Below are positions 1 through 64,000 of a DNA stretch of 64,000 nt, in pieces. The DNA is from Brevundimonas halotolerans. Lineage in GTDB: Bacteria > Pseudomonadota > Alphaproteobacteria > Caulobacterales > Caulobacteraceae. The notes under the pieces are model-generated. The model did not search any database. It saw nothing but the letters and a program-made list of their open reading frames with translations, and was not told where the DNA came from. The translations under genes and the position numbers were made by a program. Where the stretch lies: positions 1-64,000 of the forward strand of contig NZ_QTTA01000020.1 in NCBI RefSeq assembly GCF_003730275.1, read 5' to 3'. Numbering within the stretch: the stretch's first letter is position 1; each line of letters opens with the position of its first letter.

Positions 1-212
1 TCGGTCACGCCGACACCTCGGGCTCGGCCAGCTACAACGTCGGCCTGTCGAACCGCCGTGCCCGCACGGTCGCCGATGCCCTCGTGGCCCGCGGCGTCCC
101 CGGTGGCGCCCTGGCCGTCGAAGGTCGCGGTGAAACCGACCTGGCCCGTCCGACCGCTGACGGTGTCCGTGAGCCGCTGAACCGGCGCGCGACCATCGAC
201 ATCAACTTCTGA
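1..212 (+). CDS. OmpA family protein, C-terminal end (partial)
   Basis: This is the last 69 codons of a protein whose beginning lies outside the window. The visible residues start GHADTSGS, then NVGLSNRRARTV, GRGETD and a closing NRRATIDINF, which is the second half of the OmpA C-terminal domain that binds peptidoglycan non-covalently. The protein probably ties the outer membrane to the cell wall, either as a porin-like OmpA or as a Pal-type lipoprotein; the missing N-terminus prevents a choice. A GC-rich hairpin follows 82 bases after the stop. Confidence 0.85.
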   Translation, partial: GHADTSGSASYNVGLSNRRARTVADALVARGVPGGALAVEGRGETDLARPTADGVREPLNRRATIDINF

Positions 213-294
213 TCCGGCTTCCGGACCGGTCCGGCCTCTCCCCGCGAGAGACCGGGCCGAACCGGGCCTGACCAGAGGGTCGATAGACTTCAAC

Positions 295-333
295 CCACCG
301 CCGTGGCCCCCGGTCACGGCGGTGGTGTCGTTT
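295..333 (+). terminator. Hairpin downstream of the OmpA-like gene
   Basis: A perfect 11-bp stem, 295-305 (CCACCGCCGTG) with 315-325, has a 9-nt loop and a short T-containing tail (TGTCGTTT). It probably ends the OmpA-like transcript. The T tract is weak, so this may instead be a 3'-end stabilising stem. Confidence 0.5.
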
Positions 334-400
334 CGGGTGGGAGACGAGGTTTTCCTGCCCGCGACTGGACAGGCGGGCCGGACCGGTCAAAGGGAGGATT

Positions 401-1654
401 GTGTTCGTTTCCCATCGCTCCTTTCCTGCGCCGTTGCCTGAGCCGGATGCCCTTGTCCGTCGTCGATTTCTGATTGCCAGCGCGCCCTTCGGGCCGTTCT
501 CCGGGGACCTTGCCGCCGCGATCGAGGCCTCAGGAGGCGAGGTGAGGCGCCTGATTCTCAACATGGGCGATCGGTTCGACTGGCGGCGCGGCGGAGGTCG
601 GACCCACCGCGAACCCTTCGACGCGTTCCGGACGGCGCTTCCCGACTGGATTGAGGAATTTACCGACGTCATCGTGTTCGGGGATACCAGCCCCCATGCG
701 CGGGCGGTTCTGGCTGCGGCCCGCATACGAGGGCTGGACACCTGGGTTCTGGAGAATGGATACTTTCGTCCGGACTGGATCACGCTCGAGCGCACTGGCG
801 TCAACGCCGAGGGCTGCAGTCCGGCGGACCCCGAGGCCTATGCCAATGTGCAGGCCCGGGAACCCCGACCGGTCCCGGTCGGGCGCATCCTGCCGTGGCA
901 CGTCACCCACATCAGCCTCTACTATTTCATCGAACTGATAGGCCGCAGGGCCTTTCCACACTTTCGGCCCGAGTATGACCCTCCGCCCTGGCGGCAGGCC
1001 TTTGGCCATGTTGGTCGGGCGCTGAAGAGCCGGAGGGCCGCGACCCGCAAGCGGCTAAGGACGGTCCTGAAGGGCGGTCTTCCTTTTGTTCTGGTCTGTC
1101 TGCAGCGGGATGGAGACAGCCAACTGGTGCGCCATTCCTCATTGCCGACCAATGCGGCGTTTCTGGCGCGCGTGCTGGACAGTTTCGCCACCCATGCGCC
1201 GCCGGAGCTGCATCTGGTGGTCAAGGGGCACCCGCTGGATGCCGGTGTCATCGACATGGAAGCGCAGACCGGACGGCTGGCTGAAGCCTGCGGTGTGAGC
1301 GCCCGGGTGCATTATCTGGATGGCGGGACCCTGGCCGATCTGTGTCGGGCCTCGCGGGGGCTGGTGGTCAACAACTCCAGCGCGGCGCTATCCGCGCTCG
1401 GGTTTGGCACGCCGGTCAAGGTTCTGGGACAGGCCTTTTTCGACATGGAGGGTCTGACGGACCCCCGCCCGCTTGACCAGTTCTGGAGCGCGCCGCGCGC
1501 GCCCGATCCGGACCTGTTCGCGCGGTTTCGCACCTGGGTGATCGATAATACCCAGATAAACGGCGGGTTTCACGGACCGGCTGTGCGGCGCGAGACCGCC
1601 CGGGCGGTGGTTCAGCGGTTTGCCCTCGACTTCAGGGCCGGCCCCCGCGTCTGA
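401..1654 (+). CDS. KpsS-like capsular polysaccharide biosynthesis/export protein
   Basis: This 417-aa protein matches the capsule polysaccharide biosynthesis family (KpsS/KpsC type). The signature WVLENGYFRPDWITLERTGVN is visible near residues 115-135, and a later conserved block reads VVKGHPLD, about residue 275. KpsS-type enzymes act in the cytoplasm as Kdo transferases that build the linker of exported capsules; that exact activity is known of the family and not shown here. The start is GTG with GGGAGG just upstream (392-397), although the spacing is short; no earlier in-frame ATG exists. It stands alone: no kpsC, ABC transporter or other capsule gene is adjacent, so it may serve a holdfast or surface glycan. 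Confidence 0.75.
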   Translation: MFVSHRSFPAPLPEPDALVRRRFLIASAPFGPFSGDLAAAIEASGGEVRRLILNMGDRFDWRRGGGRTHREPFDAFRTALPDWIEEFTDVIVFGDTSPHARAVLAAARIRGLDTWVLENGYFRPDWITLERTGVNAEGCSPADPEAYANVQAREPRPVPVGRILPWHVTHISLYYFIELIGRRAFPHFRPEYDPPPWRQAFGHVGRALKSRRAATRKRLRTVLKGGLPFVLVCLQRDGDSQLVRHSSLPTNAAFLARVLDSFATHAPPELHLVVKGHPLDAGVIDMEAQTGRLAEACGVSARVHYLDGGTLADLCRASRGLVVNNSSAALSALGFGTPVKVLGQAFFDMEGLTDPRPLDQFWSAPRAPDPDLFARFRTWVIDNTQINGGFHGPAVRRETARAVVQRFALDFRAGPRV

Positions 1655-1836
1655 GCACGGCCAATCCGGCAAGGTGTGGCTCTCGCGCCACCCCCAGAGC
1701 CCTGTCACGTCATTGTCATATTAGTGTCGTCGGAGCTTCCCACGTCCGGCCTAGAGGGAGCCCACTTGTCATCTTTCGTCGCGTTTGAGTCCCATTCCGG
1801 GCCATTTCGTGGCGAGTCAGCGGGGATACGCCAGAC

Positions 1837-4800
1837 ATGCTGAAGAAGTTCGCCTACGGGGCCTCGGTCGCCGTACTCATGATGACCGCGGCTACCGCGG
1901 TTCATGCCCAGGAAACCACCGGCGCCATCCGTGGCACCGTGCTGGGCGACAGCGGCCAGCCGGTCGCCAACGCCACGGTCACTGTGACCCACGTGCCGTC
2001 GGGCACCCGCTCGGTTGCCGTCACCGGCGAGAACGGCCAGTACAACGCCCGCGGCCTGCGCGTCGGCGGCCCCTACACGGTCCAGGTTGACGCCGCCGGC
2101 GTCTCGGGCACCCGTGAAGTCGCGGCCATCGGCATTGGCGACGCGACCGTTGCCGACGTCTATGTCTCGCAGGGCGGCACCCAGCTGGACGAAGTGGTCG
2201 TGATCGGCACCGCCGGCGGCGTCGTGCAGACCGCCATCGGCCCGAACGCCGTCTTCACCGCCGAAGACCTGGCCAACGCCCCGGCCATCAACCGCGACAT
2301 CCGCGACGTGATCGCGATCGACCCGCGCGTCTATGTCGACGAAGCCTTTGTCGATGCCGTGCAGTGCGGCGGCGCCAACCCGCGCTTCAACAGCCTGACC
2401 GTCGACGGCGTCCGCCTGAACGACAATTTCGGCCTGAACTCGTCGGGCTATCCGACCGAGCGCATGCCCTTCTCCTACGACGCCATCCAGCAGGTGGCTG
2501 TGGAACTGGCCCCGTTCGACGTCGAATACGGCAACTTCACCGCCTGTAACATCAACGCCGTGACCAAGTCGGGCGGCAACAGCCTGTCGGGCGGCTTCTT
2601 CTACGACTACAGCGACCACGAGCTGACCGGCGCCTCGCTGGAAGGCCGTTCGGTTGACCTGGGCGAGTTCGAGGAGACCCGCTGGGGCATCAACGTCGGT
2701 GGCCCAATCATTCAGGATCGCCTGTATTTCTTCGCCGCCTACGAGAAGCTGGACGGCGTCAACTTCTTTGACCGTTCGCCGGCCGGCGGCGGTGGCGCCG
2801 AAGTGCAGGGCCTGTCGATGGCCCAGTACAACGAGATCCTTGATATCGCCCGCACCGTGTACGGCTTTGACCCGGGTGGCATTCCGGCCCCGCAGCCGAA
2901 TGAAGATGAAAAGCTGCTCATCAAGCTGGACTGGAACATCAGCGATCAGCACCGCGCGGCCTTCACCTATAACTACAATGATGGCTTCAACATCACGGAG
3001 TCGGACCGCGGCTCGGATGAATTCGAATTTTCGGGTCACCTGTATGAGCGCGGTGCCGAGCTGAACGCCTATGTCCTGCAGGTCTTTTCGGACTGGACGG
3101 ACAATTTCTCGACGGAGTTCCGCGTCGCCTATTCGACCCTGGACAACCGCCAGATCCCGCAAGGCGGCCTCGACGTCGGGGAAGTCCAGATCCGGACTCT
3201 CAACGACCATGATGGCGACAGCGTCGACTCGCGCGCCACCGTCTATCTGGGTGCCGACGACTCGCGTCATTCGAACGTGCTCAGCTATGAGACGATGAGC
3301 TACAAGCTCGGCGGATCGTACATCTGGGGTGACCATCTGTTCACCTTCGGCTACGAGCGCGAGGACCTTGAAATCTTCAACCTTTTCGTCCAGCACAGCC
3401 AGGGCGAGTTCCGCTTCAACAGCATCAACGACTTCCGCAACGGCAACGCCTCGCAGGTCTTCTACGGCAACGCGGCCTCGCTGGACCCGAACGATGCGGC
3501 GGCCAGCTTCGCCTACGGCACCAACACCCTGTATGCGCAGGACGAGTGGGTCTTCTCGAACGACCTGACCCTGACCTTCGGCCTGCGCTATGACTGGTAC
3601 GACTCGAACGACGAGCCGGCCCTGAACGCCAACTTCGTGGCGCGCAACGGCTTTGCCAACACGTCGAACCTGGACGGCAAGGGGCTGCTGCAGCCGCGCT
3701 TCGGCTTCCGCTATGACTTCGCCGACAATCTGCAGTTCCGTGGTGGTTTCGGCCTCTATTCGGGCGGCAATCCCAACGTCTGGCTGTCGAACAACTATTC
3801 GAACGACGGTGTGACCAACATCCAGGTGAACCGCCGCAACTTCAACATCTTCACCAACACGACCGGTCAGCCGCTGTTCGACATTCCGGACTCGCTGGTC
3901 ACCGCCGTGACCACCGGTACGCCGAATGTTGGCGTCAATGCGCTGGACCCCGACTTCGACCTGCCGTCGGCCTGGAAGTTCGCCATCGGTGCCACCTACT
4001 GGTTCGATGCGCCGGTTCTGGGTGAAGGCGTCCGCCTTGACCTCGACCTCCTGCACTCGGAAACCCAGGATGCGGCCATCATCAAGGATCTGACGCTGGC
4101 CCAGATCGGCACCATGGTTGACGGTCGCCCGATCTATCGCTCGATCGACCGCAGCGACCCCGACTGCGTCAATCCGACTGCGGCCGCCTGCTCCAGCCGG
4201 AACTTCAACAATGACTTCGTGCTGACCAATACGGATGGCGGACATCAAACGGTGTTCTCGGCCAGCCTGACCCAGTCCTACGACTGGGGCCTGGACTGGA
4301 CCCTGGGCTATGCCTTCACCCAGGCCGAAGACGTCAATCCGATGACCTCGTCGGTGGCCTTCTCGAACTATGCCAACGTGGCGGTGTTTGATCCGAACAA
4401 CCCGAACGTGGCGACCTCGAACTATGAGATCCCGCACCGGATCACCCTGCAAATGAACTATGAGCGGGAAATCTTCGGCGACTACATGACCCGCTTCACC
4501 CTGTTCGGTCGTGCGAACGAGGGCCGTCCGTTCGGCTTCGCCTTCTCGGGCGACGACGGCGACATCTTCGGCGACATCATCGACAACCGTCACCTGCTGT
4601 ACATCCCGACCGGTCCGTCGGATCCCAACGTGGTGTTCCAGCCGGGCTTCGACCAGGCCGCCTTCTTCGACTTCATCGATGAATACGGTCTGGGTGAGTT
4701 TGCCGGTTCGACCATGCCCCGCAACGCCGTCCAGAGCGGTTGGTGGAGCAAGTTCGACCTGCGGATCGAGCAGGAGCTGCCGGGCCTGATGTCGGGTCAC

Positions 4801-5025
4801 CGCACTGCGGCCTTCGTGGTCGTGGAAAACCTCGGCAACCTGCTGAACGACGAATGGGGCATCCTGCGTGAGGCTTCCTTCCCGCAATCGCAGGGCGTGG
4901 TGGACGTGGACCGCAACGGTGCCGGCCAGTACGTCTTCCAGCAGTTCCTCCAGCCCGCTGGCCAGTCCCGCGTGACCGGTGCGTCGCTTTGGGAAGTGCG
5001 TGTGGGCCTGCGCTACAGCTTCTAA
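1837..5025 (+). CDS. TonB-dependent receptor, Oar-like, with carboxypeptidase-regulatory-like domain
   Basis: This 1062-aa outer-membrane receptor takes up an unknown substrate using TonB energy. Residues 1-24 form a signal peptide ending VHA before QETTG. Residues about 27-110 form a carboxypeptidase-D regulatory-like beta-sandwich (IRGTVLGDSGQPV), followed by a TonB-box-like DEVVVIG, a plug domain to about residue 250, and a long beta-barrel ending in a terminal phenylalanine (LRYSF). This order is that of Oar-type receptors. Only ATG 1837 places the signal peptide at the N-terminus. A strong terminator follows 25 bases after the stop, so the gene is probably monocistronic. The antisense strand is also open for over 1000 codons because of codon bias. 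Confidence 0.93.
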   Translation: MLKKFAYGASVAVLMMTAATAVHAQETTGAIRGTVLGDSGQPVANATVTVTHVPSGTRSVAVTGENGQYNARGLRVGGPYTVQVDAAGVSGTREVAAIGIGDATVADVYVSQGGTQLDEVVVIGTAGGVVQTAIGPNAVFTAEDLANAPAINRDIRDVIAIDPRVYVDEAFVDAVQCGGANPRFNSLTVDGVRLNDNFGLNSSGYPTERMPFSYDAIQQVAVELAPFDVEYGNFTACNINAVTKSGGNSLSGGFFYDYSDHELTGASLEGRSVDLGEFEETRWGINVGGPIIQDRLYFFAAYEKLDGVNFFDRSPAGGGGAEVQGLSMAQYNEILDIARTVYGFDPGGIPAPQPNEDEKLLIKLDWNISDQHRAAFTYNYNDGFNITESDRGSDEFEFSGHLYERGAELNAYVLQVFSDWTDNFSTEFRVAYSTLDNRQIPQGGLDVGEVQIRTLNDHDGDSVDSRATVYLGADDSRHSNVLSYETMSYKLGGSYIWGDHLFTFGYEREDLEIFNLFVQHSQGEFRFNSINDFRNGNASQVFYGNAASLDPNDAAASFAYGTNTLYAQDEWVFSNDLTLTFGLRYDWYDSNDEPALNANFVARNGFANTSNLDGKGLLQPRFGFRYDFADNLQFRGGFGLYSGGNPNVWLSNNYSNDGVTNIQVNRRNFNIFTNTTGQPLFDIPDSLVTAVTTGTPNVGVNALDPDFDLPSAWKFAIGATYWFDAPVLGEGVRLDLDLLHSETQDAAIIKDLTLAQIGTMVDGRPIYRSIDRSDPDCVNPTAAACSSRNFNNDFVLTNTDGGHQTVFSASLTQSYDWGLDWTLGYAFTQAEDVNPMTSSVAFSNYANVAVFDPNNPNVATSNYEIPHRITLQMNYEREIFGDYMTRFTLFGRANEGRPFGFAFSGDDGDIFGDIIDNRHLLYIPTGPSDPNVVFQPGFDQAAFFDFIDEYGLGEFAGSTMPRNAVQSGWWSKFDLRIEQELPGLMSGHRTAAFVVVENLGNLLNDEWGILREASFPQSQGVVDVDRNGAGQYVFQQFLQPAGQSRVTGASLWEVRVGLRYSF

Positions 5026-5050
5026 GCTTTAGCTGCAGACCAAAGATCGA

Positions 5051-5079
5051 GGGCGGGCCGGAAACGGTCCGCCCTTTTT
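5051..5079 (+). terminator. Rho-independent terminator of the TonB-dependent receptor
   Basis: A 9-bp GC stem with one G-U pair (5051-5059 with 5066-5074) and a GGAAAC loop is followed by TTTTT at 5075-5079, starting 25 bases after the stop codon. Confidence 0.85.
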
Positions 5080-5088
5080 CGTTATTGG

Positions 5089-5126
5089 CCCTATCGCTCG
5101 CGACGCGGTCGCTCGCTACTTGAGGG
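5089..5126 (+). repeat. 38-bp CCCTA/TTGAGGG repeat, copy A of a tandem triplet
   Basis: The unit starts CCCTATCGCTCGCGACGCGG and ends TCGCTCGCTACTTGAGGG. It has CCCT/AGGG inverted ends and a doubled GCTCGC inside. Two further copies follow at 50- and 48-bp steps, and a fourth lies at 28874-28910 on the other strand. No protein frame of its own is evident. Confidence 0.85.
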
Positions 5127-5138
5127 CAGGCGTTTTTG

Positions 5139-5176
5139 CCCTAACGCTCGCCGCGCGGTGGCTCGCTACTTGAGGG
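5139..5176 (+). repeat. 38-bp CCCTA/TTGAGGG repeat, copy B
   Basis: This copy differs from copy A at four positions, all within the first 32 bases; its final CTCGCTACTTGAGGG is identical. The A-B junction can form a small hairpin (AGGGCA 5123-5128 with TGCCCT 5137-5142), so neighbouring units can pair through their ends. Confidence 0.85.
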
Positions 5177-5186
5177 CATGTATTTT

Positions 5187-5224
5187 CCCTACCGCTCGCG
5201 ACGCGGTCGCTCGCTACTTGAGGG
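5187..5224 (+). repeat. 38-bp CCCTA/TTGAGGG repeat, copy C
   Basis: This copy differs from copy A at one base only (CCCTAC instead of CCCTAT). It ends 68 bases before the aguA start chosen here. The repeats happen to be open in the aguA frame and encode VARYLR twice, so a longest-frame caller would extend aguA into them. Confidence 0.85.
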
Positions 5225-5292
5225 GTTGGCTTGAGGGGGAGGCGGTTCGTGCCTATCTGGTGCGGCCTGCCCCTATGAAGGATGATCCCGGC

Positions 5293-6279
5293 ATGACCGC
5301 TGTTCCCGTCCCGGCCGAATGGGCTCCGCACCGCGCCATGTGGGTCGGATGGCCCAGCCATGCCGAGCTGTGGGAAGACGACCTTGAGGCCGCACAGGCC
5401 GAGGTCGAGGGACTGGTGCGGGCGCTGGCCGGACCGGGGCGCGAGCAGGTGCGGCTGTTGGTCGGCAAGCGCGAGGCGCTGGAGGCCGCGCAGGCCCGGT
5501 TTGCCGGCGTGGACGGTGTGACCGTGGTCGATGGCCGGTTCGGCGACATCTGGCTGAGGGACACGGGCCCGATCTTCGGTCAGGGCTCCGCCCGGGCGGC
5601 CGCCTTCCGGTTCAACGGCTGGGGCGGCAAATATGAGCTGGAGCATGACGACACGGTCGCGACGCAGATCGGCGCGGCCTCCGGCACGCCGCTCGACCGG
5701 CACGACTTTATCCTTGAGGGCGGGGCGCTGGATCATGACGGGCGGGGCACGATTCTGACGACGCGCCAGTGCCTTTTGAACCCCAACCGCAACCCGGGCT
5801 GGACCGAGGCTCTGGCCGAGTCGGCGCTGACCGAGGCGCTGGGGGCAACGCGGGTCGTCTGGCTGGGCGACGGGCTGATGAATGATCATACGGACGGCCA
5901 TGTCGACAATCTGGCGCGGTTCGTCGGCCCGGGGGTGGTCGTCTGTCCGGTGGGCTGGGGCGCGGACGATCCCAATGACGAGGTCTATGACGCCACAGCC
6001 CGGGCGCTGACGGCCGAGGGGCTGACGGTCATCCGCATTCCCTCGCCCGGCCGGATCGAGAACGAGGACGGCGAACCCATCCCCGCCAGCCACATGAATT
6101 TCCTGATCGCCAATGGGGCGGTCATTGTGCCGAGCTACGGGAACGAAGCGGCGACCGAAGCCGCCTGCAACGCCTTGCGGGTCGTCCTTTCCGATCGCGA
6201 GATTATCGCCCTGCCGTCGCTTGCGATCCTCACCGGCGGAGGCTCGTTCCACTGCATCTCACAGCAGGAACCAGCGTGA
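5293..6279 (+). CDS. aguA: Agmatine deiminase
   Basis: This 328-aa enzyme hydrolyses agmatine to N-carbamoylputrescine and ammonia, the first step of the agmatine route to putrescine. It belongs to the peptidyl-arginine-deiminase-like (guanidino-modifying) superfamily. Visible motifs are WLRDTGP, the DGHVDN block that supplies the catalytic His, and GGGSFHC with the nucleophilic Cys321 near the C-terminus. ATG 5293 is preceded by AAGGA (5278-5282) at good spacing; longer starts would run into the repeats. Its pathway partner aguB lies downstream, separated only by the inverted-repeat unit at 6282-6749, so the two were probably once directly adjacent. Confidence 0.93.
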   Translation: MTAVPVPAEWAPHRAMWVGWPSHAELWEDDLEAAQAEVEGLVRALAGPGREQVRLLVGKREALEAAQARFAGVDGVTVVDGRFGDIWLRDTGPIFGQGSARAAAFRFNGWGGKYELEHDDTVATQIGAASGTPLDRHDFILEGGALDHDGRGTILTTRQCLLNPNRNPGWTEALAESALTEALGATRVVWLGDGLMNDHTDGHVDNLARFVGPGVVVCPVGWGADDPNDEVYDATARALTAEGLTVIRIPSPGRIENEDGEPIPASHMNFLIANGAVIVPSYGNEAATEAACNALRVVLSDREIIALPSLAILTGGGSFHCISQQEPA

Positions 6280-6281
6280 GG

Positions 6282-6749
6282 CTTGGTGAAAAGTGCTAGT
6301 GAGTAGTGAGTAGAGGGGACGGAGCTTGGGCGAGACGCACAATCATCGAGATCTGAAGGTCTGGCAGATCTCTATGGATCTCGTTGAAACTGTCTACAGG
6401 CTCTCGCGTGATTGGCCGAACCACGAACTGTATGGGCTGGTCTCTCAGGCGCGCAGGGCCTCTGTTTCCGTTCCCGCGAACATCGCGGAGGGAGCGGGCA
6501 GGCGCAGTACCGGAGAGTTCGCACACTTCGTCGGGATTGCGCGCGGTTCGCTGGCCGAAGTCGAAACACTGCTCGTTCTGGCGGGCAGGCTCGGATACCT
6601 TGATGAGCGCACCTTGGAACATCTTCTGATGGACATTGCTGAGGTCGGACGGATGCTGACCGGTCTCATGCACTCGTTGCGTGACAGGCAGGCGCGATGA
6701 CACAGAGCTCGACATACTACTCACTACCCACCAGCACTCTTCACCCAAG
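6282..6749 (+). mobile_element. IVS-like unit: four-helix-bundle gene within long inverted repeats
   Basis: The left arm 6282-6313 and right arm 6717-6749 are inverted copies: 29 of 32 aligned bases are identical, with one single-base gap. They enclose only the four-helix-bundle gene. The arms contain a 7-nt period (GTGAGTA repeated). The left arm begins two bases after the aguA stop and the right arm ends nine bases before the aguB start, so the unit fills the gap of a two-gene pathway. No target duplication is obvious. In RNA the arms would form a long basal stem with the gene in the loop, as described for intervening sequences in 23S rRNA. That this unit is mobile is inferred. Confidence 0.6.
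6326..6700 (+). CDS. Four-helix bundle protein (23S rRNA IVS / S23-like, Avd-related fold)
   Basis: This 124-aa protein shows the family pattern clearly: HRDLKVWQISMDLV at the start, LYGLVSQARRASVSVPANIA then EGAGRR in the middle, and FAHFVGIARGSLAEVETLL afterwards. The family is encoded inside 23S rRNA intervening sequences of several bacteria and also occurs free-standing; related folds act as the accessory protein Avd of diversity-generating retroelements. Its biochemical role is not established. TTG 6326 is used as the start because it precedes the conserved HRDLKVW block and has AGGGG 8 bases upstream; no ATG lies there. Codon use is visibly less GC-biased than in the neighbouring aguA and aguB, suggesting acquisition. 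No reverse transcriptase is nearby. Confidence 0.85.
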   Translation: MGETHNHRDLKVWQISMDLVETVYRLSRDWPNHELYGLVSQARRASVSVPANIAEGAGRRSTGEFAHFVGIARGSLAEVETLLVLAGRLGYLDERTLEHLLMDIAEVGRMLTGLMHSLRDRQAR

Positions 6750-6758
6750 TACCCACTC

Positions 6759-7621
<863 letters not shown>

Positions 7622-7625
<4 letters not shown>

Positions 7626-8443
7626 GAGCGCAGGGCCAGCCGCTCCGCCGCGCATGCGGGGTTTTCGAGGGGATCGGTGCGGGCGGTCACCAGTTCGGCG
7701 CGGGCGGCCTCGGCGAGGGCGCGGTAGGCCGGATCGGTGCGGGCGGCCTGCCAGACGGCCTGACCCAACCGTTCGCCCGCTGCCACATCCTGCGGCCAGG
7801 CGAGACCGCAGATCGACAGGCTGAGGCCGATTTCCCGGCCGATGCGGCGTGTCTGTTCGGCGCGGTCCGGGGCGAGGTCGGCGACCGCCTCGGCCCAGAC
7901 GGTGGCCAGGGCAGCGCCGCCGGAGGGCGACCAGCCGTGGCCGCTGTCGCCTTCGGGTAGACGGATACAGGCCGTGCGGTCGGTGCCGATGTCGATGGGG
8001 CGGGGACGGGCGGCCCGCAGCTTTTGCCAGACAGCCTCGACGTCGCGGCCCAGCCTGGTGAACAGGTCAATTACTGCGGGGGTCTCGGCCGCGCCGAGTC
8101 GGGTGCCGAGCGCGCAGTCGAAATGCTGGGGCGCGAAGGCCGGGCGCAGCTCGACATGGCGGATCGCCAGATACCAGCGGTCCGTGCCGGGGGTTTGACC
8201 TTCACGCTCCCACGTTCCGCGGTCGGCAGCGAGATCGGCGGAGGTCGGACCGGGGGCCGGGCGATGTGCACCCGCAATGGCGTCGATCTGACCCGCCGTG
8301 ACGAAGCCTTGAGGGGGCGAGGGGGCGGACAGCGACCGAGGGTCCGGTCGGCGCTCGGACAGGCTGCAGCCGGCGACCAGCAGCGGCATGAGCAGGAGAA
8401 GGGGCAGGCCCCGCCTCCTCACTGTCACTGGCCCGCCGTCCAT
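7622..8443 (-). CDS. Class A acid phosphatase-like lipoprotein, catalytic residues lost
   Basis: This 273-aa lipoprotein (lipobox LLVAGC, Cys26) carries a PAP2/class A non-specific acid phosphatase domain. The family signature is K-x6-RP, SGH, SR-x5-H-x3-D. Here K141/R148-P149 and S167-G-H169 remain, but the third motif reads SLSICGLAWPQD: the Arg is Leu209 and the nucleophilic His is Ala215. It is therefore probably not a working phosphatase and may bind a ligand or be drifting. The ATG start overlaps the upstream lipoprotein gene by 19 bases; a GTG at 8428 would give a 4-base GTGA overlap and an equally good signal peptide. The two lipoprotein genes form one unit. Confidence 0.75.
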
Positions 8444-8931
8444 GTGACGGACACGCGGGTCTGGCTGTCATCCGCCTCGGAGGGCTCGGCCACGACCTGC
8501 AGGGTGGCGCCGCGGCCCTCGGGGTCGACCGCAGCATAGGCCTGGGTCTGGCCCTGCTTGAGGGCGGAGACGGTCGACAGGCCACTGTCGCGGGCCCTGG
8601 TCTGATAGAAGTCGATGACCGCCTCGGGGCTGTCAGAGGTGGTGAAGGTGGCCGTTCCGCCGAGGTCCGTGGTGGGCGCGTCCGACGGGCTGGGCTGGGC
8701 CCCCGGATAGGCGGCGGCATAGGCGGGGGGGCCGGAGGACGTAACCTCTGCGACCTCCGCGCCATCCGCGGGTGCTTCGGGCGTTTCCGGGGCGGCGGCT
8801 TCGGCCTCGGCGGGCGGGGTGTCGTCTTCTGCCGGGCCCTGACCGCAGGCGGCCAGCGTCAGGCTGGCAGCAAGCGCCGTCGTAACAGCAAGACGCGCAG
8901 ACATACGGCGCGGGATCGGTTGCAATCTCAT
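8425..8931 (-). CDS. Hypothetical lipoprotein
   Basis: This 168-aa protein has a lipoprotein signal (SLTLAACGQ), an Ala/Glu/Pro-rich low-complexity linker, then a compact domain (about residues 90-168) with FTTSDSPEAVIDFYQTRARDSG, the look of small periplasmic domains seen in uncharacterised alphaproteobacterial lipoproteins. ATG 8931 has AGGA upstream. The function is not recognised. It is followed and overlapped by the phosphatase-like lipoprotein, so the two are probably co-translated and may act together in the periplasm. Confidence 0.7.
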   Translation of the reverse strand: MRLQPIPRRMSARLAVTTALAASLTLAACGQGPAEDDTPPAEAEAAAPETPEAPADGAEVAEVTSSGPPAYAAAYPGAQPSPSDAPTTDLGGTATFTTSDSPEAVIDFYQTRARDSGLSTVSALKQGQTQAYAAVDPEGRGATLQVVAEPSEADDSQTRVSVTWTAGQ

Positions 8932-9024
8932 GGTCCCGTTCCTGGGTTGGGTCGCGGAATCAGCCTTCTGGCAGATGCCGAAAGGCACGTTGGCGCAGGA
9001 CGGGGGCGCCATCAAGGCGATTGT

Positions 9025-9387
9025 TCAGCCAGTCGGAGCGTTGGCGCCATCGCCGGACGACCGGTCGTCTCCGGTGTTCTTGACGGGGCCGTTTCCCGGC
9101 AGGGCGGCAGGCTGTTTTGCACCCGCAGCATCCCGACCCATGCGGGTGAGGTCCGCATTGATCGCGTCGGAGTCCGGGTCAATGTCCGAGCCCGAGGCCG
9201 AGCCGCCCCGCAGCGACCCGGCCCGGGTATCCGAGCCGGAATCGCTGCCGCTCAGGGCATTGTCGAGATGGGCCTGATCGAGGCTGTCGGACAGGGCGTC
9301 GGGCTGGTGGCCCAGATCGGTGCGCTCGCCCATGGCCTTGGCCTCACGGCCCTCGTCGGTCTCGGGAGTTTGGTCGGGATCGGCCAT
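9025..9387 (-). CDS. Hypothetical Ser/Asp/Gly-rich protein
   Basis: This 120-aa acidic protein has no signal peptide or membrane segment. Its centre carries Ser-Asp-Gly repeats (SGSDSGSDTRAG, GSASGSDIDPDSD) and it looks disordered. ATG 9387 begins MADPDQTPETDEGREAK and has GGAGG upstream at a rather long 11-base gap. No family is recognised. Codon composition and the plausible start favour a real gene, but with low certainty. Confidence 0.45.
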   Translation of the reverse strand: MADPDQTPETDEGREAKAMGERTDLGHQPDALSDSLDQAHLDNALSGSDSGSDTRAGSLRGGSASGSDIDPDSDAINADLTRMGRDAAGAKQPAALPGNGPVKNTGDDRSSGDGANAPTG

Positions 9388-9473
9388 CTGCGGTCTTGCC
9401 TCCATTGCAGAGGATAAGCGCCAGCAGACGGCCAAGGTTCCCGGAATCGCTCGGGGGCAGCAGTCGGGGCCGA

Positions 9474-10526
9474 TCAGGCCTCGAACAGCTTTTGCCAGCG
9501 GCGCTTCTCGCGGTTCTTCCAGGCGCCGCGGTGCCAGGCGTCCGAGCCGATCAAGGGCACGACGGTGGTCGCTTCTGCAAAGACCATCTGCTCGTGGGTG
9601 GTCTGGACCTTGCCCCAGCTGGCGGCCTCCTTGAGGGTCGAGGACGAGCAGGCGCCGTCGCGGACATCGGCGACCGTGATTTGCACGGCATAGCGGTGCA
9701 TCTCGGCCTCGACGCCGAGGATTTCGGCACAGACGACCGTGTCCTGGGCGAAGTTCTTGGGCACGCCGCCGCCCACCATGAACAGGCCGGTGACGCCCGC
9801 CGCGATCTTGATGTCGGTCAGTTCGCGGAAGTCGGCGATGGCGTCCAGCATCATATAGGGCTGACCGGCGGCCGCGCGTTCCTTCTGGTGCTTGACCAGA
9901 CCAAAGCCGGCCGAGCTGTCGACGAAGGCCGGGCAGAAGATCGGCACGCCCTCTTCATAGGCGGTCTGGATCAGCGAGCCGGGCTTTTTGGCGTTCCCTT
10001 CGCTGAGCCACTTGCCCATTTCCCAGATGAACTCACGCGAGGAATAGCCGCGCGGCTCGAGGCGGTTGGCGATCTCGAGGATGGTGTGATCGCAGGCCTG
10101 GAGCTCTTCCTCGTCGATATAGGTGTCGTAGATCCGGTCGATGTAGTTGTCGCGCAGGACGTTGTCGTCCACCTCGCCGGCGGCCTGATAGTGTTTGAAG
10201 CCGAGCGCCTCGAAGAAATCCATGTCGACGATCGAGGCGCCGGTGGCGACCACGGCGTCGATCATGCCGAACTTCACCATGTCGCGGTACACATGCATGC
10301 AGCCGCCGGCCGAGGTCGAGCCGGCCAGGATCAGCCACGGCGAGCAGTCCTTGTCTTCCAGCGCCATGTTGAAGATGTCGGCGGCGCGGGCCGTGTCGCG
10401 CGACGAGAAGCTCATCTTGCGCATGGCGTCGATGATCGGCCGGGCGTCGAAGGACGTGATGTCGATGTGCTCGACGGTGTTCTGCAGCAGCTGGGCCTTG
10501 GTGTTCGGCGTGACGGATGCGTTCAT
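9474..10526 (-). CDS. Deoxyhypusine synthase-like protein (possible homospermidine synthase)
   Basis: This 350-aa protein belongs to the deoxyhypusine synthase family, NAD-dependent enzymes that transfer the aminobutyl group of spermidine. The Lys that forms the enzyme-substrate imine is kept in ASWGK (Lys306), and GSTSAGG, MVGGGVPKN and FAEATTVVPL are visible. Bacteria have no eIF5A, so a small-molecule acceptor such as putrescine, giving homospermidine, is the likely role; this is inferred from relatives and from the neighbours. ATG 10526 has AGGGA upstream; the ATG at 10544 has none. It lies 102 bases downstream of the decarboxylase gene on the same strand, with a hairpin between them. Confidence 0.85.
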   Translation of the reverse strand: MNASVTPNTKAQLLQNTVEHIDITSFDARPIIDAMRKMSFSSRDTARAADIFNMALEDKDCSPWLILAGSTSAGGCMHVYRDMVKFGMIDAVVATGASIVDMDFFEALGFKHYQAAGEVDDNVLRDNYIDRIYDTYIDEEELQACDHTILEIANRLEPRGYSSREFIWEMGKWLSEGNAKKPGSLIQTAYEEGVPIFCPAFVDSSAGFGLVKHQKERAAAGQPYMMLDAIADFRELTDIKIAAGVTGLFMVGGGVPKNFAQDTVVCAEILGVEAEMHRYAVQITVADVRDGACSSSTLKEAASWGKVQTTHEQMVFAEATTVVPLIGSDAWHRGAWKNREKRRWQKLFEA

Positions 10527-10573
10527 TTCAGCGGTTTCCCTCATGATTTGAGCGCCCGTCCGCGAATAGGAAA

Positions 10574-10603
10574 CAGCGGCCCGGACGGAGCGACGGGCCG
10601 CTG
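10574..10603 (-). terminator. Hairpin between the decarboxylase and the DHS-like gene
   Basis: A perfect 10-bp stem (CAGCGGCCCG, 10574-10583, with 10594-10603) and a 10-nt loop are followed on the minus strand by TTTCC. It could attenuate or terminate transcription between the two polyamine genes. The T tract is short. Confidence 0.5.
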
Positions 10604-10628
10604 CTTATACCAGTGTCTGTGTGGCAGT

Positions 10629-11894
10629 TCAGCGTCGCCGCTGTTTGCGCTGTCCGGCCTTGCCCTTGGGACGGCTGAAACGAACGACCTTGCGGGCCTG
10701 TTCCTCGGCCGAGGTGCGCACGGTCGGGATCGACCGGGGCGCCAGACCGTAGAGCGAGGCCATGGGGGCGTCCTCGACCATGGCGATGTCGTGCACGCCA
10801 TAGCCGTTGAAGCCGGTCGACATGGCCACCCCATAGGCGCCCAGCATGCCGATCTCGATATAGTCGCCTTCGCGGATATCGGCGGGCAGATAGAAGGGCC
10901 CGGGCATGTGGTCGATGGAATCGCAGGTCGGGCCGTAGAAGCGGAACGGCTTGAGGTCGGTCGAGGCCGATGCGTCACGCACCAGCTTGACCGGGAAGGG
11001 CCAGCGGGAGTGGGTCGCGTCGAACAGCGAGCCGTAGGAGCCGTCGTTCAGATACAGGGCATCGCCCTTGCGCAGTTCGACCTGACACAGGATCGAGCTG
11101 GACTCGGCGACCAGGGCCCGGCCGGGTTCGCACCACAGCTCGGTGGTCTCGGAGACCGGCATCTCGTTGAAGCCGCGGTGGATGGCGTCGGCGTATTCCT
11201 GCATGTCCGGCGGGACCATGCCCGGATAGACCGAGGGGAAGCCGCCGCCGACATCGACGATGTCGACGAACACGCCGGCGCGGCTGATCGAGCGGCCGAC
11301 CTGGGCCATGGCGGCCTCATAGGCGGACGGGCGCATGCACTGCGAGCCGACGTGGAAGCTGACGCCCATCAGCCCGTCTTTGACCGCCTGACGCACAGCC
11401 AGCAGCAGGGACGGGGCCTGATCCGGCGAGACGCCGAACTTGCCCGACAGGGTATAGGCGGCGCCATCGGCCGAGACGGCCATGCGCACGATCAGGTTGA
11501 GGTCGGCGGCCTGACCGGTGGCGTCCAGGATCTTGTGTAGCTCCTCGACGCAATCCAGCGAGAAGGTGCGGACGCCGTGGTCGAAATAGGCACGGGTGAT
11601 CGCCGCGCGGCTCTTGACCGGGTGCATGAAGGCCAGACGTGCGTCGGGGCTGACCGAACGGACCAGTTCGATCTCGGCCAGCGAAGCCACGTCAAAGGCG
11701 GTGACGCCCGCCTCGACCAGGGTCTCGATGACCCAGCGCGACGGATTCGCCTTCACCGCATAGAAGACGTCAGCCTTTAGATTGTCCTGGAACCAGCGCG
11801 CCGCTACGGAAACTGAACGCGGCCGCACGAGGGCGACGGGACGTTCAGGGGACCGCTCACGGACCAGGTCCAGGGGAATTTGGTACGTGCGCAA
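10629..11894 (-). CDS. Fold-III PLP-dependent ornithine/lysine decarboxylase
   Basis: This 421-aa enzyme makes a diamine (putrescine or cadaverine) by decarboxylating ornithine or lysine. Residues of the alanine-racemase-fold decarboxylases are visible: Lys48 for PLP (FYAVKAN), HVGSQ at 181, the phosphate-binding GGG at 216-218, CEPGRA, and the active-site Cys324 in the CDS motif, which marks the ornithine/lysine branch rather than diaminopimelate decarboxylase. TTG 11894 is the start, with AGGGGG nine bases upstream; no ATG or GTG fits. The C-terminus is unusually basic (KGKAGQRKQRRR). With aguAB and the DHS-like gene it forms a polyamine cluster. Confidence 0.9.
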   Translation of the reverse strand: MRTYQIPLDLVRERSPERPVALVRPRSVSVAARWFQDNLKADVFYAVKANPSRWVIETLVEAGVTAFDVASLAEIELVRSVSPDARLAFMHPVKSRAAITRAYFDHGVRTFSLDCVEELHKILDATGQAADLNLIVRMAVSADGAAYTLSGKFGVSPDQAPSLLLAVRQAVKDGLMGVSFHVGSQCMRPSAYEAAMAQVGRSISRAGVFVDIVDVGGGFPSVYPGMVPPDMQEYADAIHRGFNEMPVSETTELWCEPGRALVAESSSILCQVELRKGDALYLNDGSYGSLFDATHSRWPFPVKLVRDASASTDLKPFRFYGPTCDSIDHMPGPFYLPADIREGDYIEIGMLGAYGVAMSTGFNGYGVHDIAMVEDAPMASLYGLAPRSIPTVRTSAEEQARKVVRFSRPKGKAGQRKQRRR

Positions 11895-12103
11895 TTCACG
11901 TAACCCCCTGCAAATTGTTAACCCAGACCGGCGTTAGCGGCGCAAGCATAGGACCTACGGGGTCCGCCGGAACCCGCGATATGGGGAAAACGCAGTGTCA
12001 TGTAAAGCGGTAATTTCGTGGCGGTTTCGCCGGGATCGCTTGCAGGGCGGGGCCCGAGACCGCATTCAGGGGGCCACGGGGGCAGCATGAGGGGCATGGA
12101 CAG

Positions 12104-12853
12104 ATGACGGCCGATACGCTGCGCGACTTCCTGCGCGGACTGGGCATTGCCGCGCTGGCGGGGCTGGTGCTGGCGCTGAGCGGGGCGTTCAGCGACCCTG
12201 CTCTGTCGCTGTGGCACCGGATTGCCTATTGGGTGCCGCTGATGGTGCTGGGCGGGCTGTGGGGCCACGTCTGTGGCTACCTGGTCGAGCGGTTCCTCGA
12301 TCTGGATGACCGGCCGTGGGTAATGGTCGGGGTGCTGACGGCCCTGATGTTCGGGCCGATCCTGCTGATGGTGTGGCTGGCCACCGGCCTGTTTTTCGAG
12401 GGGCGGATCTATCCGCTATCGGCCATGCTCTATCTGGTGGCGCCGGTGCTGAGCATCACGGGAGCGATGAGTGCCATCAATGTCTTCATCACCCGGGCCC
12501 GCACGGTCCAGACGCACGAGGCCGCGGCCGGCCAGGTGCCGGCGCGGTTCCTCGATCGCCTGCCGTCCAGGCTGAGGGGCGCGCGGCTGATCGCGGTGCA
12601 GTCCGAGGACCATTATCTGCGCCTGCACACCGACCGGGGCTCGGACCTGATCCTGATGCGGCTGGCCGATGCGCTTTCCGAGCTGGAGGGGCTGGAGGGG
12701 GCCCAGACCCATCGCAGCTGGTGGGTGGCCCGCGATGCCGTCCGGGACGTGGCGCGCGGGGACGGGCGGGCGACCCTGACGCTGGACGGCGGGCTGAGCG
12801 TGCCCGTCAGCCGCCGCCATGCCCGCGCACTCAGGGCCGCCGGCTGGTACTGA
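12104..12853 (+). CDS. Membrane-anchored LytTR-family transcriptional regulator
   Basis: This 249-aa protein has four hydrophobic segments in its first 130 residues (roughly 11-30, 40-60, 72-95 and 103-125), then a LytTR DNA-binding domain from about residue 150 (ARLIAVQSEDHYLRLHT, LPV-like VSRRHARALR at the end). Such proteins combine a membrane sensor and a DNA-binding output without a kinase. The ligand and targets are unknown. ATG 12104 has GAGGGG upstream. It converges on the carotenoid oxygenase gene with one base between the stops, so no terminator separates them. Confidence 0.85.
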   Translation: MTADTLRDFLRGLGIAALAGLVLALSGAFSDPALSLWHRIAYWVPLMVLGGLWGHVCGYLVERFLDLDDRPWVMVGVLTALMFGPILLMVWLATGLFFEGRIYPLSAMLYLVAPVLSITGAMSAINVFITRARTVQTHEAAAGQVPARFLDRLPSRLRGARLIAVQSEDHYLRLHTDRGSDLILMRLADALSELEGLEGAQTHRSWWVARDAVRDVARGDGRATLTLDGGLSVPVSRRHARALRAAGWY

Positions 12854-12854
12854 G

Positions 12855-14330
12855 TCAGTCCGCCCAGATGCCGTGGAAGCCGGCGGGCAGGGCCGTGTGC
12901 GAGCGCCAGCTGGCCACCGGGCCGTCCGACAGGCGGGCCATGTCCAGCACATGCAGTTCGGTGGTGCGGGCCTTGAGATTGATGGTCGGGCCGACCAGCC
13001 AGGCGGCATCCTCGGCGTCCTGACCCGGCTTGGGCACCACCACCATCTCCTCGACGACGTGATCGGGGCCAAAGTCGTACTGGTGCGCCTGACCGGTCGA
13101 CCAGTCGTGCAGGCCGATGGCTGTGGCGAACGGGCGGTCGGGGCTCTCGCCCGCCGTGTGCAGGCTGAAGCGGCGGGGTTGGCCGGCGCGGCGCGGGTCG
13201 CTGCGCGGGAATTCGGCGACCACAGTGGTGCGATCCAGACGGGCGCTGCCATCCGGTGAGAGGACGGCGAGGGCGAGGCGGGCAGGCTCTCCGCCCAACG
13301 GCACGCCGTTCAGGATCTCGGTCGCGCCGGTCGCGGCAAAGCGCATGTCGGCATGGGCGCACACATCGAAGCGGATCGTGCCGCCCGCCTCTTCCCAGGC
13401 GTCGCCCAGATGGAAGAAGCCAAAGTCGGGCAGGTCGAACAGGCGGCGGCTGTCGAGGTTGTCCTTGTCCAGCACCAGCACCTGGGTGCCGGTTCCGGCC
13501 TGCCAGTCGAAGGCGGCCGAAAAGGGCATGGTCTGGCGGACCTGCACCCAGGGCTGGAGCACGATCACCAGATGACGGGCGGTGGCGGTGAAGTCGTGGA
13601 TGTAAGAGGCGCGCGGCAGGGGGACGACGCTGGCGTTCTCGAGCGTGCCATCGGCGGCCAGACGCCAGACGATGGCCTGGGCCCCGTTCATGCCGAGGTT
13701 CCAGATGCGACCGTCCGGCTCGACCCGGGGGTGGGCGAGGAAGGGCATGCCCTTCAGGTCGTCCCGCAGGGTGACGAAGCCCCTGGTCTCCAGCGTGCCG
13801 GCATCCATCGCCATGGGGGAGCCCGCTTCCCACAAGGCCCAGACATCGTCGCCCACCTTGAGCATGGAGGTATTGGCGGCATTGGCGTCGTCGTTCGAGC
13901 CGATCTCGGCACGCGGATCGGCCGGGGTGCCGAAGCCGGGCATGACCATGGCGTCCAGCCGGGTTTCCTGACGGCGCTTGGGCGTGTCGGCAAAGCGGGC
14001 GGCCAGCGTCGCCTCGCCATCCGAGACGCTGAATTTGCGGATCAGGCCGTCGCCGTCGAACCAGTGTTCAGCCGAGCCGCCCGGTCGGCGGAACTTGGCC
14101 GGGCCGTTGCGATAGAGGGCGCCTTCCAGCCCCGCCGGAGCCCGGCCGTGAATCCGGGTCAGACGATGGGGGGCGATGTCACCCTCGACGTCACGGGTCA
14201 CCAGTCCCCAGTCGGTGGCGACGGCATCCTGGGCGGTCAGCAGGCGGGCGGCCTCGGCCACATCGGGGGTCAGGACGCTGCTGCCCATGGCGGCGGCACC
14301 CAGCAGGAAGGATCGGCGGGACGGGATCAT
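12855..14330 (-). CDS. Carotenoid oxygenase family protein, Tat-exported
   Basis: This 490-aa protein is a carotenoid cleavage oxygenase-type enzyme: a seven-bladed propeller with a non-haem Fe(II) held by four histidines, seen here as His200 (FLAHPR), His245 (YIHDF), His307 (FFHLGD) and His486 (FHGIWAD). Members split carotenoids, stilbenes or lignin-derived alkenes with O2. The N-terminus SRRSFLLGAAAMG is a twin-arginine signal, so it is probably periplasmic. ATG 14330 has GGAG upstream and puts the signal at the start. The substrate cannot be told from sequence. The DUF2141 gene upstream is 29 bases away and likely co-transcribed. Confidence 0.88.
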   Translation of the reverse strand: MIPSRRSFLLGAAAMGSSVLTPDVAEAARLLTAQDAVATDWGLVTRDVEGDIAPHRLTRIHGRAPAGLEGALYRNGPAKFRRPGGSAEHWFDGDGLIRKFSVSDGEATLAARFADTPKRRQETRLDAMVMPGFGTPADPRAEIGSNDDANAANTSMLKVGDDVWALWEAGSPMAMDAGTLETRGFVTLRDDLKGMPFLAHPRVEPDGRIWNLGMNGAQAIVWRLAADGTLENASVVPLPRASYIHDFTATARHLVIVLQPWVQVRQTMPFSAAFDWQAGTGTQVLVLDKDNLDSRRLFDLPDFGFFHLGDAWEEAGGTIRFDVCAHADMRFAATGATEILNGVPLGGEPARLALAVLSPDGSARLDRTTVVAEFPRSDPRRAGQPRRFSLHTAGESPDRPFATAIGLHDWSTGQAHQYDFGPDHVVEEMVVVPKPGQDAEDAAWLVGPTINLKARTTELHVLDMARLSDGPVASWRSHTALPAGFHGIWAD

Positions 14331-14359
14331 GGCGGGTCTCCGGATTTCAGGGGTTCGGA

Positions 14360-14788
14360 TCAGCGCAGGCTGATGGTCTGGACGACGGCGCCGTTCACAT
14401 TGAAGCGGGCACGGTCCCAACTGGCCGGACCCATGTTGCCGCGCGCATTGTTGGAGAAGGCATAGGGTTCGACCGGCATGCCAAACAGGTTGGTGTTCAT
14501 TTCACCATCGTCGTTGATGTCGTAGAACGACCGCATCGCGTAGGAACCGGGTGCCAGCCCTTCGAAGGTGACGCTGACGGTTTCAGCGGTGACAGGCACC
14601 ACCCGGGAGGCGACGGACTGGTCACGGTTGTAGCCTTCGCCAGAACTGAACAGGGCCACCATGACCGTGCCGCCGGTGCGACCGGTTTCGAACTGGAAGG
14701 TGACGCTGGAGTCCTGTGCCCGGGCCTGGGGAGCGAAGGCGGCGGTGCTGACAAGGGCGGCGGCGATCAGGGCGATACGGATCTTCAT
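14360..14788 (-). CDS. DUF2141 domain secreted protein
   Basis: This 142-aa protein has a signal peptide (residues 1-24, ending ARA-QDS) and a DUF2141 beta-sandwich domain with GGTVMVALFSSGEGY, SYAMRSFYDINDDGEMNTNL and FGMPVEPYAFSNNARG, all typical of that family. Function is unknown; members often neighbour carotenoid-related genes in proteobacteria, which fits the adjacent carotenoid oxygenase. ATG 14788 starts the signal peptide. Confidence 0.85.
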   Translation of the reverse strand: MKIRIALIAAALVSTAAFAPQARAQDSSVTFQFETGRTGGTVMVALFSSGEGYNRDQSVASRVVPVTAETVSVTFEGLAPGSYAMRSFYDINDDGEMNTNLFGMPVEPYAFSNNARGNMGPASWDRARFNVNGAVVQTISLR

Positions 14789-14972
14789 GGCGGTCTCTCC
14801 GGTCAGGTCAGGAGCGGTGCGCTCCGTGGATGACCAGACCCTGAGCCGGTGCTGCCCGGCCCGCCACTGCACTTACGGAAACCGCCGCGCCGCCTTCGCC
14901 AACGGACAGGTCAAATCCGCGCGCGGCGGTTGGCGATACGCGAACGGACAGCCGGTTTCGGGCGCGGTGCCG

Positions 14973-15428
14973 TCAGTCGTCCTCGATGCGGTCGATGTCG
15001 TCGTCGGTCAGGCCGAAGTGGTGGCCGATCTCGTGGATCAACACATGGGCGATCAGGTCGGAGAGGCCGACGTCGCCGCGCTCGCACCACTCATCCAGAA
15101 TGGGCCGCCGGTAAAGAAAGATGCGCGAGGGCTCGGCCGCCGGTCCCATCTCGTCGCGCCGTCCGACATCGACGCCGAAGTAGAGACCGGTCAGCTCGAA
15201 GGGTTCCTCCATGCCCAGCGCCTCGAGCGTTTCGGCATCGGCGAAGTCATCGACCCGGAGGACGACGTCCTGCGACAGGCCGCGAAACGGCTCGGGCAGG
15301 GCGTCCAGCGCCGCGCGCGCCACGGCGGCGAAATCGTCGAGCGAGGGGGCGACGGGATTGTCGCTCCAGAGCGAGGTGGGGGAGGATTTGGCAGGGGACA
15401 GGGGGTGGTCTCCGGACCGCACGGGCAT
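14973..15428 (-). CDS. Metallopeptidase family protein (zincin-like)
   Basis: This 151-aa protein carries the zinc-protease motif HEIGHH at residues 132-137, near the C-terminus, as in the small minimal-zincin family of bacteria. It has no signal peptide, so it acts in the cytoplasm if active. The body contains LPEPFRGLSQDVVLRVDDFAD and the family's LTGLYFG and RIFLYRRPILDEW blocks. The start is uncertain: ATG 15428 has no clear Shine-Dalgarno site, while earlier in-frame codons give an unlikely N-terminus. It is divergent from divL, 79 bases away. Confidence 0.8.
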   Translation of the reverse strand: MPVRSGDHPLSPAKSSPTSLWSDNPVAPSLDDFAAVARAALDALPEPFRGLSQDVVLRVDDFADAETLEALGMEEPFELTGLYFGVDVGRRDEMGPAAEPSRIFLYRRPILDEWCERGDVGLSDLIAHVLIHEIGHHFGLTDDDIDRIEDD

Positions 15429-15507
15429 GGCGGTGCAAGCGGGCCATCTTGGGGTATGGTGAACGAGCGAATCAAGCCGCCGGGTCGGGTCTTTGGCGGA
15501 GGGAGGA

Positions 15508-17859
15508 ATGGCAAGCGTGATCGCCGGTGCGGACATCGCCTATGTGGCCACCGTGGGGGCTGCCGGTCTGGCGCTGGCGGTCAGTGCCTGGGCGTGGCGT
15601 CTGGATGCCCGCGCCCGTCGCAGCGAGGCCGCGCTGGAAGCCGAGCTTGAGGCCCGCGCCGACCTGATTGCCACCCGCGATGCCTGTCTGGCGCTGATGC
15701 GCGAGGTCCGGGTCCAGATTCTGGGCAATGCCGACGGTGAACTGCGGGCCGGTCAGGTGTTCGGCGATCCCGACCTGATCGCGACCCTGACCCAGGCCGA
15801 TCAGGCGGCGGGCGATGTGTTGATCGCGCGGGTGCGGGACGCCGATGCCGCGCGGCTGAAGGCGCTGGTCCAGTCGGGTGTGGCCTTTGATCTGGCGCTT
15901 CAGACCGACGCCGGAGTCTGGCGGATCGAGGGCCGGGCGTTGGCCGGCTCGGCCTGGCTGCGGTTCACCGATGCCGAGATTTCGGCCGGTCTGGGCACCG
16001 GCGAGAGTGCCGCGGGCCTGCTGGCCGATGCCTCACCGGTGCCGACCTGGGTCGTGGACTCCACCGGACGTCTGGCCTGGGCCAACCGGGCCTGGCTGGC
16101 GGCGGTCAAGGCCGGCAGTCTGGAAGACGCCCTGCAACGGCAACTGACCTTTGACCGGGGGGCCGACGCCATCGTCGCCGACGCCCTGCGGCAGGGAACC
16201 CGGCAGGAAGGCTTCCGCTGGACCGCCACCGACGGGCGCCGCAAGGCCTGGCGCGTGCTGGCCGAGCCCAGCGTCGGCGGCGGGGCGGTCACCGCCTTTG
16301 CCATCGAAATGACCGAGGCCGAGGAGACGCGCGACACCCTGCGTCGCCACGTCGAGGCCCATGACGAGACGCTGAACCATCTGGCCGATGCGGTGGCCAT
16401 CTTTGGCCCGTCCAAGCGGCTGGCCTTTCACAATACGGCCTTCCAGACCCTGTTCGATCTGGACCCGGCGTGGCTGGACGAGCGGCCGACCCATGCGGAG
16501 CTGCTGGACCGGCTACGCCAGCGTCGGCTGCTGCCCGAGGTGATCGACTATGCCGGCTGGCGGGCGCGCGAGCTGGAATTCTATGGCGCGACCGAGGCCA
16601 CGCCCGACGACAGCTGGTCCCTGCCCGACGGGCGGACGCTCAGGGTGGTGCGCCAGCCGCACCCGCTGGGCGGCATATTGCTGATCTTCTCGGACATCAC
16701 CGATGAGCTGAACCTGCGCAGCCTCTTCAACGGCCAGCTCCAGGTGCAGCGGGCGACGCTGGACAAGCTGAACGATGCGGTGGCGGTGTTCGGCTCGGAC
16801 GGGCGGCTGAGGCTGCACAATGAGGCCTTTTCCACCTTCTGGGGGCCGTCGGCGCACCGGTTCGACCCGCAGGCCGATTTCGAGACGGTGGCCGAGACCT
16901 GTCGCAAGGTGCTGCCCGATGCCGGGCTGTGGCTGGGGCTGAAGGCGCGCGTCGCCGACCCCGATCCCGAGAGCCGCGTGGCCGTCTCGGGCGAGGGTCG
17001 GACGGTCGACGGGCGCATCGCCGCCTGGCAAACCCGGCCCCTGCCGGACGGGGCGACGCTGGTGGCCTTTTCCGATGTGACGGCCCAGCGGGCGCTGGAG
17101 CAGGCCCTGGCCGAGCGCGAAGCGGCGCTGGCCGAGAGCCAGGCGCTGAAGCGGGAGTTCGTCGGCAGTGTCTCGTACGAACTGCGGACGCCGCTGACGA
17201 CCATTGTCGGCTATTCCGAGCTGCTGGAGGCCTCGGGCGAGCTGCCGGATCGCAGCCGCCAGCATGCGGGGGCCATCCGCATCGCCGCGACCCAGCTGGC
17301 GCGCTCGATCGACGATGTGCTGGACATGGCCCAGATCGATGCGGGCGAGATGGACCTGTCGATCCAGCCGATCCGTCTGGCGGACCTGTTGACCGAGGCG
17401 GCCGAGGCTGTGCGGGCGCGGATCGAGGGACGCGGGGCGCGGCTGACGGTCAATATCCCGCGCGGCATTGGCGAGATTGAGGCCGATCGCACCCGCGTGG
17501 CCCAGGCGCTGGATCACCTGCTGGACAATGCCGCCCGGGCGGTCTCCGAAGGCGGGCTGGTGACGCTGGAGGCGGTGGCCGGCGAGGGCGAGGTGCGGTT
17601 GCGCGTTTCCGATACCGGGCGTGGCATCCCCTATCACCTGCAGCCCCATGTGTTTGACCGGTTCGTGCGACGCGAGCGCGGGGGGCCGGGCGTCGGTCTG
17701 GCCCTGACCAAGGCGCTGGTTGAGCTGCACGGCGGCTGGGCCGAGGTCGAGAGCGTGCCGGGCGAGGGGGCGACCTTCAGCCTGCACCTGCCGCGCATGG
17801 TGGCAGCGGCCCCGGCCGACGATCTGGAACGCTTTGACACGGCGGGCCCGGCTCACTAA
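15508..17859 (+). CDS. divL: DivL-type PAS-domain histidine-kinase homologue with Tyr at the phospho site
   Basis: This 783-aa protein has one N-terminal membrane segment (about 6-28), several PAS-like regions, a dimerisation helix and an ATPase domain (DNAARAV, SDTGRGIP, GVGLALTKAL). The H-box reads SVSYELRTPLT: Tyr557 stands where kinases have His. This is the hallmark of Caulobacter DivL (Tyr550), which signals from DivK to the CckA kinase and so controls CtrA and asymmetric division. Membership rests on that residue, the architecture and the length (769 aa in Caulobacter). ATG 15508 has a strong GGAGGGAGG upstream. The HAD gene follows after 32 bases. Confidence 0.88.
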   Translation: MASVIAGADIAYVATVGAAGLALAVSAWAWRLDARARRSEAALEAELEARADLIATRDACLALMREVRVQILGNADGELRAGQVFGDPDLIATLTQADQAAGDVLIARVRDADAARLKALVQSGVAFDLALQTDAGVWRIEGRALAGSAWLRFTDAEISAGLGTGESAAGLLADASPVPTWVVDSTGRLAWANRAWLAAVKAGSLEDALQRQLTFDRGADAIVADALRQGTRQEGFRWTATDGRRKAWRVLAEPSVGGGAVTAFAIEMTEAEETRDTLRRHVEAHDETLNHLADAVAIFGPSKRLAFHNTAFQTLFDLDPAWLDERPTHAELLDRLRQRRLLPEVIDYAGWRARELEFYGATEATPDDSWSLPDGRTLRVVRQPHPLGGILLIFSDITDELNLRSLFNGQLQVQRATLDKLNDAVAVFGSDGRLRLHNEAFSTFWGPSAHRFDPQADFETVAETCRKVLPDAGLWLGLKARVADPDPESRVAVSGEGRTVDGRIAAWQTRPLPDGATLVAFSDVTAQRALEQALAEREAALAESQALKREFVGSVSYELRTPLTTIVGYSELLEASGELPDRSRQHAGAIRIAATQLARSIDDVLDMAQIDAGEMDLSIQPIRLADLLTEAAEAVRARIEGRGARLTVNIPRGIGEIEADRTRVAQALDHLLDNAARAVSEGGLVTLEAVAGEGEVRLRVSDTGRGIPYHLQPHVFDRFVRRERGGPGVGLALTKALVELHGGWAEVESVPGEGATFSLHLPRMVAAAPADDLERFDTAGPAH

Positions 17860-17891
17860 CCCGTCGCGGCACCGCTGCCGAGGGAAAGACC

Positions 17892-18746
17892 ATGGCCAGA
17901 CCGCTGCTGAAGACCGCCCTGATCTATGATTTCGACGGCACCCTTGCCCGTGGAAACATGCAGGAGGTCAGCTTCATCCCCTCGGTCGGGATGGAGAAGG
18001 GCGCCTTCTGGGAAGAGGCGGAGACCCTGACCCGCCAGGCCGACGGCGACGGCATCCTGATGTATATGCAGCTGATGCTGCAGCGGGCGCGCGAAAACGA
18101 TGCGCCGATCACCCGGCGGACGCTGCGCGACCACGGCCATGATGTGAAGCTGTTCGACGGGCTGAAGACCGATCTGACCGGCCCCGGCTGGTTCGACCGG
18201 ATGAACGCCTTCGGCCGCCACTACGGGCTGGATATCGAGCACTATATCATCTCGGCCGGGCTGGAGGAGATGATCGACGGCTGTCCGATCCGCGACCAGT
18301 TCCATCACGTGTTCGCGTCGAAATTCGTCTATGACAAGGACGGTGTGGCCGTCTGGCCGGCGGTCGGCGTCAACTACACGACCAAGACCCAGTATCTGTT
18401 CCGCATCAACAAGGGCGTGCTCAACCACTATGAGCATGACCGCATCAACCGCTTCATCCCGGACGCCGAGCGCCCGGTGCCGTTCGAGCGGATGATCTTC
18501 CTCGGTGACGGCGATACCGATGTGCCGACCATGAAGATGATGCACACCAAGGGCGGCTTCTCGATCGCTGTCTATGACCCGCGCAATTCGGATCGCGACC
18601 AGCAGAAGATCTATTCGCTGATCAGCGAGGACCGGGTGAATTTCGTGGCGGCGGCGGACTACCGCGAGGGCTCGCCGCTGGACCTGATCGTCAAGGGACT
18701 GGTCGGCCGGATCGCCGTCAACGCCGGGACCATGCCGGCGGGCTGA
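17892..18746 (+). CDS. HAD-family hydrolase
   Basis: This 284-aa protein is a haloacid-dehalogenase-fold phosphatase. Motif I is YDFDGTL (nucleophile Asp13, acid/base Asp15) and motif IV is FLGDGDTDVPTMKMM. The large middle segment (FIPSVGMEKGAFWEEA, FGRHYGLDIEHYIISAGLEEM) is that of phosphoserine-phosphatase-like members with a helical cap. The substrate is unknown. It probably shares a transcript with divL 32 bases upstream, but no functional link is known. Confidence 0.82.
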   Translation: MARPLLKTALIYDFDGTLARGNMQEVSFIPSVGMEKGAFWEEAETLTRQADGDGILMYMQLMLQRARENDAPITRRTLRDHGHDVKLFDGLKTDLTGPGWFDRMNAFGRHYGLDIEHYIISAGLEEMIDGCPIRDQFHHVFASKFVYDKDGVAVWPAVGVNYTTKTQYLFRINKGVLNHYEHDRINRFIPDAERPVPFERMIFLGDGDTDVPTMKMMHTKGGFSIAVYDPRNSDRDQQKIYSLISEDRVNFVAAADYREGSPLDLIVKGLVGRIAVNAGTMPAG

Positions 18747-18839
18747 GGGTCTGCATCCGATCCGGGCTACGGCGGCGACTAATGGGTGAAAGGGTATGCG
18801 GGCGGTGGTCGTCCGGGCCCGGTTTTTGGAGCGTTGCTC

Positions 18840-19835
18840 ATGCTGATCCCCCTTCTGCGGGCTTTCGCCGTCTGTATCGGCATGCTGGCACTGACGGTGA
18901 CCGCGCCGCCCGTCCGGGCACAGGAGGCGGTGGCCGATGCCGCCATCGAGGTTATGGCCGTGCCCGGCATTCCGCATGCGCAGGTCTGGCGGCTGGCGGG
19001 GGCTGAGGCGCGGCCCGTGGTCGTCATCCTGCACGGCGCCGACGGCGGCGATGAGGCGGGCCGGGTGATGGGGCCGGTGCTGGCGCGCCTGGGCTATGCG
19101 GCCGTCGGCCTGCCCTATTATTCGCCGGACTGGGGCGACTATGGACCGCCGCCGCAGTTCCCCGATCTGCCGGGCAGCTTCCTCGACATCCGCGTCGACC
19201 AGCTGGACGACCTGCGTCAGGCGCTGGGGACGATACCGGGCGTGGATGTTGAGCGGTTCGCCCTGTTCGGCGGGTCCAAGGGGTCGGAGTTCGCCCTGAT
19301 CGCCGCCAGCCGCTATCCGTGGATCGACGCCGTGGTCGCCTATACGCCGTCGGACGTGGTCTGGGAGGGCTGGGGGCTGGAGGTTGTCGAGTCCGAGGGC
19401 ACGCGGTCGTCGTTCTCGTTTGACGGCGAGGCCTTGCCCTTCATGCCCTATCGCGGCTTTGTCGATGGGCTGCTGGCCGGGGATGCGGCGGACCTGCGCG
19501 CCATCCATGAGAACGGGCGGGCCGATCATCCCGAGCGCGAGGCCGCGGCCCGCATCCCGGTCGAGGCCTATGCCGGGCCGCTGATGCTGATTGCCGGAGA
19601 GCTGGACGCTCAGTGGAACTCGGCCCGTCAGGCCCGCAACATCGTGGCTTCGCGCGAGGCGGCGGGTCTGGAGACCGACGCGCTCATCTATGCCGAGGCG
19701 GGGCACGACCTGATCGGCGACGGCGGCCCGCGTGACGCGCACCGCAGCGGCGGCACGCCCGAGGCCAATGCCGCCGCCCGGGCCGAGGCCTGGCCGCAGG
19801 TGGTGGCCTTCCTCGCCCGGCATCTTAAGCCGTAA
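18840..19835 (+). CDS. Secreted alpha/beta hydrolase, BAAT/dienelactone hydrolase-like
   Basis: This 331-aa protein has a signal peptide (about 1-27, ending VRA-QEA) and an alpha/beta-hydrolase fold. The nucleophile elbow is FGGSKGSEFAL, followed by YPWIDAVVAYTPSDVVWEGW, the pattern of bile-acid-CoA:amino-acid N-acyltransferase/acyl-CoA thioester hydrolase C-terminal domains; acid GELDAQW and histidine AGHDL complete the triad. The serine here is part of GGSKG; the true substrate is unknown. ATG 18840 has TGGAG eight bases upstream; a GTG at 18786 lacks a ribosome site. It converges with the PilZ gene, five bases apart. Confidence 0.8.
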   Translation: MLIPLLRAFAVCIGMLALTVTAPPVRAQEAVADAAIEVMAVPGIPHAQVWRLAGAEARPVVVILHGADGGDEAGRVMGPVLARLGYAAVGLPYYSPDWGDYGPPPQFPDLPGSFLDIRVDQLDDLRQALGTIPGVDVERFALFGGSKGSEFALIAASRYPWIDAVVAYTPSDVVWEGWGLEVVESEGTRSSFSFDGEALPFMPYRGFVDGLLAGDAADLRAIHENGRADHPEREAAARIPVEAYAGPLMLIAGELDAQWNSARQARNIVASREAAGLETDALIYAEAGHDLIGDGGPRDAHRSGGTPEANAAARAEAWPQVVAFLARHLKP

Positions 19836-19839
19836 GGGG

Positions 19840-20163
19840 TCAGCGCCCGCCGGCGCGCTGCCAGGCGTCGCGGACGGCGATCAGGCGTGAGGGGACCAGA
19901 CCACGCAGGGTGGCGCCCTCGCCGGTGCGCTTCAGCCCGGCCTCCATGCCCTTTTGCCAGACGATCTGGACCGGGGTGGCGATGCCGGTCGGCAGGTCGA
20001 CGATGAAGCCCTCGCGCGGCAGGCTGACCGAGCGGTCCAGCCGGATGCGCAGGCCCGAGCGCGACTGGTCGATCAGCCGGCAGGTGTGCTCGACCGCAGG
20101 AGCGACGATCAGGGCGCGTCCCTCGATCGCGCTGCGGGGCTCAAGTCGACGCTCGATACTCAT
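19840..20163 (-). CDS. PilZ-domain protein
   Basis: This 107-aa protein is a single PilZ domain, which binds cyclic di-GMP. The RxxxR signature is RRLEPR at the N-terminus and the second motif is DQSRSGLRIRL (D-x-S-x-x-G). No other domain is present, so it probably acts as an adaptor that passes the c-di-GMP signal to a partner. Its start overlaps the stop of the kinase-like gene by 4 bases (ATGA), showing translational coupling. Confidence 0.85.
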   Translation of the reverse strand: MSIERRLEPRSAIEGRALIVAPAVEHTCRLIDQSRSGLRIRLDRSVSLPREGFIVDLPTGIATPVQIVWQKGMEAGLKRTGEGATLRGLVPSRLIAVRDAWQRAGGR

Positions 20164-20966
20164 GCCGATATAGGGCCCGGCACACGGTTTCGATCCAGTT
20201 TAACGGTGACATCGGCGGTCACGCCGCCCGCCAGCATGCGCCGGGTGATGCGCTCGAAATACTGGATGAAGTCGGCCAGACGGGTGCGCTCTTCGTCGGG
20301 CAGGTCGGCGGGGTCGATGCCCAGCAGGTCGGCTTCCTGCTGGCAGCGCCAGTCCAGCACGACGTCAAACGACGGGGCCTGAAGGAACAGGATGGCGTCG
20401 AGGCTGTCGGCGAAGGCCCGGTACGGCCCGGCGACGAACTCATTGATGGCAGACCGCCAACGGCCGTCGGCGTCGCGGGTCTGTTCCAACGCATTGACGG
20501 GCGCCTCAAGCGCCGCTGCATCCTCGGCCACGACGCCGAGACACCAGGCGTCGATCAGGATGGCCGAGGGCCGCCCGCGAAACGGACGCCAGCGATCCGT
20601 GGGCAGGCGGTCGTCGCCGCGCTTGTCGAAATCGGGCAGCCAGGTGGTGTCGTCGGGCCCGGCCGCCGACAGCTGGTCCATCAGGTCGTTCAGCAGGCCG
20701 AGGTCGTGGGTGCCGGGCGGCCCCCGCATCAGGAACAGCGGGTGGACGTCGCGGGCCATGGCCTCGCGCTCGGCCCGGGTCAGATAGACATCGTCGATGG
20801 AGATCTGGGCGGCATTGAACGCGTGGGCGGCGGCACGGGCGAGCGTGGTCTTGCCCGACCCCTGCGCCCCCACAATGGCGATGCGGGCCGGGCGTCCGGC
20901 AGGTGCCGCCTCGATCAACCGCCCGACGAGGGCGAGAAGGTCCGGCGCGATCCGGGGACCGGACAC
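20160..20966 (-). CDS. P-loop kinase, D-glycerate 3-kinase-like
   Basis: This 268-aa protein has a Walker A motif GAQGSGKTT (33-41), DDVYLTRAER, and the DFDKRGDDR block found in glycerate-kinase-like P-loop proteins related to plant GLYK and yeast Tda10. ATP-dependent phosphorylation of a small molecule such as D-glycerate is the likely activity, by homology only. It lies between the ferredoxin gene (one base upstream) and PilZ, all on the minus strand after the sdh operon. Confidence 0.7.
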   Translation of the reverse strand: MSGPRIAPDLLALVGRLIEAAPAGRPARIAIVGAQGSGKTTLARAAAHAFNAAQISIDDVYLTRAEREAMARDVHPLFLMRGPPGTHDLGLLNDLMDQLSAAGPDDTTWLPDFDKRGDDRLPTDRWRPFRGRPSAILIDAWCLGVVAEDAAALEAPVNALEQTRDADGRWRSAINEFVAGPYRAFADSLDAILFLQAPSFDVVLDWRCQQEADLLGIDPADLPDEERTRLADFIQYFERITRRMLAGGVTADVTVKLDRNRVPGPISA

Positions 20967-20967
20967 C

Positions 20968-22091
<1,124 letters not shown>

Positions 22092-22093
22092 GC

Positions 22094-23893
22094 TTAATAC
22101 ACCCGCGCCTTGGGTTTGATGTAGTCGATCTCGTCGGTCAGGGTGAAGTCGTGAACGGCGCGATAGTCGATCTTCACCCGCTGGCCCGGGGTCTTCCAGG
22201 CCAGGGTGTGCTTCATCCAGTTCACGTCATCGCGGTCGGGGAAGTCCTCACGCGCATGGGCGCCGCGGCTTTCCTTGCGGTTGGCCGCGCTTTCGATGGT
22301 GACGGCGGCCTGGGCGATCAGATTGTCGTATTCCAGGGTCTCGATCAGGTCGGTGTTCCAGATCATGCCGCGGTCGGTGACGCGGATGTCGCCGATGGCA
22401 TCGTCGATGGCGCGCAGCTTGGCCACGCCCTCGTCCAGCGTCTTGCCGGTGCGGAAGACGGCGGCGTCGGACTGCATGGCGCGCTGCATGCTGAGGCGCA
22501 GCTCGGCGGTCGGCGTCGAGCCCGAGGCGTTGCGGAACCGGTCCAGACGGGCGACGTGGGCGTCGGTCGCCGAGGCCGGGGCGTCGGGCACCTTCGAGGC
22601 CTTGTCGACCACTTCACCGGCGCGCAGGCCGGCGGCGCGGCCGAACACCACCAGATCGGTCAGGGAATTGGAGCCAAGACGGTTGGCGCCGTGCACCGAG
22701 ACGCAGGCGGCCTCGCCCACGGCCATCAGGCCCGGGACCACGACACTGCCGTCGTCGCCGGCCTTGGTCAGGACCTCGCCGTGATAGTTCGTGGGAATGC
22801 CGCCCATATTGTAGTGGACCGTCGGCAGCACCGGGATCGGGGCCCTGGTCACATCGACCCCGGCAAAGATCTTGGCCGATTCGGAGATGCCGGGCAGGCG
22901 CTGGTGCAGGACCTTGGGGTCCAGGTGGTCGAGGTGCAGGAAGATGTGGTCCTTGTTCGGGCCCACGCCGCGCCCTTCGCGAATTTCGATGGTCATGGAG
23001 CGGCTGACCACGTCGCGGCTGGCCAGATCCTTGGCCGAGGGGGCATAGCGCTCCATGAAGCGCTCACCCTCGGAATTGGTCAGATAGCCGCCCTCGCCGC
23101 GCGCACCCTCGGTGATCAGGCAACCGGCGCCATAGATGCCGGTCGGGTGGAACTGGACAAACTCCATGTCCTGCAGCGGCAGGCCGGCGCGCAGCACCAT
23201 GGCATTGCCGTCACCCGTGCAGGTGTGGGCGCTGGTGGCCGAGAAATAGGCGCGGCCGTATCCGCCGGTGGCCAGAATGACCATCTTGGCGCGGAAGCGG
23301 TGCAGCTGGCCGGTGTCGAGCTGGAGCGCGGTGACGCCGGTGCAGGCGGCGGGGCCCGAGGCCTGGTCCTGCATGATCAGGTCCAGCGCGAAATATTCGA
23401 CGAAGAACTTCACCTCGCGGCGCACCGACTGGCCGTACAGGGTGTGCAGGATGGCGTGACCGGTGCGGTCCGCGGCGGCGCAGGTGCGCTGCACCGGGCC
23501 CTCGCCATAGTTTTTGGTCATGCCGCCAAAGGCGCGCTGGTAGATCTTGCCTTCCTCGGTGCGCGAGAAGGGCACGCCCCAGTGTTCCAGCTCATAGACG
23601 GCCTTGGGGGCCTCGCGGACCAGGTATTCGATGGCGTCCTGGTCGCCCAGCCAGTCCGACCCCTTGACGGTGTCGTACATGTGCCATTTCCACGAGTCCT
23701 CGCCCATATTGCCGAGCGAGGCGGAGATGCCGCCCTGGGCCGCGACCGTGTGCGAGCGGGTCGGGAAGACCTTGGTCACGCAGGCGACCTTCAGCCCCTC
23801 GCGCGCGGCACCCAGCGCCGCCCGCAGGCCCGAGCCCCCGGCGCCCACGACAACGACGTCATATTCGTGATCGACGAATTCGTAAGAGGCCAA
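22094..23893 (-). CDS. sdhA: Succinate dehydrogenase flavoprotein subunit
   Basis: This 599-aa subunit oxidises succinate to fumarate in the TCA cycle. The FAD-binding [10 protein letters not shown] lies near residue 20, the covalent-FAD histidine is His48 ([11 protein letters not shown]), and the substrate loop [21 protein letters not shown] is intact. The length is typical. It is the third gene of the minus-strand order sdhC, sdhD, sdhA, sdhB, as usual in alphaproteobacteria. Confidence 0.98.
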
Positions 23894-23897
23894 ACGA

Positions 23898-24305
23898 CTA
23901 GACTCCGAAGCCGGCCGGCAGCGGGTCAGAGCCCAGTGCCAGTCGTGTGATGAACAGCAGGCCGATGACGGCCAGAGACAGGCACAGCAGGGTGTTGAGG
24001 CCGAGCAGCAGGCCCAGGGTCGAGCGCTTGTGGATGTAGTCCTCGACGATGACCGTAATGCCCATATTCATGTGCCACAGGGTGACCAGCCAGGTGGCGG
24101 CCAGCAGCCAGGCGTTCAAGGGCTGGACGAACCAGTCGAGCGCGCCTTCATAGCCGGTGCCGGCGATCATGGCGGCGGACCACAGGGCCCACAGGGTCAG
24201 GGGCACCAGCACCAGCGACGACAGCCGCTCGGCCAGCCAGCCGCCCGCGCCCTTGCGCTCGGCGACCTTGACGTTCTTGCGATAGACAGACCTGTGCGCG
24301 CTCAC
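23898..24305 (-). CDS. sdhD: Succinate dehydrogenase membrane anchor subunit
   Basis: This 135-aa protein has three membrane helices and the conserved [16 protein letters not shown] stretch that contributes to haem and quinone sites. GTG 24305 overlaps the sdhC stop in GTGA, indicating translational coupling. With SdhC it anchors complex II in the inner membrane. Confidence 0.95.
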
Positions 24306-24766
24306 AGCGTCACCTTTCCGGAAGCGAACAGCCAGCCCCAGAAGGTCAGGGTGGCGACGACGGCGAACACCAGGGTGATCGTCGTCAGGGTCGAGGCGCC
24401 CTTGGGCGACAGGCCCGCGCCGGTGTCCCAGATCAGGTGCCGGACCCCGGACGCCAGATGATAGAAGCCCGCCAGCGACAGGGCGAACCAGACGATCAGC
24501 CCCAGCGGCGACCCGGCCAGTCCGACAAAGGTCTCATAGGCCTCGGGCCCGAAGGCCAGCGCCCCCAGCCACAGGGCCACCAGCACGACGCCGCCTGCCA
24601 GACCCGAGCCGGTGATGCGGTGCAGGATCGATCCCAGCATGGTCACATGCCAGCGCCAGATCTGCAGGTGGGGCGAAGTCGGACGGACGCGGCCGTTCGG
24701 CTGGGGAGTGTAGAACTGGGGCGGTCCGGCCTGATCGGCGGGGCTGCCCGAAAGGGGTTCCGACAT
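24302..24766 (-). CDS. sdhC: Succinate dehydrogenase cytochrome b556 subunit
   Basis: This 154-aa protein has three membrane helices and the signature FYHLASGVRHLIWD that holds the haem ligand. ATG 24766 was chosen over a TTG five codons upstream; neither has a clear Shine-Dalgarno site. It is the promoter-proximal gene of the sdh operon, with a promoter-like sequence about 60 bases upstream. Confidence 0.94.
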   Translation of the reverse strand: MSEPLSGSPADQAGPPQFYTPQPNGRVRPTSPHLQIWRWHVTMLGSILHRITGSGLAGGVVLVALWLGALAFGPEAYETFVGLAGSPLGLIVWFALSLAGFYHLASGVRHLIWDTGAGLSPKGASTLTTITLVFAVVATLTFWGWLFASGKVTL

Positions 24767-24820
24767 GCGAATGGTTCTCAAAAAACCCGGGACAAATCAA
24801 CGGACGGGAACGGCCAAGGC

Positions 24821-24848
24821 TTTAGAGAGCCGCGCGAGCCCCTGTCAA
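24821..24848 (-). promoter_or_regulatory. Putative sigma-70 promoter of the sdh operon
   Basis: On the minus strand TTGACA (24848-24843) is followed after 16 bases by TCTAAA (24826-24821), an exact -35 and a fair -10. This places a start site about 45-50 bases before sdhC. It is a match by eye without expression evidence. Confidence 0.5.
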
Positions 24849-24941
24849 CGAAACGCCGTGTCACAGGGGAAGTTACGAGACCGGAAACGCGCCGGGCAGG
24901 CGGGGTGGCCATCTGCCGCAGTCGCGCGTTAGGGTTGGACC

Positions 24942-25559
24942 ATGATCGCGACTGTCCCTGCTTTTCTGATCGTCCTGTCCGGCCTGCAGGATCCCGGCCC
25001 GCCGCTGCAGGATCCGGTGCCCCTGCCCAGCCAGTCCCTGTATGAGGCCCCGGCCATCCGCCCGTTCGAGCCACCTGCGGGCTTCGGAGATGACGGTGCG
25101 GAGGGTGACAACAGCACCGGTACCTGGCGCGGACCGATCCGCGGCATGGTGACGATCAATGCCTATGAAGGTCAGTTCGAGGCCGGACCGACCGATGCGG
25201 CGCTGGCCTATGACCAGGGCGTGATCTCGGCCGAGATGCGCATGGATCAGCGCATGGGCCCGATGGACGGCGCCTGGCAGCTGGTCGATCCCGAGGGTGG
25301 TGTGCTGATGTCGATCGTGCTGGTCGATTATGGGCCGGGGCAGCCGATCGAGGGGGCATGGATGTCGCGCACCACACCCGCGGCGGGCACCCTGACGTCC
25401 GGAAGCCGGGACGGAGACACCGTCAGCCTGCTGCTGATCGGGGAGGGGCCGACCGAGGGCGGGCGGCTGGAGTTGCAACGGGTCGGGCGCGGCTGGTCCG
25501 GCACGCTTCAGGGCGAGCGCCGTCGCCTGAGAGTCAGCCTGGTCCCGAAACCGGACTAG
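24942..25559 (+). CDS. Hypothetical protein, probably secreted
   Basis: This 205-aa protein begins with a short hydrophobic stretch (MIATVPAFLIVLSG) that may be a signal peptide, followed by a Pro-rich linker (QDPGPPLQDPVPLPS) and a beta-rich domain with TWRGPIRGMVTINAYEG and MSIVLVDYGPGQ. No family is recognised. It is divergent from the sdh operon, and its stop overlaps that of the HIT gene by 4 bases. Confidence 0.65.
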   Translation: MIATVPAFLIVLSGLQDPGPPLQDPVPLPSQSLYEAPAIRPFEPPAGFGDDGAEGDNSTGTWRGPIRGMVTINAYEGQFEAGPTDAALAYDQGVISAEMRMDQRMGPMDGAWQLVDPEGGVLMSIVLVDYGPGQPIEGAWMSRTTPAAGTLTSGSRDGDTVSLLLIGEGPTEGGRLELQRVGRGWSGTLQGERRRLRVSLVPKPD

Positions 25560-25972
25560 GCTGCGCGGATGATCGCCATCAGGGTCTCGCGCTCGACATC
25601 TGGCCACGGCTGAGGTGTGCCGCGTCCCCAGACCGGATCGGGCCAGACCGGATCATCGCGCCTGCGCCCGATGACATGCAGATGCAGCTGGGCCGTGACA
25701 TTGCCGAGCGCCGCCAGGTTCAACTTGTCGACCGGTCGCTCCAGCACCTCGCCCATCTGCCGGACCAGCGCCCCGGCGCGCAGCCCCTCGTCCAGAAACC
25801 GGGTCCGGTCCTCCGGCGACAGGTCCTCGATCTCGACCCTGCCGGGCACGCGCGGGATCAGGATCAGCCACGGAAAGCGCGCGTCGTCCTGCAGCCGCAC
25901 CTGACACAGCGGCCAGTCGGTGACGGCAAGGGATCCGGCGTCAAAGGCCGGGTCGGCAGCAAAGGCGGTCAT
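25556..25972 (-). CDS. HIT-domain nucleotide hydrolase
   Basis: This 138-aa protein belongs to the histidine-triad family, which cleaves nucleoside phosphate linkages such as in Ap4A. The triad region reads TAQLHLHVIGRRRDD, so the first position of H-x-H-x-H is Gln, as seen in a branch of bacterial HIT proteins that keep the nucleophilic His. FPWLILIPR and WGRGTPQPWPD are also typical of that branch. It is convergent with the upstream hypothetical gene. Confidence 0.85.
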   Translation of the reverse strand: MTAFAADPAFDAGSLAVTDWPLCQVRLQDDARFPWLILIPRVPGRVEIEDLSPEDRTRFLDEGLRAGALVRQMGEVLERPVDKLNLAALGNVTAQLHLHVIGRRRDDPVWPDPVWGRGTPQPWPDVERETLMAIIRAA

Positions 25973-26007
25973 GCCCCAGCCTTGCAGTGCGGTGCGCCCG
26001 GGTCTAG

Positions 26008-27018
<1,011 letters not shown>

Positions 27019-27046
27019 ACCTGATCCCTCGTGATCCTGCCCGCGA

Positions 27047-27634
27047 TCAGTTCGTGGGCAGGGTCACCGGGGCCGGGGCCGTGGTCTCGGTCGTGGGGGC
27101 GATCAGGCCTTCGATGAAGCGGGCCAGCAGTTCCAGCCAGACGACCGTCGGGTCGTTCAGCTGATCGACGCCCAGACCAGCCAGCAGCAGCACGTCGAAC
27201 TGCAGCACCGCGGACGGCGTGCCATCGACGTTCGACTGCAGATAAGCCTTCACAAAGCGCTGCTCGCGATTCCAGGCATTGATCCGGTCCAGCGACAGGC
27301 CGTCGGCCACGATGTTGGCGGCGAACTGGATGTCCTGACAGCGGCCCGCAGCGTCGCAGCCGTAGAAGAAGATCAACCAGTTGGCGCTGCCGTCATTGAC
27401 CCGCAGCAGGGTCTGGCCCTCGATGGTCTGCGGCTCCTCGACCGTGGCGCCCTTTTCCATCAGCCAGGCGCGAACCTCTGCGGGGGTCAGGCCAACGACG
27501 GCCTCCTGCGTCGGGGCTGCGACCGGGACGGCCAGGGACGCCGCGCCCGGATCGGCAGCGGCGAGGGCGGGCATCGCCATCAGCAGGGCGGGGGCGGCGA
27601 TCAGGGGCGCAAGGGCACTCAAACGACGAAACAT
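27047..27634 (-). CDS. YbjN-domain secreted protein
   Basis: This 195-aa protein has a signal peptide (about 1-25, ending ALA-ADP) and a YbjN-like domain (GLTPAEVRAWLMEKGATVEE, LLRVNDGSANWLIFFYGC, INAWNREQRFVKAYLQSNVDG). The domain resembles type III secretion chaperone folds; the role is unknown. ATG 27634 has GGGAG seven bases upstream and is preceded by an in-frame TTG. It lies 19 bases after zapE on the same strand. Confidence 0.8.
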   Translation of the reverse strand: MFRRLSALAPLIAAPALLMAMPALAAADPGAASLAVPVAAPTQEAVVGLTPAEVRAWLMEKGATVEEPQTIEGQTLLRVNDGSANWLIFFYGCDAAGRCQDIQFAANIVADGLSLDRINAWNREQRFVKAYLQSNVDGTPSAVLQFDVLLLAGLGVDQLNDPTVVWLELLARFIEGLIAPTTETTAPAPVTLPTN

Positions 27635-27653
27635 CAATATCTCCCTTTGAGGT

Positions 27654-28778
27654 TCATTTATCTGTGGGGGGCGAGGGGGGCGATCCTGTGGCGGACAACC
27701 AGGCCTTGCCGGTCATTTCCTTGAGGCGCGATACGGTGCGGCCAAATTCGAAGGTCTCCTGCCCTTCGGGATAGAGGTCCTCGGCCGGGGCGGCGGCCAG
27801 AACCACCAGCCGTGTGCGGGCTTCATACAGGGCATCGATCAGCGTCACCAGACGGCGGGCGGCGGCGTGGTCGTCGGGGCCGAGTACCGGCACATCCTCG
27901 AGGAACAGGGTGTGGAAGCGTTCGGCGAGGGCGAGGTAGTCATTGGCGCCCAGCGCCCTCTGGCACAGCGCGGCGAAGGGCGCACGAGCCATGCCGCCCA
28001 CGGTGCGCTCGACCTCGATGGCGCGGCCCAGCACGTCCAGTGTCGCGGGCTCCTCGGGTTCGTCCCCGCGCAGCCGCTGCCACAGGGCGTCGAATCCCTC
28101 GCGACCGTCGGGGCGCGTGGAGTCATACCAGGCGGGGGCGGAGGCGAGGGTGTCGATGCGCCAGTCCCTCGAGCCCGCCACCTCGACCGTCTCGCAACGG
28201 GCCTCGACAATGTCGATGAAGGGCACGAACAGCTCGCGGTTGACGCCGTTGAGATAGAGGTCCTGCGGTCGGCGGTTCGAGGTCACGGCCAGCACCACCT
28301 TGTGCTCGAACAGGGCCTGGAACAGCCGGCCGAGGATCAGGGCGTCGGCAATGTCGGTGACCTGCAGCTCGTCGAAGCACAACAGGCGGGCCTCCGAGGC
28401 GATCAGGGCGGCGACGGGGCCGATCGGGTCGTCGCCCTTCCACTGTCCGAAGGTGGCCTTGCGCGCCCGCTTGTCGCCCTCACGCCAGCGGCGCATCAGG
28501 ATGTGAACGCGCGACAGGAAGGCGTGGAAGTGGGCGCGGGTCTTTCGCGGCTCCTGAATATTGGCGAAGAACAGGTCCATCAGCATGGACTTGCCGCGTC
28601 CGGGCGGGCCATACAGATAGATGCCGCGCACCTCGGGCACGCCGCCGAACAGGCCGCGCCGCTTCAGATCCTTTTCCAGCCGGGCGAGGGCTTTCAGGGC
28701 CGCGTCCTGACCCGGATCGGGCTTCAGGGAGCCGTCTTTCAGCTTTTTCGCGTGGACGCGTTCGATACGGGAGACCAT
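27654..28778 (-). CDS. zapE: Cell division protein ZapE (AFG1-like AAA ATPase)
   Basis: This 374-aa ATPase has Walker A GPPGRGKS (57-64), HFHAFL, the Walker B-like LLCFDELQVTDIADALILGR and TSNRRPQDLYLNG, all characteristic of the AFG1/ZapE family. In bacteria it associates with the Z-ring and modulates FtsZ; relatives act in mitochondrial protein quality control. It is divergent from asd. Confidence 0.92.
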   Translation of the reverse strand: MVSRIERVHAKKLKDGSLKPDPGQDAALKALARLEKDLKRRGLFGGVPEVRGIYLYGPPGRGKSMLMDLFFANIQEPRKTRAHFHAFLSRVHILMRRWREGDKRARKATFGQWKGDDPIGPVAALIASEARLLCFDELQVTDIADALILGRLFQALFEHKVVLAVTSNRRPQDLYLNGVNRELFVPFIDIVEARCETVEVAGSRDWRIDTLASAPAWYDSTRPDGREGFDALWQRLRGDEPEEPATLDVLGRAIEVERTVGGMARAPFAALCQRALGANDYLALAERFHTLFLEDVPVLGPDDHAAARRLVTLIDALYEARTRLVVLAAAPAEDLYPEGQETFEFGRTVSRLKEMTGKAWLSATGSPPSPPTDK

Positions 28779-28873
28779 GCGACGGGGATAGCGGGCGTCG
28801 CCGCGACTGAAAAGCGATTGCGTGGCCCGGGGGAATGACTACATGCAGGGCCTGCACCCGCTTTCCCCAACAG

Positions 28874-28910
28874 CCCTCAAGTAGCGAGCGCCCGCGGCGC
28901 GAGCGTAGGG
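28874..28910 (-). repeat. Single inverted copy of the CCCTA/TTGAGGG repeat
   Basis: Read on the minus strand this 37-bp copy starts CCCTACGCTCGCGCCGCGGG and ends CGCTCGCTACTTGAGGG. It differs from copy C at 5187-5224 by one deletion and two substitutions. It lies between divergent zapE and asd, ending 21 bases before the asd start. Confidence 0.85.
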
Positions 28911-28931
28911 CGTCCGAAGGACATGACCATT

Positions 28932-29978
28932 ATGGGCTATCGCGTCGCCGTCGTAGGCGCCACCGGCAATGTCGGCCGGGAAATGCTGAACATCCTCGAG
29001 GAACTGAACTTCCCGGTGACGGAGATGCACGCGGTTGCGTCGCGCAAGTCCAAGGGCATCGAGGTCAGCTTTGGTGACCGGACGGTCAAATGCGAGAGCA
29101 TCGACAGCTTTGACTTCTCGACCGTCGATCTGGTGCTGATGAGCGCCGGCGGCGATGCCAGCCGCGAATGGTCGGAAAAGATCGGCAAGGCCGGTCCGAT
29201 GGTGATCGACAATTCCTCGGCCTTCCGCATGGATCCGGACGTGCCGCTGATCGTGCCCGAGGTGAACCCGGACGCGATCAAGCTGGCGACGAAGAAGAAC
29301 ATCATCGCCAACCCCAACTGCTCGACCGCCCAGCTGGTGGTGGCGCTGAAGCCCCTGCATGACGCGGCGAAGATCAAGCGGGCGGTGGTCTCGACCTATC
29401 AGTCGGTGTCCGGCGCGGGCAAGGCGGGCATGGACGAGCTGTGGACCCAGACCAAGGCCATCTATGGCCTCGGCGACGCCCGTCCCAAGCATTTCCCCAA
29501 GCAGATCGCCTTTAACCTGATCCCGATGATCGGGGCCTTCCGCGACGACGGCTATACCGAGGAAGAGGCCAAGATGTGGGCCGAGACCCACAAGATCCTC
29601 GATCCGGACATCCAGCTGACCGTCACCTGCGTGCGGGTGCCCGTGTTCGTCGGCCACTCCGAATCCGTCAATCTGGAGTTTGACCGTCCGATCTCGCCCG
29701 ACGAGGCGCGCGAGATCCTGCGCGAGGCGCCCGGTGTGCTGGTCGTCGACAAGGCCGAGGCCGACGGTTACGTCACGCCGATCGACGCAGCGGGCGAATT
29801 CGCCGTCTTCGTCAGCCGCATCCGCAAGGACCCGACGGTCGAGAACGGCCTGAACCTGTGGGTGGTCTCGGACAATCTGAGGAAGGGCGCGGCGCTGAAC
29901 GCCGTCCAGATCGCCCAGCTGCTGGACGAGACCGGCATGATCAAGCCTGCCGGTGGCTATCGCACCCTGACGGTCTGA
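28932..29978 (+). CDS. asd: Aspartate-semialdehyde dehydrogenase
   Basis: This 348-aa enzyme reduces aspartyl phosphate to aspartate semialdehyde, the branch point to lysine/diaminopimelate, threonine and methionine. The NADP loop GATGNVGRE is at the N-terminus, the catalytic Cys130 is in NPNCSTAQ, and the FVGHSESVNLEF segment with the catalytic His is intact. ATG 28932 starts MGYRVAVVGATG and has AAGGA ten bases upstream; the ATG three codons earlier is too close to that site. rarD follows after one base. Confidence 0.96.
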   Translation: MGYRVAVVGATGNVGREMLNILEELNFPVTEMHAVASRKSKGIEVSFGDRTVKCESIDSFDFSTVDLVLMSAGGDASREWSEKIGKAGPMVIDNSSAFRMDPDVPLIVPEVNPDAIKLATKKNIIANPNCSTAQLVVALKPLHDAAKIKRAVVSTYQSVSGAGKAGMDELWTQTKAIYGLGDARPKHFPKQIAFNLIPMIGAFRDDGYTEEEAKMWAETHKILDPDIQLTVTCVRVPVFVGHSESVNLEFDRPISPDEAREILREAPGVLVVDKAEADGYVTPIDAAGEFAVFVSRIRKDPTVENGLNLWVVSDNLRKGAALNAVQIAQLLDETGMIKPAGGYRTLTV

Positions 29979-29979
29979 G

Positions 29980-30903
29980 GTGACGGCTTCCGCGCCCGAC
30001 GCCCGCGCGGCCCTGCTGGCGGGGCTGGGATGTTATGTGCTGTGGGGTCTGTCGCCGCTGATCTATCAGCCGATGGGGGTGGCGGGGGCGGATGCCTTTG
30101 AGATCATGGGCCACCGGGCAGTCTGGGGCCTGCTGTGGGCCACCGTGCTGGTCCTGTGGGCGCGCCAGTCGGACCAGGTCAAGGCCGCCTTTGCCGACCG
30201 CCGGACGCTGGGCTGGCTGATACTCTCGACCGGCCTTATCGCCCTGAACTGGGGCCTGTTCGTCTGGGCGGTCAACAACGGCCACACGCTGGAGACCAGC
30301 CTCGGCTATTATCTGAACCCGCTGTTCAATATGGCGCTGGGGGCCTGGCTGTTCCGCGAGCGGATCAGTCGCGCAGGCCTCGTGGCCATTGCCCTGGCCG
30401 CCACAGGCGTGGCCCTGCAGGCCGTGGCGCTGGGGCGGTTGCCGATCATCTCCCTGACGCTGGCAGTGTCGTTCGCCGCCTATGGGGTGATCCGCAAACG
30501 CGTGCGCGCCGATGCCCAGGCGGGCCTGTTCGTCGAATGTTTGATCATGGCGCCGTTCGGCCTGGCTTGGCTGATCTGGCTGCACAGTCAGGGGGCGGGG
30601 GTGTTTTTCGACAGTCCGAATGCCGCCTTCTGGCTGGCCATGGCCGGGCCGGTGACGGTCGGGCCGCTGGTGCTGTTCTCGTGGGCGGCGCGGCGCCTGC
30701 CCCTGACCACCATCGGCTTTCTGCAGTTCGTCGCCCCGACCATCAGCTTTGTCATCGGGGTCAGCCAGGGCGAGGAATTCACCTGGCTGCGTGGGGTGTC
30801 GTTCGGTTTCATCTGGCTGGGGGCCGCCGTCTTCCTGTGGGCGGCCTGGCGCCGGGCGCGACTGGCCCGCAAGGCGCTGGAGTCCCAGGCTGAACCGGTC
30901 TAG
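29980..30903 (+). CDS. rarD: RarD-like EamA-family transporter
   Basis: This 307-aa inner-membrane protein has about ten hydrophobic segments in two EamA repeats. It matches RarD proteins: GLGCYVLWGLSPLIYQPM at the start, NWGLFVWAVNNGHTLETSLG and GYYLNPLFNMALG blocks. RarD proteins are putative drug/metabolite exporters. GTG 29980 begins one base after the asd stop, so it is co-transcribed with asd. Its TAG stop shares bases with the opposing hisN stop. Confidence 0.9.
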   Translation: MTASAPDARAALLAGLGCYVLWGLSPLIYQPMGVAGADAFEIMGHRAVWGLLWATVLVLWARQSDQVKAAFADRRTLGWLILSTGLIALNWGLFVWAVNNGHTLETSLGYYLNPLFNMALGAWLFRERISRAGLVAIALAATGVALQAVALGRLPIISLTLAVSFAAYGVIRKRVRADAQAGLFVECLIMAPFGLAWLIWLHSQGAGVFFDSPNAAFWLAMAGPVTVGPLVLFSWAARRLPLTTIGFLQFVAPTISFVIGVSQGEEFTWLRGVSFGFIWLGAAVFLWAAWRRARLARKALESQAEPV

Positions 30904-31685
30904 CTGACCGCGCGGCGAAGGGTCAGCAGGGCCTGCTCGGTCAAAGCGTCATCGCCGACCGCCAGAATGCGGCCGTCGTCCTTGGGGGTGTTGCCCAGCC
31001 AGTCGGTCACCGTGCCGCCCGCGGCCTCGACCAGGGCGACCAGTGCGGTCCAGTCCCAGGGCTTGAGCGCGGTCTCGGCGACCAGATCGATATGGCCCGA
31101 GGCCAGCATGGCATAGGCATAGGCATCGCAGCCCAGCCGGGCGAGGCGGGCGGTGGCGCGCACCTGTCGCCAGGCGCCCAGTTCGGCGCCGGTGAAGATG
31201 TCGGGGTCCGTGGTCGAGATCACGGCGTCATTGAGCCTGGGACAGGCGCGGGTGGCGATCGGCGTGTCTGTTCCACGGGCGACGCAGCGGGCGCCCGACG
31301 GGCCGCCCAGAAACACCTCGTCCAGATACGGCTGGGCGACGGCGCCCACGACCGGGCGTCCCTGATGGGTCAGGCCGATCAGGGTGGTCCACAGCGGCAG
31401 GCCGGCGACGAAGGCGCGGGTGCCGTCGACGGGATCCAGAACCCAGACCCATTCGGCATCGGGCCGGTCGGCGCCATACTCCTCGCCGACCACGCCGTGA
31501 TCGGGAAAGGTGGACTCGATCAGGCGGCGCATGGCCGCCTCGGCCCCCCGGTCGGCCTCGGTCACCGGGTCGAAGGCGCCCGGTTCGCCCTTGTCCTCGG
31601 CCACAGCGCCCGTGCGGAACAGGGGCAGGGTCACGCCTGCGGCGACGCGGGCAAGCTCGAGGGCGAAGGCTTCATGTGCGGTCAT
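30900..31685 (-). CDS. hisN: Histidinol-phosphatase HisN, inositol monophosphatase family
   Basis: This 261-aa Mg-dependent phosphatase has the family metal motifs GEEYG and WVLDPVDGTRAF and a C-terminal WDWTALVALVEAAGG. By similarity to HisN of actinobacteria and alphaproteobacteria it removes phosphate from histidinol phosphate; inositol-1-phosphate is the alternative substrate. Its TAG overlaps the opposing rarD TAG through a CTAG palindrome. Confidence 0.85.
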   Translation of the reverse strand: MTAHEAFALELARVAAGVTLPLFRTGAVAEDKGEPGAFDPVTEADRGAEAAMRRLIESTFPDHGVVGEEYGADRPDAEWVWVLDPVDGTRAFVAGLPLWTTLIGLTHQGRPVVGAVAQPYLDEVFLGGPSGARCVARGTDTPIATRACPRLNDAVISTTDPDIFTGAELGAWRQVRATARLARLGCDAYAYAMLASGHIDLVAETALKPWDWTALVALVEAAGGTVTDWLGNTPKDDGRILAVGDDALTEQALLTLRRAVS

Positions 31686-31726
31686 GGGTGGGCGGCATAC
31701 AGACGCCGCCGCCCGTCGTCACTCAT

Positions 31727-32110
31727 TTAAGCGATGGCGTCGCCTTCCGAGTGCAGCGACTTGGCCAGATCCAGAAGGCGACGGCGCGGCCGCTCGCCCA
31801 GCTGGTAATAGGCCTGGATCAGGTCGAGGGTTTCCTTGCGGGAAAACATCTCACCCCCCGCACCCCCGGCGGTCTCGCTGCGCTCCAGCGCCTCGGTCAG
31901 GCCGTCATAGAAATAGCTGACGGGGGTCTCCAGCGCCTCGGACAGCTGCCACAGGCGGGCGGCCGAGATGCGATTGGCGCCGCATTCGTATTTCTGGATC
32001 TGCTGAAAGCGGATGCCGACCTGGGTGGCCAGCTGCTGCTGCGTCAGGCCCAGAAGGCGGCGGCGGCGGCGCAGACGGCGCCCCAGGTGAAGATCGATGT
32101 CAGTGGCCAT
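31727..32110 (-). CDS. XRE-family transcriptional regulator
   Basis: This 127-aa protein has a helix-turn-helix domain at about 12-65 (LGRRLRRRRRLLGLTQQQLA, FQQIQKYECGANRISAARLW). The layout resembles PraR/PhrR-type regulators of rhizobia, and the C-terminal helices (SRKETLDLIQAYYQL) are shared with them. Targets are unknown. ATG 32110 starts MATDIDLHLG; longer frames upstream lack homology. An intergenic region of about 190 bases separates it from the membrane protein gene on the other strand. Confidence 0.85.
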   Translation of the reverse strand: MATDIDLHLGRRLRRRRRLLGLTQQQLATQVGIRFQQIQKYECGANRISAARLWQLSEALETPVSYFYDGLTEALERSETAGGAGGEMFSRKETLDLIQAYYQLGERPRRRLLDLAKSLHSEGDAIA

Positions 32111-32303
32111 GGCCAGTTTCCCCGTGTTGCGACCTGTCCCGAAACGGAACGGCTCGCCCTCCACGCGGCAAACCTCATGCCGGTATCGCGTCACGAGGGA
32201 ATGACAGCGTTCGGCGATTGCGTCGGAATCCCGTCCTTCATGCAACCCGGCGCGACGGAGCGCATTTAAGGTTCAGCTTGGACACATATGGAAGGATGCA
32301 CAC

Positions 32304-32546
32304 ATGAACATCATTTTCTGGATCATCGTCGGTATCATTGCCGGCTGGCTGGCTGAACAGATCATGGGCCGCAGCCACGGCCTGCTGACCAATCTGATCG
32401 TCGGCATCGTCGGTGCCGTGATCGGTGGCTTCCTGGCCAACGCTCTGGGCTTTGCCTGGGGTGGCTGGATCGGTTCGACCATCGTCGCCACCATCGGCGC
32501 CATCATCCTGCTGTTCCTGCTGGGACTGGTGAAGCGCCGCGCCTGA
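32304..32546 (+). CDS. GlsB/YeaQ/YmgE-family membrane protein
   Basis: This 80-aa protein has three hydrophobic segments and the family pattern GWLAEQIMGRSHGLLTNLIV then GIVGAVIGGFL. Members are small inner-membrane proteins induced by stress, also called transglycosylase-associated; the precise role is unknown. ATG 32304 has AAGGA upstream. A strong two-way terminator follows. Confidence 0.88.
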   Translation: MNIIFWIIVGIIAGWLAEQIMGRSHGLLTNLIVGIVGAVIGGFLANALGFAWGGWIGSTIVATIGAIILLFLLGLVKRRA

Positions 32547-32572
32547 TACGGGTGACGGACTGAAAAGAGAAA

Positions 32573-32602
32573 GGGCGGCTCCTTGCGGGGCCGCCCTTTT
32601 TT
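32573..32602. terminator. Bidirectional rho-independent terminator between GlsB-like gene and typA
   Basis: A 10-bp stem (32573-32582 with 32587-32596), one G-U pair, TTGC loop, is followed by six T on the plus strand. On the minus strand it is followed by TTTCTCTTTT, so it can serve both convergent genes. Confidence 0.88.
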
Positions 32603-32624
32603 CATGTCCGGTTGAGCGCAAACC

Positions 32625-34457
<1,833 letters not shown>

Positions 34458-34606
34458 TGGAATATCAGACGTGCAGGGCGGCCGGCAGAGGCGGGCCGCA
34501 GGGTGAGGGCGACGGTGCGGGGAGCGCGCGCCTCATACAGGGCCGCGCGACGAAAGGCCAGCCATGGTCGCTTGGCGGTGCCGTTCCGTCGGTCTACAGC
34601 AGCGCC

Positions 34607-35470
34607 ATGCCCGAACTTCCCGAGGTTGAAACCGTCAGGCGAGGTCTGGAGCCGGTGCTGGCCGGCGCCACCCTCGACCGGGTGCGCCAGAACCGCGCCG
34701 ACCTGCGCTTTGCGTTTCCCGACCGGTTCGTGGACCGGCTGGAGGGGGCGACCGTCCTGTCGGTCGGGCGGCGGGCCAAATATCTGCTGATGCCGCTGTC
34801 GACCGGCGAGACCTGGGTGACCCATCTGGGCATGACCGGGCGGTTCACCCTGGACGGCGAGATGCTGGGTGAGTTTGAGACCAACGCCCCGGCGAGGGGG
34901 CCGCATGAGCACCTGAGCCTGTACGCCACGGGCAAGGGCGTCGCCACGCGGGTGGGCTATGCCGACGCGCGCCGGTTCGGCTTCATGGGCCTGATCCCGA
35001 CCGATGAGATCGAGGCCCACCCCTGGTTTGCCGGGCTGGGGCCCGAGCCGATGGGCAATGCCTTCTCCGCCGATCATCTGAAGGCGCGCTTCAAAGACCG
35101 CCGTCAGCCGGTCAAGGTGGCCCTGCTGGATCAGCGCCATGTGGCGGGGCTGGGCAATATCTATGTGTGCGAGGCGCTGTGGCGGGCCGGCATTTCGCCG
35201 GGGGCCGCCGCCGGCAGCCTGTCACAGGCGCGGCTGGAACGGCTGACCATTGCGGCGCGCGATGTGCTGGCCGAGGCCATTGCGGCCGGCGGCTCGACCC
35301 TGCGCGACTTTGCCAATGCCGAGGGCGGTCAGGGCTATTTCCAGCACAGTTTCGACGTCTATGGCCGCGAAGGTCAGCCCTGCCGCCGCAATGCCGACCA
35401 CCCTGTCATTCGCAGACAGGTCCAGGGCGGCCGCTCGACCTTCTGGTGCCCGGCCTGTCAGAAGCGGTGA
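34607..35470 (+). CDS. mutM: Formamidopyrimidine-DNA glycosylase
   Basis: This 287-aa enzyme excises 8-oxoguanine and formamidopyrimidines and nicks the DNA. The start PELPEVETVRRG supplies the catalytic N-terminal proline and glutamates; VDR, GRRAKYLLM (beta-lysine) and the C-terminal zinc finger CRRN...CPACQ are complete. ATG 34607 is fixed by the need for proline at position 2. The gene is divergent from typA. Confidence 0.97.
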   Translation: MPELPEVETVRRGLEPVLAGATLDRVRQNRADLRFAFPDRFVDRLEGATVLSVGRRAKYLLMPLSTGETWVTHLGMTGRFTLDGEMLGEFETNAPARGPHEHLSLYATGKGVATRVGYADARRFGFMGLIPTDEIEAHPWFAGLGPEPMGNAFSADHLKARFKDRRQPVKVALLDQRHVAGLGNIYVCEALWRAGISPGAAAGSLSQARLERLTIAARDVLAEAIAAGGSTLRDFANAEGGQGYFQHSFDVYGREGQPCRRNADHPVIRRQVQGGRSTFWCPACQKR

Positions 35471-35536
35471 AGGCCGCTTCGCCTTTCGCGCGGTGGCGAG
35501 GCTTGCTAAGCCGCCCGCACAGAAGATGGAGTCCCC

Positions 35537-36325
35537 ATGACCGACACCTATGACACCCTGGCGATCGAGCGCCACGATGACGGCTATGCGGTGGTGACGC
35601 TGAACCGGCCGGAGGCGCTGAATGCCCTGAACTCGGCCCTGTTTCGCGATCTGGCGGCGTTTCTGGATGCGGTCGAGCACGATGATACGGTGCGCTGTCT
35701 GATCCTGACCGGATCGGGCGACAAGGCGTTCGCCGCGGGGGCCGACATCAAGGAGATGGCCGACCAGACCTATGCCCAGATGTATACGGGCAATTTCTTT
35801 GCCCTCGGCCACGACCGGATCACCCGGTTCAGGAAACCGATCATCGCGGCGGTCAACGGCTTTGCCCTGGGCGGGGGCTGCGAGCTGGCCATGCTGTGCG
35901 ACTTCATCGTGGCCAGTGACAAGGCGAAGTTCGGCCAACCCGAGATCAATCTGGGCGTGGCCCCCGGCATCGGTGGCAGCCAGCGCCTGACCCGGCTGGT
36001 CGGGAAATCCAAGGCCATGGACATGGTGTTGACCGCCCGCATGATGGACGCGGCCGAGGCCGAACGCGCCGGGCTGGCCAGCCGTGTCGTGCCGCACGAG
36101 ACCCTGCTGGACGAGGTCCGCAAGATCGCCGCGCGCATCGCCGCCCAGAGCCCGCTGGCCGTCATGGCCAACAAGGAGATGGTCAACGCCGCGCTGGAGA
36201 CGACCCTGACCCAGGGCGTCCAGTTCGAACGCCGCCTGTTCCACAGCCTGTTCGCCTTCGAGGACCAGAAGGAGGGGATGGCGGCCTTTGTCGAAAAGCG
36301 GAAGCCGACGTTCAGGGGGAAGTGA
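35537..36325 (+). CDS. Enoyl-CoA hydratase
   Basis: This 262-aa crotonase-fold enzyme hydrates trans-2-enoyl-CoA in beta-oxidation. The oxyanion-hole segments FAAGADIKEMA and LGGGCELAMLCDF, and the catalytic glutamates of GQPEINLGVAPG with GGSQRLTRLVG, are intact, as in short-chain enoyl-CoA hydratase. ATG 35537 has GGAG upstream. It lies 66 bases after mutM. Confidence 0.92.
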   Translation: MTDTYDTLAIERHDDGYAVVTLNRPEALNALNSALFRDLAAFLDAVEHDDTVRCLILTGSGDKAFAAGADIKEMADQTYAQMYTGNFFALGHDRITRFRKPIIAAVNGFALGGGCELAMLCDFIVASDKAKFGQPEINLGVAPGIGGSQRLTRLVGKSKAMDMVLTARMMDAAEAERAGLASRVVPHETLLDEVRKIAARIAAQSPLAVMANKEMVNAALETTLTQGVQFERRLFHSLFAFEDQKEGMAAFVEKRKPTFRGK

Positions 36326-36344
36326 GCGGGTCTGCGGACTCGCG

Positions 36345-36373
36345 TTGACCCCTCAAGAGCTTTCCGCTATAGC
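36345..36373 (+). promoter_or_regulatory. Sigma-70-type promoter of rpsT
   Basis: TTGACC (36345-36350), a 17-base spacer and TATAGC (36368-36373) form a good promoter. A perfect 9-bp inverted repeat, CTCAAGAGC 36352-36360 and GCTCTTGAG 36379-36387, overlaps the spacer and the likely start site, suggesting an operator or an initial-transcript hairpin. Confidence 0.65.
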
Positions 36374-36441
36374 CGCGCGCTCTTGAGATTTCCGCGCCGT
36401 GGACGGGTTCCGCGGCGCTTTCTGTTCAAAGGTTCTGACTG

Positions 36442-36711
36442 ATGGCCAACAACGCCGGTGCCAAGAAGGCGATCCGCAAGATCGAGGCCCGTACCGAAGT
36501 GAACAAGGCGCGCCGCACGCGCGTTCGCACCTTCCTGCGCAAGTTCCAGGAAGCCGTGACGGCCGGTGACGCCACCGCCGCCAAGACCGCTTTCGTCGAG
36601 GCCCAGTCCGAAGTGATGCGGGCCGTGTCCAAGGGCGTGGTTCACAAGAATACGGGCTCGCGCAAGGTGTCGCGTCTGGCCGCCCAGCTGAAGAAAATTT
36701 CTGCAGCCTGA
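36442..36711 (+). CDS. rpsT: 30S ribosomal protein S20
   Basis: This 89-aa basic protein binds 16S rRNA early in 30S assembly. The sequence [20 protein letters not shown], then KSAVR-like helices and the [19 protein letters not shown] ending, is typical of S20. ATG 36442 has AAAGG eight bases upstream. The order rpsT then dnaA is that of Caulobacter. Confidence 0.98.
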
Positions 36712-36778
36712 CGACGACCGCTTCGGCGGCACTCTGACGGCCCTTCACGCAGCTGTCATGCGAAAACCAATAGAATTC

Positions 36779-36810
36779 AACGGCGAGACAGGGTTTCCTG
36801 TCTCGCCGTT
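36779..36810 (+). terminator. Perfect hairpin downstream of rpsT
   Basis: A perfect 14-bp stem (36779-36792 with 36797-36810) and GTTT loop lies 68 bases after the rpsT stop. No run of T follows (TGCATGTGTG), so it may be a rho-dependent or stabilising 3' structure. Confidence 0.6.
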
Positions 36811-36811
36811 T

Positions 36812-37169
36812 GCATGTGTGCGGATAACCGTTCGCAACGAATTCTGTGCTCGCCTGTGTGGCGAAATCGACAATTTCTCAAGCATGAAATGGCTTTAGCG
36901 GAGTCAACAAATTTAACTGCGTTTGGGGTCGCGAATCAGCGTTGACGCTCCTCGTCCCGGGAGTAGTTTGGACCTCCATCGCACTTCCATCCCAACACGG
37001 ATGAAGGCGGCGCGGAACAAGGTTTCGTGTCGGTGGGAGATGTCTGTTCGAGTGCCTTACCAGGCCCGAAAAGCACCAGCTTTTCGGGGCGGGCGGGGTC
37101 GTCCCTGAAGTCAGGGGCGCCTCCGGGGTCATCGGGGAGGGGGTGCGAGGCAGAAGCTTGGGATGCGCG
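36812..37169 (+). promoter_or_regulatory. dnaA upstream control region and long leader
   Basis: This gap holds no gene. It contains a near-consensus DnaA box on the minus strand (TGCGGATAA 36819-36827, one mismatch), GANTC sites at 36901-36905 and 36933-36937, and a possible promoter TTGACG (36942-36947), 16 bases, TAGTTT (36964-36969). The transcript leader would be about 190 bases. In Caulobacter, dnaA transcription depends on GANTC methylation; here this is an inference from the sites. Confidence 0.45.
37065..37088 (+). promoter_or_regulatory. Hairpin in the dnaA leader
   Basis: A perfect 10-bp stem (CCCGAAAAGC 37065-37074 with 37079-37088) and ACCA loop sits in the putative dnaA 5' leader, about 80 bases before the start. 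No T tract follows, so a post-transcriptional role is possible. Confidence 0.45.
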
Positions 37170-38624
37170 ATGCAGGGTGGCACAATGATGGCGAGCGAGA
37201 CGACGGCGATGACCGATCCGGACCGGATCTGGACGGAGGCGGCCGTGCGGCTGCGTTCGGAAATCGGCGACGGACCGTTCAGCTCCTATATCGCGCCCTC
37301 GGCGGTGCGGATGGACAGCTCAGGCCAGCTGATCCTGGTCACGCCCACCGCCTATGCCCGCGACTGGGTGCGCAAGAATGCCCTGCGTCGCGTCAATGAA
37401 CTGTGGCTGGGCCTGGACGGCCTGTCGCGCAGGCTCGAGGTCCGCTGCCGGGCCGAAATGGGCTCGGTGCCGCCGGCCTCGGCCGTGCAGGGGGCGCCCG
37501 CCCCGTCCGCACCCTCGGCCGGGTTCCAGCCCATGCCGGCCCCGACGGTCGGTCCCGTGGCCGACGGCCCGCGCGCCGTGCGCGCCGCCGGTTTGCAGGA
37601 TCGCCTGACGTTTGACGGCTTTGTCGAGGGGCACGGCAATGCCTTTGCCCTGGCGATCGCCAAACAGGTCGCGGCCTGGGCCGACGGCCATTTCAATCCG
37701 GTCTTCCTGTGTGGCCCTTACGGCTTCGGCAAGACCCACCTGCTGAATGCTATCGCCTGGGAGGCCCAGCGCCTGCGGCCCGAGGCCCGGGTGGTCTATC
37801 TGACGGCCGAGCGCTTCCTGTCGACCTTCGTCAAGGCCATGCAGGACCGCCAGACGGCGGCCTTCAAGGACAGCTTGCGCAATGCCGACATGCTGCTGAT
37901 CGACGATGTGCAATTCGTCGGCGGCAAGACCTCGACCCAGGAAGAACTGCTGTCGACCCTGACCGCCCTGATCCAGGACGGACGCCGGGTGGTGCTGTCG
38001 GCCGACCGGCCGCCGCTGGCCCTGACCGAGATTGAACCGCGCCTGCGCGGGCACATGGCCTCGGGCCTGACCTGCCCGATCGAGCCGGGTGACCGGGCGC
38101 TGAAGCTGGCCGTGGCCCGCAACCGGCTGGAAGCCCTGTCGCGTCTCGGAGTGGTCGATGGCGTGATCGGCGATGCGGTGCTGGAACATCTGGTGGACCG
38201 GACCCCGGGCTCGATGCGCGAATTGGAAGGCGCGGTCACGACGCTGGCCGCCGTTTCGGGCGGGCGGCTGTCGGCCCTGACGGTCGAAGATACGCAAAAG
38301 CTGCTGGGAGCGGCCCTGCGCGGCGGACCCGAGCGCCGCATCACCGTCGACGAAATCCAGAAGACGGTGTCCGAACACTTTAACCTTAAACAGGCCGACC
38401 TGCTGAGCGAGCGCCGCACCCGTTCGGTTGCCCGTCCGCGCCAGATCGCCATGTATCTGTGCAAGCAGCATACGACCCGGTCCTATCCCGACATCGGCCG
38501 GCGCTTCGGTGGGCGGGATCACACTACGGTGCTGCACGGCGTGCGCAAGATCGACAGCCTCTTGGCCACCGATGAACAGATCGCCCGCGACGTCGAGACC
38601 CTGACCCGCAAACTGCGCGGCTAG
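37170..38624 (+). CDS. dnaA: Chromosomal replication initiator DnaA
   Basis: This AAA+ protein (484 aa from 37170) binds and opens the origin. Domain I is the WTEAAVRLRSEIGDGPFSSY segment, domain II the Pro/Ala-rich linker, domain III has Walker A CGPYGFGKTHL and Walker B MLLIDDVQF, and domain IV has the DnaA-box-binding GGRDHTTVLHGVRKI. The start is uncertain: ATG 37170 gives MQGGTMMAS, similar to the Caulobacter N-terminus, while ATG 37185/37188 have AGGGTGG at better spacing. The gene begins the dnaA-dnaN-recF-gyrB series. Confidence 0.96.
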   Translation: MQGGTMMASETTAMTDPDRIWTEAAVRLRSEIGDGPFSSYIAPSAVRMDSSGQLILVTPTAYARDWVRKNALRRVNELWLGLDGLSRRLEVRCRAEMGSVPPASAVQGAPAPSAPSAGFQPMPAPTVGPVADGPRAVRAAGLQDRLTFDGFVEGHGNAFALAIAKQVAAWADGHFNPVFLCGPYGFGKTHLLNAIAWEAQRLRPEARVVYLTAERFLSTFVKAMQDRQTAAFKDSLRNADMLLIDDVQFVGGKTSTQEELLSTLTALIQDGRRVVLSADRPPLALTEIEPRLRGHMASGLTCPIEPGDRALKLAVARNRLEALSRLGVVDGVIGDAVLEHLVDRTPGSMRELEGAVTTLAAVSGGRLSALTVEDTQKLLGAALRGGPERRITVDEIQKTVSEHFNLKQADLLSERRTRSVARPRQIAMYLCKQHTTRSYPDIGRRFGGRDHTTVLHGVRKIDSLLATDEQIARDVETLTRKLRG

Positions 38625-38661
38625 GGCCCGCGGGGCGCGAGGTGTGGTCCGTCCACACCCT

Positions 38662-38670
38662 TATCCACAC
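38662..38670 (+). promoter_or_regulatory. Perfect DnaA box between dnaA and dnaN
   Basis: TTATCCACA at 38662-38670 matches the high-affinity consensus exactly. It lies in the 179-bp gap between dnaA and dnaN. A single strong box may serve autoregulation of dnaN rather than origin firing; an origin cannot be assigned from this alone. Confidence 0.7.
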
Positions 38671-38803
38671 CTGCCGTCCGGCTTGGCCGGGGGGGCGGGG
38701 TCTGATGTTCAAGCCCTTTCTTGCTCTGGCCGCGCGATACGCTAGTGTCCAAGGCCCTTCTTTCTCGTGGCGTCCGTGAGTCGCCGCGTCCGGGCGAGAC
38801 GAC

Positions 38804-39922
38804 ATGCAGCTGACTATCGAACGATCCGCGCTCCTCAGGGCTCTCAGCCACGTCCAGAGCGTTGTCGAACGCCGCAACACCATTCCGATCCTGGCCAATG
38901 TGCTGCTCAGCGCAGGCCGGGACCGGCTGTCGTTCTCGGCCACCGACCTCGACATGGAAATGGTCGATGAGGCCGAGGCTGTCGTCCAGGTCGAGGGGCA
39001 GATCACCGCCCCCGCCCACACCCTGTACGAAATCGCCCGCAAACTGCCCGAAGGGGCCGAGGTGTCGCTGGTCTATTCGGGCGACGATCCGCGCCTGACG
39101 GTCCAGGCGGGCCGGTCGAAGTTCAACCTGCCGGTGCTGCCGGCGGGCGACTTTCCGGTCATGTCGACCGAGGCGGGCGGGTCGCGCTATTCGCTGGCCA
39201 AGGAAGACCTGATCCGGCTGATCGACAAGACCCGGTTCGCCGTCTCGACCGAGGAAACCCGCTATTATCTGAACGGCCTCTACCTGCACACGGTGGCCGA
39301 GGACGGCGTGCCCCTGCTGCGCACCGTGGCCACCGACGGCCACCGTCTGGCCCTGGCCGAGACCCCGGCCCCCGAGGGCGCGGCCGGCAGCCCCGGTGTG
39401 ATCGTGCCGCGCAAGACCATCGATCAGGTCCGCCGCCTGCTGGACGACGGCTCGGGCGCAGTCGAGGTAATCGTCTCGCCGCAGAAGATCCGCTTCGAAT
39501 TCGGCCAGGCCGCCCTGACCTCCAAGGTCATCGACGGCGCCTTCCCCGACTATATGCGCGTCATCCCCAAGGGGAATGACAAACAGGCCGACATCGACCG
39601 CGCCGTCTTTGCCGCCGCCGTCGACCGGGTGGCCACCATCTCGGCCGAAAAGAGCCGCAGCGTGAAGCTGGCCTTCGAGCTGGACCGCGTGACCCTGACG
39701 GTGCGCAATATGGAGGCCGGGCAGGGCGTCGAGGAGGTCGAGATCGGCTATTCCGAAGAGCCGTTCGAGATCGGCTTCAACGCCCGCTATCTGCTGGACG
39801 TCTGCGGCCAGATCACCGGCGAGACCGCCGCCTTTAAATTCGCCGACCCGGCCAGCCCCACCCTGGTCCTCGATCCCGGCGACCCCGGCGTCCAGTATGT
39901 GCTGATGCCGCTGAGGGTGTGA
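38804..39922 (+). CDS. dnaN: DNA polymerase III beta sliding clamp
   Basis: This 372-aa protein forms the ring that tethers DNA polymerases. The start MQLTIERSALLRALSHVQSV, the triple-clamp pattern with NTIPILANVLLSA, and the ending VQYVLMPLRV are typical. The length is standard. A 136-bp gap with a long inverted repeat separates it from recF. Confidence 0.97.
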   Translation: MQLTIERSALLRALSHVQSVVERRNTIPILANVLLSAGRDRLSFSATDLDMEMVDEAEAVVQVEGQITAPAHTLYEIARKLPEGAEVSLVYSGDDPRLTVQAGRSKFNLPVLPAGDFPVMSTEAGGSRYSLAKEDLIRLIDKTRFAVSTEETRYYLNGLYLHTVAEDGVPLLRTVATDGHRLALAETPAPEGAAGSPGVIVPRKTIDQVRRLLDDGSGAVEVIVSPQKIRFEFGQAALTSKVIDGAFPDYMRVIPKGNDKQADIDRAVFAAAVDRVATISAEKSRSVKLAFELDRVTLTVRNMEAGQGVEEVEIGYSEEPFEIGFNARYLLDVCGQITGETAAFKFADPASPTLVLDPGDPGVQYVLMPLRV

Positions 39923-39927
39923 GCCTG

Positions 39928-40049
39928 AGTGGCGAGTGGCGAGTGGCGAGTGACGAGCGCACCTTCGTCGCCGCACTGATTTCCTACCGCGCAGCCTGCT
40001 CGCTGGGCAGGCGTGTGTTCTCGCCACTCGCCACTCGCCACTCGCCACT
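39928..40049. repeat. Heptamer inverted repeat (GAGTGGC) filling the dnaN-recF gap
   Basis: The arms 39928-39957 and 40020-40049 are inverted copies (29 of 30 bases identical), each made of about four tandem 7-mers of the GAGTGGC type. The 62-bp centre holds a small stem (GCCTGC 39994-39999 with 40007-40012) and no gene. The unit starts 5 bases after the dnaN stop and ends 9 bases before recF. Arm style and placement match the unit at 6282-6749, where the motif is GAGTAGT. Confidence 0.8.
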
Positions 40050-40058
40050 GGCGCAGCC

Positions 40059-41192
40059 GTGATCACCACCCTCACCCTCACTGATTTCCGTTCGTACGGG
40101 ACCGCGCGGCTGGAGCCGGGGGCGGGGCCCGTGGTGCTGCATGGGCCGAACGGGGCGGGCAAGACCAATCTGCTGGAAGCACTGAGCCTGCTGACGCCCG
40201 GCAAGGGGTTGCGTGGGGCGACGGCGGCCGAGATGGGGCGGCGCGAACCGGGCGAGGCCTCGGGCCGGCCCTGGGCCGTGGCGGTCGAGTTGGACGACGA
40301 CACCCGGCTGGGCACGGGCGTCCCCGGCAATGGCGCCGCGCGGCGCATTGTGCGCATCAATGGCGAGACGGCCCAGCCGGGCCGGCTGCTGGAGTATCTC
40401 AGGCCCGTCTGGGCCACGCCGGAGCAGGACCGGCTGTTTTCCGATGCGCGGGCCGACCGGCTGCGCTTTTTTGACCGGCTGGTGTTCGCCGCCGTGCCCG
40501 ACCATGCGGCCGCGGTCGCCGCCTATGACAAGGCCCTGCGCGAGCGGCTGCGCCTGTTGCTGCAGGCGGCCGAGGGGGGTGAGGCCGACCCCCTGTGGCT
40601 GGACGCGCTGGAGGCCCGGCTGGCCGAGGCGGGGGCCCGCATGGCCGGGGCGCGGGTGGCGGCCCTGTCGGCGCTGCAAGACGCCATTGATGCCCGTGCC
40701 GGGCGACCCTTCCCCCAGGCCGATCTGGGTCTGGCAGGTGAGGCCGAGCGGCGCACAGGGGCGGGTGAGGAGGCGGAGACGGTCGAGGGTTTTTTGCGCG
40801 ACGGTTTCCGGGCGGCCCGTACCCGTGACGGGGCGGCTGGCCGCTCGCTGTTCGGCCCGCACCGGACCGACCTGACCGCCCTTCACCGCGAAAAGAACCG
40901 ACCGGCCGCCGAGGGGTCGTCGGGCGAGCAAAAGGCGCTGGTACTGAACCTGATCCTGGCCCAGATCACCCGTCTGGCCGACCAGACGGCGCGGCCCCTG
41001 CTGCTGCTGGACGAGGCTCCCGCCCACCTCGACGCCGACCGCCGCGCCGCCCTGTTCGACGAGATCGAGGCGCTGGGCCGCGAGCGCGGTCTGCAGGCCT
41101 TCATGACCGGCACAGAACGCGTGCTGTTCGAGGGTCTGGAGGGGCGGGCGCGGTTCGTGCGCGTGGCCGGGGGCGCCCTCGTCGCGGAGTGA
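40059..41192 (+). CDS. recF: DNA replication/repair protein RecF
   Basis: This 377-aa SMC-like ATPase promotes RecA loading at gapped DNA. Walker A is [13 protein letters not shown] (29-36), the signature region [12 protein letters not shown] and Walker [13 protein letters not shown] are present. GTG 40059 is the start, giving [14 protein letters not shown] as usual for RecF. The inverted repeat ends just before it, so the ribosome site could lie in that stem. Confidence 0.96.
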
Positions 41193-41255
41193 ATCCAGGG
41201 TAGCTTCCGCCACCCCTTTTCCTCGCAATTCCTGCCGAATTTCCTATATATTTAG

Positions 41256-43778
<2,523 letters not shown>

Positions 43779-43781
43779 GCG

Positions 43782-44231
43782 TTAGCGGGTCTGGCCGATG
43801 AAGGCGGTCACGGTCGGGTAGGATCCCTGGGTGGAGCGCTTTTCATTGCAGACCACCTCATAGAGGAAGCCATAGTTGGTGCCCTCATTGACCGTGTCCC
43901 ACTCCTCTATGGTTTCCTCATAGCGGTCGGTCAGCGCACCGGTGCCGTCATAGGTGTCGGTGGCGATGAAGCGGATTTCGCGGCTGCCACAGCGGAAGGC
44001 GTAGGTGTCGATCTCGTGGCTGAAATCGCTGCCAGTCAGCGGGACGCGGGCCATCCGCACGCGGGTGCCTCCTTCGGTCGTCACGATCTGGCCGGCATCG
44101 GCCAGATAGGCCGTGGTGGCGTTGCGGGAAAAGGGATGCCAGTCGGTGACGGGCGCGGTTGAAATCGGCGGGTCCTGGTCGGCAACGGGCATCAGGCCGA
44201 GGGCCAGGGCAGTGAGGATCGAAGTCAGCAT
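43782..44231 (-). CDS. Hypothetical secreted protein
   Basis: This 149-aa protein has a short signal-like N-terminus (MLTSILTALALGLMPVA) and a domain with FSRNATTAYLADAGQIVTTE, RVPLTGSDFSHEIDTYAFRC and a late Cys (EVVCNEKRS). The pattern recalls surface-adhesin E-like or other small periplasmic domains, but no family can be asserted. ATG 44231 has GGAG seven bases upstream. It lies 3 bases after the convergent gyrB stop. Confidence 0.65.
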   Translation of the reverse strand: MLTSILTALALGLMPVADQDPPISTAPVTDWHPFSRNATTAYLADAGQIVTTEGGTRVRMARVPLTGSDFSHEIDTYAFRCGSREIRFIATDTYDGTGALTDRYEETIEEWDTVNEGTNYGFLYEVVCNEKRSTQGSYPTVTAFIGQTR

Positions 44232-44340
44232 CGGTGTCTCCCCCAAGAAGATCCGGTGACAGAAGAGGCCGATCACGCAAATTTGGCAAGAGCCGGATGA
44301 TCTGCCTCATCCGGGCCGCGTTCCTGATGAGGATGGCTTC

Positions 44341-45300
44341 ATGATCTCCCTGCTTGCCCTGACCAGTCTGATGCTTGCGCTGGCGACCGGCCCCGAACTG
44401 GCACCTGCGCCTGGCCGGTTTGCGCCCGCGACCGAAGTGCCCGGCCAGCCTGTCAGAACTGCCGCTCAGCAGGCGCGGTTCACCTCGGACCGGATCGTCG
44501 TCGAGGTTCGCACGCCCGCTGATCCGAAACAGCCGGTGTGCGACGTGATCCTGATTCCGGGCCTCGCCTCGACTGCCCTGGTCTGGGAGCCGGTGGCCGA
44601 GCGGCTCAGCCGGACGCACCGGGTGCATCTGGTGTCGGTGCGTGGCTTTGGAGAGCTGGGGGCGGGCGACAACGGACGCGGCTTGGTCGCAGGCCCGGTC
44701 GCCGCCGAGGTGGCCCGCTATATCCGCACCCGGGGTCTACGCGACCCGGCCGTCATCGGCCATTCCATGGGGGGGCAGATCGCCCTCAGACTGGCGTCCG
44801 ATCCGGGGGTCGACCTGGGACGGATCATGATCGTCGACGCCGCGCCCTTCTTTCCATCGCTGGTCGATGACCGGGCCACCGGACAGGATCTGGAGCCGAT
44901 CGCCGCCGTCGCCTATCAGGCCGTGCTGTTCCTCGGCGACGACGCCCTGGCCCGTCAGCCCTGGGCCGAGGGCATGGGCTCTACCGCTGGCGCGCTGGAG
45001 GCCTGGGTCGGCTGGCAGGGGGGCGATGCGCGGGTGCTGGCGCAAAGCCTGTATGAAGTCATGACCGTCGATCTGCGCCCCAATCTGGCGCGCATCAATG
45101 TGCCGGTGACCGTGGTCTATGGCTGGAGCCGTCGCGAGGACTCGCCCCGCTATCAGCTGCAATCGTCCTGGCAACAGGCCTACCGGGGCCTCAGGCGGCC
45201 GGCGCGGCTGGTGCCGATCGAGGGGGCCGAACACATGGTGATGATCGACCAGCCGGTGCGCTTCATGGCGGCGGTCGACGAGTTCTTAGGCAACCCCTGA
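44341..45300 (+). CDS. Alpha/beta hydrolase, probably exported
   Basis: This 319-aa protein starts with a hydrophobic signal-like stretch (MISLLALTSLMLALATG) and has an alpha/beta-hydrolase fold: LIPGLASTALVWEPVAERL, nucleophile elbow GHSMGGQIAL, acid region and final His in GAEHMVMIDQPVRF. The substrate is unknown. It converges with recQ, 14 bases apart, and is divergent from the upstream hypothetical gene. Confidence 0.82.
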   Translation: MISLLALTSLMLALATGPELAPAPGRFAPATEVPGQPVRTAAQQARFTSDRIVVEVRTPADPKQPVCDVILIPGLASTALVWEPVAERLSRTHRVHLVSVRGFGELGAGDNGRGLVAGPVAAEVARYIRTRGLRDPAVIGHSMGGQIALRLASDPGVDLGRIMIVDAAPFFPSLVDDRATGQDLEPIAAVAYQAVLFLGDDALARQPWAEGMGSTAGALEAWVGWQGGDARVLAQSLYEVMTVDLRPNLARINVPVTVVYGWSRREDSPRYQLQSSWQQAYRGLRRPARLVPIEGAEHMVMIDQPVRFMAAVDEFLGNP

Positions 45301-45314
45301 GCCTGATCCGGAGC

Positions 45315-47180
45315 TCAGGCGGCCTCGACGTCGTGCGCCCGGGCCAGAACCTCCAGCACGGCCCGGCCATAGGTGGTCAGCTTGGACTTGCCGATCCCGG
45401 GCACGCTCGACAGGGCATCCAGACTGGCCGGTCGCGCTTCGGCCAGCGCCAGCAGGGTGCGGTCCTGAAAGATGACATAGGGCGGCACACCCTGGGCATG
45501 GGCCACTTCGCGACGCCAGGCGCGGAGCGCCTCGAACCGCTCACGTGCCCCGGCGGGCAGCCGCGCCACAAGGTCGGTCGCCGGGGCCCGCCTACCGGCG
45601 GATCGCGCCGCCTGCGGGGCTTCGCGCCTTAGCCGCACCTCATGGGCGCCGCGATAGACGGCCCGCACGGCCTCCGGATCGCCGAGGCCGATCAGGGGAC
45701 GTCCGTCGTTCGGGTCCTCGATCAGAAGGCCCTCGAACACCAGATGATCCAGAATGCGGCGCCATTCGCTGACCGGCAGGTCGCGCCCTATGCCCCAGGT
45801 CGACAGGCCCTGACCCAGACTCTCCCCGTCCTTCTGGCGTCCGGTCAGATGGTCGATGACCCGGCCCCGGCCATAGCGGCCCTCCAGCCGGTGGACGGCG
45901 GCCAGGGCCTTTTGCGCCTCGGTCGTCATGGCGACCTGTTCGGGCGGGCTGCGGCACAGGTCGCAGACACCGCAGGGCTCGGCGCTCTCTTCCCCGAAGT
46001 AGTGGCGCACCGCCTGCGGCCGGCAGACGGCCCCGTCCAGCATGCCATACAGCTGCCAGACCTTGCGGCGCTGGGCGGCCATGACCTCGGCGTCCATGGG
46101 GCTGCCGTCCAGTCGCTTCAGCGACCATGCCACATCGGCCGAACCGTAAAGGGTGATCCCCTCGGCCGGATCGCCGTCGCGCCCGGCGCGTCCGACCTCC
46201 TGCCAGTAGGCCTCAAGCGAGCCGGGCGGGTCGGCGTGCAGCACATAGCGGACGTCCGGCTTGTCGACCCCCATGCCAAAGGCGATGGTTGCCACCATCA
46301 CCCCCTGATCGGCCTCGAGGAATCGGGTCAGCCGGTCATGGCGCTCGCGCGTCTCAAGGCCCGCATGATAGGCGACCGCGTCGTGACCGGCGCCAGCCAG
46401 CGCCTCGGCCAGCCGCTCGCAGCCCTTCCTCGATCCGCAATAGACGACGCCGGATACGCCGCGCCGGGCCTCGACCAGCTCGACCACCTGGGCCTCGGTT
46501 TTCGCCTGTCCGCCCGCCTTGGGCAGGGCTGAAAGGCGCAGGTTCGGACGGGCGAAACTGTCGACGAACACCTCGGCCGCCCCGATGTTCAGCGACTGCA
46601 GGATGTCGGCGCGGGTGCGGGCATCGGCGGTCGCGGTCAGCGCCACGGTCGGCACATGGGGAAAGCGCGCCTTCAGCCGCCCCAGATTGCGATAGTCGGG
46701 ACGGAAATCATGGCCCCATTGGGAGACGCAGTGGGCCTCATCGACCGCGATCAGCGACAGGTCCAGCTCGGCCAGCCGGTCCAGCAGCCAGGACGAGGCC
46801 AAGCCTTCGGGCGAGACGTACAGCAGCTTGATCTCGCCTGCCCGTATCCGGCCCCACAGCGCCGCGCGGGCGTCGGAATCGAGCGAGGAATCCAGCCGCG
46901 CCGCCGGCACGCCCAGCTGGTCCAGCGCCGCCACCTGATCGCTCATCAGGGCGATGAGGGGCGAGACCACCAGCGCCAGCCCGGGCCTCATCAGGGCCGG
47001 AATCTGATAGCACAGGCTCTTGCCGCCGCCGGTCGGCAGGACGGCCAGCACATCGCGCCCGTCCAGAACCGCCTGGATCGCCGGGGCCTGCAGGCCGCGA
47101 AAGTCGTCATGGCCCCAGATACGCTGCAGGAGGGCGCGGGTGTCCGGAAGGCTCCGGCTGGCGGACGAATCACAGGCCAT
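45315..47180 (-). CDS. recQ: ATP-dependent DNA helicase RecQ
   Basis: This 621-aa 3'-5' helicase acts in recombination and fork repair. Walker A is [14 protein letters not shown], the DEAH box is in [19 protein letters not shown], motif VI is [13 protein letters not shown], the zinc-binding cysteines are C-x-VC-x-LC in the GVCDLCRS region, and an HRDC domain ([20 protein letters not shown]) closes the protein. Length and order match the RecQ family. Confidence 0.95.
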
Positions 47181-47252
47181 GCCCAGTTCTGCCGGATGGG
47201 GCCGGACGTGTCACCCGTGCCCGGGGCGACAATTGCCGCTATAGGCCGCCTT

Positions 47253-48152
47253 ATGAACAGCCTGATCTTCGGTCGCCCGCCGCTCGTCTTCGATCCGCCC
47301 ACCGATGCGGTGCAGGTCTCGCCCCGCGTGCCCGGCGCGGCCGTGCTGGAAGATCTGGCGCCCGAAAGCGCGGATCAGGCCGTGGTCCATGCCCCCGCCG
47401 GTGCCATAGAGCGGCGCTATACGCTGGCGTTGGTGCTGCGGGCCCTGAAGCCGGGCGGTCGCCTCGATGTCATGGCGCCCAAGATCAGGGGCGGCGCCCG
47501 GCTGGCGAAGGAGCTGAAGGGCTTCGGGGTCGACTGCAAGGTCGTCTCCAAGGCCCACCACAAGCGGTGTCTGGCGACGCGACCGGACGCGCTGACCGGG
47601 ATCGAGGTGTCGATCAAGGCGGGTGCCCTGCGACAGGATCCGGAGTCCGGCATCTGGACTCAGCCGGGCCTGTTCGCCTGGGACCGGGTCGATCCGGGCA
47701 CGGCCCTGCTGATCCGGCACCTGGAGAGTCTGAAGGGGCGGGGCGCGGACTTTGGCTGTGGCTATGGGGCGCTGGGCCGGGTGGTCCTGGCGCAGGAGAC
47801 GGTCTCCGAACTGACCCTGATCGATCTGGATCGGCGCGCGGTCGAGGCGGCGCGACGCAACCTGACCGACCCGCGCGCCCGGCACCTGTGGGCCGATGTG
47901 CGCACGCTGGACAGCCTGACCGATCTGGACTTTGTCGTCGCCAATCCGCCCTTCCACGACGGCGGAGCCGAAGACCGGGCGCTGGGTCAGGCCTTCATCG
48001 ACCGGGCGGCGAAGTCGCTGCGTACCGGCGGCACCCTGTGGATGGTCGCCAACCGCCACCTGCCGTACGAGGCCGGGCTGAAGTCGGCTTTCAAGGCAGT
48101 GCGGGCTGTGGTCGAAGGCGAGGGCTACAAGATCATCGAGGCGAAGAAGTGA
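47253..48152 (+). CDS. Class I SAM-dependent methyltransferase, RsmC-like
   Basis: This 299-aa protein has the RsmC architecture: a degenerate N-terminal methyltransferase half, then a catalytic half with DFGCGYGALGR (SAM binding) and VVANPPFHDGG, the NPPF motif of N2-guanine methyltransferases. The likely target is 16S rRNA G1207, by homology. ATG 47253 begins MNSLIFGRPP and avoids overlap with recQ. It is followed by the pseudouridine synthase gene with a GTGA overlap. Confidence 0.85.
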   Translation: MNSLIFGRPPLVFDPPTDAVQVSPRVPGAAVLEDLAPESADQAVVHAPAGAIERRYTLALVLRALKPGGRLDVMAPKIRGGARLAKELKGFGVDCKVVSKAHHKRCLATRPDALTGIEVSIKAGALRQDPESGIWTQPGLFAWDRVDPGTALLIRHLESLKGRGADFGCGYGALGRVVLAQETVSELTLIDLDRRAVEAARRNLTDPRARHLWADVRTLDSLTDLDFVVANPPFHDGGAEDRALGQAFIDRAAKSLRTGGTLWMVANRHLPYEAGLKSAFKAVRAVVEGEGYKIIEAKK

Positions 48153-48880
48153 AGACCCCCACCGCCCGCGTCGATCGCCTGCTGTCCTCGCTGGGCTATG
48201 GCTCGCGCACCGAAATGGCGCGGATGGCCAAGGCCGGCGGCATCGTGCTGGACGGCGCGGACCTGACCGATGTGTCGAAGCGGATCGCGCTTTCGCCCGA
48301 CCTGCCGTCGCGGATGGAGATCGACGGCGAACCGCTCGATCCCCTGCCGGGGCTGGTGATGATGATGCACAAGCCGCTGGGCATGACCTGTTCGCACAAG
48401 GAGGACGGGGCGCTGGTGTTCGACCTTCTGCCCGGGCGCTGGCGCCGGCGGGACCCGGCCATTTCGACCGTCGGCCGGCTGGACAAGCAGACCACCGGCC
48501 TGTTGCTGCTGACCGACGACGGCGCCCTGCTGCACCGGATCATCAGCCCCAAGCGCCATGTGGCCAAGGTCTATCGCGCCACCCTGGCCCGGCCGCTGGA
48601 AGGCGGGGAGGCCGCCCTGTTCGCCTCGGGCGAACTGGTGCTGGAGGGCGAGGACAAGCCCCTGTCGCCCGCCATCCTCGAGGTCATCACCCCGACCGAG
48701 GCGACCCTGACGGTGACCGAGGGGCGCTATCATCAGGTGCGACGCATGTTCGCGGCGGTCGGCAATCACGTCGAGGCCCTGCACCGGGAACGGGTCGGCG
48801 CCCTGACCCTGCCCGACGACCTGCCCCCCGGCGAATGGCGGCTGCTGACGCCGGATCAGGTCGCCCTGATCTTCGCTTGA
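48149..48880 (+). CDS. RsuA-family pseudouridine synthase
   Basis: This 243-aa enzyme converts a uridine in rRNA to pseudouridine. An S4-like N-terminal part (VDRLLSSLGYGSRTEMARMA) precedes the catalytic domain with VGRLDKQTTGLLLLTDDG, whose Asp is the catalytic residue, and GRYHQVRRMFAAVGNHV. GTG 48149 overlaps the upstream stop by four bases. RsuA (16S U516), RluE and RluF cannot be told apart here; the short S4-like domain favours RsuA/RluE. Confidence 0.87.
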   Translation: MKTPTARVDRLLSSLGYGSRTEMARMAKAGGIVLDGADLTDVSKRIALSPDLPSRMEIDGEPLDPLPGLVMMMHKPLGMTCSHKEDGALVFDLLPGRWRRRDPAISTVGRLDKQTTGLLLLTDDGALLHRIISPKRHVAKVYRATLARPLEGGEAALFASGELVLEGEDKPLSPAILEVITPTEATLTVTEGRYHQVRRMFAAVGNHVEALHRERVGALTLPDDLPPGEWRLLTPDQVALIFA

Positions 48881-48911
48881 CCGTCGGGGCCGGCCGGTTC
48901 ACCTGACCGCC

Positions 48912-49576
48912 ATGACCCTCGCCAAGATCTGCGGGCTGACGACCCCCGAATCCCTGACCGTCGCTGTCGAAGCCGGCGCAGCCTTCGTCGGTCTGGTGGC
49001 GTTCGAGAAAAGCCCGCGCCACCTCGCACCCGAAGACGCTCGCCGCCTGCTGGATCAGACCGGCATGGTCGAGAGCCGCCGCGCGAAGGTCGTGGTGGTG
49101 ACGGTTGATCCGGATGACGCCCTGCTGGACGCCCTGACCCGGCATGTGGCGCCCGACTTCATCCAGCTGCACGGCCATGAGACGCCCGAGCGGGCGGAGG
49201 CGGTGCGAGCACGCACCGGGGCCGGGATCATCAAATGCCTGCCGGTCTCCGGCCCCGATGACCTGAAGCGGGTCACCGACTGGGCGGGGGTGGCGGATCA
49301 CCTGATGTTCGACGCCCGTACCCCGGCCGACGCCGCCCTGCCCGGCGGGATGGGATTGAGCTTTGACTGGACGCTGCTCAGGGGGGTGGATCTGCCGCGT
49401 CCGTGGTTCCTCGCGGGGGGGCTTACCCCCGACAATGTCACTGAGGCGGTGCGGCTGTCCGGCGCACCCATGGTCGATGTGTCCTCTGGCGTCGAGCGCG
49501 CGCCGGGTGTTAAGGAACCCGCCCTCATCCGTGCCTTTCTTGAGGCCGTAGGTACCCTCCCCGGGAAACAGTCATC

Positions 49577-49580
<4 letters not shown>
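48912..49580 (+). CDS. trpF: Phosphoribosylanthranilate isomerase
   Basis: This 222-aa TIM-barrel enzyme catalyses the Amadori rearrangement in tryptophan synthesis. The catalytic Cys7 is in KICGLTT, the partner Asp is in LMFDARTP, and the phosphate-binding [11 protein letters not shown] and VDVSSGVE segments are intact. Its stop overlaps the trpB start (GTGA). Confidence 0.96.
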
Positions 49581-50787
<1,207 letters not shown>

Positions 50788-50791
<4 letters not shown>

Positions 50792-50925
50792 GGGCGTTTC
50801 GTGAGTTCGCATCCCGACGTCCGCTGCTGGCTTTGACGCTTGTCGCAGCAGTGGTGTTGCTGGTCGTCGTGCCGCTGAGCACGCTTCGTGTCCGCATAGA
50901 ATTTCCAGTGGCGGAGGCCCAATGA
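50788..50925 (+). CDS. 45-aa single-span membrane microprotein between trpB and trpA (putative)
   Basis: GTG 50788 overlaps the trpB stop (GTGA) and its TGA overlaps the trpA start (ATGA at 50922-50925), so this frame is coupled to both neighbours. The peptide is [16 protein letters not shown], then a hydrophobic span [15 protein letters not shown], then [14 protein letters not shown]: basic N-terminus, one membrane helix, short tail. Its last codons carry GGAGG, which also serves trpA. No family is recognised. The alternative is that translating it simply keeps trpA coupled to trpB. Confidence 0.6.
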
Positions 50926-51752
50926 CCACCGCCCGTATTGACGCCCGATTTGCTTCGCTGAAGGTCGAGGGTCGGGCGGGTTTTGTCGCCTATGTCATGG
51001 CGGGGGATCCGTCGCCCGAGGCCACGCTCGACATCCTGAACGGTCTGGTCGAGGCCGGGGCCGATGTGCTGGAGCTGGGCTTTCCCTTCTCCGATCCCAT
51101 GGCCGAGGGGCCGACCATCCAGCGCGCCGCCCTGCGCGGGCTGAAGTCGGGCCTGACGCTGAAGGGCACGCTGGAGCTGGCGCGCCGGTTCCGCGAGGGG
51201 AATGCCGACACCCCCCTGATCCTGATGGGGTATCTGAATCCGGTCGAACAGATGGGCTATCCGGCGTTCGCCGAGGCGGCCGATGCGGCAGGCGTGGATG
51301 GCGTGATCATCGTCGATTGTCCGCCCGAGGAATCCGCCGATCTGGTCGAAGCGCTGGATGCCGCGCGCCTGTCGATGATCCGGCTGGCCACCCCGACCTC
51401 GGACGATGACCGGCTGAAGGTCATTGCGCGCGGCACGTCGGGCTTTGTCTATTATGTCTCGGTCGCCGGTGTGACCGGGGTCAAGGAAGCCGTGGCCGGC
51501 GATGTCGCGCCTGCCGTGGACCGCGTGCGCTCTGCCACCGGCCTGCCCGTCGCGGTCGGCTTTGGCGTCAAGACCCCCGAACGTGCCGCCGAGATCGCCC
51601 GCGTCGCCGATGCGGTGGTGGTCGGCTCGGCGCTGGTCGACCGCATCGAGGCCGCCGTGACCGAGAACCGTGACCCGGTGGCCGACGTTCTGTCCCTTGC
51701 GCGGGACCTGTCGCACGCTGTGCATAACGCCCACGCCGCCGAAATCGTGTAG
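50922..51752 (+). CDS. trpA: Tryptophan synthase alpha chain
   Basis: This 276-aa TIM-barrel subunit cleaves indole-3-glycerol phosphate to indole. Glu51 (LELGFPFSDP) matches the catalytic Glu49 of E. coli, but the position of Asp60 is Glu62 (PMAEGPTIQ). FVYYVSVAGVTG and VAVGFGVKTPE phosphate-loop segments are intact. ATG 50922 overlaps the small ORF stop and has GGAGG five bases upstream. accD follows after ten bases. Confidence 0.95.
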   Translation: MTTARIDARFASLKVEGRAGFVAYVMAGDPSPEATLDILNGLVEAGADVLELGFPFSDPMAEGPTIQRAALRGLKSGLTLKGTLELARRFREGNADTPLILMGYLNPVEQMGYPAFAEAADAAGVDGVIIVDCPPEESADLVEALDAARLSMIRLATPTSDDDRLKVIARGTSGFVYYVSVAGVTGVKEAVAGDVAPAVDRVRSATGLPVAVGFGVKTPERAAEIARVADAVVVGSALVDRIEAAVTENRDPVADVLSLARDLSHAVHNAHAAEIV

Positions 51753-51762
51753 AAGACCGCCC

Positions 51763-52680
51763 ATGGCTGACCGCAAGACCCCAGACCGTCCGCAACCGCC
51801 CGCCCGTCCCCAGACCCCAAACCGGGGAGGCTGGCTGAGCCGCTTCGCCCCCGGCGTGCGCAAGATCGTCGGCCGCCGCGACACGCCCGACAATCTCTGG
51901 GTCAAGGACCCGGACACAGGCGAGATGCTCTATCGCTCGGAGCTGGAAACCAGTCTGTGGGTCACGCCGTCGGGCCGTCACATGCGCATCAATGCGCCGA
52001 CGCGGCTGCGCTTCACCTTCGATGATGGCGAGTATGAGCCGATCGACACGCCCGAAGTGCCCGAAGATCCGCTGAACTTCTCGGACGGCAAGCCCTACCG
52101 CGAGCGTCTGGCTGCGGCGCGCAAGGCCTCGGGCCGACGGGACACCATGGCCATCGGCTATGGCGAGGTCGGGGGCAGCCCCGCCGTGGTCATCGTTCAG
52201 GACTTTACCTTTATGGGCGGTTCACTGGGCATGGCCGCGGGCGAGGCGTTTATCGCCGCCGCCGAGGCCGCCATCGAACGCAAGGTGCCGCTGGTCTGCT
52301 ACACCGCCGCCGGCGGCGCCCGCATGCAGGAGGGCGCGCTCAGCCTGATGCAGATGGCCCGCACCACCCTGGCCATCCAGGACCTGAAGGCCCAGCGCTT
52401 GCCCTTCATCGTCGTGCTGACCGACCCCACCACCGGCGGGGTGACGGCCAGCTATGCCATGCTGGGCGATGTCCATCTGGCCGAGCCGGGCGCCCTGATC
52501 GGCTTTGCCGGTCCGCGCGTAATCGAGGCCACCATCCGCGAGAAACTGCCCCCCGGCTTCCAGCGCGCCGAATATCTGCAGGAAAAAGGCATGGTCGACC
52601 GGGTCGTCCCCCGCGCCGACCTGCCCCGCGTGCTGGGCCAGATCCTGTCCATGCTGATGGACGGCCGCAAGGCGGCCTGA
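51763..52680 (+). CDS. accD: Acetyl-CoA carboxylase carboxyltransferase beta subunit, zinc finger degenerate
   Basis: This 305-aa subunit transfers the carboxyl group from biotin to acetyl-CoA for fatty-acid synthesis. The crotonase-fold body is intact (QDFTFMGGSLGMAAGEAF, YTAAGGARMQEGALSLMQMA, DPTTGGVTASYAMLGD). The N-terminal segment NLWVKDPDTGEMLYRSEL and LWVTPSGRHMRI aligns with the usual C4 zinc ribbon, but all four cysteines are absent. ATG 51763 is ten bases after trpA. The order trpFBA-accD-folC is a common alphaproteobacterial arrangement. Confidence 0.93.
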   Translation: MADRKTPDRPQPPARPQTPNRGGWLSRFAPGVRKIVGRRDTPDNLWVKDPDTGEMLYRSELETSLWVTPSGRHMRINAPTRLRFTFDDGEYEPIDTPEVPEDPLNFSDGKPYRERLAAARKASGRRDTMAIGYGEVGGSPAVVIVQDFTFMGGSLGMAAGEAFIAAAEAAIERKVPLVCYTAAGGARMQEGALSLMQMARTTLAIQDLKAQRLPFIVVLTDPTTGGVTASYAMLGDVHLAEPGALIGFAGPRVIEATIREKLPPGFQRAEYLQEKGMVDRVVPRADLPRVLGQILSMLMDGRKAA

Positions 52681-52685
52681 CCGCC

Positions 52686-53960
52686 GTGGACCCGATCTCC
52701 GCGCGACTGCGGGCCCGGCATCCCCAACGGATCGACCTGTCGCTGGAGCGGATGACCGCCCTGTGCGCGGCGCTGGGCGACCCGCAGCTGAGACTGCCGC
52801 CCGTGGTCCATGTGGCCGGGACCAATGGCAAGGGCTCGACCATCGCCTTCCTGCGCGCCATGGCCGAGGCGGCGGGCTTGCGCGTCCACGTCTATTCCTC
52901 GCCGCATCTGGTGCGGTTCAATGAGCGTATCCGGCTGGCCGGGGCGCTCATCAGCGATGCGGCGCTGGAGGCCATCCTCGACCGGATCGAGGCCATCCCG
53001 GGCGAGGCGACCGTGTTCGAAAGCACCACGGCTGCAGCCTTTGTCGCCATGAGCGAGGTGCCCGCCGATCTGGCCCTGATCGAGGTCGGGCTGGGCGGAT
53101 CGCTGGACGCCACCAATGTCCTGCCGGTGCCGCAGCTGGCCGTCATCACCCCGGTGGACCATGACCATGCGGAGTTCCTCGGCACCGATCTGGCAAAGAT
53201 TGCGGGTGAAAAGGCCGGCATTCTGAAGCGGGGGGGCCGCGCCGTGGTCGCCCGCCAGCCCGAGGTCGCCCGCGACGTCATCGGCCGGGTCGCGGCCCGT
53301 AATGGCGTCGCCCTGTCGGTCATGGGCGAGGACATCGACGCCTTTGTCGAACACGGGCGGCTGGTCTTCCAGGGCGCCGACCGGCTGCTGGACCTGCCCT
53401 TGCCGAACCTCAGCGGGCCGCATCAGATCGACAATGCCGGGCTGGCCGTGGCCGCTGCCCTGGACCTCGGTCTGACCGTGGATGCCATCGAAGCCGGCCT
53501 GACCTCGGCCGTCTGGCCCGCCCGCATGCAGCGGCTGAAGGCCGGGCCCTATGGCACCCGCGCAGAGGCTGCAGGGGCCGAGTTGTGGCTGGACGGCGGT
53601 CACAATCCCCACGCAGGCCGCGCCCTGTCCGAGGCCCTGCTGGAGCGTCAGCGTCGGGATCCCCGGCCCATGGCCCTGATCGTCGCCCTGCTGGCCTCAA
53701 AGGATGCGGGCGGCTTTTTCCAGACCCTGCGCCTGCTGGATGCACCAGTCATCACCGTCGATTTCGAGGGCGCGGCCGTCCCCGCCGAAGCGCTGGCGGC
53801 TGTGGCCCGGGGTCAGGGGCTGGGCGCGCTGCCCGCCGACAGCGTGGACGAGGCGGTCCGCCGCGCGCTCGACCTCGGCGCCGGCCGCATCATCATCTGC
53901 GGCTCGCTCTACCTGGCGGGGGAAGTGCTGGCCGCGTCCGAGGACACCTGGCCGGTCTAG
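52686..53960 (+). CDS. folC: Folylpolyglutamate synthase / dihydrofolate synthase
   Basis: This 424-aa Mur-ligase-like enzyme adds glutamate to dihydropteroate and folates. ATP-binding VAGTNGKGSTIAFLRAM, SSPHLVRFNERIR and VGLGGSLDATN are visible, as is the GGHNPHAGRAL motif. GTG 52686 is five bases after accD, so the two are co-transcribed. Its stop is three bases from the convergent trxA stop. Confidence 0.95.
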   Translation: MDPISARLRARHPQRIDLSLERMTALCAALGDPQLRLPPVVHVAGTNGKGSTIAFLRAMAEAAGLRVHVYSSPHLVRFNERIRLAGALISDAALEAILDRIEAIPGEATVFESTTAAAFVAMSEVPADLALIEVGLGGSLDATNVLPVPQLAVITPVDHDHAEFLGTDLAKIAGEKAGILKRGGRAVVARQPEVARDVIGRVAARNGVALSVMGEDIDAFVEHGRLVFQGADRLLDLPLPNLSGPHQIDNAGLAVAAALDLGLTVDAIEAGLTSAVWPARMQRLKAGPYGTRAEAAGAELWLDGGHNPHAGRALSEALLERQRRDPRPMALIVALLASKDAGGFFQTLRLLDAPVITVDFEGAAVPAEALAAVARGQGLGALPADSVDEAVRRALDLGAGRIIICGSLYLAGEVLAASEDTWPV

Positions 53961-53963
53961 CCC

Positions 53964-54302
53964 TCAGGCTGCGGCGGTGCCGATGCCCTGTTCGGCCAGC
54001 CATTCGGCGATCTTGCCCTTGGGGATGGCGCCGACCTTCATCGAGGTCATCTGGCCGTCCTTGAACAGCATCAGGGTCGGGATGCCCTTCACGCCCAGTT
54101 TCGACGGGGTCATGGGGCTGTCGTCGATGTTCAGCTTGGCGACGGTGACCTGACCGGCCATCTCGTCGGCGATCTGTTCCAGGGCCGGGCCGATCTGTTT
54201 GCAGGGGCCGCACCATTCCGCCCAGAAGTCGACCAGCACGGGGGTGGAGGCCTTCAGCACATCGGTCTCGAAGCTGTCGTCGGTGACCTTGATCGTCGTC
54301 AT
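53964..54302 (-). CDS. trxA: Thioredoxin
   Basis: This 112-aa thiol-disulfide reductant has the active site WCGPC (Cys31, Cys34) and the conserved cis-proline in [12 protein letters not shown] 54302 is the family start. It has no signal peptide, so it is cytoplasmic. It follows addA on the minus strand after 82 bases. Confidence 0.96.
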
Positions 54303-54384
54303 GGGGAGGCTCTCTGCAGGCGGGGCGGCGGGCGCCCCTCGGCTATCGGATGTGGGACGAATCCCGTCCCGTTCAAGGTGAAGA

Positions 54385-57300
54385 CTACAGGGCGGGCACA
54401 AGCGCGTGAAGCGCCTGCCGCATCAGGCTTTCGGGAACCGGCGTCAGGCGTGGCCCGTCGGTCCACACCAGCGCGGCCTCGACCGTCCGCTCGGGATACA
54501 GCCGCCGCAGCACGGCCCAGTAGATCGCCAACTGGCGCACATAGGCCGGATCGGCGTCCTCGACGCGGTCCGGCGCCGGGCGGTTGGTCTTGAAATCGAT
54601 CACCAGCACCCGCCGGGGCGTCACCACCAGCCGGTCCAGCCGTGCCGACACCACCACGCCCGCAGGCAGCTCCGGCGCCGAACCGGACAGCGCCACCTCC
54701 GCCCGGGAGGCCGGGCCGAATACCTCGGCGAAGCGGGCATCGTCCAGGACCCCCAGCGCCGCCGCGGCCATCTCGGCCTTCTGCGCCGCCTCCAGATCGG
54801 GCTCCCCCGCCAGCAGGGCGACTGCCGCCGCGCCCCGCCGATCGGGCGCCACGTCGGGCAACCGCTCCAGCAGGCGGTGTATCAGCTCCCCGCGCCGCCA
54901 GCGGCCCAGCCCGCCGCCGACCCGCGACAGGGGCGATGGCGCGGGCGTGCGCGCGGCGTCCTCCATCCGGCCCGGGGCCATGCGACGCTCCGGCGCCTCG
55001 GCCCGAGGCGCGGTGGTCAGCCAGGCCGGCGGCGGCGGGACGGCGTCGGCCGGCGCGGCGGTCCGCGCCATGGCCACCGGATCAGCGCCGTACCGCCGGG
55101 CCTCGCCCGTGGCGGTCTTCACCTCGCGCACCCCCTCCAGCCGCTCGAAGGCGGACAGGATCGGCGCCCACCACGCCTTCAGGTTCTCTAGCTTGCGGTT
55201 GGAGGCGTAGCGTCCCGTGACGATCAGCCGGTCCCGCGCCCGGGTCAGGCCCACGTAGAGCAGTCGCAGCGACTCCTCCTCGCCCCGCCGCTTGCGCGCG
55301 TCCCGCGCCATTTGCGACGCGGCGCAGTCCTCGCCGGACGAGCCGCACCACAGGAAGGCGCCGCCTTCCGTCTCCAGCAGGGCGTCGCCCCGGGGCTCCT
55401 CGAAGATCACGTCGGGCAGGATCACCACCGGCGCCTCCAGCCCCTTGGACGAATGCGCTGTCATCACCCGCACCTCGCCGCGCGGCTCATCCATCTCGCG
55501 CTTGATGGTCTGGTCCAGCGAGGCCAGCAGGTGGCAGAACCGTTCCAGATCGGCCGGACCTCGCCCCTCCGCCGCGCGCGCCTGATCAAGGAAGGCGTCC
55601 ATGGCGTCCGCCGCCTCGGACCCCAGCCGGGTCAGGAACCGCTGCCGCACGCTCAGGCCCCGCCCGTCCAGCCGGTTCAGCAGGCGGCCGTAAAGGTCGA
55701 ACGGCGTCATGACGCGCGCCGCCTCGCGGAAATCGGCGATCAGGTCCCGCGCCTCCGCCAGCGTCGGATCCTGCCCGGCCCGCGCGTTCAGCACGCCCCA
55801 CAGCGAGCCCTCGCGGCCATGAGCCAGATCGAACAGCGCGTCTTCCGACAGGTCGCACAGGGGCGAACGCAACACCCCCGCCAGCGTCAGACCGTCGGCG
55901 GGCTGCAGGGCCACCCGCCCCAGCGCCAGCAGGTCCTGGAACACCGGATGGGCCGACAGGGTCAGCCGATCGGCTCCCGCTACCGGCACGCCCCGCTGCT
56001 TCAGCGCCCGCAGCACCTCCTCGAACATGGGTCCGCGCTTGCGCACCAGAATGAGCACATCGCCCCAGTCCATCGGGCGGAGGCCGGCCTTCTTGTCGTG
56101 CACCGCGTGCCCGGCCTCCACCGAGGTCCTGATCTCGTCGGCGATGCGCTCGGCCACCCGGCGGCGCGCGCCCCGCGCGGTCGAGGCGTCCAGCGGTTCG
56201 TCCCAGGCGCGGCGCTCTTCGTCGGTCTCGTCCTGCAGCGGCGGCCACAGGTCGATGGTCCCCGCCAGCCCGTCGGCGCGCGCGGCCTGATGCCGGATCA
56301 GGGCGGCGGCGTCCTCGCCCGCCTCGCCCCGGCCGGGGCTGAGGGCGCGGGCCAGGGCCGGCTCGGCGAACACCGCGTCCACGGCGGCCAGCACCTCGGC
56401 GGTGGAGCGCCAGGACTGCAGCAGCTCCACCCCCTGAAACACCCCGCCCACGCCGGTGATAGCCCGGTCATAGTCCTGCGCCTCGGCCGCCAGTCGCTCG
56501 GGCGCGGCCCCCTGGAACGAGAAGATCGACTGCTTTTCGTCGCCCACCACGAAGACGGTGCGCGCTGTCCCGTCCCGCGATCCGGCCCCGGTGAAGAACT
56601 CGGCGGTCAGGGCGCGCACGATGCTCCATTGCTCGGGCGAGGTGTCCTGGGCTTCGTCCACCAGCACGTGATCGACGCCGCCGTCCAGCTTGTAGAGCAC
56701 CCAGGCCGCGCCCGGCCCGTCGGTCAGCAGATGCCGCGCCCGCTGGATCAGGTCGGCGAAGTCCAGCGCACCGGTCGTGGCCTTGGCCGTCTCATAGGCC
56801 CGGCCATAGGCATAGGCCAGCACCAGCGCGGAGACCGTGTCCAGCGCCACCCTGGCCGCCCGGGCCCGCTCGAAATGCTCCGCCAGCCGCGCCTGCTCGC
56901 GCGCCAGCCAGTCCAGGGTCGCGGGACCCATGTCCTTCACGCCCAGACGCCCACGGGGTAGCCCCTTATCGGTGAAGAATATCGTCTGGACCAGTTCGAC
57001 AGGCGCCTCGCCGTTCAGCACGGCCTCAGCCGCAGCTTGAAGGTTCTGAGCCAGCACCTGCGCCGTAGGCTGTTTGCATCCGGCCGCTATCGCTGCCGCG
57101 TCCAGCCAGGCCGCCGCGTCGAAGTCCGGCGCCGTCACCGCCGCGTGCTCCGCCGCCTCCGGCTCGGTCCATCCCTCCAGCCCCACCGAGGCCGCCACCC
57201 GGTCCTGAAGGGTCGCCGCCCCGCCGTCCTCGGCCACATAGGCGGTCAGCTCGGCCCGCTTGGACTCGAACCGGTCGAACATGGCCTCGAAATCGGGCTG

Positions 57301-57846
57301 GGAAAGCTTTCCCGCCATGTGCAGATAGGCGCCCGCCAGCCCCGCAATGTCGTCGGCCAGCGCCACCCGGTCGCGGGCACGGCGGCGGATGTCGGCGGCC
57401 TCCGCCTCGTCGATGACGCGGAACAGGGGCGAGACCTCTGCCTCCACGGGAAAGCGCCGCAGCAGCTGTTCGCAGAAGGCGTGGATGGTCTGGATCTTCA
57501 GCCCGCCCGGCGTCTCCAGCGCCCGGGCGAACAGGGCGCGGGCCCGCGAAAGGTCATGGGCGTCGAAGCTGTCGGCCGCGCGCTCCTCCAGCTCGGCCAG
57601 CTGGTCCCTCAGCCGCGCGTCGCCGGCCACCGCCCAGTCGCCCAGCCGCTCGTACAGACGCCGCTGCATCTCCGCCGCCGCCGCCTTGGTGAAGGTCAGG
57701 CACAGGATCGCGCCGGGCGCCGACCCGGCCAGCAGCAGCCGCGCAACCCGGTTGACCAGGGTCGTGGTCTTGCCCGACCCGGCGTTGGCCATGACGAAGG
57801 CGTTGACCGCCGGATCGGCGGCGATGGCCTGGGGGGAGCGCGTCAT
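54385..57846 (-). CDS. addA: Double-strand break repair helicase AddA
   Basis: This 1153-aa subunit of the AddAB helicase-nuclease processes DNA breaks for RecA loading. Walker A is [19 protein letters not shown] at the N-terminus, the UvrD-type motifs include [17 protein letters not shown] and [18 protein letters not shown], and the C-terminal nuclease has [16 protein letters not shown] 57846 overlaps the addB stop by four bases. It follows addB as usual in alphaproteobacteria. Confidence 0.96.
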
Positions 57847-60800
57847 CCCTCATCCTCCGCCGCCGTGGACCATTCGGCCACCCGGGCCAGATGGTCATAG
57901 TCCGACACCCGCGCCTGGGCGAACTGGGGCGCGATGCGCGAGCGGTAGGGCTGGCTCGGGCTGGCGTACTGCCGGATGCGTTTCCTCAGCCCCTCCACCG
58001 CCTCATCGGCCAGGGCGGGGGCCCCCGCCTCGCCGTTGCGATCCATGATCTCGCCCGCCGGGTCTCGCCCGGTCAGGCGCACATACAGAAGGTCGTCGGG
58101 CTCCGCCTTCAGCACGGCCCCGAACCCGCCCTCGCGGGCGATGGCGGCGGTCAGGGACAGTTGCGAACTGAACCCGCTCTCCACCTGCTTCTTTGTCGGC
58201 GGGGCGCCGGTCTTGTAGTCCATCACCGACAGGCGGCCCTCGGCGACCTCCATGCGGTCGGCCCGGGCGGTCAGCAGGAAGCCCTCGATGGGCGACCACT
58301 CGCCGTAGGCCTCCAACGCCACATGGGGCCGCCCGGCCCGGCGGTCGCGCTCGAACCCGGTCACCCAGTCCGCCATGCGCGCGCCCAGTGCCCGTTCGCG
58401 GGCCAGTGCCGCCGGGGTCATGCCCGCCGCCTCCAGCTCGTCCAGATAGCGCGTCAGGAACCGGTCCTGCGCCCCGGTCTCACCCAACGTCTCCCACTCG
58501 CGGGCGAATACCTCCAGCGCACTGTGGATGGCCGTGCCGCGCAGGCGGGCTTCCACCCGCTCGTCGGGGCGCTCCATCTGGTGCAGGTTCAGCACGAAGC
58601 GGGCGTAGGTGGCGTAGGGATCGCGCACCCATTCCTCCACCCGCGTCACCGACATCTTGTCAGGGCGCGCCGCGACGGGCGGCGTCGGGGCGGGGCGCTG
58701 GGCGGGCTTCAGGGTCTGCGGCGGATCGGCGTCGGGCGCGTCCAGCCGCCGGGCCAGATCATGCAGGTCCGGCCGCTGCGGCAGGCGCGGCGCCTCCGGG
58801 AACGCCCCGCGCACCAGCGTCTCGAGCCGCCACAGCCAGCGCGACTTCACCGACGGCTGATTGTCCCGCCGCTCCGTGTGCAACAGATAGACCTCCGGCG
58901 CGCAGGCGATCTGGGCGAAGTCGTGGGCCGACAGGCCGATGCGGCGCTCGGGCGGCGGCAGGCCCAGGGTCTTGCGCATGGGCCGGGAGAGGAACGGATC
59001 CGTCCCCCCGCCGCGCGGCCACACCCCTTCCTCCAGCCCCGCCAGAATGACCCGGTCGGCCCGGACCAGCCGCGCCTCGATGGCGCCCAGAATTCTCAGA
59101 CGCAGATGCGCGTCGCCGCCCGTGCGCACCACCTCCGCGCCCATCAGTCGGCCCAGCAGTTCCGCAAAGGCGGAGGCGTTCAGCACGCCCGCCTCCGCGC
59201 CCTCGGTCATCAAGGCCGCCATCAGCCGCGCCGCGCTGGCCCCGTCCGGCCCACGCCAGATCTCAACGCCTTCGCCCAGCGCCTCCGCCGCCGCGCAGAT
59301 CACCCGCGCCCAGTCGGCGGGCGGTGCCTCGTCCATGCCGGTCAGAGCCGACAGCACGCCCTCCAGCCGGTCCACCAGACCGTGGCCCGTGTCGATGCGC
59401 GCCTGATCTTCATCCTTGCGGCGCTTGCCGGCCCGATATCGGTTGGTCTCCAGCCGCCGTCGCACCGCGTCCCAGTCGGCGGGCCCCGCCCCGCGCAGAC
59501 CCTCGCGCTCCAGCGCCTCGATCTCGTCCGCCCCGGCCAGCGTCGTCCACGGATGCTTCAGAATGGCCAGCAGCGGGACCGCCCCGAAGGCCTTGGCCAG
59601 CTGCGCCAGCTGGGCCAGCCGCACGCCCGCCGGCGTTTCCGACAAAGGCGAACCCGCCGAGGAGTCGGCCTTCAGCCCCCACCGCCCCAACCGCGCCTGC
59701 ACCCTTCGGGCGAACAGCGGATCGGGCGTCACCAGCGCAACGGTCTGCCCGGGTTTCTCCACCCCCTCCCGCATCAGCACCGCGGCCAGCGCGGCGGCGG
59801 CCTCCTCGGTGCGGGCGGTGACGGCGGTCAGGCCTTCCAGCCCCTCGGCGATGGGATCGCCGCCGCCCTCGCGCATTTCTGTGATGGCTTTCGTCCAGTC
59901 GGCGGTGGACTTCGGCGGCTTCAGCGCCTCGGCGATCAGTCGACGCCGCGCCCGGCCCAGACGCGCGCTCTCTCCCGCGTCCCGCGCGGGCCAGGCCCGT
60001 ACCTCGGCCCGGTCAATGCCGTGCCGCCCGATCAGGCGTTTCAGCGCCCCCTGCGGATGCTGCTCGCCGTCGTCGTCTGCGATCTGGTCCCACGCCGTTT
60101 GCGACAGGTCCCGGTCCAGTCCCGGCAGCACCACGCAGCCCGAGGGCGCGCGCGCCACCGCCCCCAGCACCGCCGCCGCGGCGGGCACGGTGCCCGTCGA
60201 GCCCGCCGCGATCACCGGGAAGGCCGGCGGCCGTTCATCCCACACCTCGGCCAGCCGCTTCAGCAGGGTCACCCGCCGCGCGGACGGGTCGCTCAGGCCC
60301 AGTTCGTCCAGCCGCTTCGGCCACGCCTCCACCGCCACGGCGAGGAAGGCGGCGGTGGAGCGCCAGTGCTCGGCCAGATCGGCCTCCACCAGATCGGCCA
60401 CCCGGCCCGGGTCAGCCACCTCCTCGATCTGGCAGGAGTCCAGAAACGCCGCCAGCGCCTCGGCCATCTCCAGCGCGCGCAGGGGCTCGACCGCCCCCCC
60501 GTGGTGAGCGGCCACCAGTTGCGCCAACTCGAACCGGCGCTTCAGCGGCGAGATGGCGGGCTTCAGGTCCAGCTCCAGCTCGCCCGGCGCGAATGGTGGC
60601 TCGTCCTCCTCCAGATCGCCCAAGGGGCGCACCTGGGGCAGCAGCACGGGACGGTCGCCCGACAGCAGGGTCAGAGCTTCGGTGAAGGCCCGTGCCGCGC
60701 GCCGGTTGGGCAGCAGGATGACCGCATCGCTCAGGGTCTCGGGTGCGTCCTCGCCCAGCCAGTCCAGCACCCCCGCCGCCAGATCCTCCAGAAACGGCCG

Positions 60801-60860
60801 GTGCGCCTCGATGGACCACCAGCGCGGCCCGGCGCCCGCAAACGGATCGAACCGGCTCAT
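57843..60860 (-). CDS. addB: Double-strand break repair protein AddB
   Basis: This 1005-aa subunit is the second helicase-nuclease arm of AddAB. The inactive helicase region is long and Ala/Arg-rich; the C-terminal nuclease shows LSVMDYKTGAPPTKKQ, the D-x-K catalytic core. Cysteines for an iron-sulfur cluster, present in Bacillus AddB, were not seen. ATG 60860 starts MSRFDPFAGAGPRWW; its first bases overlap the murU stop by four. Confidence 0.94.
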   Translation of the reverse strand: MSRFDPFAGAGPRWWSIEAHRPFLEDLAAGVLDWLGEDAPETLSDAVILLPNRRAARAFTEALTLLSGDRPVLLPQVRPLGDLEEDEPPFAPGELELDLKPAISPLKRRFELAQLVAAHHGGAVEPLRALEMAEALAAFLDSCQIEEVADPGRVADLVEADLAEHWRSTAAFLAVAVEAWPKRLDELGLSDPSARRVTLLKRLAEVWDERPPAFPVIAAGSTGTVPAAAAVLGAVARAPSGCVVLPGLDRDLSQTAWDQIADDDGEQHPQGALKRLIGRHGIDRAEVRAWPARDAGESARLGRARRRLIAEALKPPKSTADWTKAITEMREGGGDPIAEGLEGLTAVTARTEEAAAALAAVLMREGVEKPGQTVALVTPDPLFARRVQARLGRWGLKADSSAGSPLSETPAGVRLAQLAQLAKAFGAVPLLAILKHPWTTLAGADEIEALEREGLRGAGPADWDAVRRRLETNRYRAGKRRKDEDQARIDTGHGLVDRLEGVLSALTGMDEAPPADWARVICAAAEALGEGVEIWRGPDGASAARLMAALMTEGAEAGVLNASAFAELLGRLMGAEVVRTGGDAHLRLRILGAIEARLVRADRVILAGLEEGVWPRGGGTDPFLSRPMRKTLGLPPPERRIGLSAHDFAQIACAPEVYLLHTERRDNQPSVKSRWLWRLETLVRGAFPEAPRLPQRPDLHDLARRLDAPDADPPQTLKPAQRPAPTPPVAARPDKMSVTRVEEWVRDPYATYARFVLNLHQMERPDERVEARLRGTAIHSALEVFAREWETLGETGAQDRFLTRYLDELEAAGMTPAALARERALGARMADWVTGFERDRRAGRPHVALEAYGEWSPIEGFLLTARADRMEVAEGRLSVMDYKTGAPPTKKQVESGFSSQLSLTAAIAREGGFGAVLKAEPDDLLYVRLTGRDPAGEIMDRNGEAGAPALADEAVEGLRKRIRQYASPSQPYRSRIAPQFAQARVSDYDHLARVAEWSTAAEDEG

Positions 60861-61570
60861 GGGTTCGTCAGCCGGGCCTCGGCCTCGTCGCGGGCCCCGG
60901 GATCGCCGACGTGCATCCACTCCCCGTCCAGCACACAGCCATAAAGCCGGCCCTCTGCCGCCGACCGTCGCCACAATCCGCTCAGCGAAAAGGGCCCGTC
61001 AGGCCCCTCGGCAACATAGCCCGGCCGACAGATGTGCACGCCCATATAGGCAAAGGGGGCCTCGGCCGCCTCGCCCCGGAAGGTCAGCTGGCCGTCGTCG
61101 CCGAGAAAGAAATCCCCGCCACCCTCAAAGCCGATGGCGCCCGCGCGCCGCGCCAGCAGCAGGGCCGCGTCCATCCGCTCCGGGTCCCACTGTGCTGCGA
61201 GGTCCGCCAGCGCATCGCCCCGGTCGGTCCAGACGCTGTCGATATTAGCGACGAACACCGGCGCATCGCCCAGCAGGGGCATGGCCTTCTTCAGCCCGCC
61301 GCCGGTCTCCAGAAGTTCGGCCCGCTCGTCGGATATGGTGATCTCCGGCCCGCGCCCCCGCGCCGCCAGATGGGCCTCCAGCCGGTCTGCGAACCAGTGG
61401 ACATTCACGACCGCACGGGTCACGCCCGCGTCCGCCAGCCGGTCCAGCACATGGTCGATCAGGGCCAGACCGCCCACCTCGACCAGCGCCTTGGGCCGGT
61501 CATCGGTAAGGGGCCGCATCCGCGTGCCCAGCCCTGCCGCCAGCACCATGGCTGTGGTCGGAACCGTCAT
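60857..61570 (-). CDS. murU: Nucleotidyltransferase, MurU-type
   Basis: This 237-aa sugar nucleotidyltransferase shows VLAAGLGTRMRPLTDDRPKA with the Lys of the binding loop, VNVHWFADRLEAH and FVANIDSVWTD. Together with the adjacent kinase it matches MurU, which makes UDP-MurNAc from MurNAc 1-phosphate in peptidoglycan recycling without the usual first steps. It overlaps both the kinase upstream and addB downstream by four bases. Confidence 0.85.
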   Translation of the reverse strand: MTVPTTAMVLAAGLGTRMRPLTDDRPKALVEVGGLALIDHVLDRLADAGVTRAVVNVHWFADRLEAHLAARGRGPEITISDERAELLETGGGLKKAMPLLGDAPVFVANIDSVWTDRGDALADLAAQWDPERMDAALLLARRAGAIGFEGGGDFFLGDDGQLTFRGEAAEAPFAYMGVHICRPGYVAEGPDGPFSLSGLWRRSAAEGRLYGCVLDGEWMHVGDPGARDEAEARLTNP

Positions 61571-62655
61571 CCGCGCATCTCCTTCGGAACATGACGGTCG
61601 AACCAACTCCTGACCTGCGACAGTTCCGGACGTTTCAGGTTTTGTTCCAGATGGCCCCACATGCGGGGCATGAACTGGCGATAACGCGGCTTTCCGTCCC
61701 GCGCGATCAGCCGGGCAAACACCCCCAGAATCCGCGCCTCGTTCAGCGCAGCCAGCGCGGCATAGTCGCGGCGGTATTCCTCGCGGTCGACCTGCATGAT
61801 GTCGAAATAGTAGTCGAGCGCGACCGCCTCCAACTCTGGCGGCACATCGCGGCGGGCGTCCTGCAGCAGGGAGTGCAGGTCCCAGACCGGGTGGGCCAGC
61901 ACCGCATCCTGAAAGTCGATCAGGCCGACGCGGCGATGGCCGCTACGGTCCGGCAGCCAAAGCAGGTTTTCGGCATGATAGTCGCGGTGTGCCATCACCC
62001 AGGCCCTGGCCTCGCCCATGGCCACAACCGGTGCCCAGGCGGCCTGCCATTCGTCCCGCGCCGCCGGACCGAAGTGGAGCCCGGGGTGCAGTTTCGGCAT
62101 CCACTCGACGAACAGGTCGGCACCCCCCTGAAGGGCTATGGCGTCATAGGTCAGCAGCGGCCAGTCGCCCCCCAGGCCGGGCATGACCTCGGGCAGCAGG
62201 CCGGTCAGGTGCAGCCGCGCAATGGCCTCGACGGCGGCGAGGTACAGCGGCGCCTGCGGCTCGCCGTCCTCGATCACCCGGGCGAACAGGTCGTCGCCGA
62301 AATCCTCGATCACCGCCAGGCCGTTCGGCGCATCGACCGCCACGATCTCCGGCGCCGACAGACCCGCATGGCGCAGGTGTGCGGCGACAGCGGCAAAGGC
62401 CTCGATCCGTCCGGCCGACAGCCGCGCCACGGCGTTCCAGCCGGCCGCATGACGCTGTGCCGCCGTCCACGACGGGTCACAGGGCAGGGACTCGGTCGCT
62501 GGCGGCTGATCCATCAGCATCAGGGTCGAACCTGCAGGCGTGGTCAGCCGCTCATAGCGCCGGGTCGAGGCGTCGCCGGGCAGGGGATCGCGCCGCGCCT
62601 CGGCCAGCCCCGCTCCGGCAAGAAAATCGGCGATCAGGGCATTCCGGTCAGACAT
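61567..62655 (-). CDS. amgK: Anomeric N-acetylmuramate/N-acetylglucosamine kinase AmgK
   Basis: This 362-aa phosphotransferase-fold kinase has VMAHRDYHAENLLW (catalytic Asp) and VGLIDFQDAVLAHPVWDL (metal site). In Pseudomonas and Caulobacter AmgK phosphorylates MurNAc at C1, feeding MurU; the pair here is adjacent with a 4-base overlap. The pathway by-passes fosfomycin-sensitive MurA. ATG 62655 overlaps tsaE by eight bases. Confidence 0.88.
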   Translation of the reverse strand: MSDRNALIADFLAGAGLAEARRDPLPGDASTRRYERLTTPAGSTLMLMDQPPATESLPCDPSWTAAQRHAAGWNAVARLSAGRIEAFAAVAAHLRHAGLSAPEIVAVDAPNGLAVIEDFGDDLFARVIEDGEPQAPLYLAAVEAIARLHLTGLLPEVMPGLGGDWPLLTYDAIALQGGADLFVEWMPKLHPGLHFGPAARDEWQAAWAPVVAMGEARAWVMAHRDYHAENLLWLPDRSGHRRVGLIDFQDAVLAHPVWDLHSLLQDARRDVPPELEAVALDYYFDIMQVDREEYRRDYAALAALNEARILGVFARLIARDGKPRYRQFMPRMWGHLEQNLKRPELSQVRSWFDRHVPKEMRG

Positions 62656-63127
62656 GCAGTTCCTTCAGCTTTCCGGCCCAGGCCCCATAGCCGGTCAGGT
62701 GCGCGCGGCGGCCCGCGCCGTCGGTTTCCAGCGTGACCGACAGCCGGTCCGGGCTCAAGGCTTCTCCGCCGCCTGTCCCCAGACGTTCGGGCCATTCGAT
62801 CAGCACCGCCCCGTCCTCCAGCGCTTCATAAAGGCCGATCTCCTGGATCTCTTCGGGGTCTTCCAGCCGGTAGAGGTCGAAATGGGCGACCGGCGGGCTG
62901 CCCTCATAGAATTGCACCAGGGTGAAGGTCGGGCTGGGCACATCCTCGTCGGGGCGGGTCAGGGCCCGGATCAGGCCGCGCGCCAGCGTCGACTTGCCCA
63001 TGCCCAGCTCGCCGTTCAGCAGCAGGGCCTCGCCGATCGCCAGCTGCAGCGCCAGGGCCGCGCCCAGCCGGGTGGTCGCCGCCTCGTCCGCCAGGGGGAT
63101 ATCGCGCACCTCAGGCAAAGGGCGCAT
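62648..63127 (-). CDS. tsaE: tRNA threonylcarbamoyladenosine biosynthesis ATPase TsaE
   Basis: This 159-aa ATPase supports TsaB-TsaD in making t6A37 on tRNA. Walker A is GELGMGKSTLARG, with SPTFTLVQFYEG and VLIEWPERLG also typical. ATG 63127 starts MRPLPEVRDIPLADE. It overlaps the acyltransferase gene upstream by about 17 bases and amgK downstream by eight, so all are in one unit. Confidence 0.93.
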   Translation of the reverse strand: MRPLPEVRDIPLADEAATTRLGAALALQLAIGEALLLNGELGMGKSTLARGLIRALTRPDEDVPSPTFTLVQFYEGSPPVAHFDLYRLEDPEEIQEIGLYEALEDGAVLIEWPERLGTGGGEALSPDRLSVTLETDGAGRRAHLTGYGAWAGKLKELHV

Positions 63128-63956
63128 CCGGCTGGCCGGGCAGCACCCGCTCGACATAGGCCTTCAGCGCATAGGTGGCGCGCGCCGCATCGGTGTCCAG
63201 CCGGCTGGCCGGGATGGTCGGTCCGACCGTCAGGCGGAAGGTCCCCCCGGCCTTGTTCAACATTTCATGAAACAGGGTGATGTCGCGCAGCTCGGGCGAG
63301 ATGCGGGCGAATAGATGGAACAGGCGCGAATACGGACCCGCCATATGGATCGGCACCACCGGGGCCCCGTATTTGCGCGCCAGACTGACGGCGGTCGGGG
63401 GCCATTCGGGATCGGTCAGGCTGCCGTCTTTTGCGATGCGCGCCAGCCGCCCGGCGGGAAACAGCACCACGGGCCGCTCGGCCTCGAACGCCGCGCGGGC
63501 GGCCTCCAGCGTGGCGCGGGTCTTTTCACGGGTGCGCTTGGACGTCACCCATTCGACCGGAATGACCACCTCCCCCAGTCGCGGCGCGACCCGCAACGCA
63601 TCGGCATTGGCGAAAAAGATCGCATCGGGCCGCCGCGCGCGAATGGCGTCATAGGCGGCGATGCCGTCGGCGATCCCGGTTGGATGATTGCTGATGATCA
63701 CACAGCGGCCGCTTTCCGGAATCCGGTCGGCATTCATCACCTTGACGTCCAGCGCCAGCAGTTTCGAGACGTGATCCAGCGCCTCGGCCCCGCCCATCGG
63801 CGCCACCGCATCGGCCATCCGGCGCGCCTTGCCATAGCCCAGCAGGGCATAGAGAAACGGCCGGATCACCGGCCAGCCGACCGAGCCCGTCAGCCGCGGC
63901 GCGCGCTCGGCGATCAGCACATCGCAGATATGTCGGGAATCGGGGGCCACCGTCAT
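63111..63956 (-). CDS. Lysophospholipid acyltransferase family protein
   Basis: This 281-aa protein carries the PlsC-type motif ISNHPTGIADG, as in OlsA/hemolysin-like acyltransferases that act on 1-acyl-glycerol-3-phosphate or lyso-ornithine lipids, plus a second motif VVLFPAGRLARI and the VVPIHMAGP segment. It is probably a peripheral inner-membrane enzyme. Which lipid it acylates cannot be told. It begins the minus-strand unit ending with addA; a gene-free 44 bases lead to the window end. Confidence 0.8.
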   Translation of the reverse strand: MTVAPDSRHICDVLIAERAPRLTGSVGWPVIRPFLYALLGYGKARRMADAVAPMGGAEALDHVSKLLALDVKVMNADRIPESGRCVIISNHPTGIADGIAAYDAIRARRPDAIFFANADALRVAPRLGEVVIPVEWVTSKRTREKTRATLEAARAAFEAERPVVLFPAGRLARIAKDGSLTDPEWPPTAVSLARKYGAPVVPIHMAGPYSRLFHLFARISPELRDITLFHEMLNKAGGTFRLTVGPTIPASRLDTDAARATYALKAYVERVLPGQPDAPFA

Positions 63957-64000
63957 GATCCGGTTGTCGCCGCTCCCGCGCGGTCGGGCAAGCGCGGTGT

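Follow-up and report, generated by a model that had tools for sequence, protein, structure and literature searches.

The S23 unit at the aguA-aguB junction

The window, a stretch of 64,000 nucleotides of Brevundimonas halotolerans DNA (contig NZ_QTTA01000020.1), contains a compact unit between two protein genes. The upstream neighbour encodes an aguA-like agmatine deiminase (5275..6279, + strand; PF04371 with E 2e-101, TIGR03380 below its cut-off) and the downstream neighbour is aguB, encoding N-carbamoylputrescine amidase (6759..7625, +; TIGR03381 with E 2e-136, above its cut-off). By direct reading, the aguA stop codon TGA ends at 6279, and 2 bases downstream begins a 5′ arm of 32 nt (6282..6313, +) that carries GTGAGTA-type heptads at its inner end. 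It is followed by the gene of an S23/IVP four-helix-bundle protein of 124 aa with a TTG start (6326..6700, +) and by a 3′ arm of 33 nt (6717..6749, -), which is an inverted copy of the 5′ arm and leaves 9 bases before the aguB ATG at 6759. The aligned arms are equal in 29 of 32 bases with one gap; their ungapped core (6285-6313 and 6717-6745) is 29 nt long at 90% identity, and the arm score of the unit is 21.5. The first-pass annotation of this DNA had described such arms enclosing an S23 ORF between aguA and aguB, and both the coordinates and the match of the arms were confirmed. The 7-nt periodicity that it had pointed out is real though imperfect in this unit, with a 7-nt self-match of 0.64 compared to an average of 0.28 for random 30-mers; the period is stronger in most relatives outside the window unit's own clade. 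Ends that pair in the transcript had been suggested as well, and predicted folding indeed turns the whole unit into one large hairpin (z -4.9). Just 5′ of aguA, at 5085-5225, there are three similar consecutive stretches (CGCTCGC...GCGGT.GCTCGCTACTTGAGGG), which are unrelated to the heptad arms.

Proteins of the S23/IVP family have been known since the 1990s from rRNA intervening sequences, and a ring structure is available for them. To our knowledge no function has been assigned to them despite this structure, and we know of no catalytic residue set or motif in S23. The ORF of the window belongs to this family according to PF05635 (E 6e-39, 132.9 bits at a cut-off of 33.8) and TIGR02436, 'four helix bundle protein' (126.6 bits at a cut-off of 24). 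Its profile matches comprise PF05635, a weak bAvd match and NCBIfam four-helix families, and no tyrosine transposase was among them. A comparison with PDB 2gsc, the solved relative Xcc0516, gave E 2e-29. The AF2 model of the monomer consists of four helices (mean pLDDT 95), and Foldseek returned 2gsc as its best match (TM 0.88), followed at a greater distance by Avd (4dwl, TM 0.77) and complexes of diversity-generating retroelements (DGRs). Xcc0516 was reported to form a pentamer ring (PMC4990558), and the S23 motif GxxRxxxSxxxNxxE had been noted earlier (PMC3936711). The median dN/dS of S23 in 20 chosen pairs was 0.085, so that purifying selection acts on the protein in these pairs.

Armed S23 units and gene-less arm pairs in Brevundimonas

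S23 is present in 68 of 131 genomes of the genus. Our genus set comprises 112 S23 genes, where two neighbouring fragments in G062 were taken as one unit (L143) and five short fragments were left out (G129:C7:593015, G114:C64, G091:C46 and two at G114:C228). Inverted arms scoring at least 15 surround 101 of these 112 genes, whereas of 160 control placements elsewhere in loci of this kind one reached that score (35.5; median of all 160, 9.5). A 7-nt self-match of at least 0.6 was obtained for 87 of the 101 armed units, but only for 1 of 112 random 30-mers. The 14 armed units below this value include 11 at the agu site, 10 of them in the clade of the window unit, in which the arms have turned into a longer, less repetitive word. 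Extended arms of 4 or 5 heptads were counted on the 5′ side in 56 and on the 3′ side in 70 of the 87 units. The heptad varies between units, yet both arms of one unit agree. An example for two units in close vicinity is L098 (G114:C6), where two S23 units 1.7 kb apart occupy different junctions and are alike arm to arm only.

The window's own genome (G000) has a second S23 unit at G000:C18, which follows immediately on the stop codon of a long ORF and has inverted arms of its own with the heptad TAGGCAG. The first-pass annotation had raised the possibility that the window unit is a dispersed or mobile element, and this is supported by the second unit, by the many units in the genus and by the empty site in many relatives. 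It had also proposed to look for the same arms around other S23 ORFs of the genome; the arms at G000:C18 carry a heptad different from that of the window unit.

The 112 S23 genes with their arms are spread over 21 sites. On the S23 protein tree, which is built on a short alignment and has many unresolved forks, the clades largely keep one heptad across sites. This applies to AGGCAGT arms (sites 2, 16, 17 and 19), AGGGATT-type arms (sites 6 and 13), AGGTTC-type arms (sites 9, 10 and 18), AGGGCTT arms (sites 7, 14 and 21) and AGTGRYT arms (sites 1, 4 and 15); exceptions are L011 at site 7 (AGGGAGT) and L125, L134 and L143 at site 2. Since supported branches mix sites (2, 16, 17 and 19 in one case, 6 and 13 in the other), the S23 gene and its arms appear to have moved together. 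The units at site 3 are one clade in 10 genomes.

An S23 gene lies directly 5′ of aguB in 28 of 130 aguB-bearing genomes. The closest relative of the window by AguB, G084 (98%), is filled, whereas the next one, G072 (95%), is empty. In the empty relatives aguA and aguB overlap at stop and start, as in GGAATGACCC of G072, and such empty junctions in close relatives are what the first-pass annotation had proposed to look for. The filled junction of G084 reads GCGTGA-unit-ATGACCC. The four letters (A/G)TGA found on both sides of the agu unit fit a target duplication, and they can also be accounted for by selection that keeps stop and start. When mapped on a 50-row AguB tree (the 28 filled loci plus 22 others taken from the 30 loci nearest to the window by AguB, 3 of the 22 holding a different ORF at the junction), the states empty, AGU, AGTGGCG and AGTGATT need 22 changes; therefore, occupancy of the agu site turns over, gain, loss and gene exchange being taken together here. 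In L038 (G034), L058 (G041) and L062 (G024), at about 1115-1500, the aguA-aguB junction is filled by about 370 nt of non-S23 sequence, seemingly a small ORF. In the AGTGGCG-type agu units the similarity to aguB begins at residue 1-3, and several of them have no ATG between the 3′ arm and about residue 12. In L005, L007, L010, L012, L013, L016 and L100 of this type it begins at residue 2-3, with no ATG in the roughly 40 nt downstream of the 3′ arm, so that the arm may be translated as a new N-terminus of AguB.

The heptads also form convergent pairs without an S23 gene. Such a pair usually follows a stop codon, has a spacer of about 40-100 nt and stands before the next gene, as read in 20 gene-less loci that were chosen among the matches listed, mostly for being pairs, and are no random sample. 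Arrays of AGGCAGT outside S23 units occur in 12 of 12 strictly cognate-S23 genomes, in 14 of 56 genomes with other S23 only and in 6 of 63 genomes without S23, with mean numbers of matches of 16.8, 1.8 and 0.5 (cognate vs. other S23: Fisher 1.3e-6, which ignores shared ancestry). With a broader definition of cognate genomes the ratio is 14 of 16 vs. 12 of 52, the two broadly cognate genomes without arrays being G058 and G065. For AGGGATT, arrays outside S23 units were found in 9 of 10 cognate genomes, 15 of 58 with other S23 and 5 of 63 without (Fisher 2e-4, again ignoring shared ancestry); the built-in control is void for this word, as reversed AGGGATT is a rotation of the same heptad. The agu-type word AGTGCTAGTGAGCAAG occurs outside S23 units in 8 of 9 cognate genomes, 4 of 59 with other S23 and 8 of 63 without S23, or in 8 of 12 cognate genomes if G000, G077 and G084 are counted, whose arms differ in the word and give no match. 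Matches within own units were removed by script for AGGCAGT and AGGGATT and by eye from coordinates for the agu-type word. The window's genome itself has two extra AGGCAGT arrays, both single: within 240 nt on the side where a partner arm would be expected, none was found. An S23-less copy of the window arm type was found neither with exact words in the genome nor with three mismatches in the window.

A genome with many copies of one arm type often has many of other types too, as seen for G078, G107, G114 and G121. In G107 there are 38 AGGGATT matches and no AGGGATT-type S23, for which a relic, a missing contig or the action of another S23 come into question. Compound arms, in which GAGTGGC heptads stand directly before the agu-type word, were observed in L365, L368, L371, L382, L384 and L386 and in similar form in L366 and L391; they look as if two arm types had been joined or nested.

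A junction with many gene-less units is located at rppH. We compared the 30 loci closest to that of G045, out of 123 genomes, and read the arm types by eye. An S23-less unit is present in 18 of the 30, with five arm types, while 12 have no unit. Eight of these 12 share the same upstream gene end, with overlapping genes in G016 and G021; the other four (G055, G071, G100 and G130) have other upstream DNA. In 9 of 14 S23-bearing genomes the unit at rppH has the arm type of a resident S23, where 3.4 are expected by shuffling (p 0.00045, ignoring shared ancestry), and in 5 of the 14 it is of a different type. This match between resident S23 type and arm type is an association and does not imply causation. 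Some rppH units with different heptads have the word CTTGCTTC beside the 3′ arm in common, and going by this shared word, arms may have been converted in place instead of newly inserted. Upstream of rppH in L352 (G040) the junction is filled by another inverted repeat of the type CTCCCTCCCCG.CTCGGGGAGGG, which is not heptad-like.

A probable two-component system and alternative explanations

Taken together, the unit of the window probably belongs to a repeat system with two components, S23 and inverted arm pairs, and is the member that bears the gene. One component would be S23, a small four-helix bundle with a solved relative forming a ring of five; the other would be the arm pairs, built mostly from tandem heptads, with the S23 gene or just a short spacer between them. 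Across sites the arm type keeps to the S23 clade, and arm pairs of the same type that lack the gene are commoner in cognate-S23 genomes. As a rule a unit is found at a gene junction, a short distance past a stop codon, and many relatives lack it. The S23 ring would recognise its own heptads, in DNA or in the transcript. About one heptad per subunit may be assumed, because the arms peak at 4-5 heptads and the published ring has five members. Through such recognition, gene junctions would receive copies of units or retain those already present, the copies being made by S23 itself or by a host function; a reverse transcriptase is unlikely in this role. RAYT transposases are of the HUH type. By analogy with RAYT and its REPINs, these dispersed inverted repeats appear to have their trans partner in S23, here with no known transposase.

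In the REPIN/RAYT system, short inverted doublets between genes fall into sequence groups that are associated with particular resident genes (PMC3116915). Similarly, dispersed gene-less inverted doublets match the type of the resident gene in Brevundimonas, as an association across the genus and not within G000 alone. In contrast to RAYT, which is a tyrosine transposase (PMC3116915), S23 is an unrelated four-helix bundle and the arms are mostly tandem heptads. The rRNA intervening sequences (IVS) of Leptospira and Coxiella resemble the window unit in that terminal inverted repeats enclose an S23 gene (PMC4990558). However, the window unit is located between the protein genes aguA and aguB and not inside a 16S or 23S rRNA gene, its two arms match each other, and some of its relatives are gene-less. 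For S23 genes with weak arms an rRNA location was rejected, as 20 such loci gave no Rfam match. In Coxiella, tandem heptamers (GACAGAT), the number of which differs between strains, precede S23p, and the terminal stem comprises 28 bp (PMC4990558). The IVS-like architecture outside rRNA, as claimed in the first-pass annotation, is thereby supported, and the heptamers bring the connection to IVS closer; the accessible text of that paper contains no link of heptamers to S23 specificity or to non-rRNA sites. S23/IVP genes have also been described in cas loci (18 genes, one of them between cmr3 and cmr2; PMC3936711) and in 16S and 23S insertions of CPR bacteria (PMC11270868), and these resemble our case as S23 genes inserted between operon genes or in rRNA; arms or heptads around them are not mentioned in the accessible parts of both papers. 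With Avd of diversity-generating retroelements, which acts with nucleic acid, the window S23 shares the four-helix fold; unlike in DGRs, no reverse transcriptase (PF00078) was found in G000. The unit differs from each known kind in one defining feature: it lies outside rRNA, and its resident gene does not encode a tyrosine transposase. The IVS architecture, the Coxiella heptamers and heptameric repeats in Xanthomonas are already in print separately; no paper joining S23 to heptad repeats as one system was found in open-licence PubMed Central.

The window unit could alternatively be an mRNA intervening sequence, in which the arms pair into a stem for RNase III, whose cuts release the S23 segment from the aguA-aguB mRNA. 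This would agree with the single hairpin predicted for the whole unit and with the S23-bearing rRNA IVS of Coxiella, which is cut by RNase III within the stem (PMC4990558). It would also agree with the orientation of S23 units in other lineages, where 54 of 67 are co-directional with the upstream gene under a longest-ORF rule that mis-assigns genes at known sites in this high-GC genus and was used for other lineages only. However, the arm mismatches comprise 116 sense-type and 123 antisense-type wobbles and have no overall sense-RNA bias (genus 79:62 towards sense, p 0.18; other lineages 37:61 towards antisense, p 0.02; units scoring below 15, L150 with its very long arms and three Brevundimonas loci of the other-lineage set were left out). 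Because of this symmetry the stem shows no sign of selection for pairing in a sense RNA, and selection of an RNA stem was rejected. Furthermore, cutting without ligation would split the operon message, S23-less units appear by eye also between convergent genes (L325, L330 and L332), and the 3′ arm of AGTGGCG-type agu units may be translated. We therefore regard an mRNA intervening sequence as unlikely.

That S23 is a passenger of units moved by an unrelated recombinase (RAYT/Y1, an IS transposase or a reverse transcriptase) is likewise improbable. The idea gains from the fact that no catalytic motif is known to us in S23, and from its distant relative Avd (Foldseek 4dwl and DGR complexes), which works with a reverse transcriptase (PMC10053308). 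But S23 occurs in 18 of 35 genomes bearing a reverse transcriptase vs. 68 of 131 overall, so there is no association, and a reverse transcriptase, which was also not found in G000, was rejected as mover. A passenger would further leave unexplained why the arm type follows the S23 clade and the resident S23. We also give little chance to the explanation that nothing is mobile and the arms are selected RNA or DNA structures (3′-end protection, terminators or G-quadruplexes), with S23 as a host regulator binding them. The position close after stop codons, long-lived sites such as site 3 with its single clade, and the G-rich heptads of Xanthomonas, which form quadruplexes in vitro (PMC4692102), are in favour of it; they are opposed by S23 and arms at as many as 21 sites, by supported branches in which sites are mixed, and by empty junctions with overlapping genes.

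Heptad arms in other lineages

The proposed two-component system of S23 and arm pairs was also looked at beyond the genus. The other-lineage set consisted of 109 further loci (80 from a named-genome scan, 29 from a phylum search) with 112 S23 places, and three Brevundimonas loci (L144, L247 and L251) were taken off it. Arms scoring at least 15 were found at 73 of 109 S23 places, and 66 of the 73 are 7-periodic under a lenient criterion (7 the best of periods 4-12, or a self-match at 7 of at least 0.7). A control with mismatched flanks (n=334) had its 95% point at 11.5 and a maximum of 42. At 36 of the 109 places no arms scoring at least 15 were found within the 200-220 nt searched, where some loci end at contig ends. 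The S23 places in the set include Chloroflexi, Planctomycetota, Bacteroidota, Acidobacteria, Cyanobacteria, Firmicutes and Xanthomonas, and the single archaeal locus (L178) has an arm score of 14.5. Cyanobacterial STRRs are heptanucleotides. In a cyanobacterium, Nodularia (L193), the test was weak, with 9 heptad matches of which 5 lie within the S23 unit itself.

The S23 unit of X. arboricola (L208) has GGGAATC arms, and if up to one mismatch is allowed, GGGAATCGGGAATCGGG has 262 overlapping matches in its genome, compared to 0 for the control. The same heptad is known as a dispersed repeat of Xanthomonas, with 186 and 183 patterns and 70 and 75 convergent pairs in two species (PMC4692102). 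These repeats mostly consist of four units and lie closer to the 5′ neighbouring ORF; they were treated as quadruplex-forming, generally not tied to mobile elements and left unexplained, and heptanucleotide repeats in Calothrix are mentioned as well (PMC4692102). The main text of that paper mentions neither S23 nor Xcc0516.

As a more tentative extension, it is conceivable that S23 across bacteria, and perhaps archaea, is the sequence reader of a new class of mobile repeats, in which a ring of five subunits would read one heptad per subunit at both ends of the unit and place it at stop codons. The rRNA IVS would then be copies that landed in rRNA, and the heptamers of Xanthomonas, possibly also those of cyanobacteria, would be gene-less copies. 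As S23/IVP is tied to matching nucleic-acid sequences, its function becomes directly testable by binding assays. If true, the system would explain the dispersed heptameric repeats of Xanthomonas, which were described without a cause, and would represent an unrelated counterpart to RAYT/REPIN, in which one gene has its own repeat family. The arm period is not 7 throughout: it amounts to 8 in the S23 units L189, L202, L235 and L249, and to 9 in L220.
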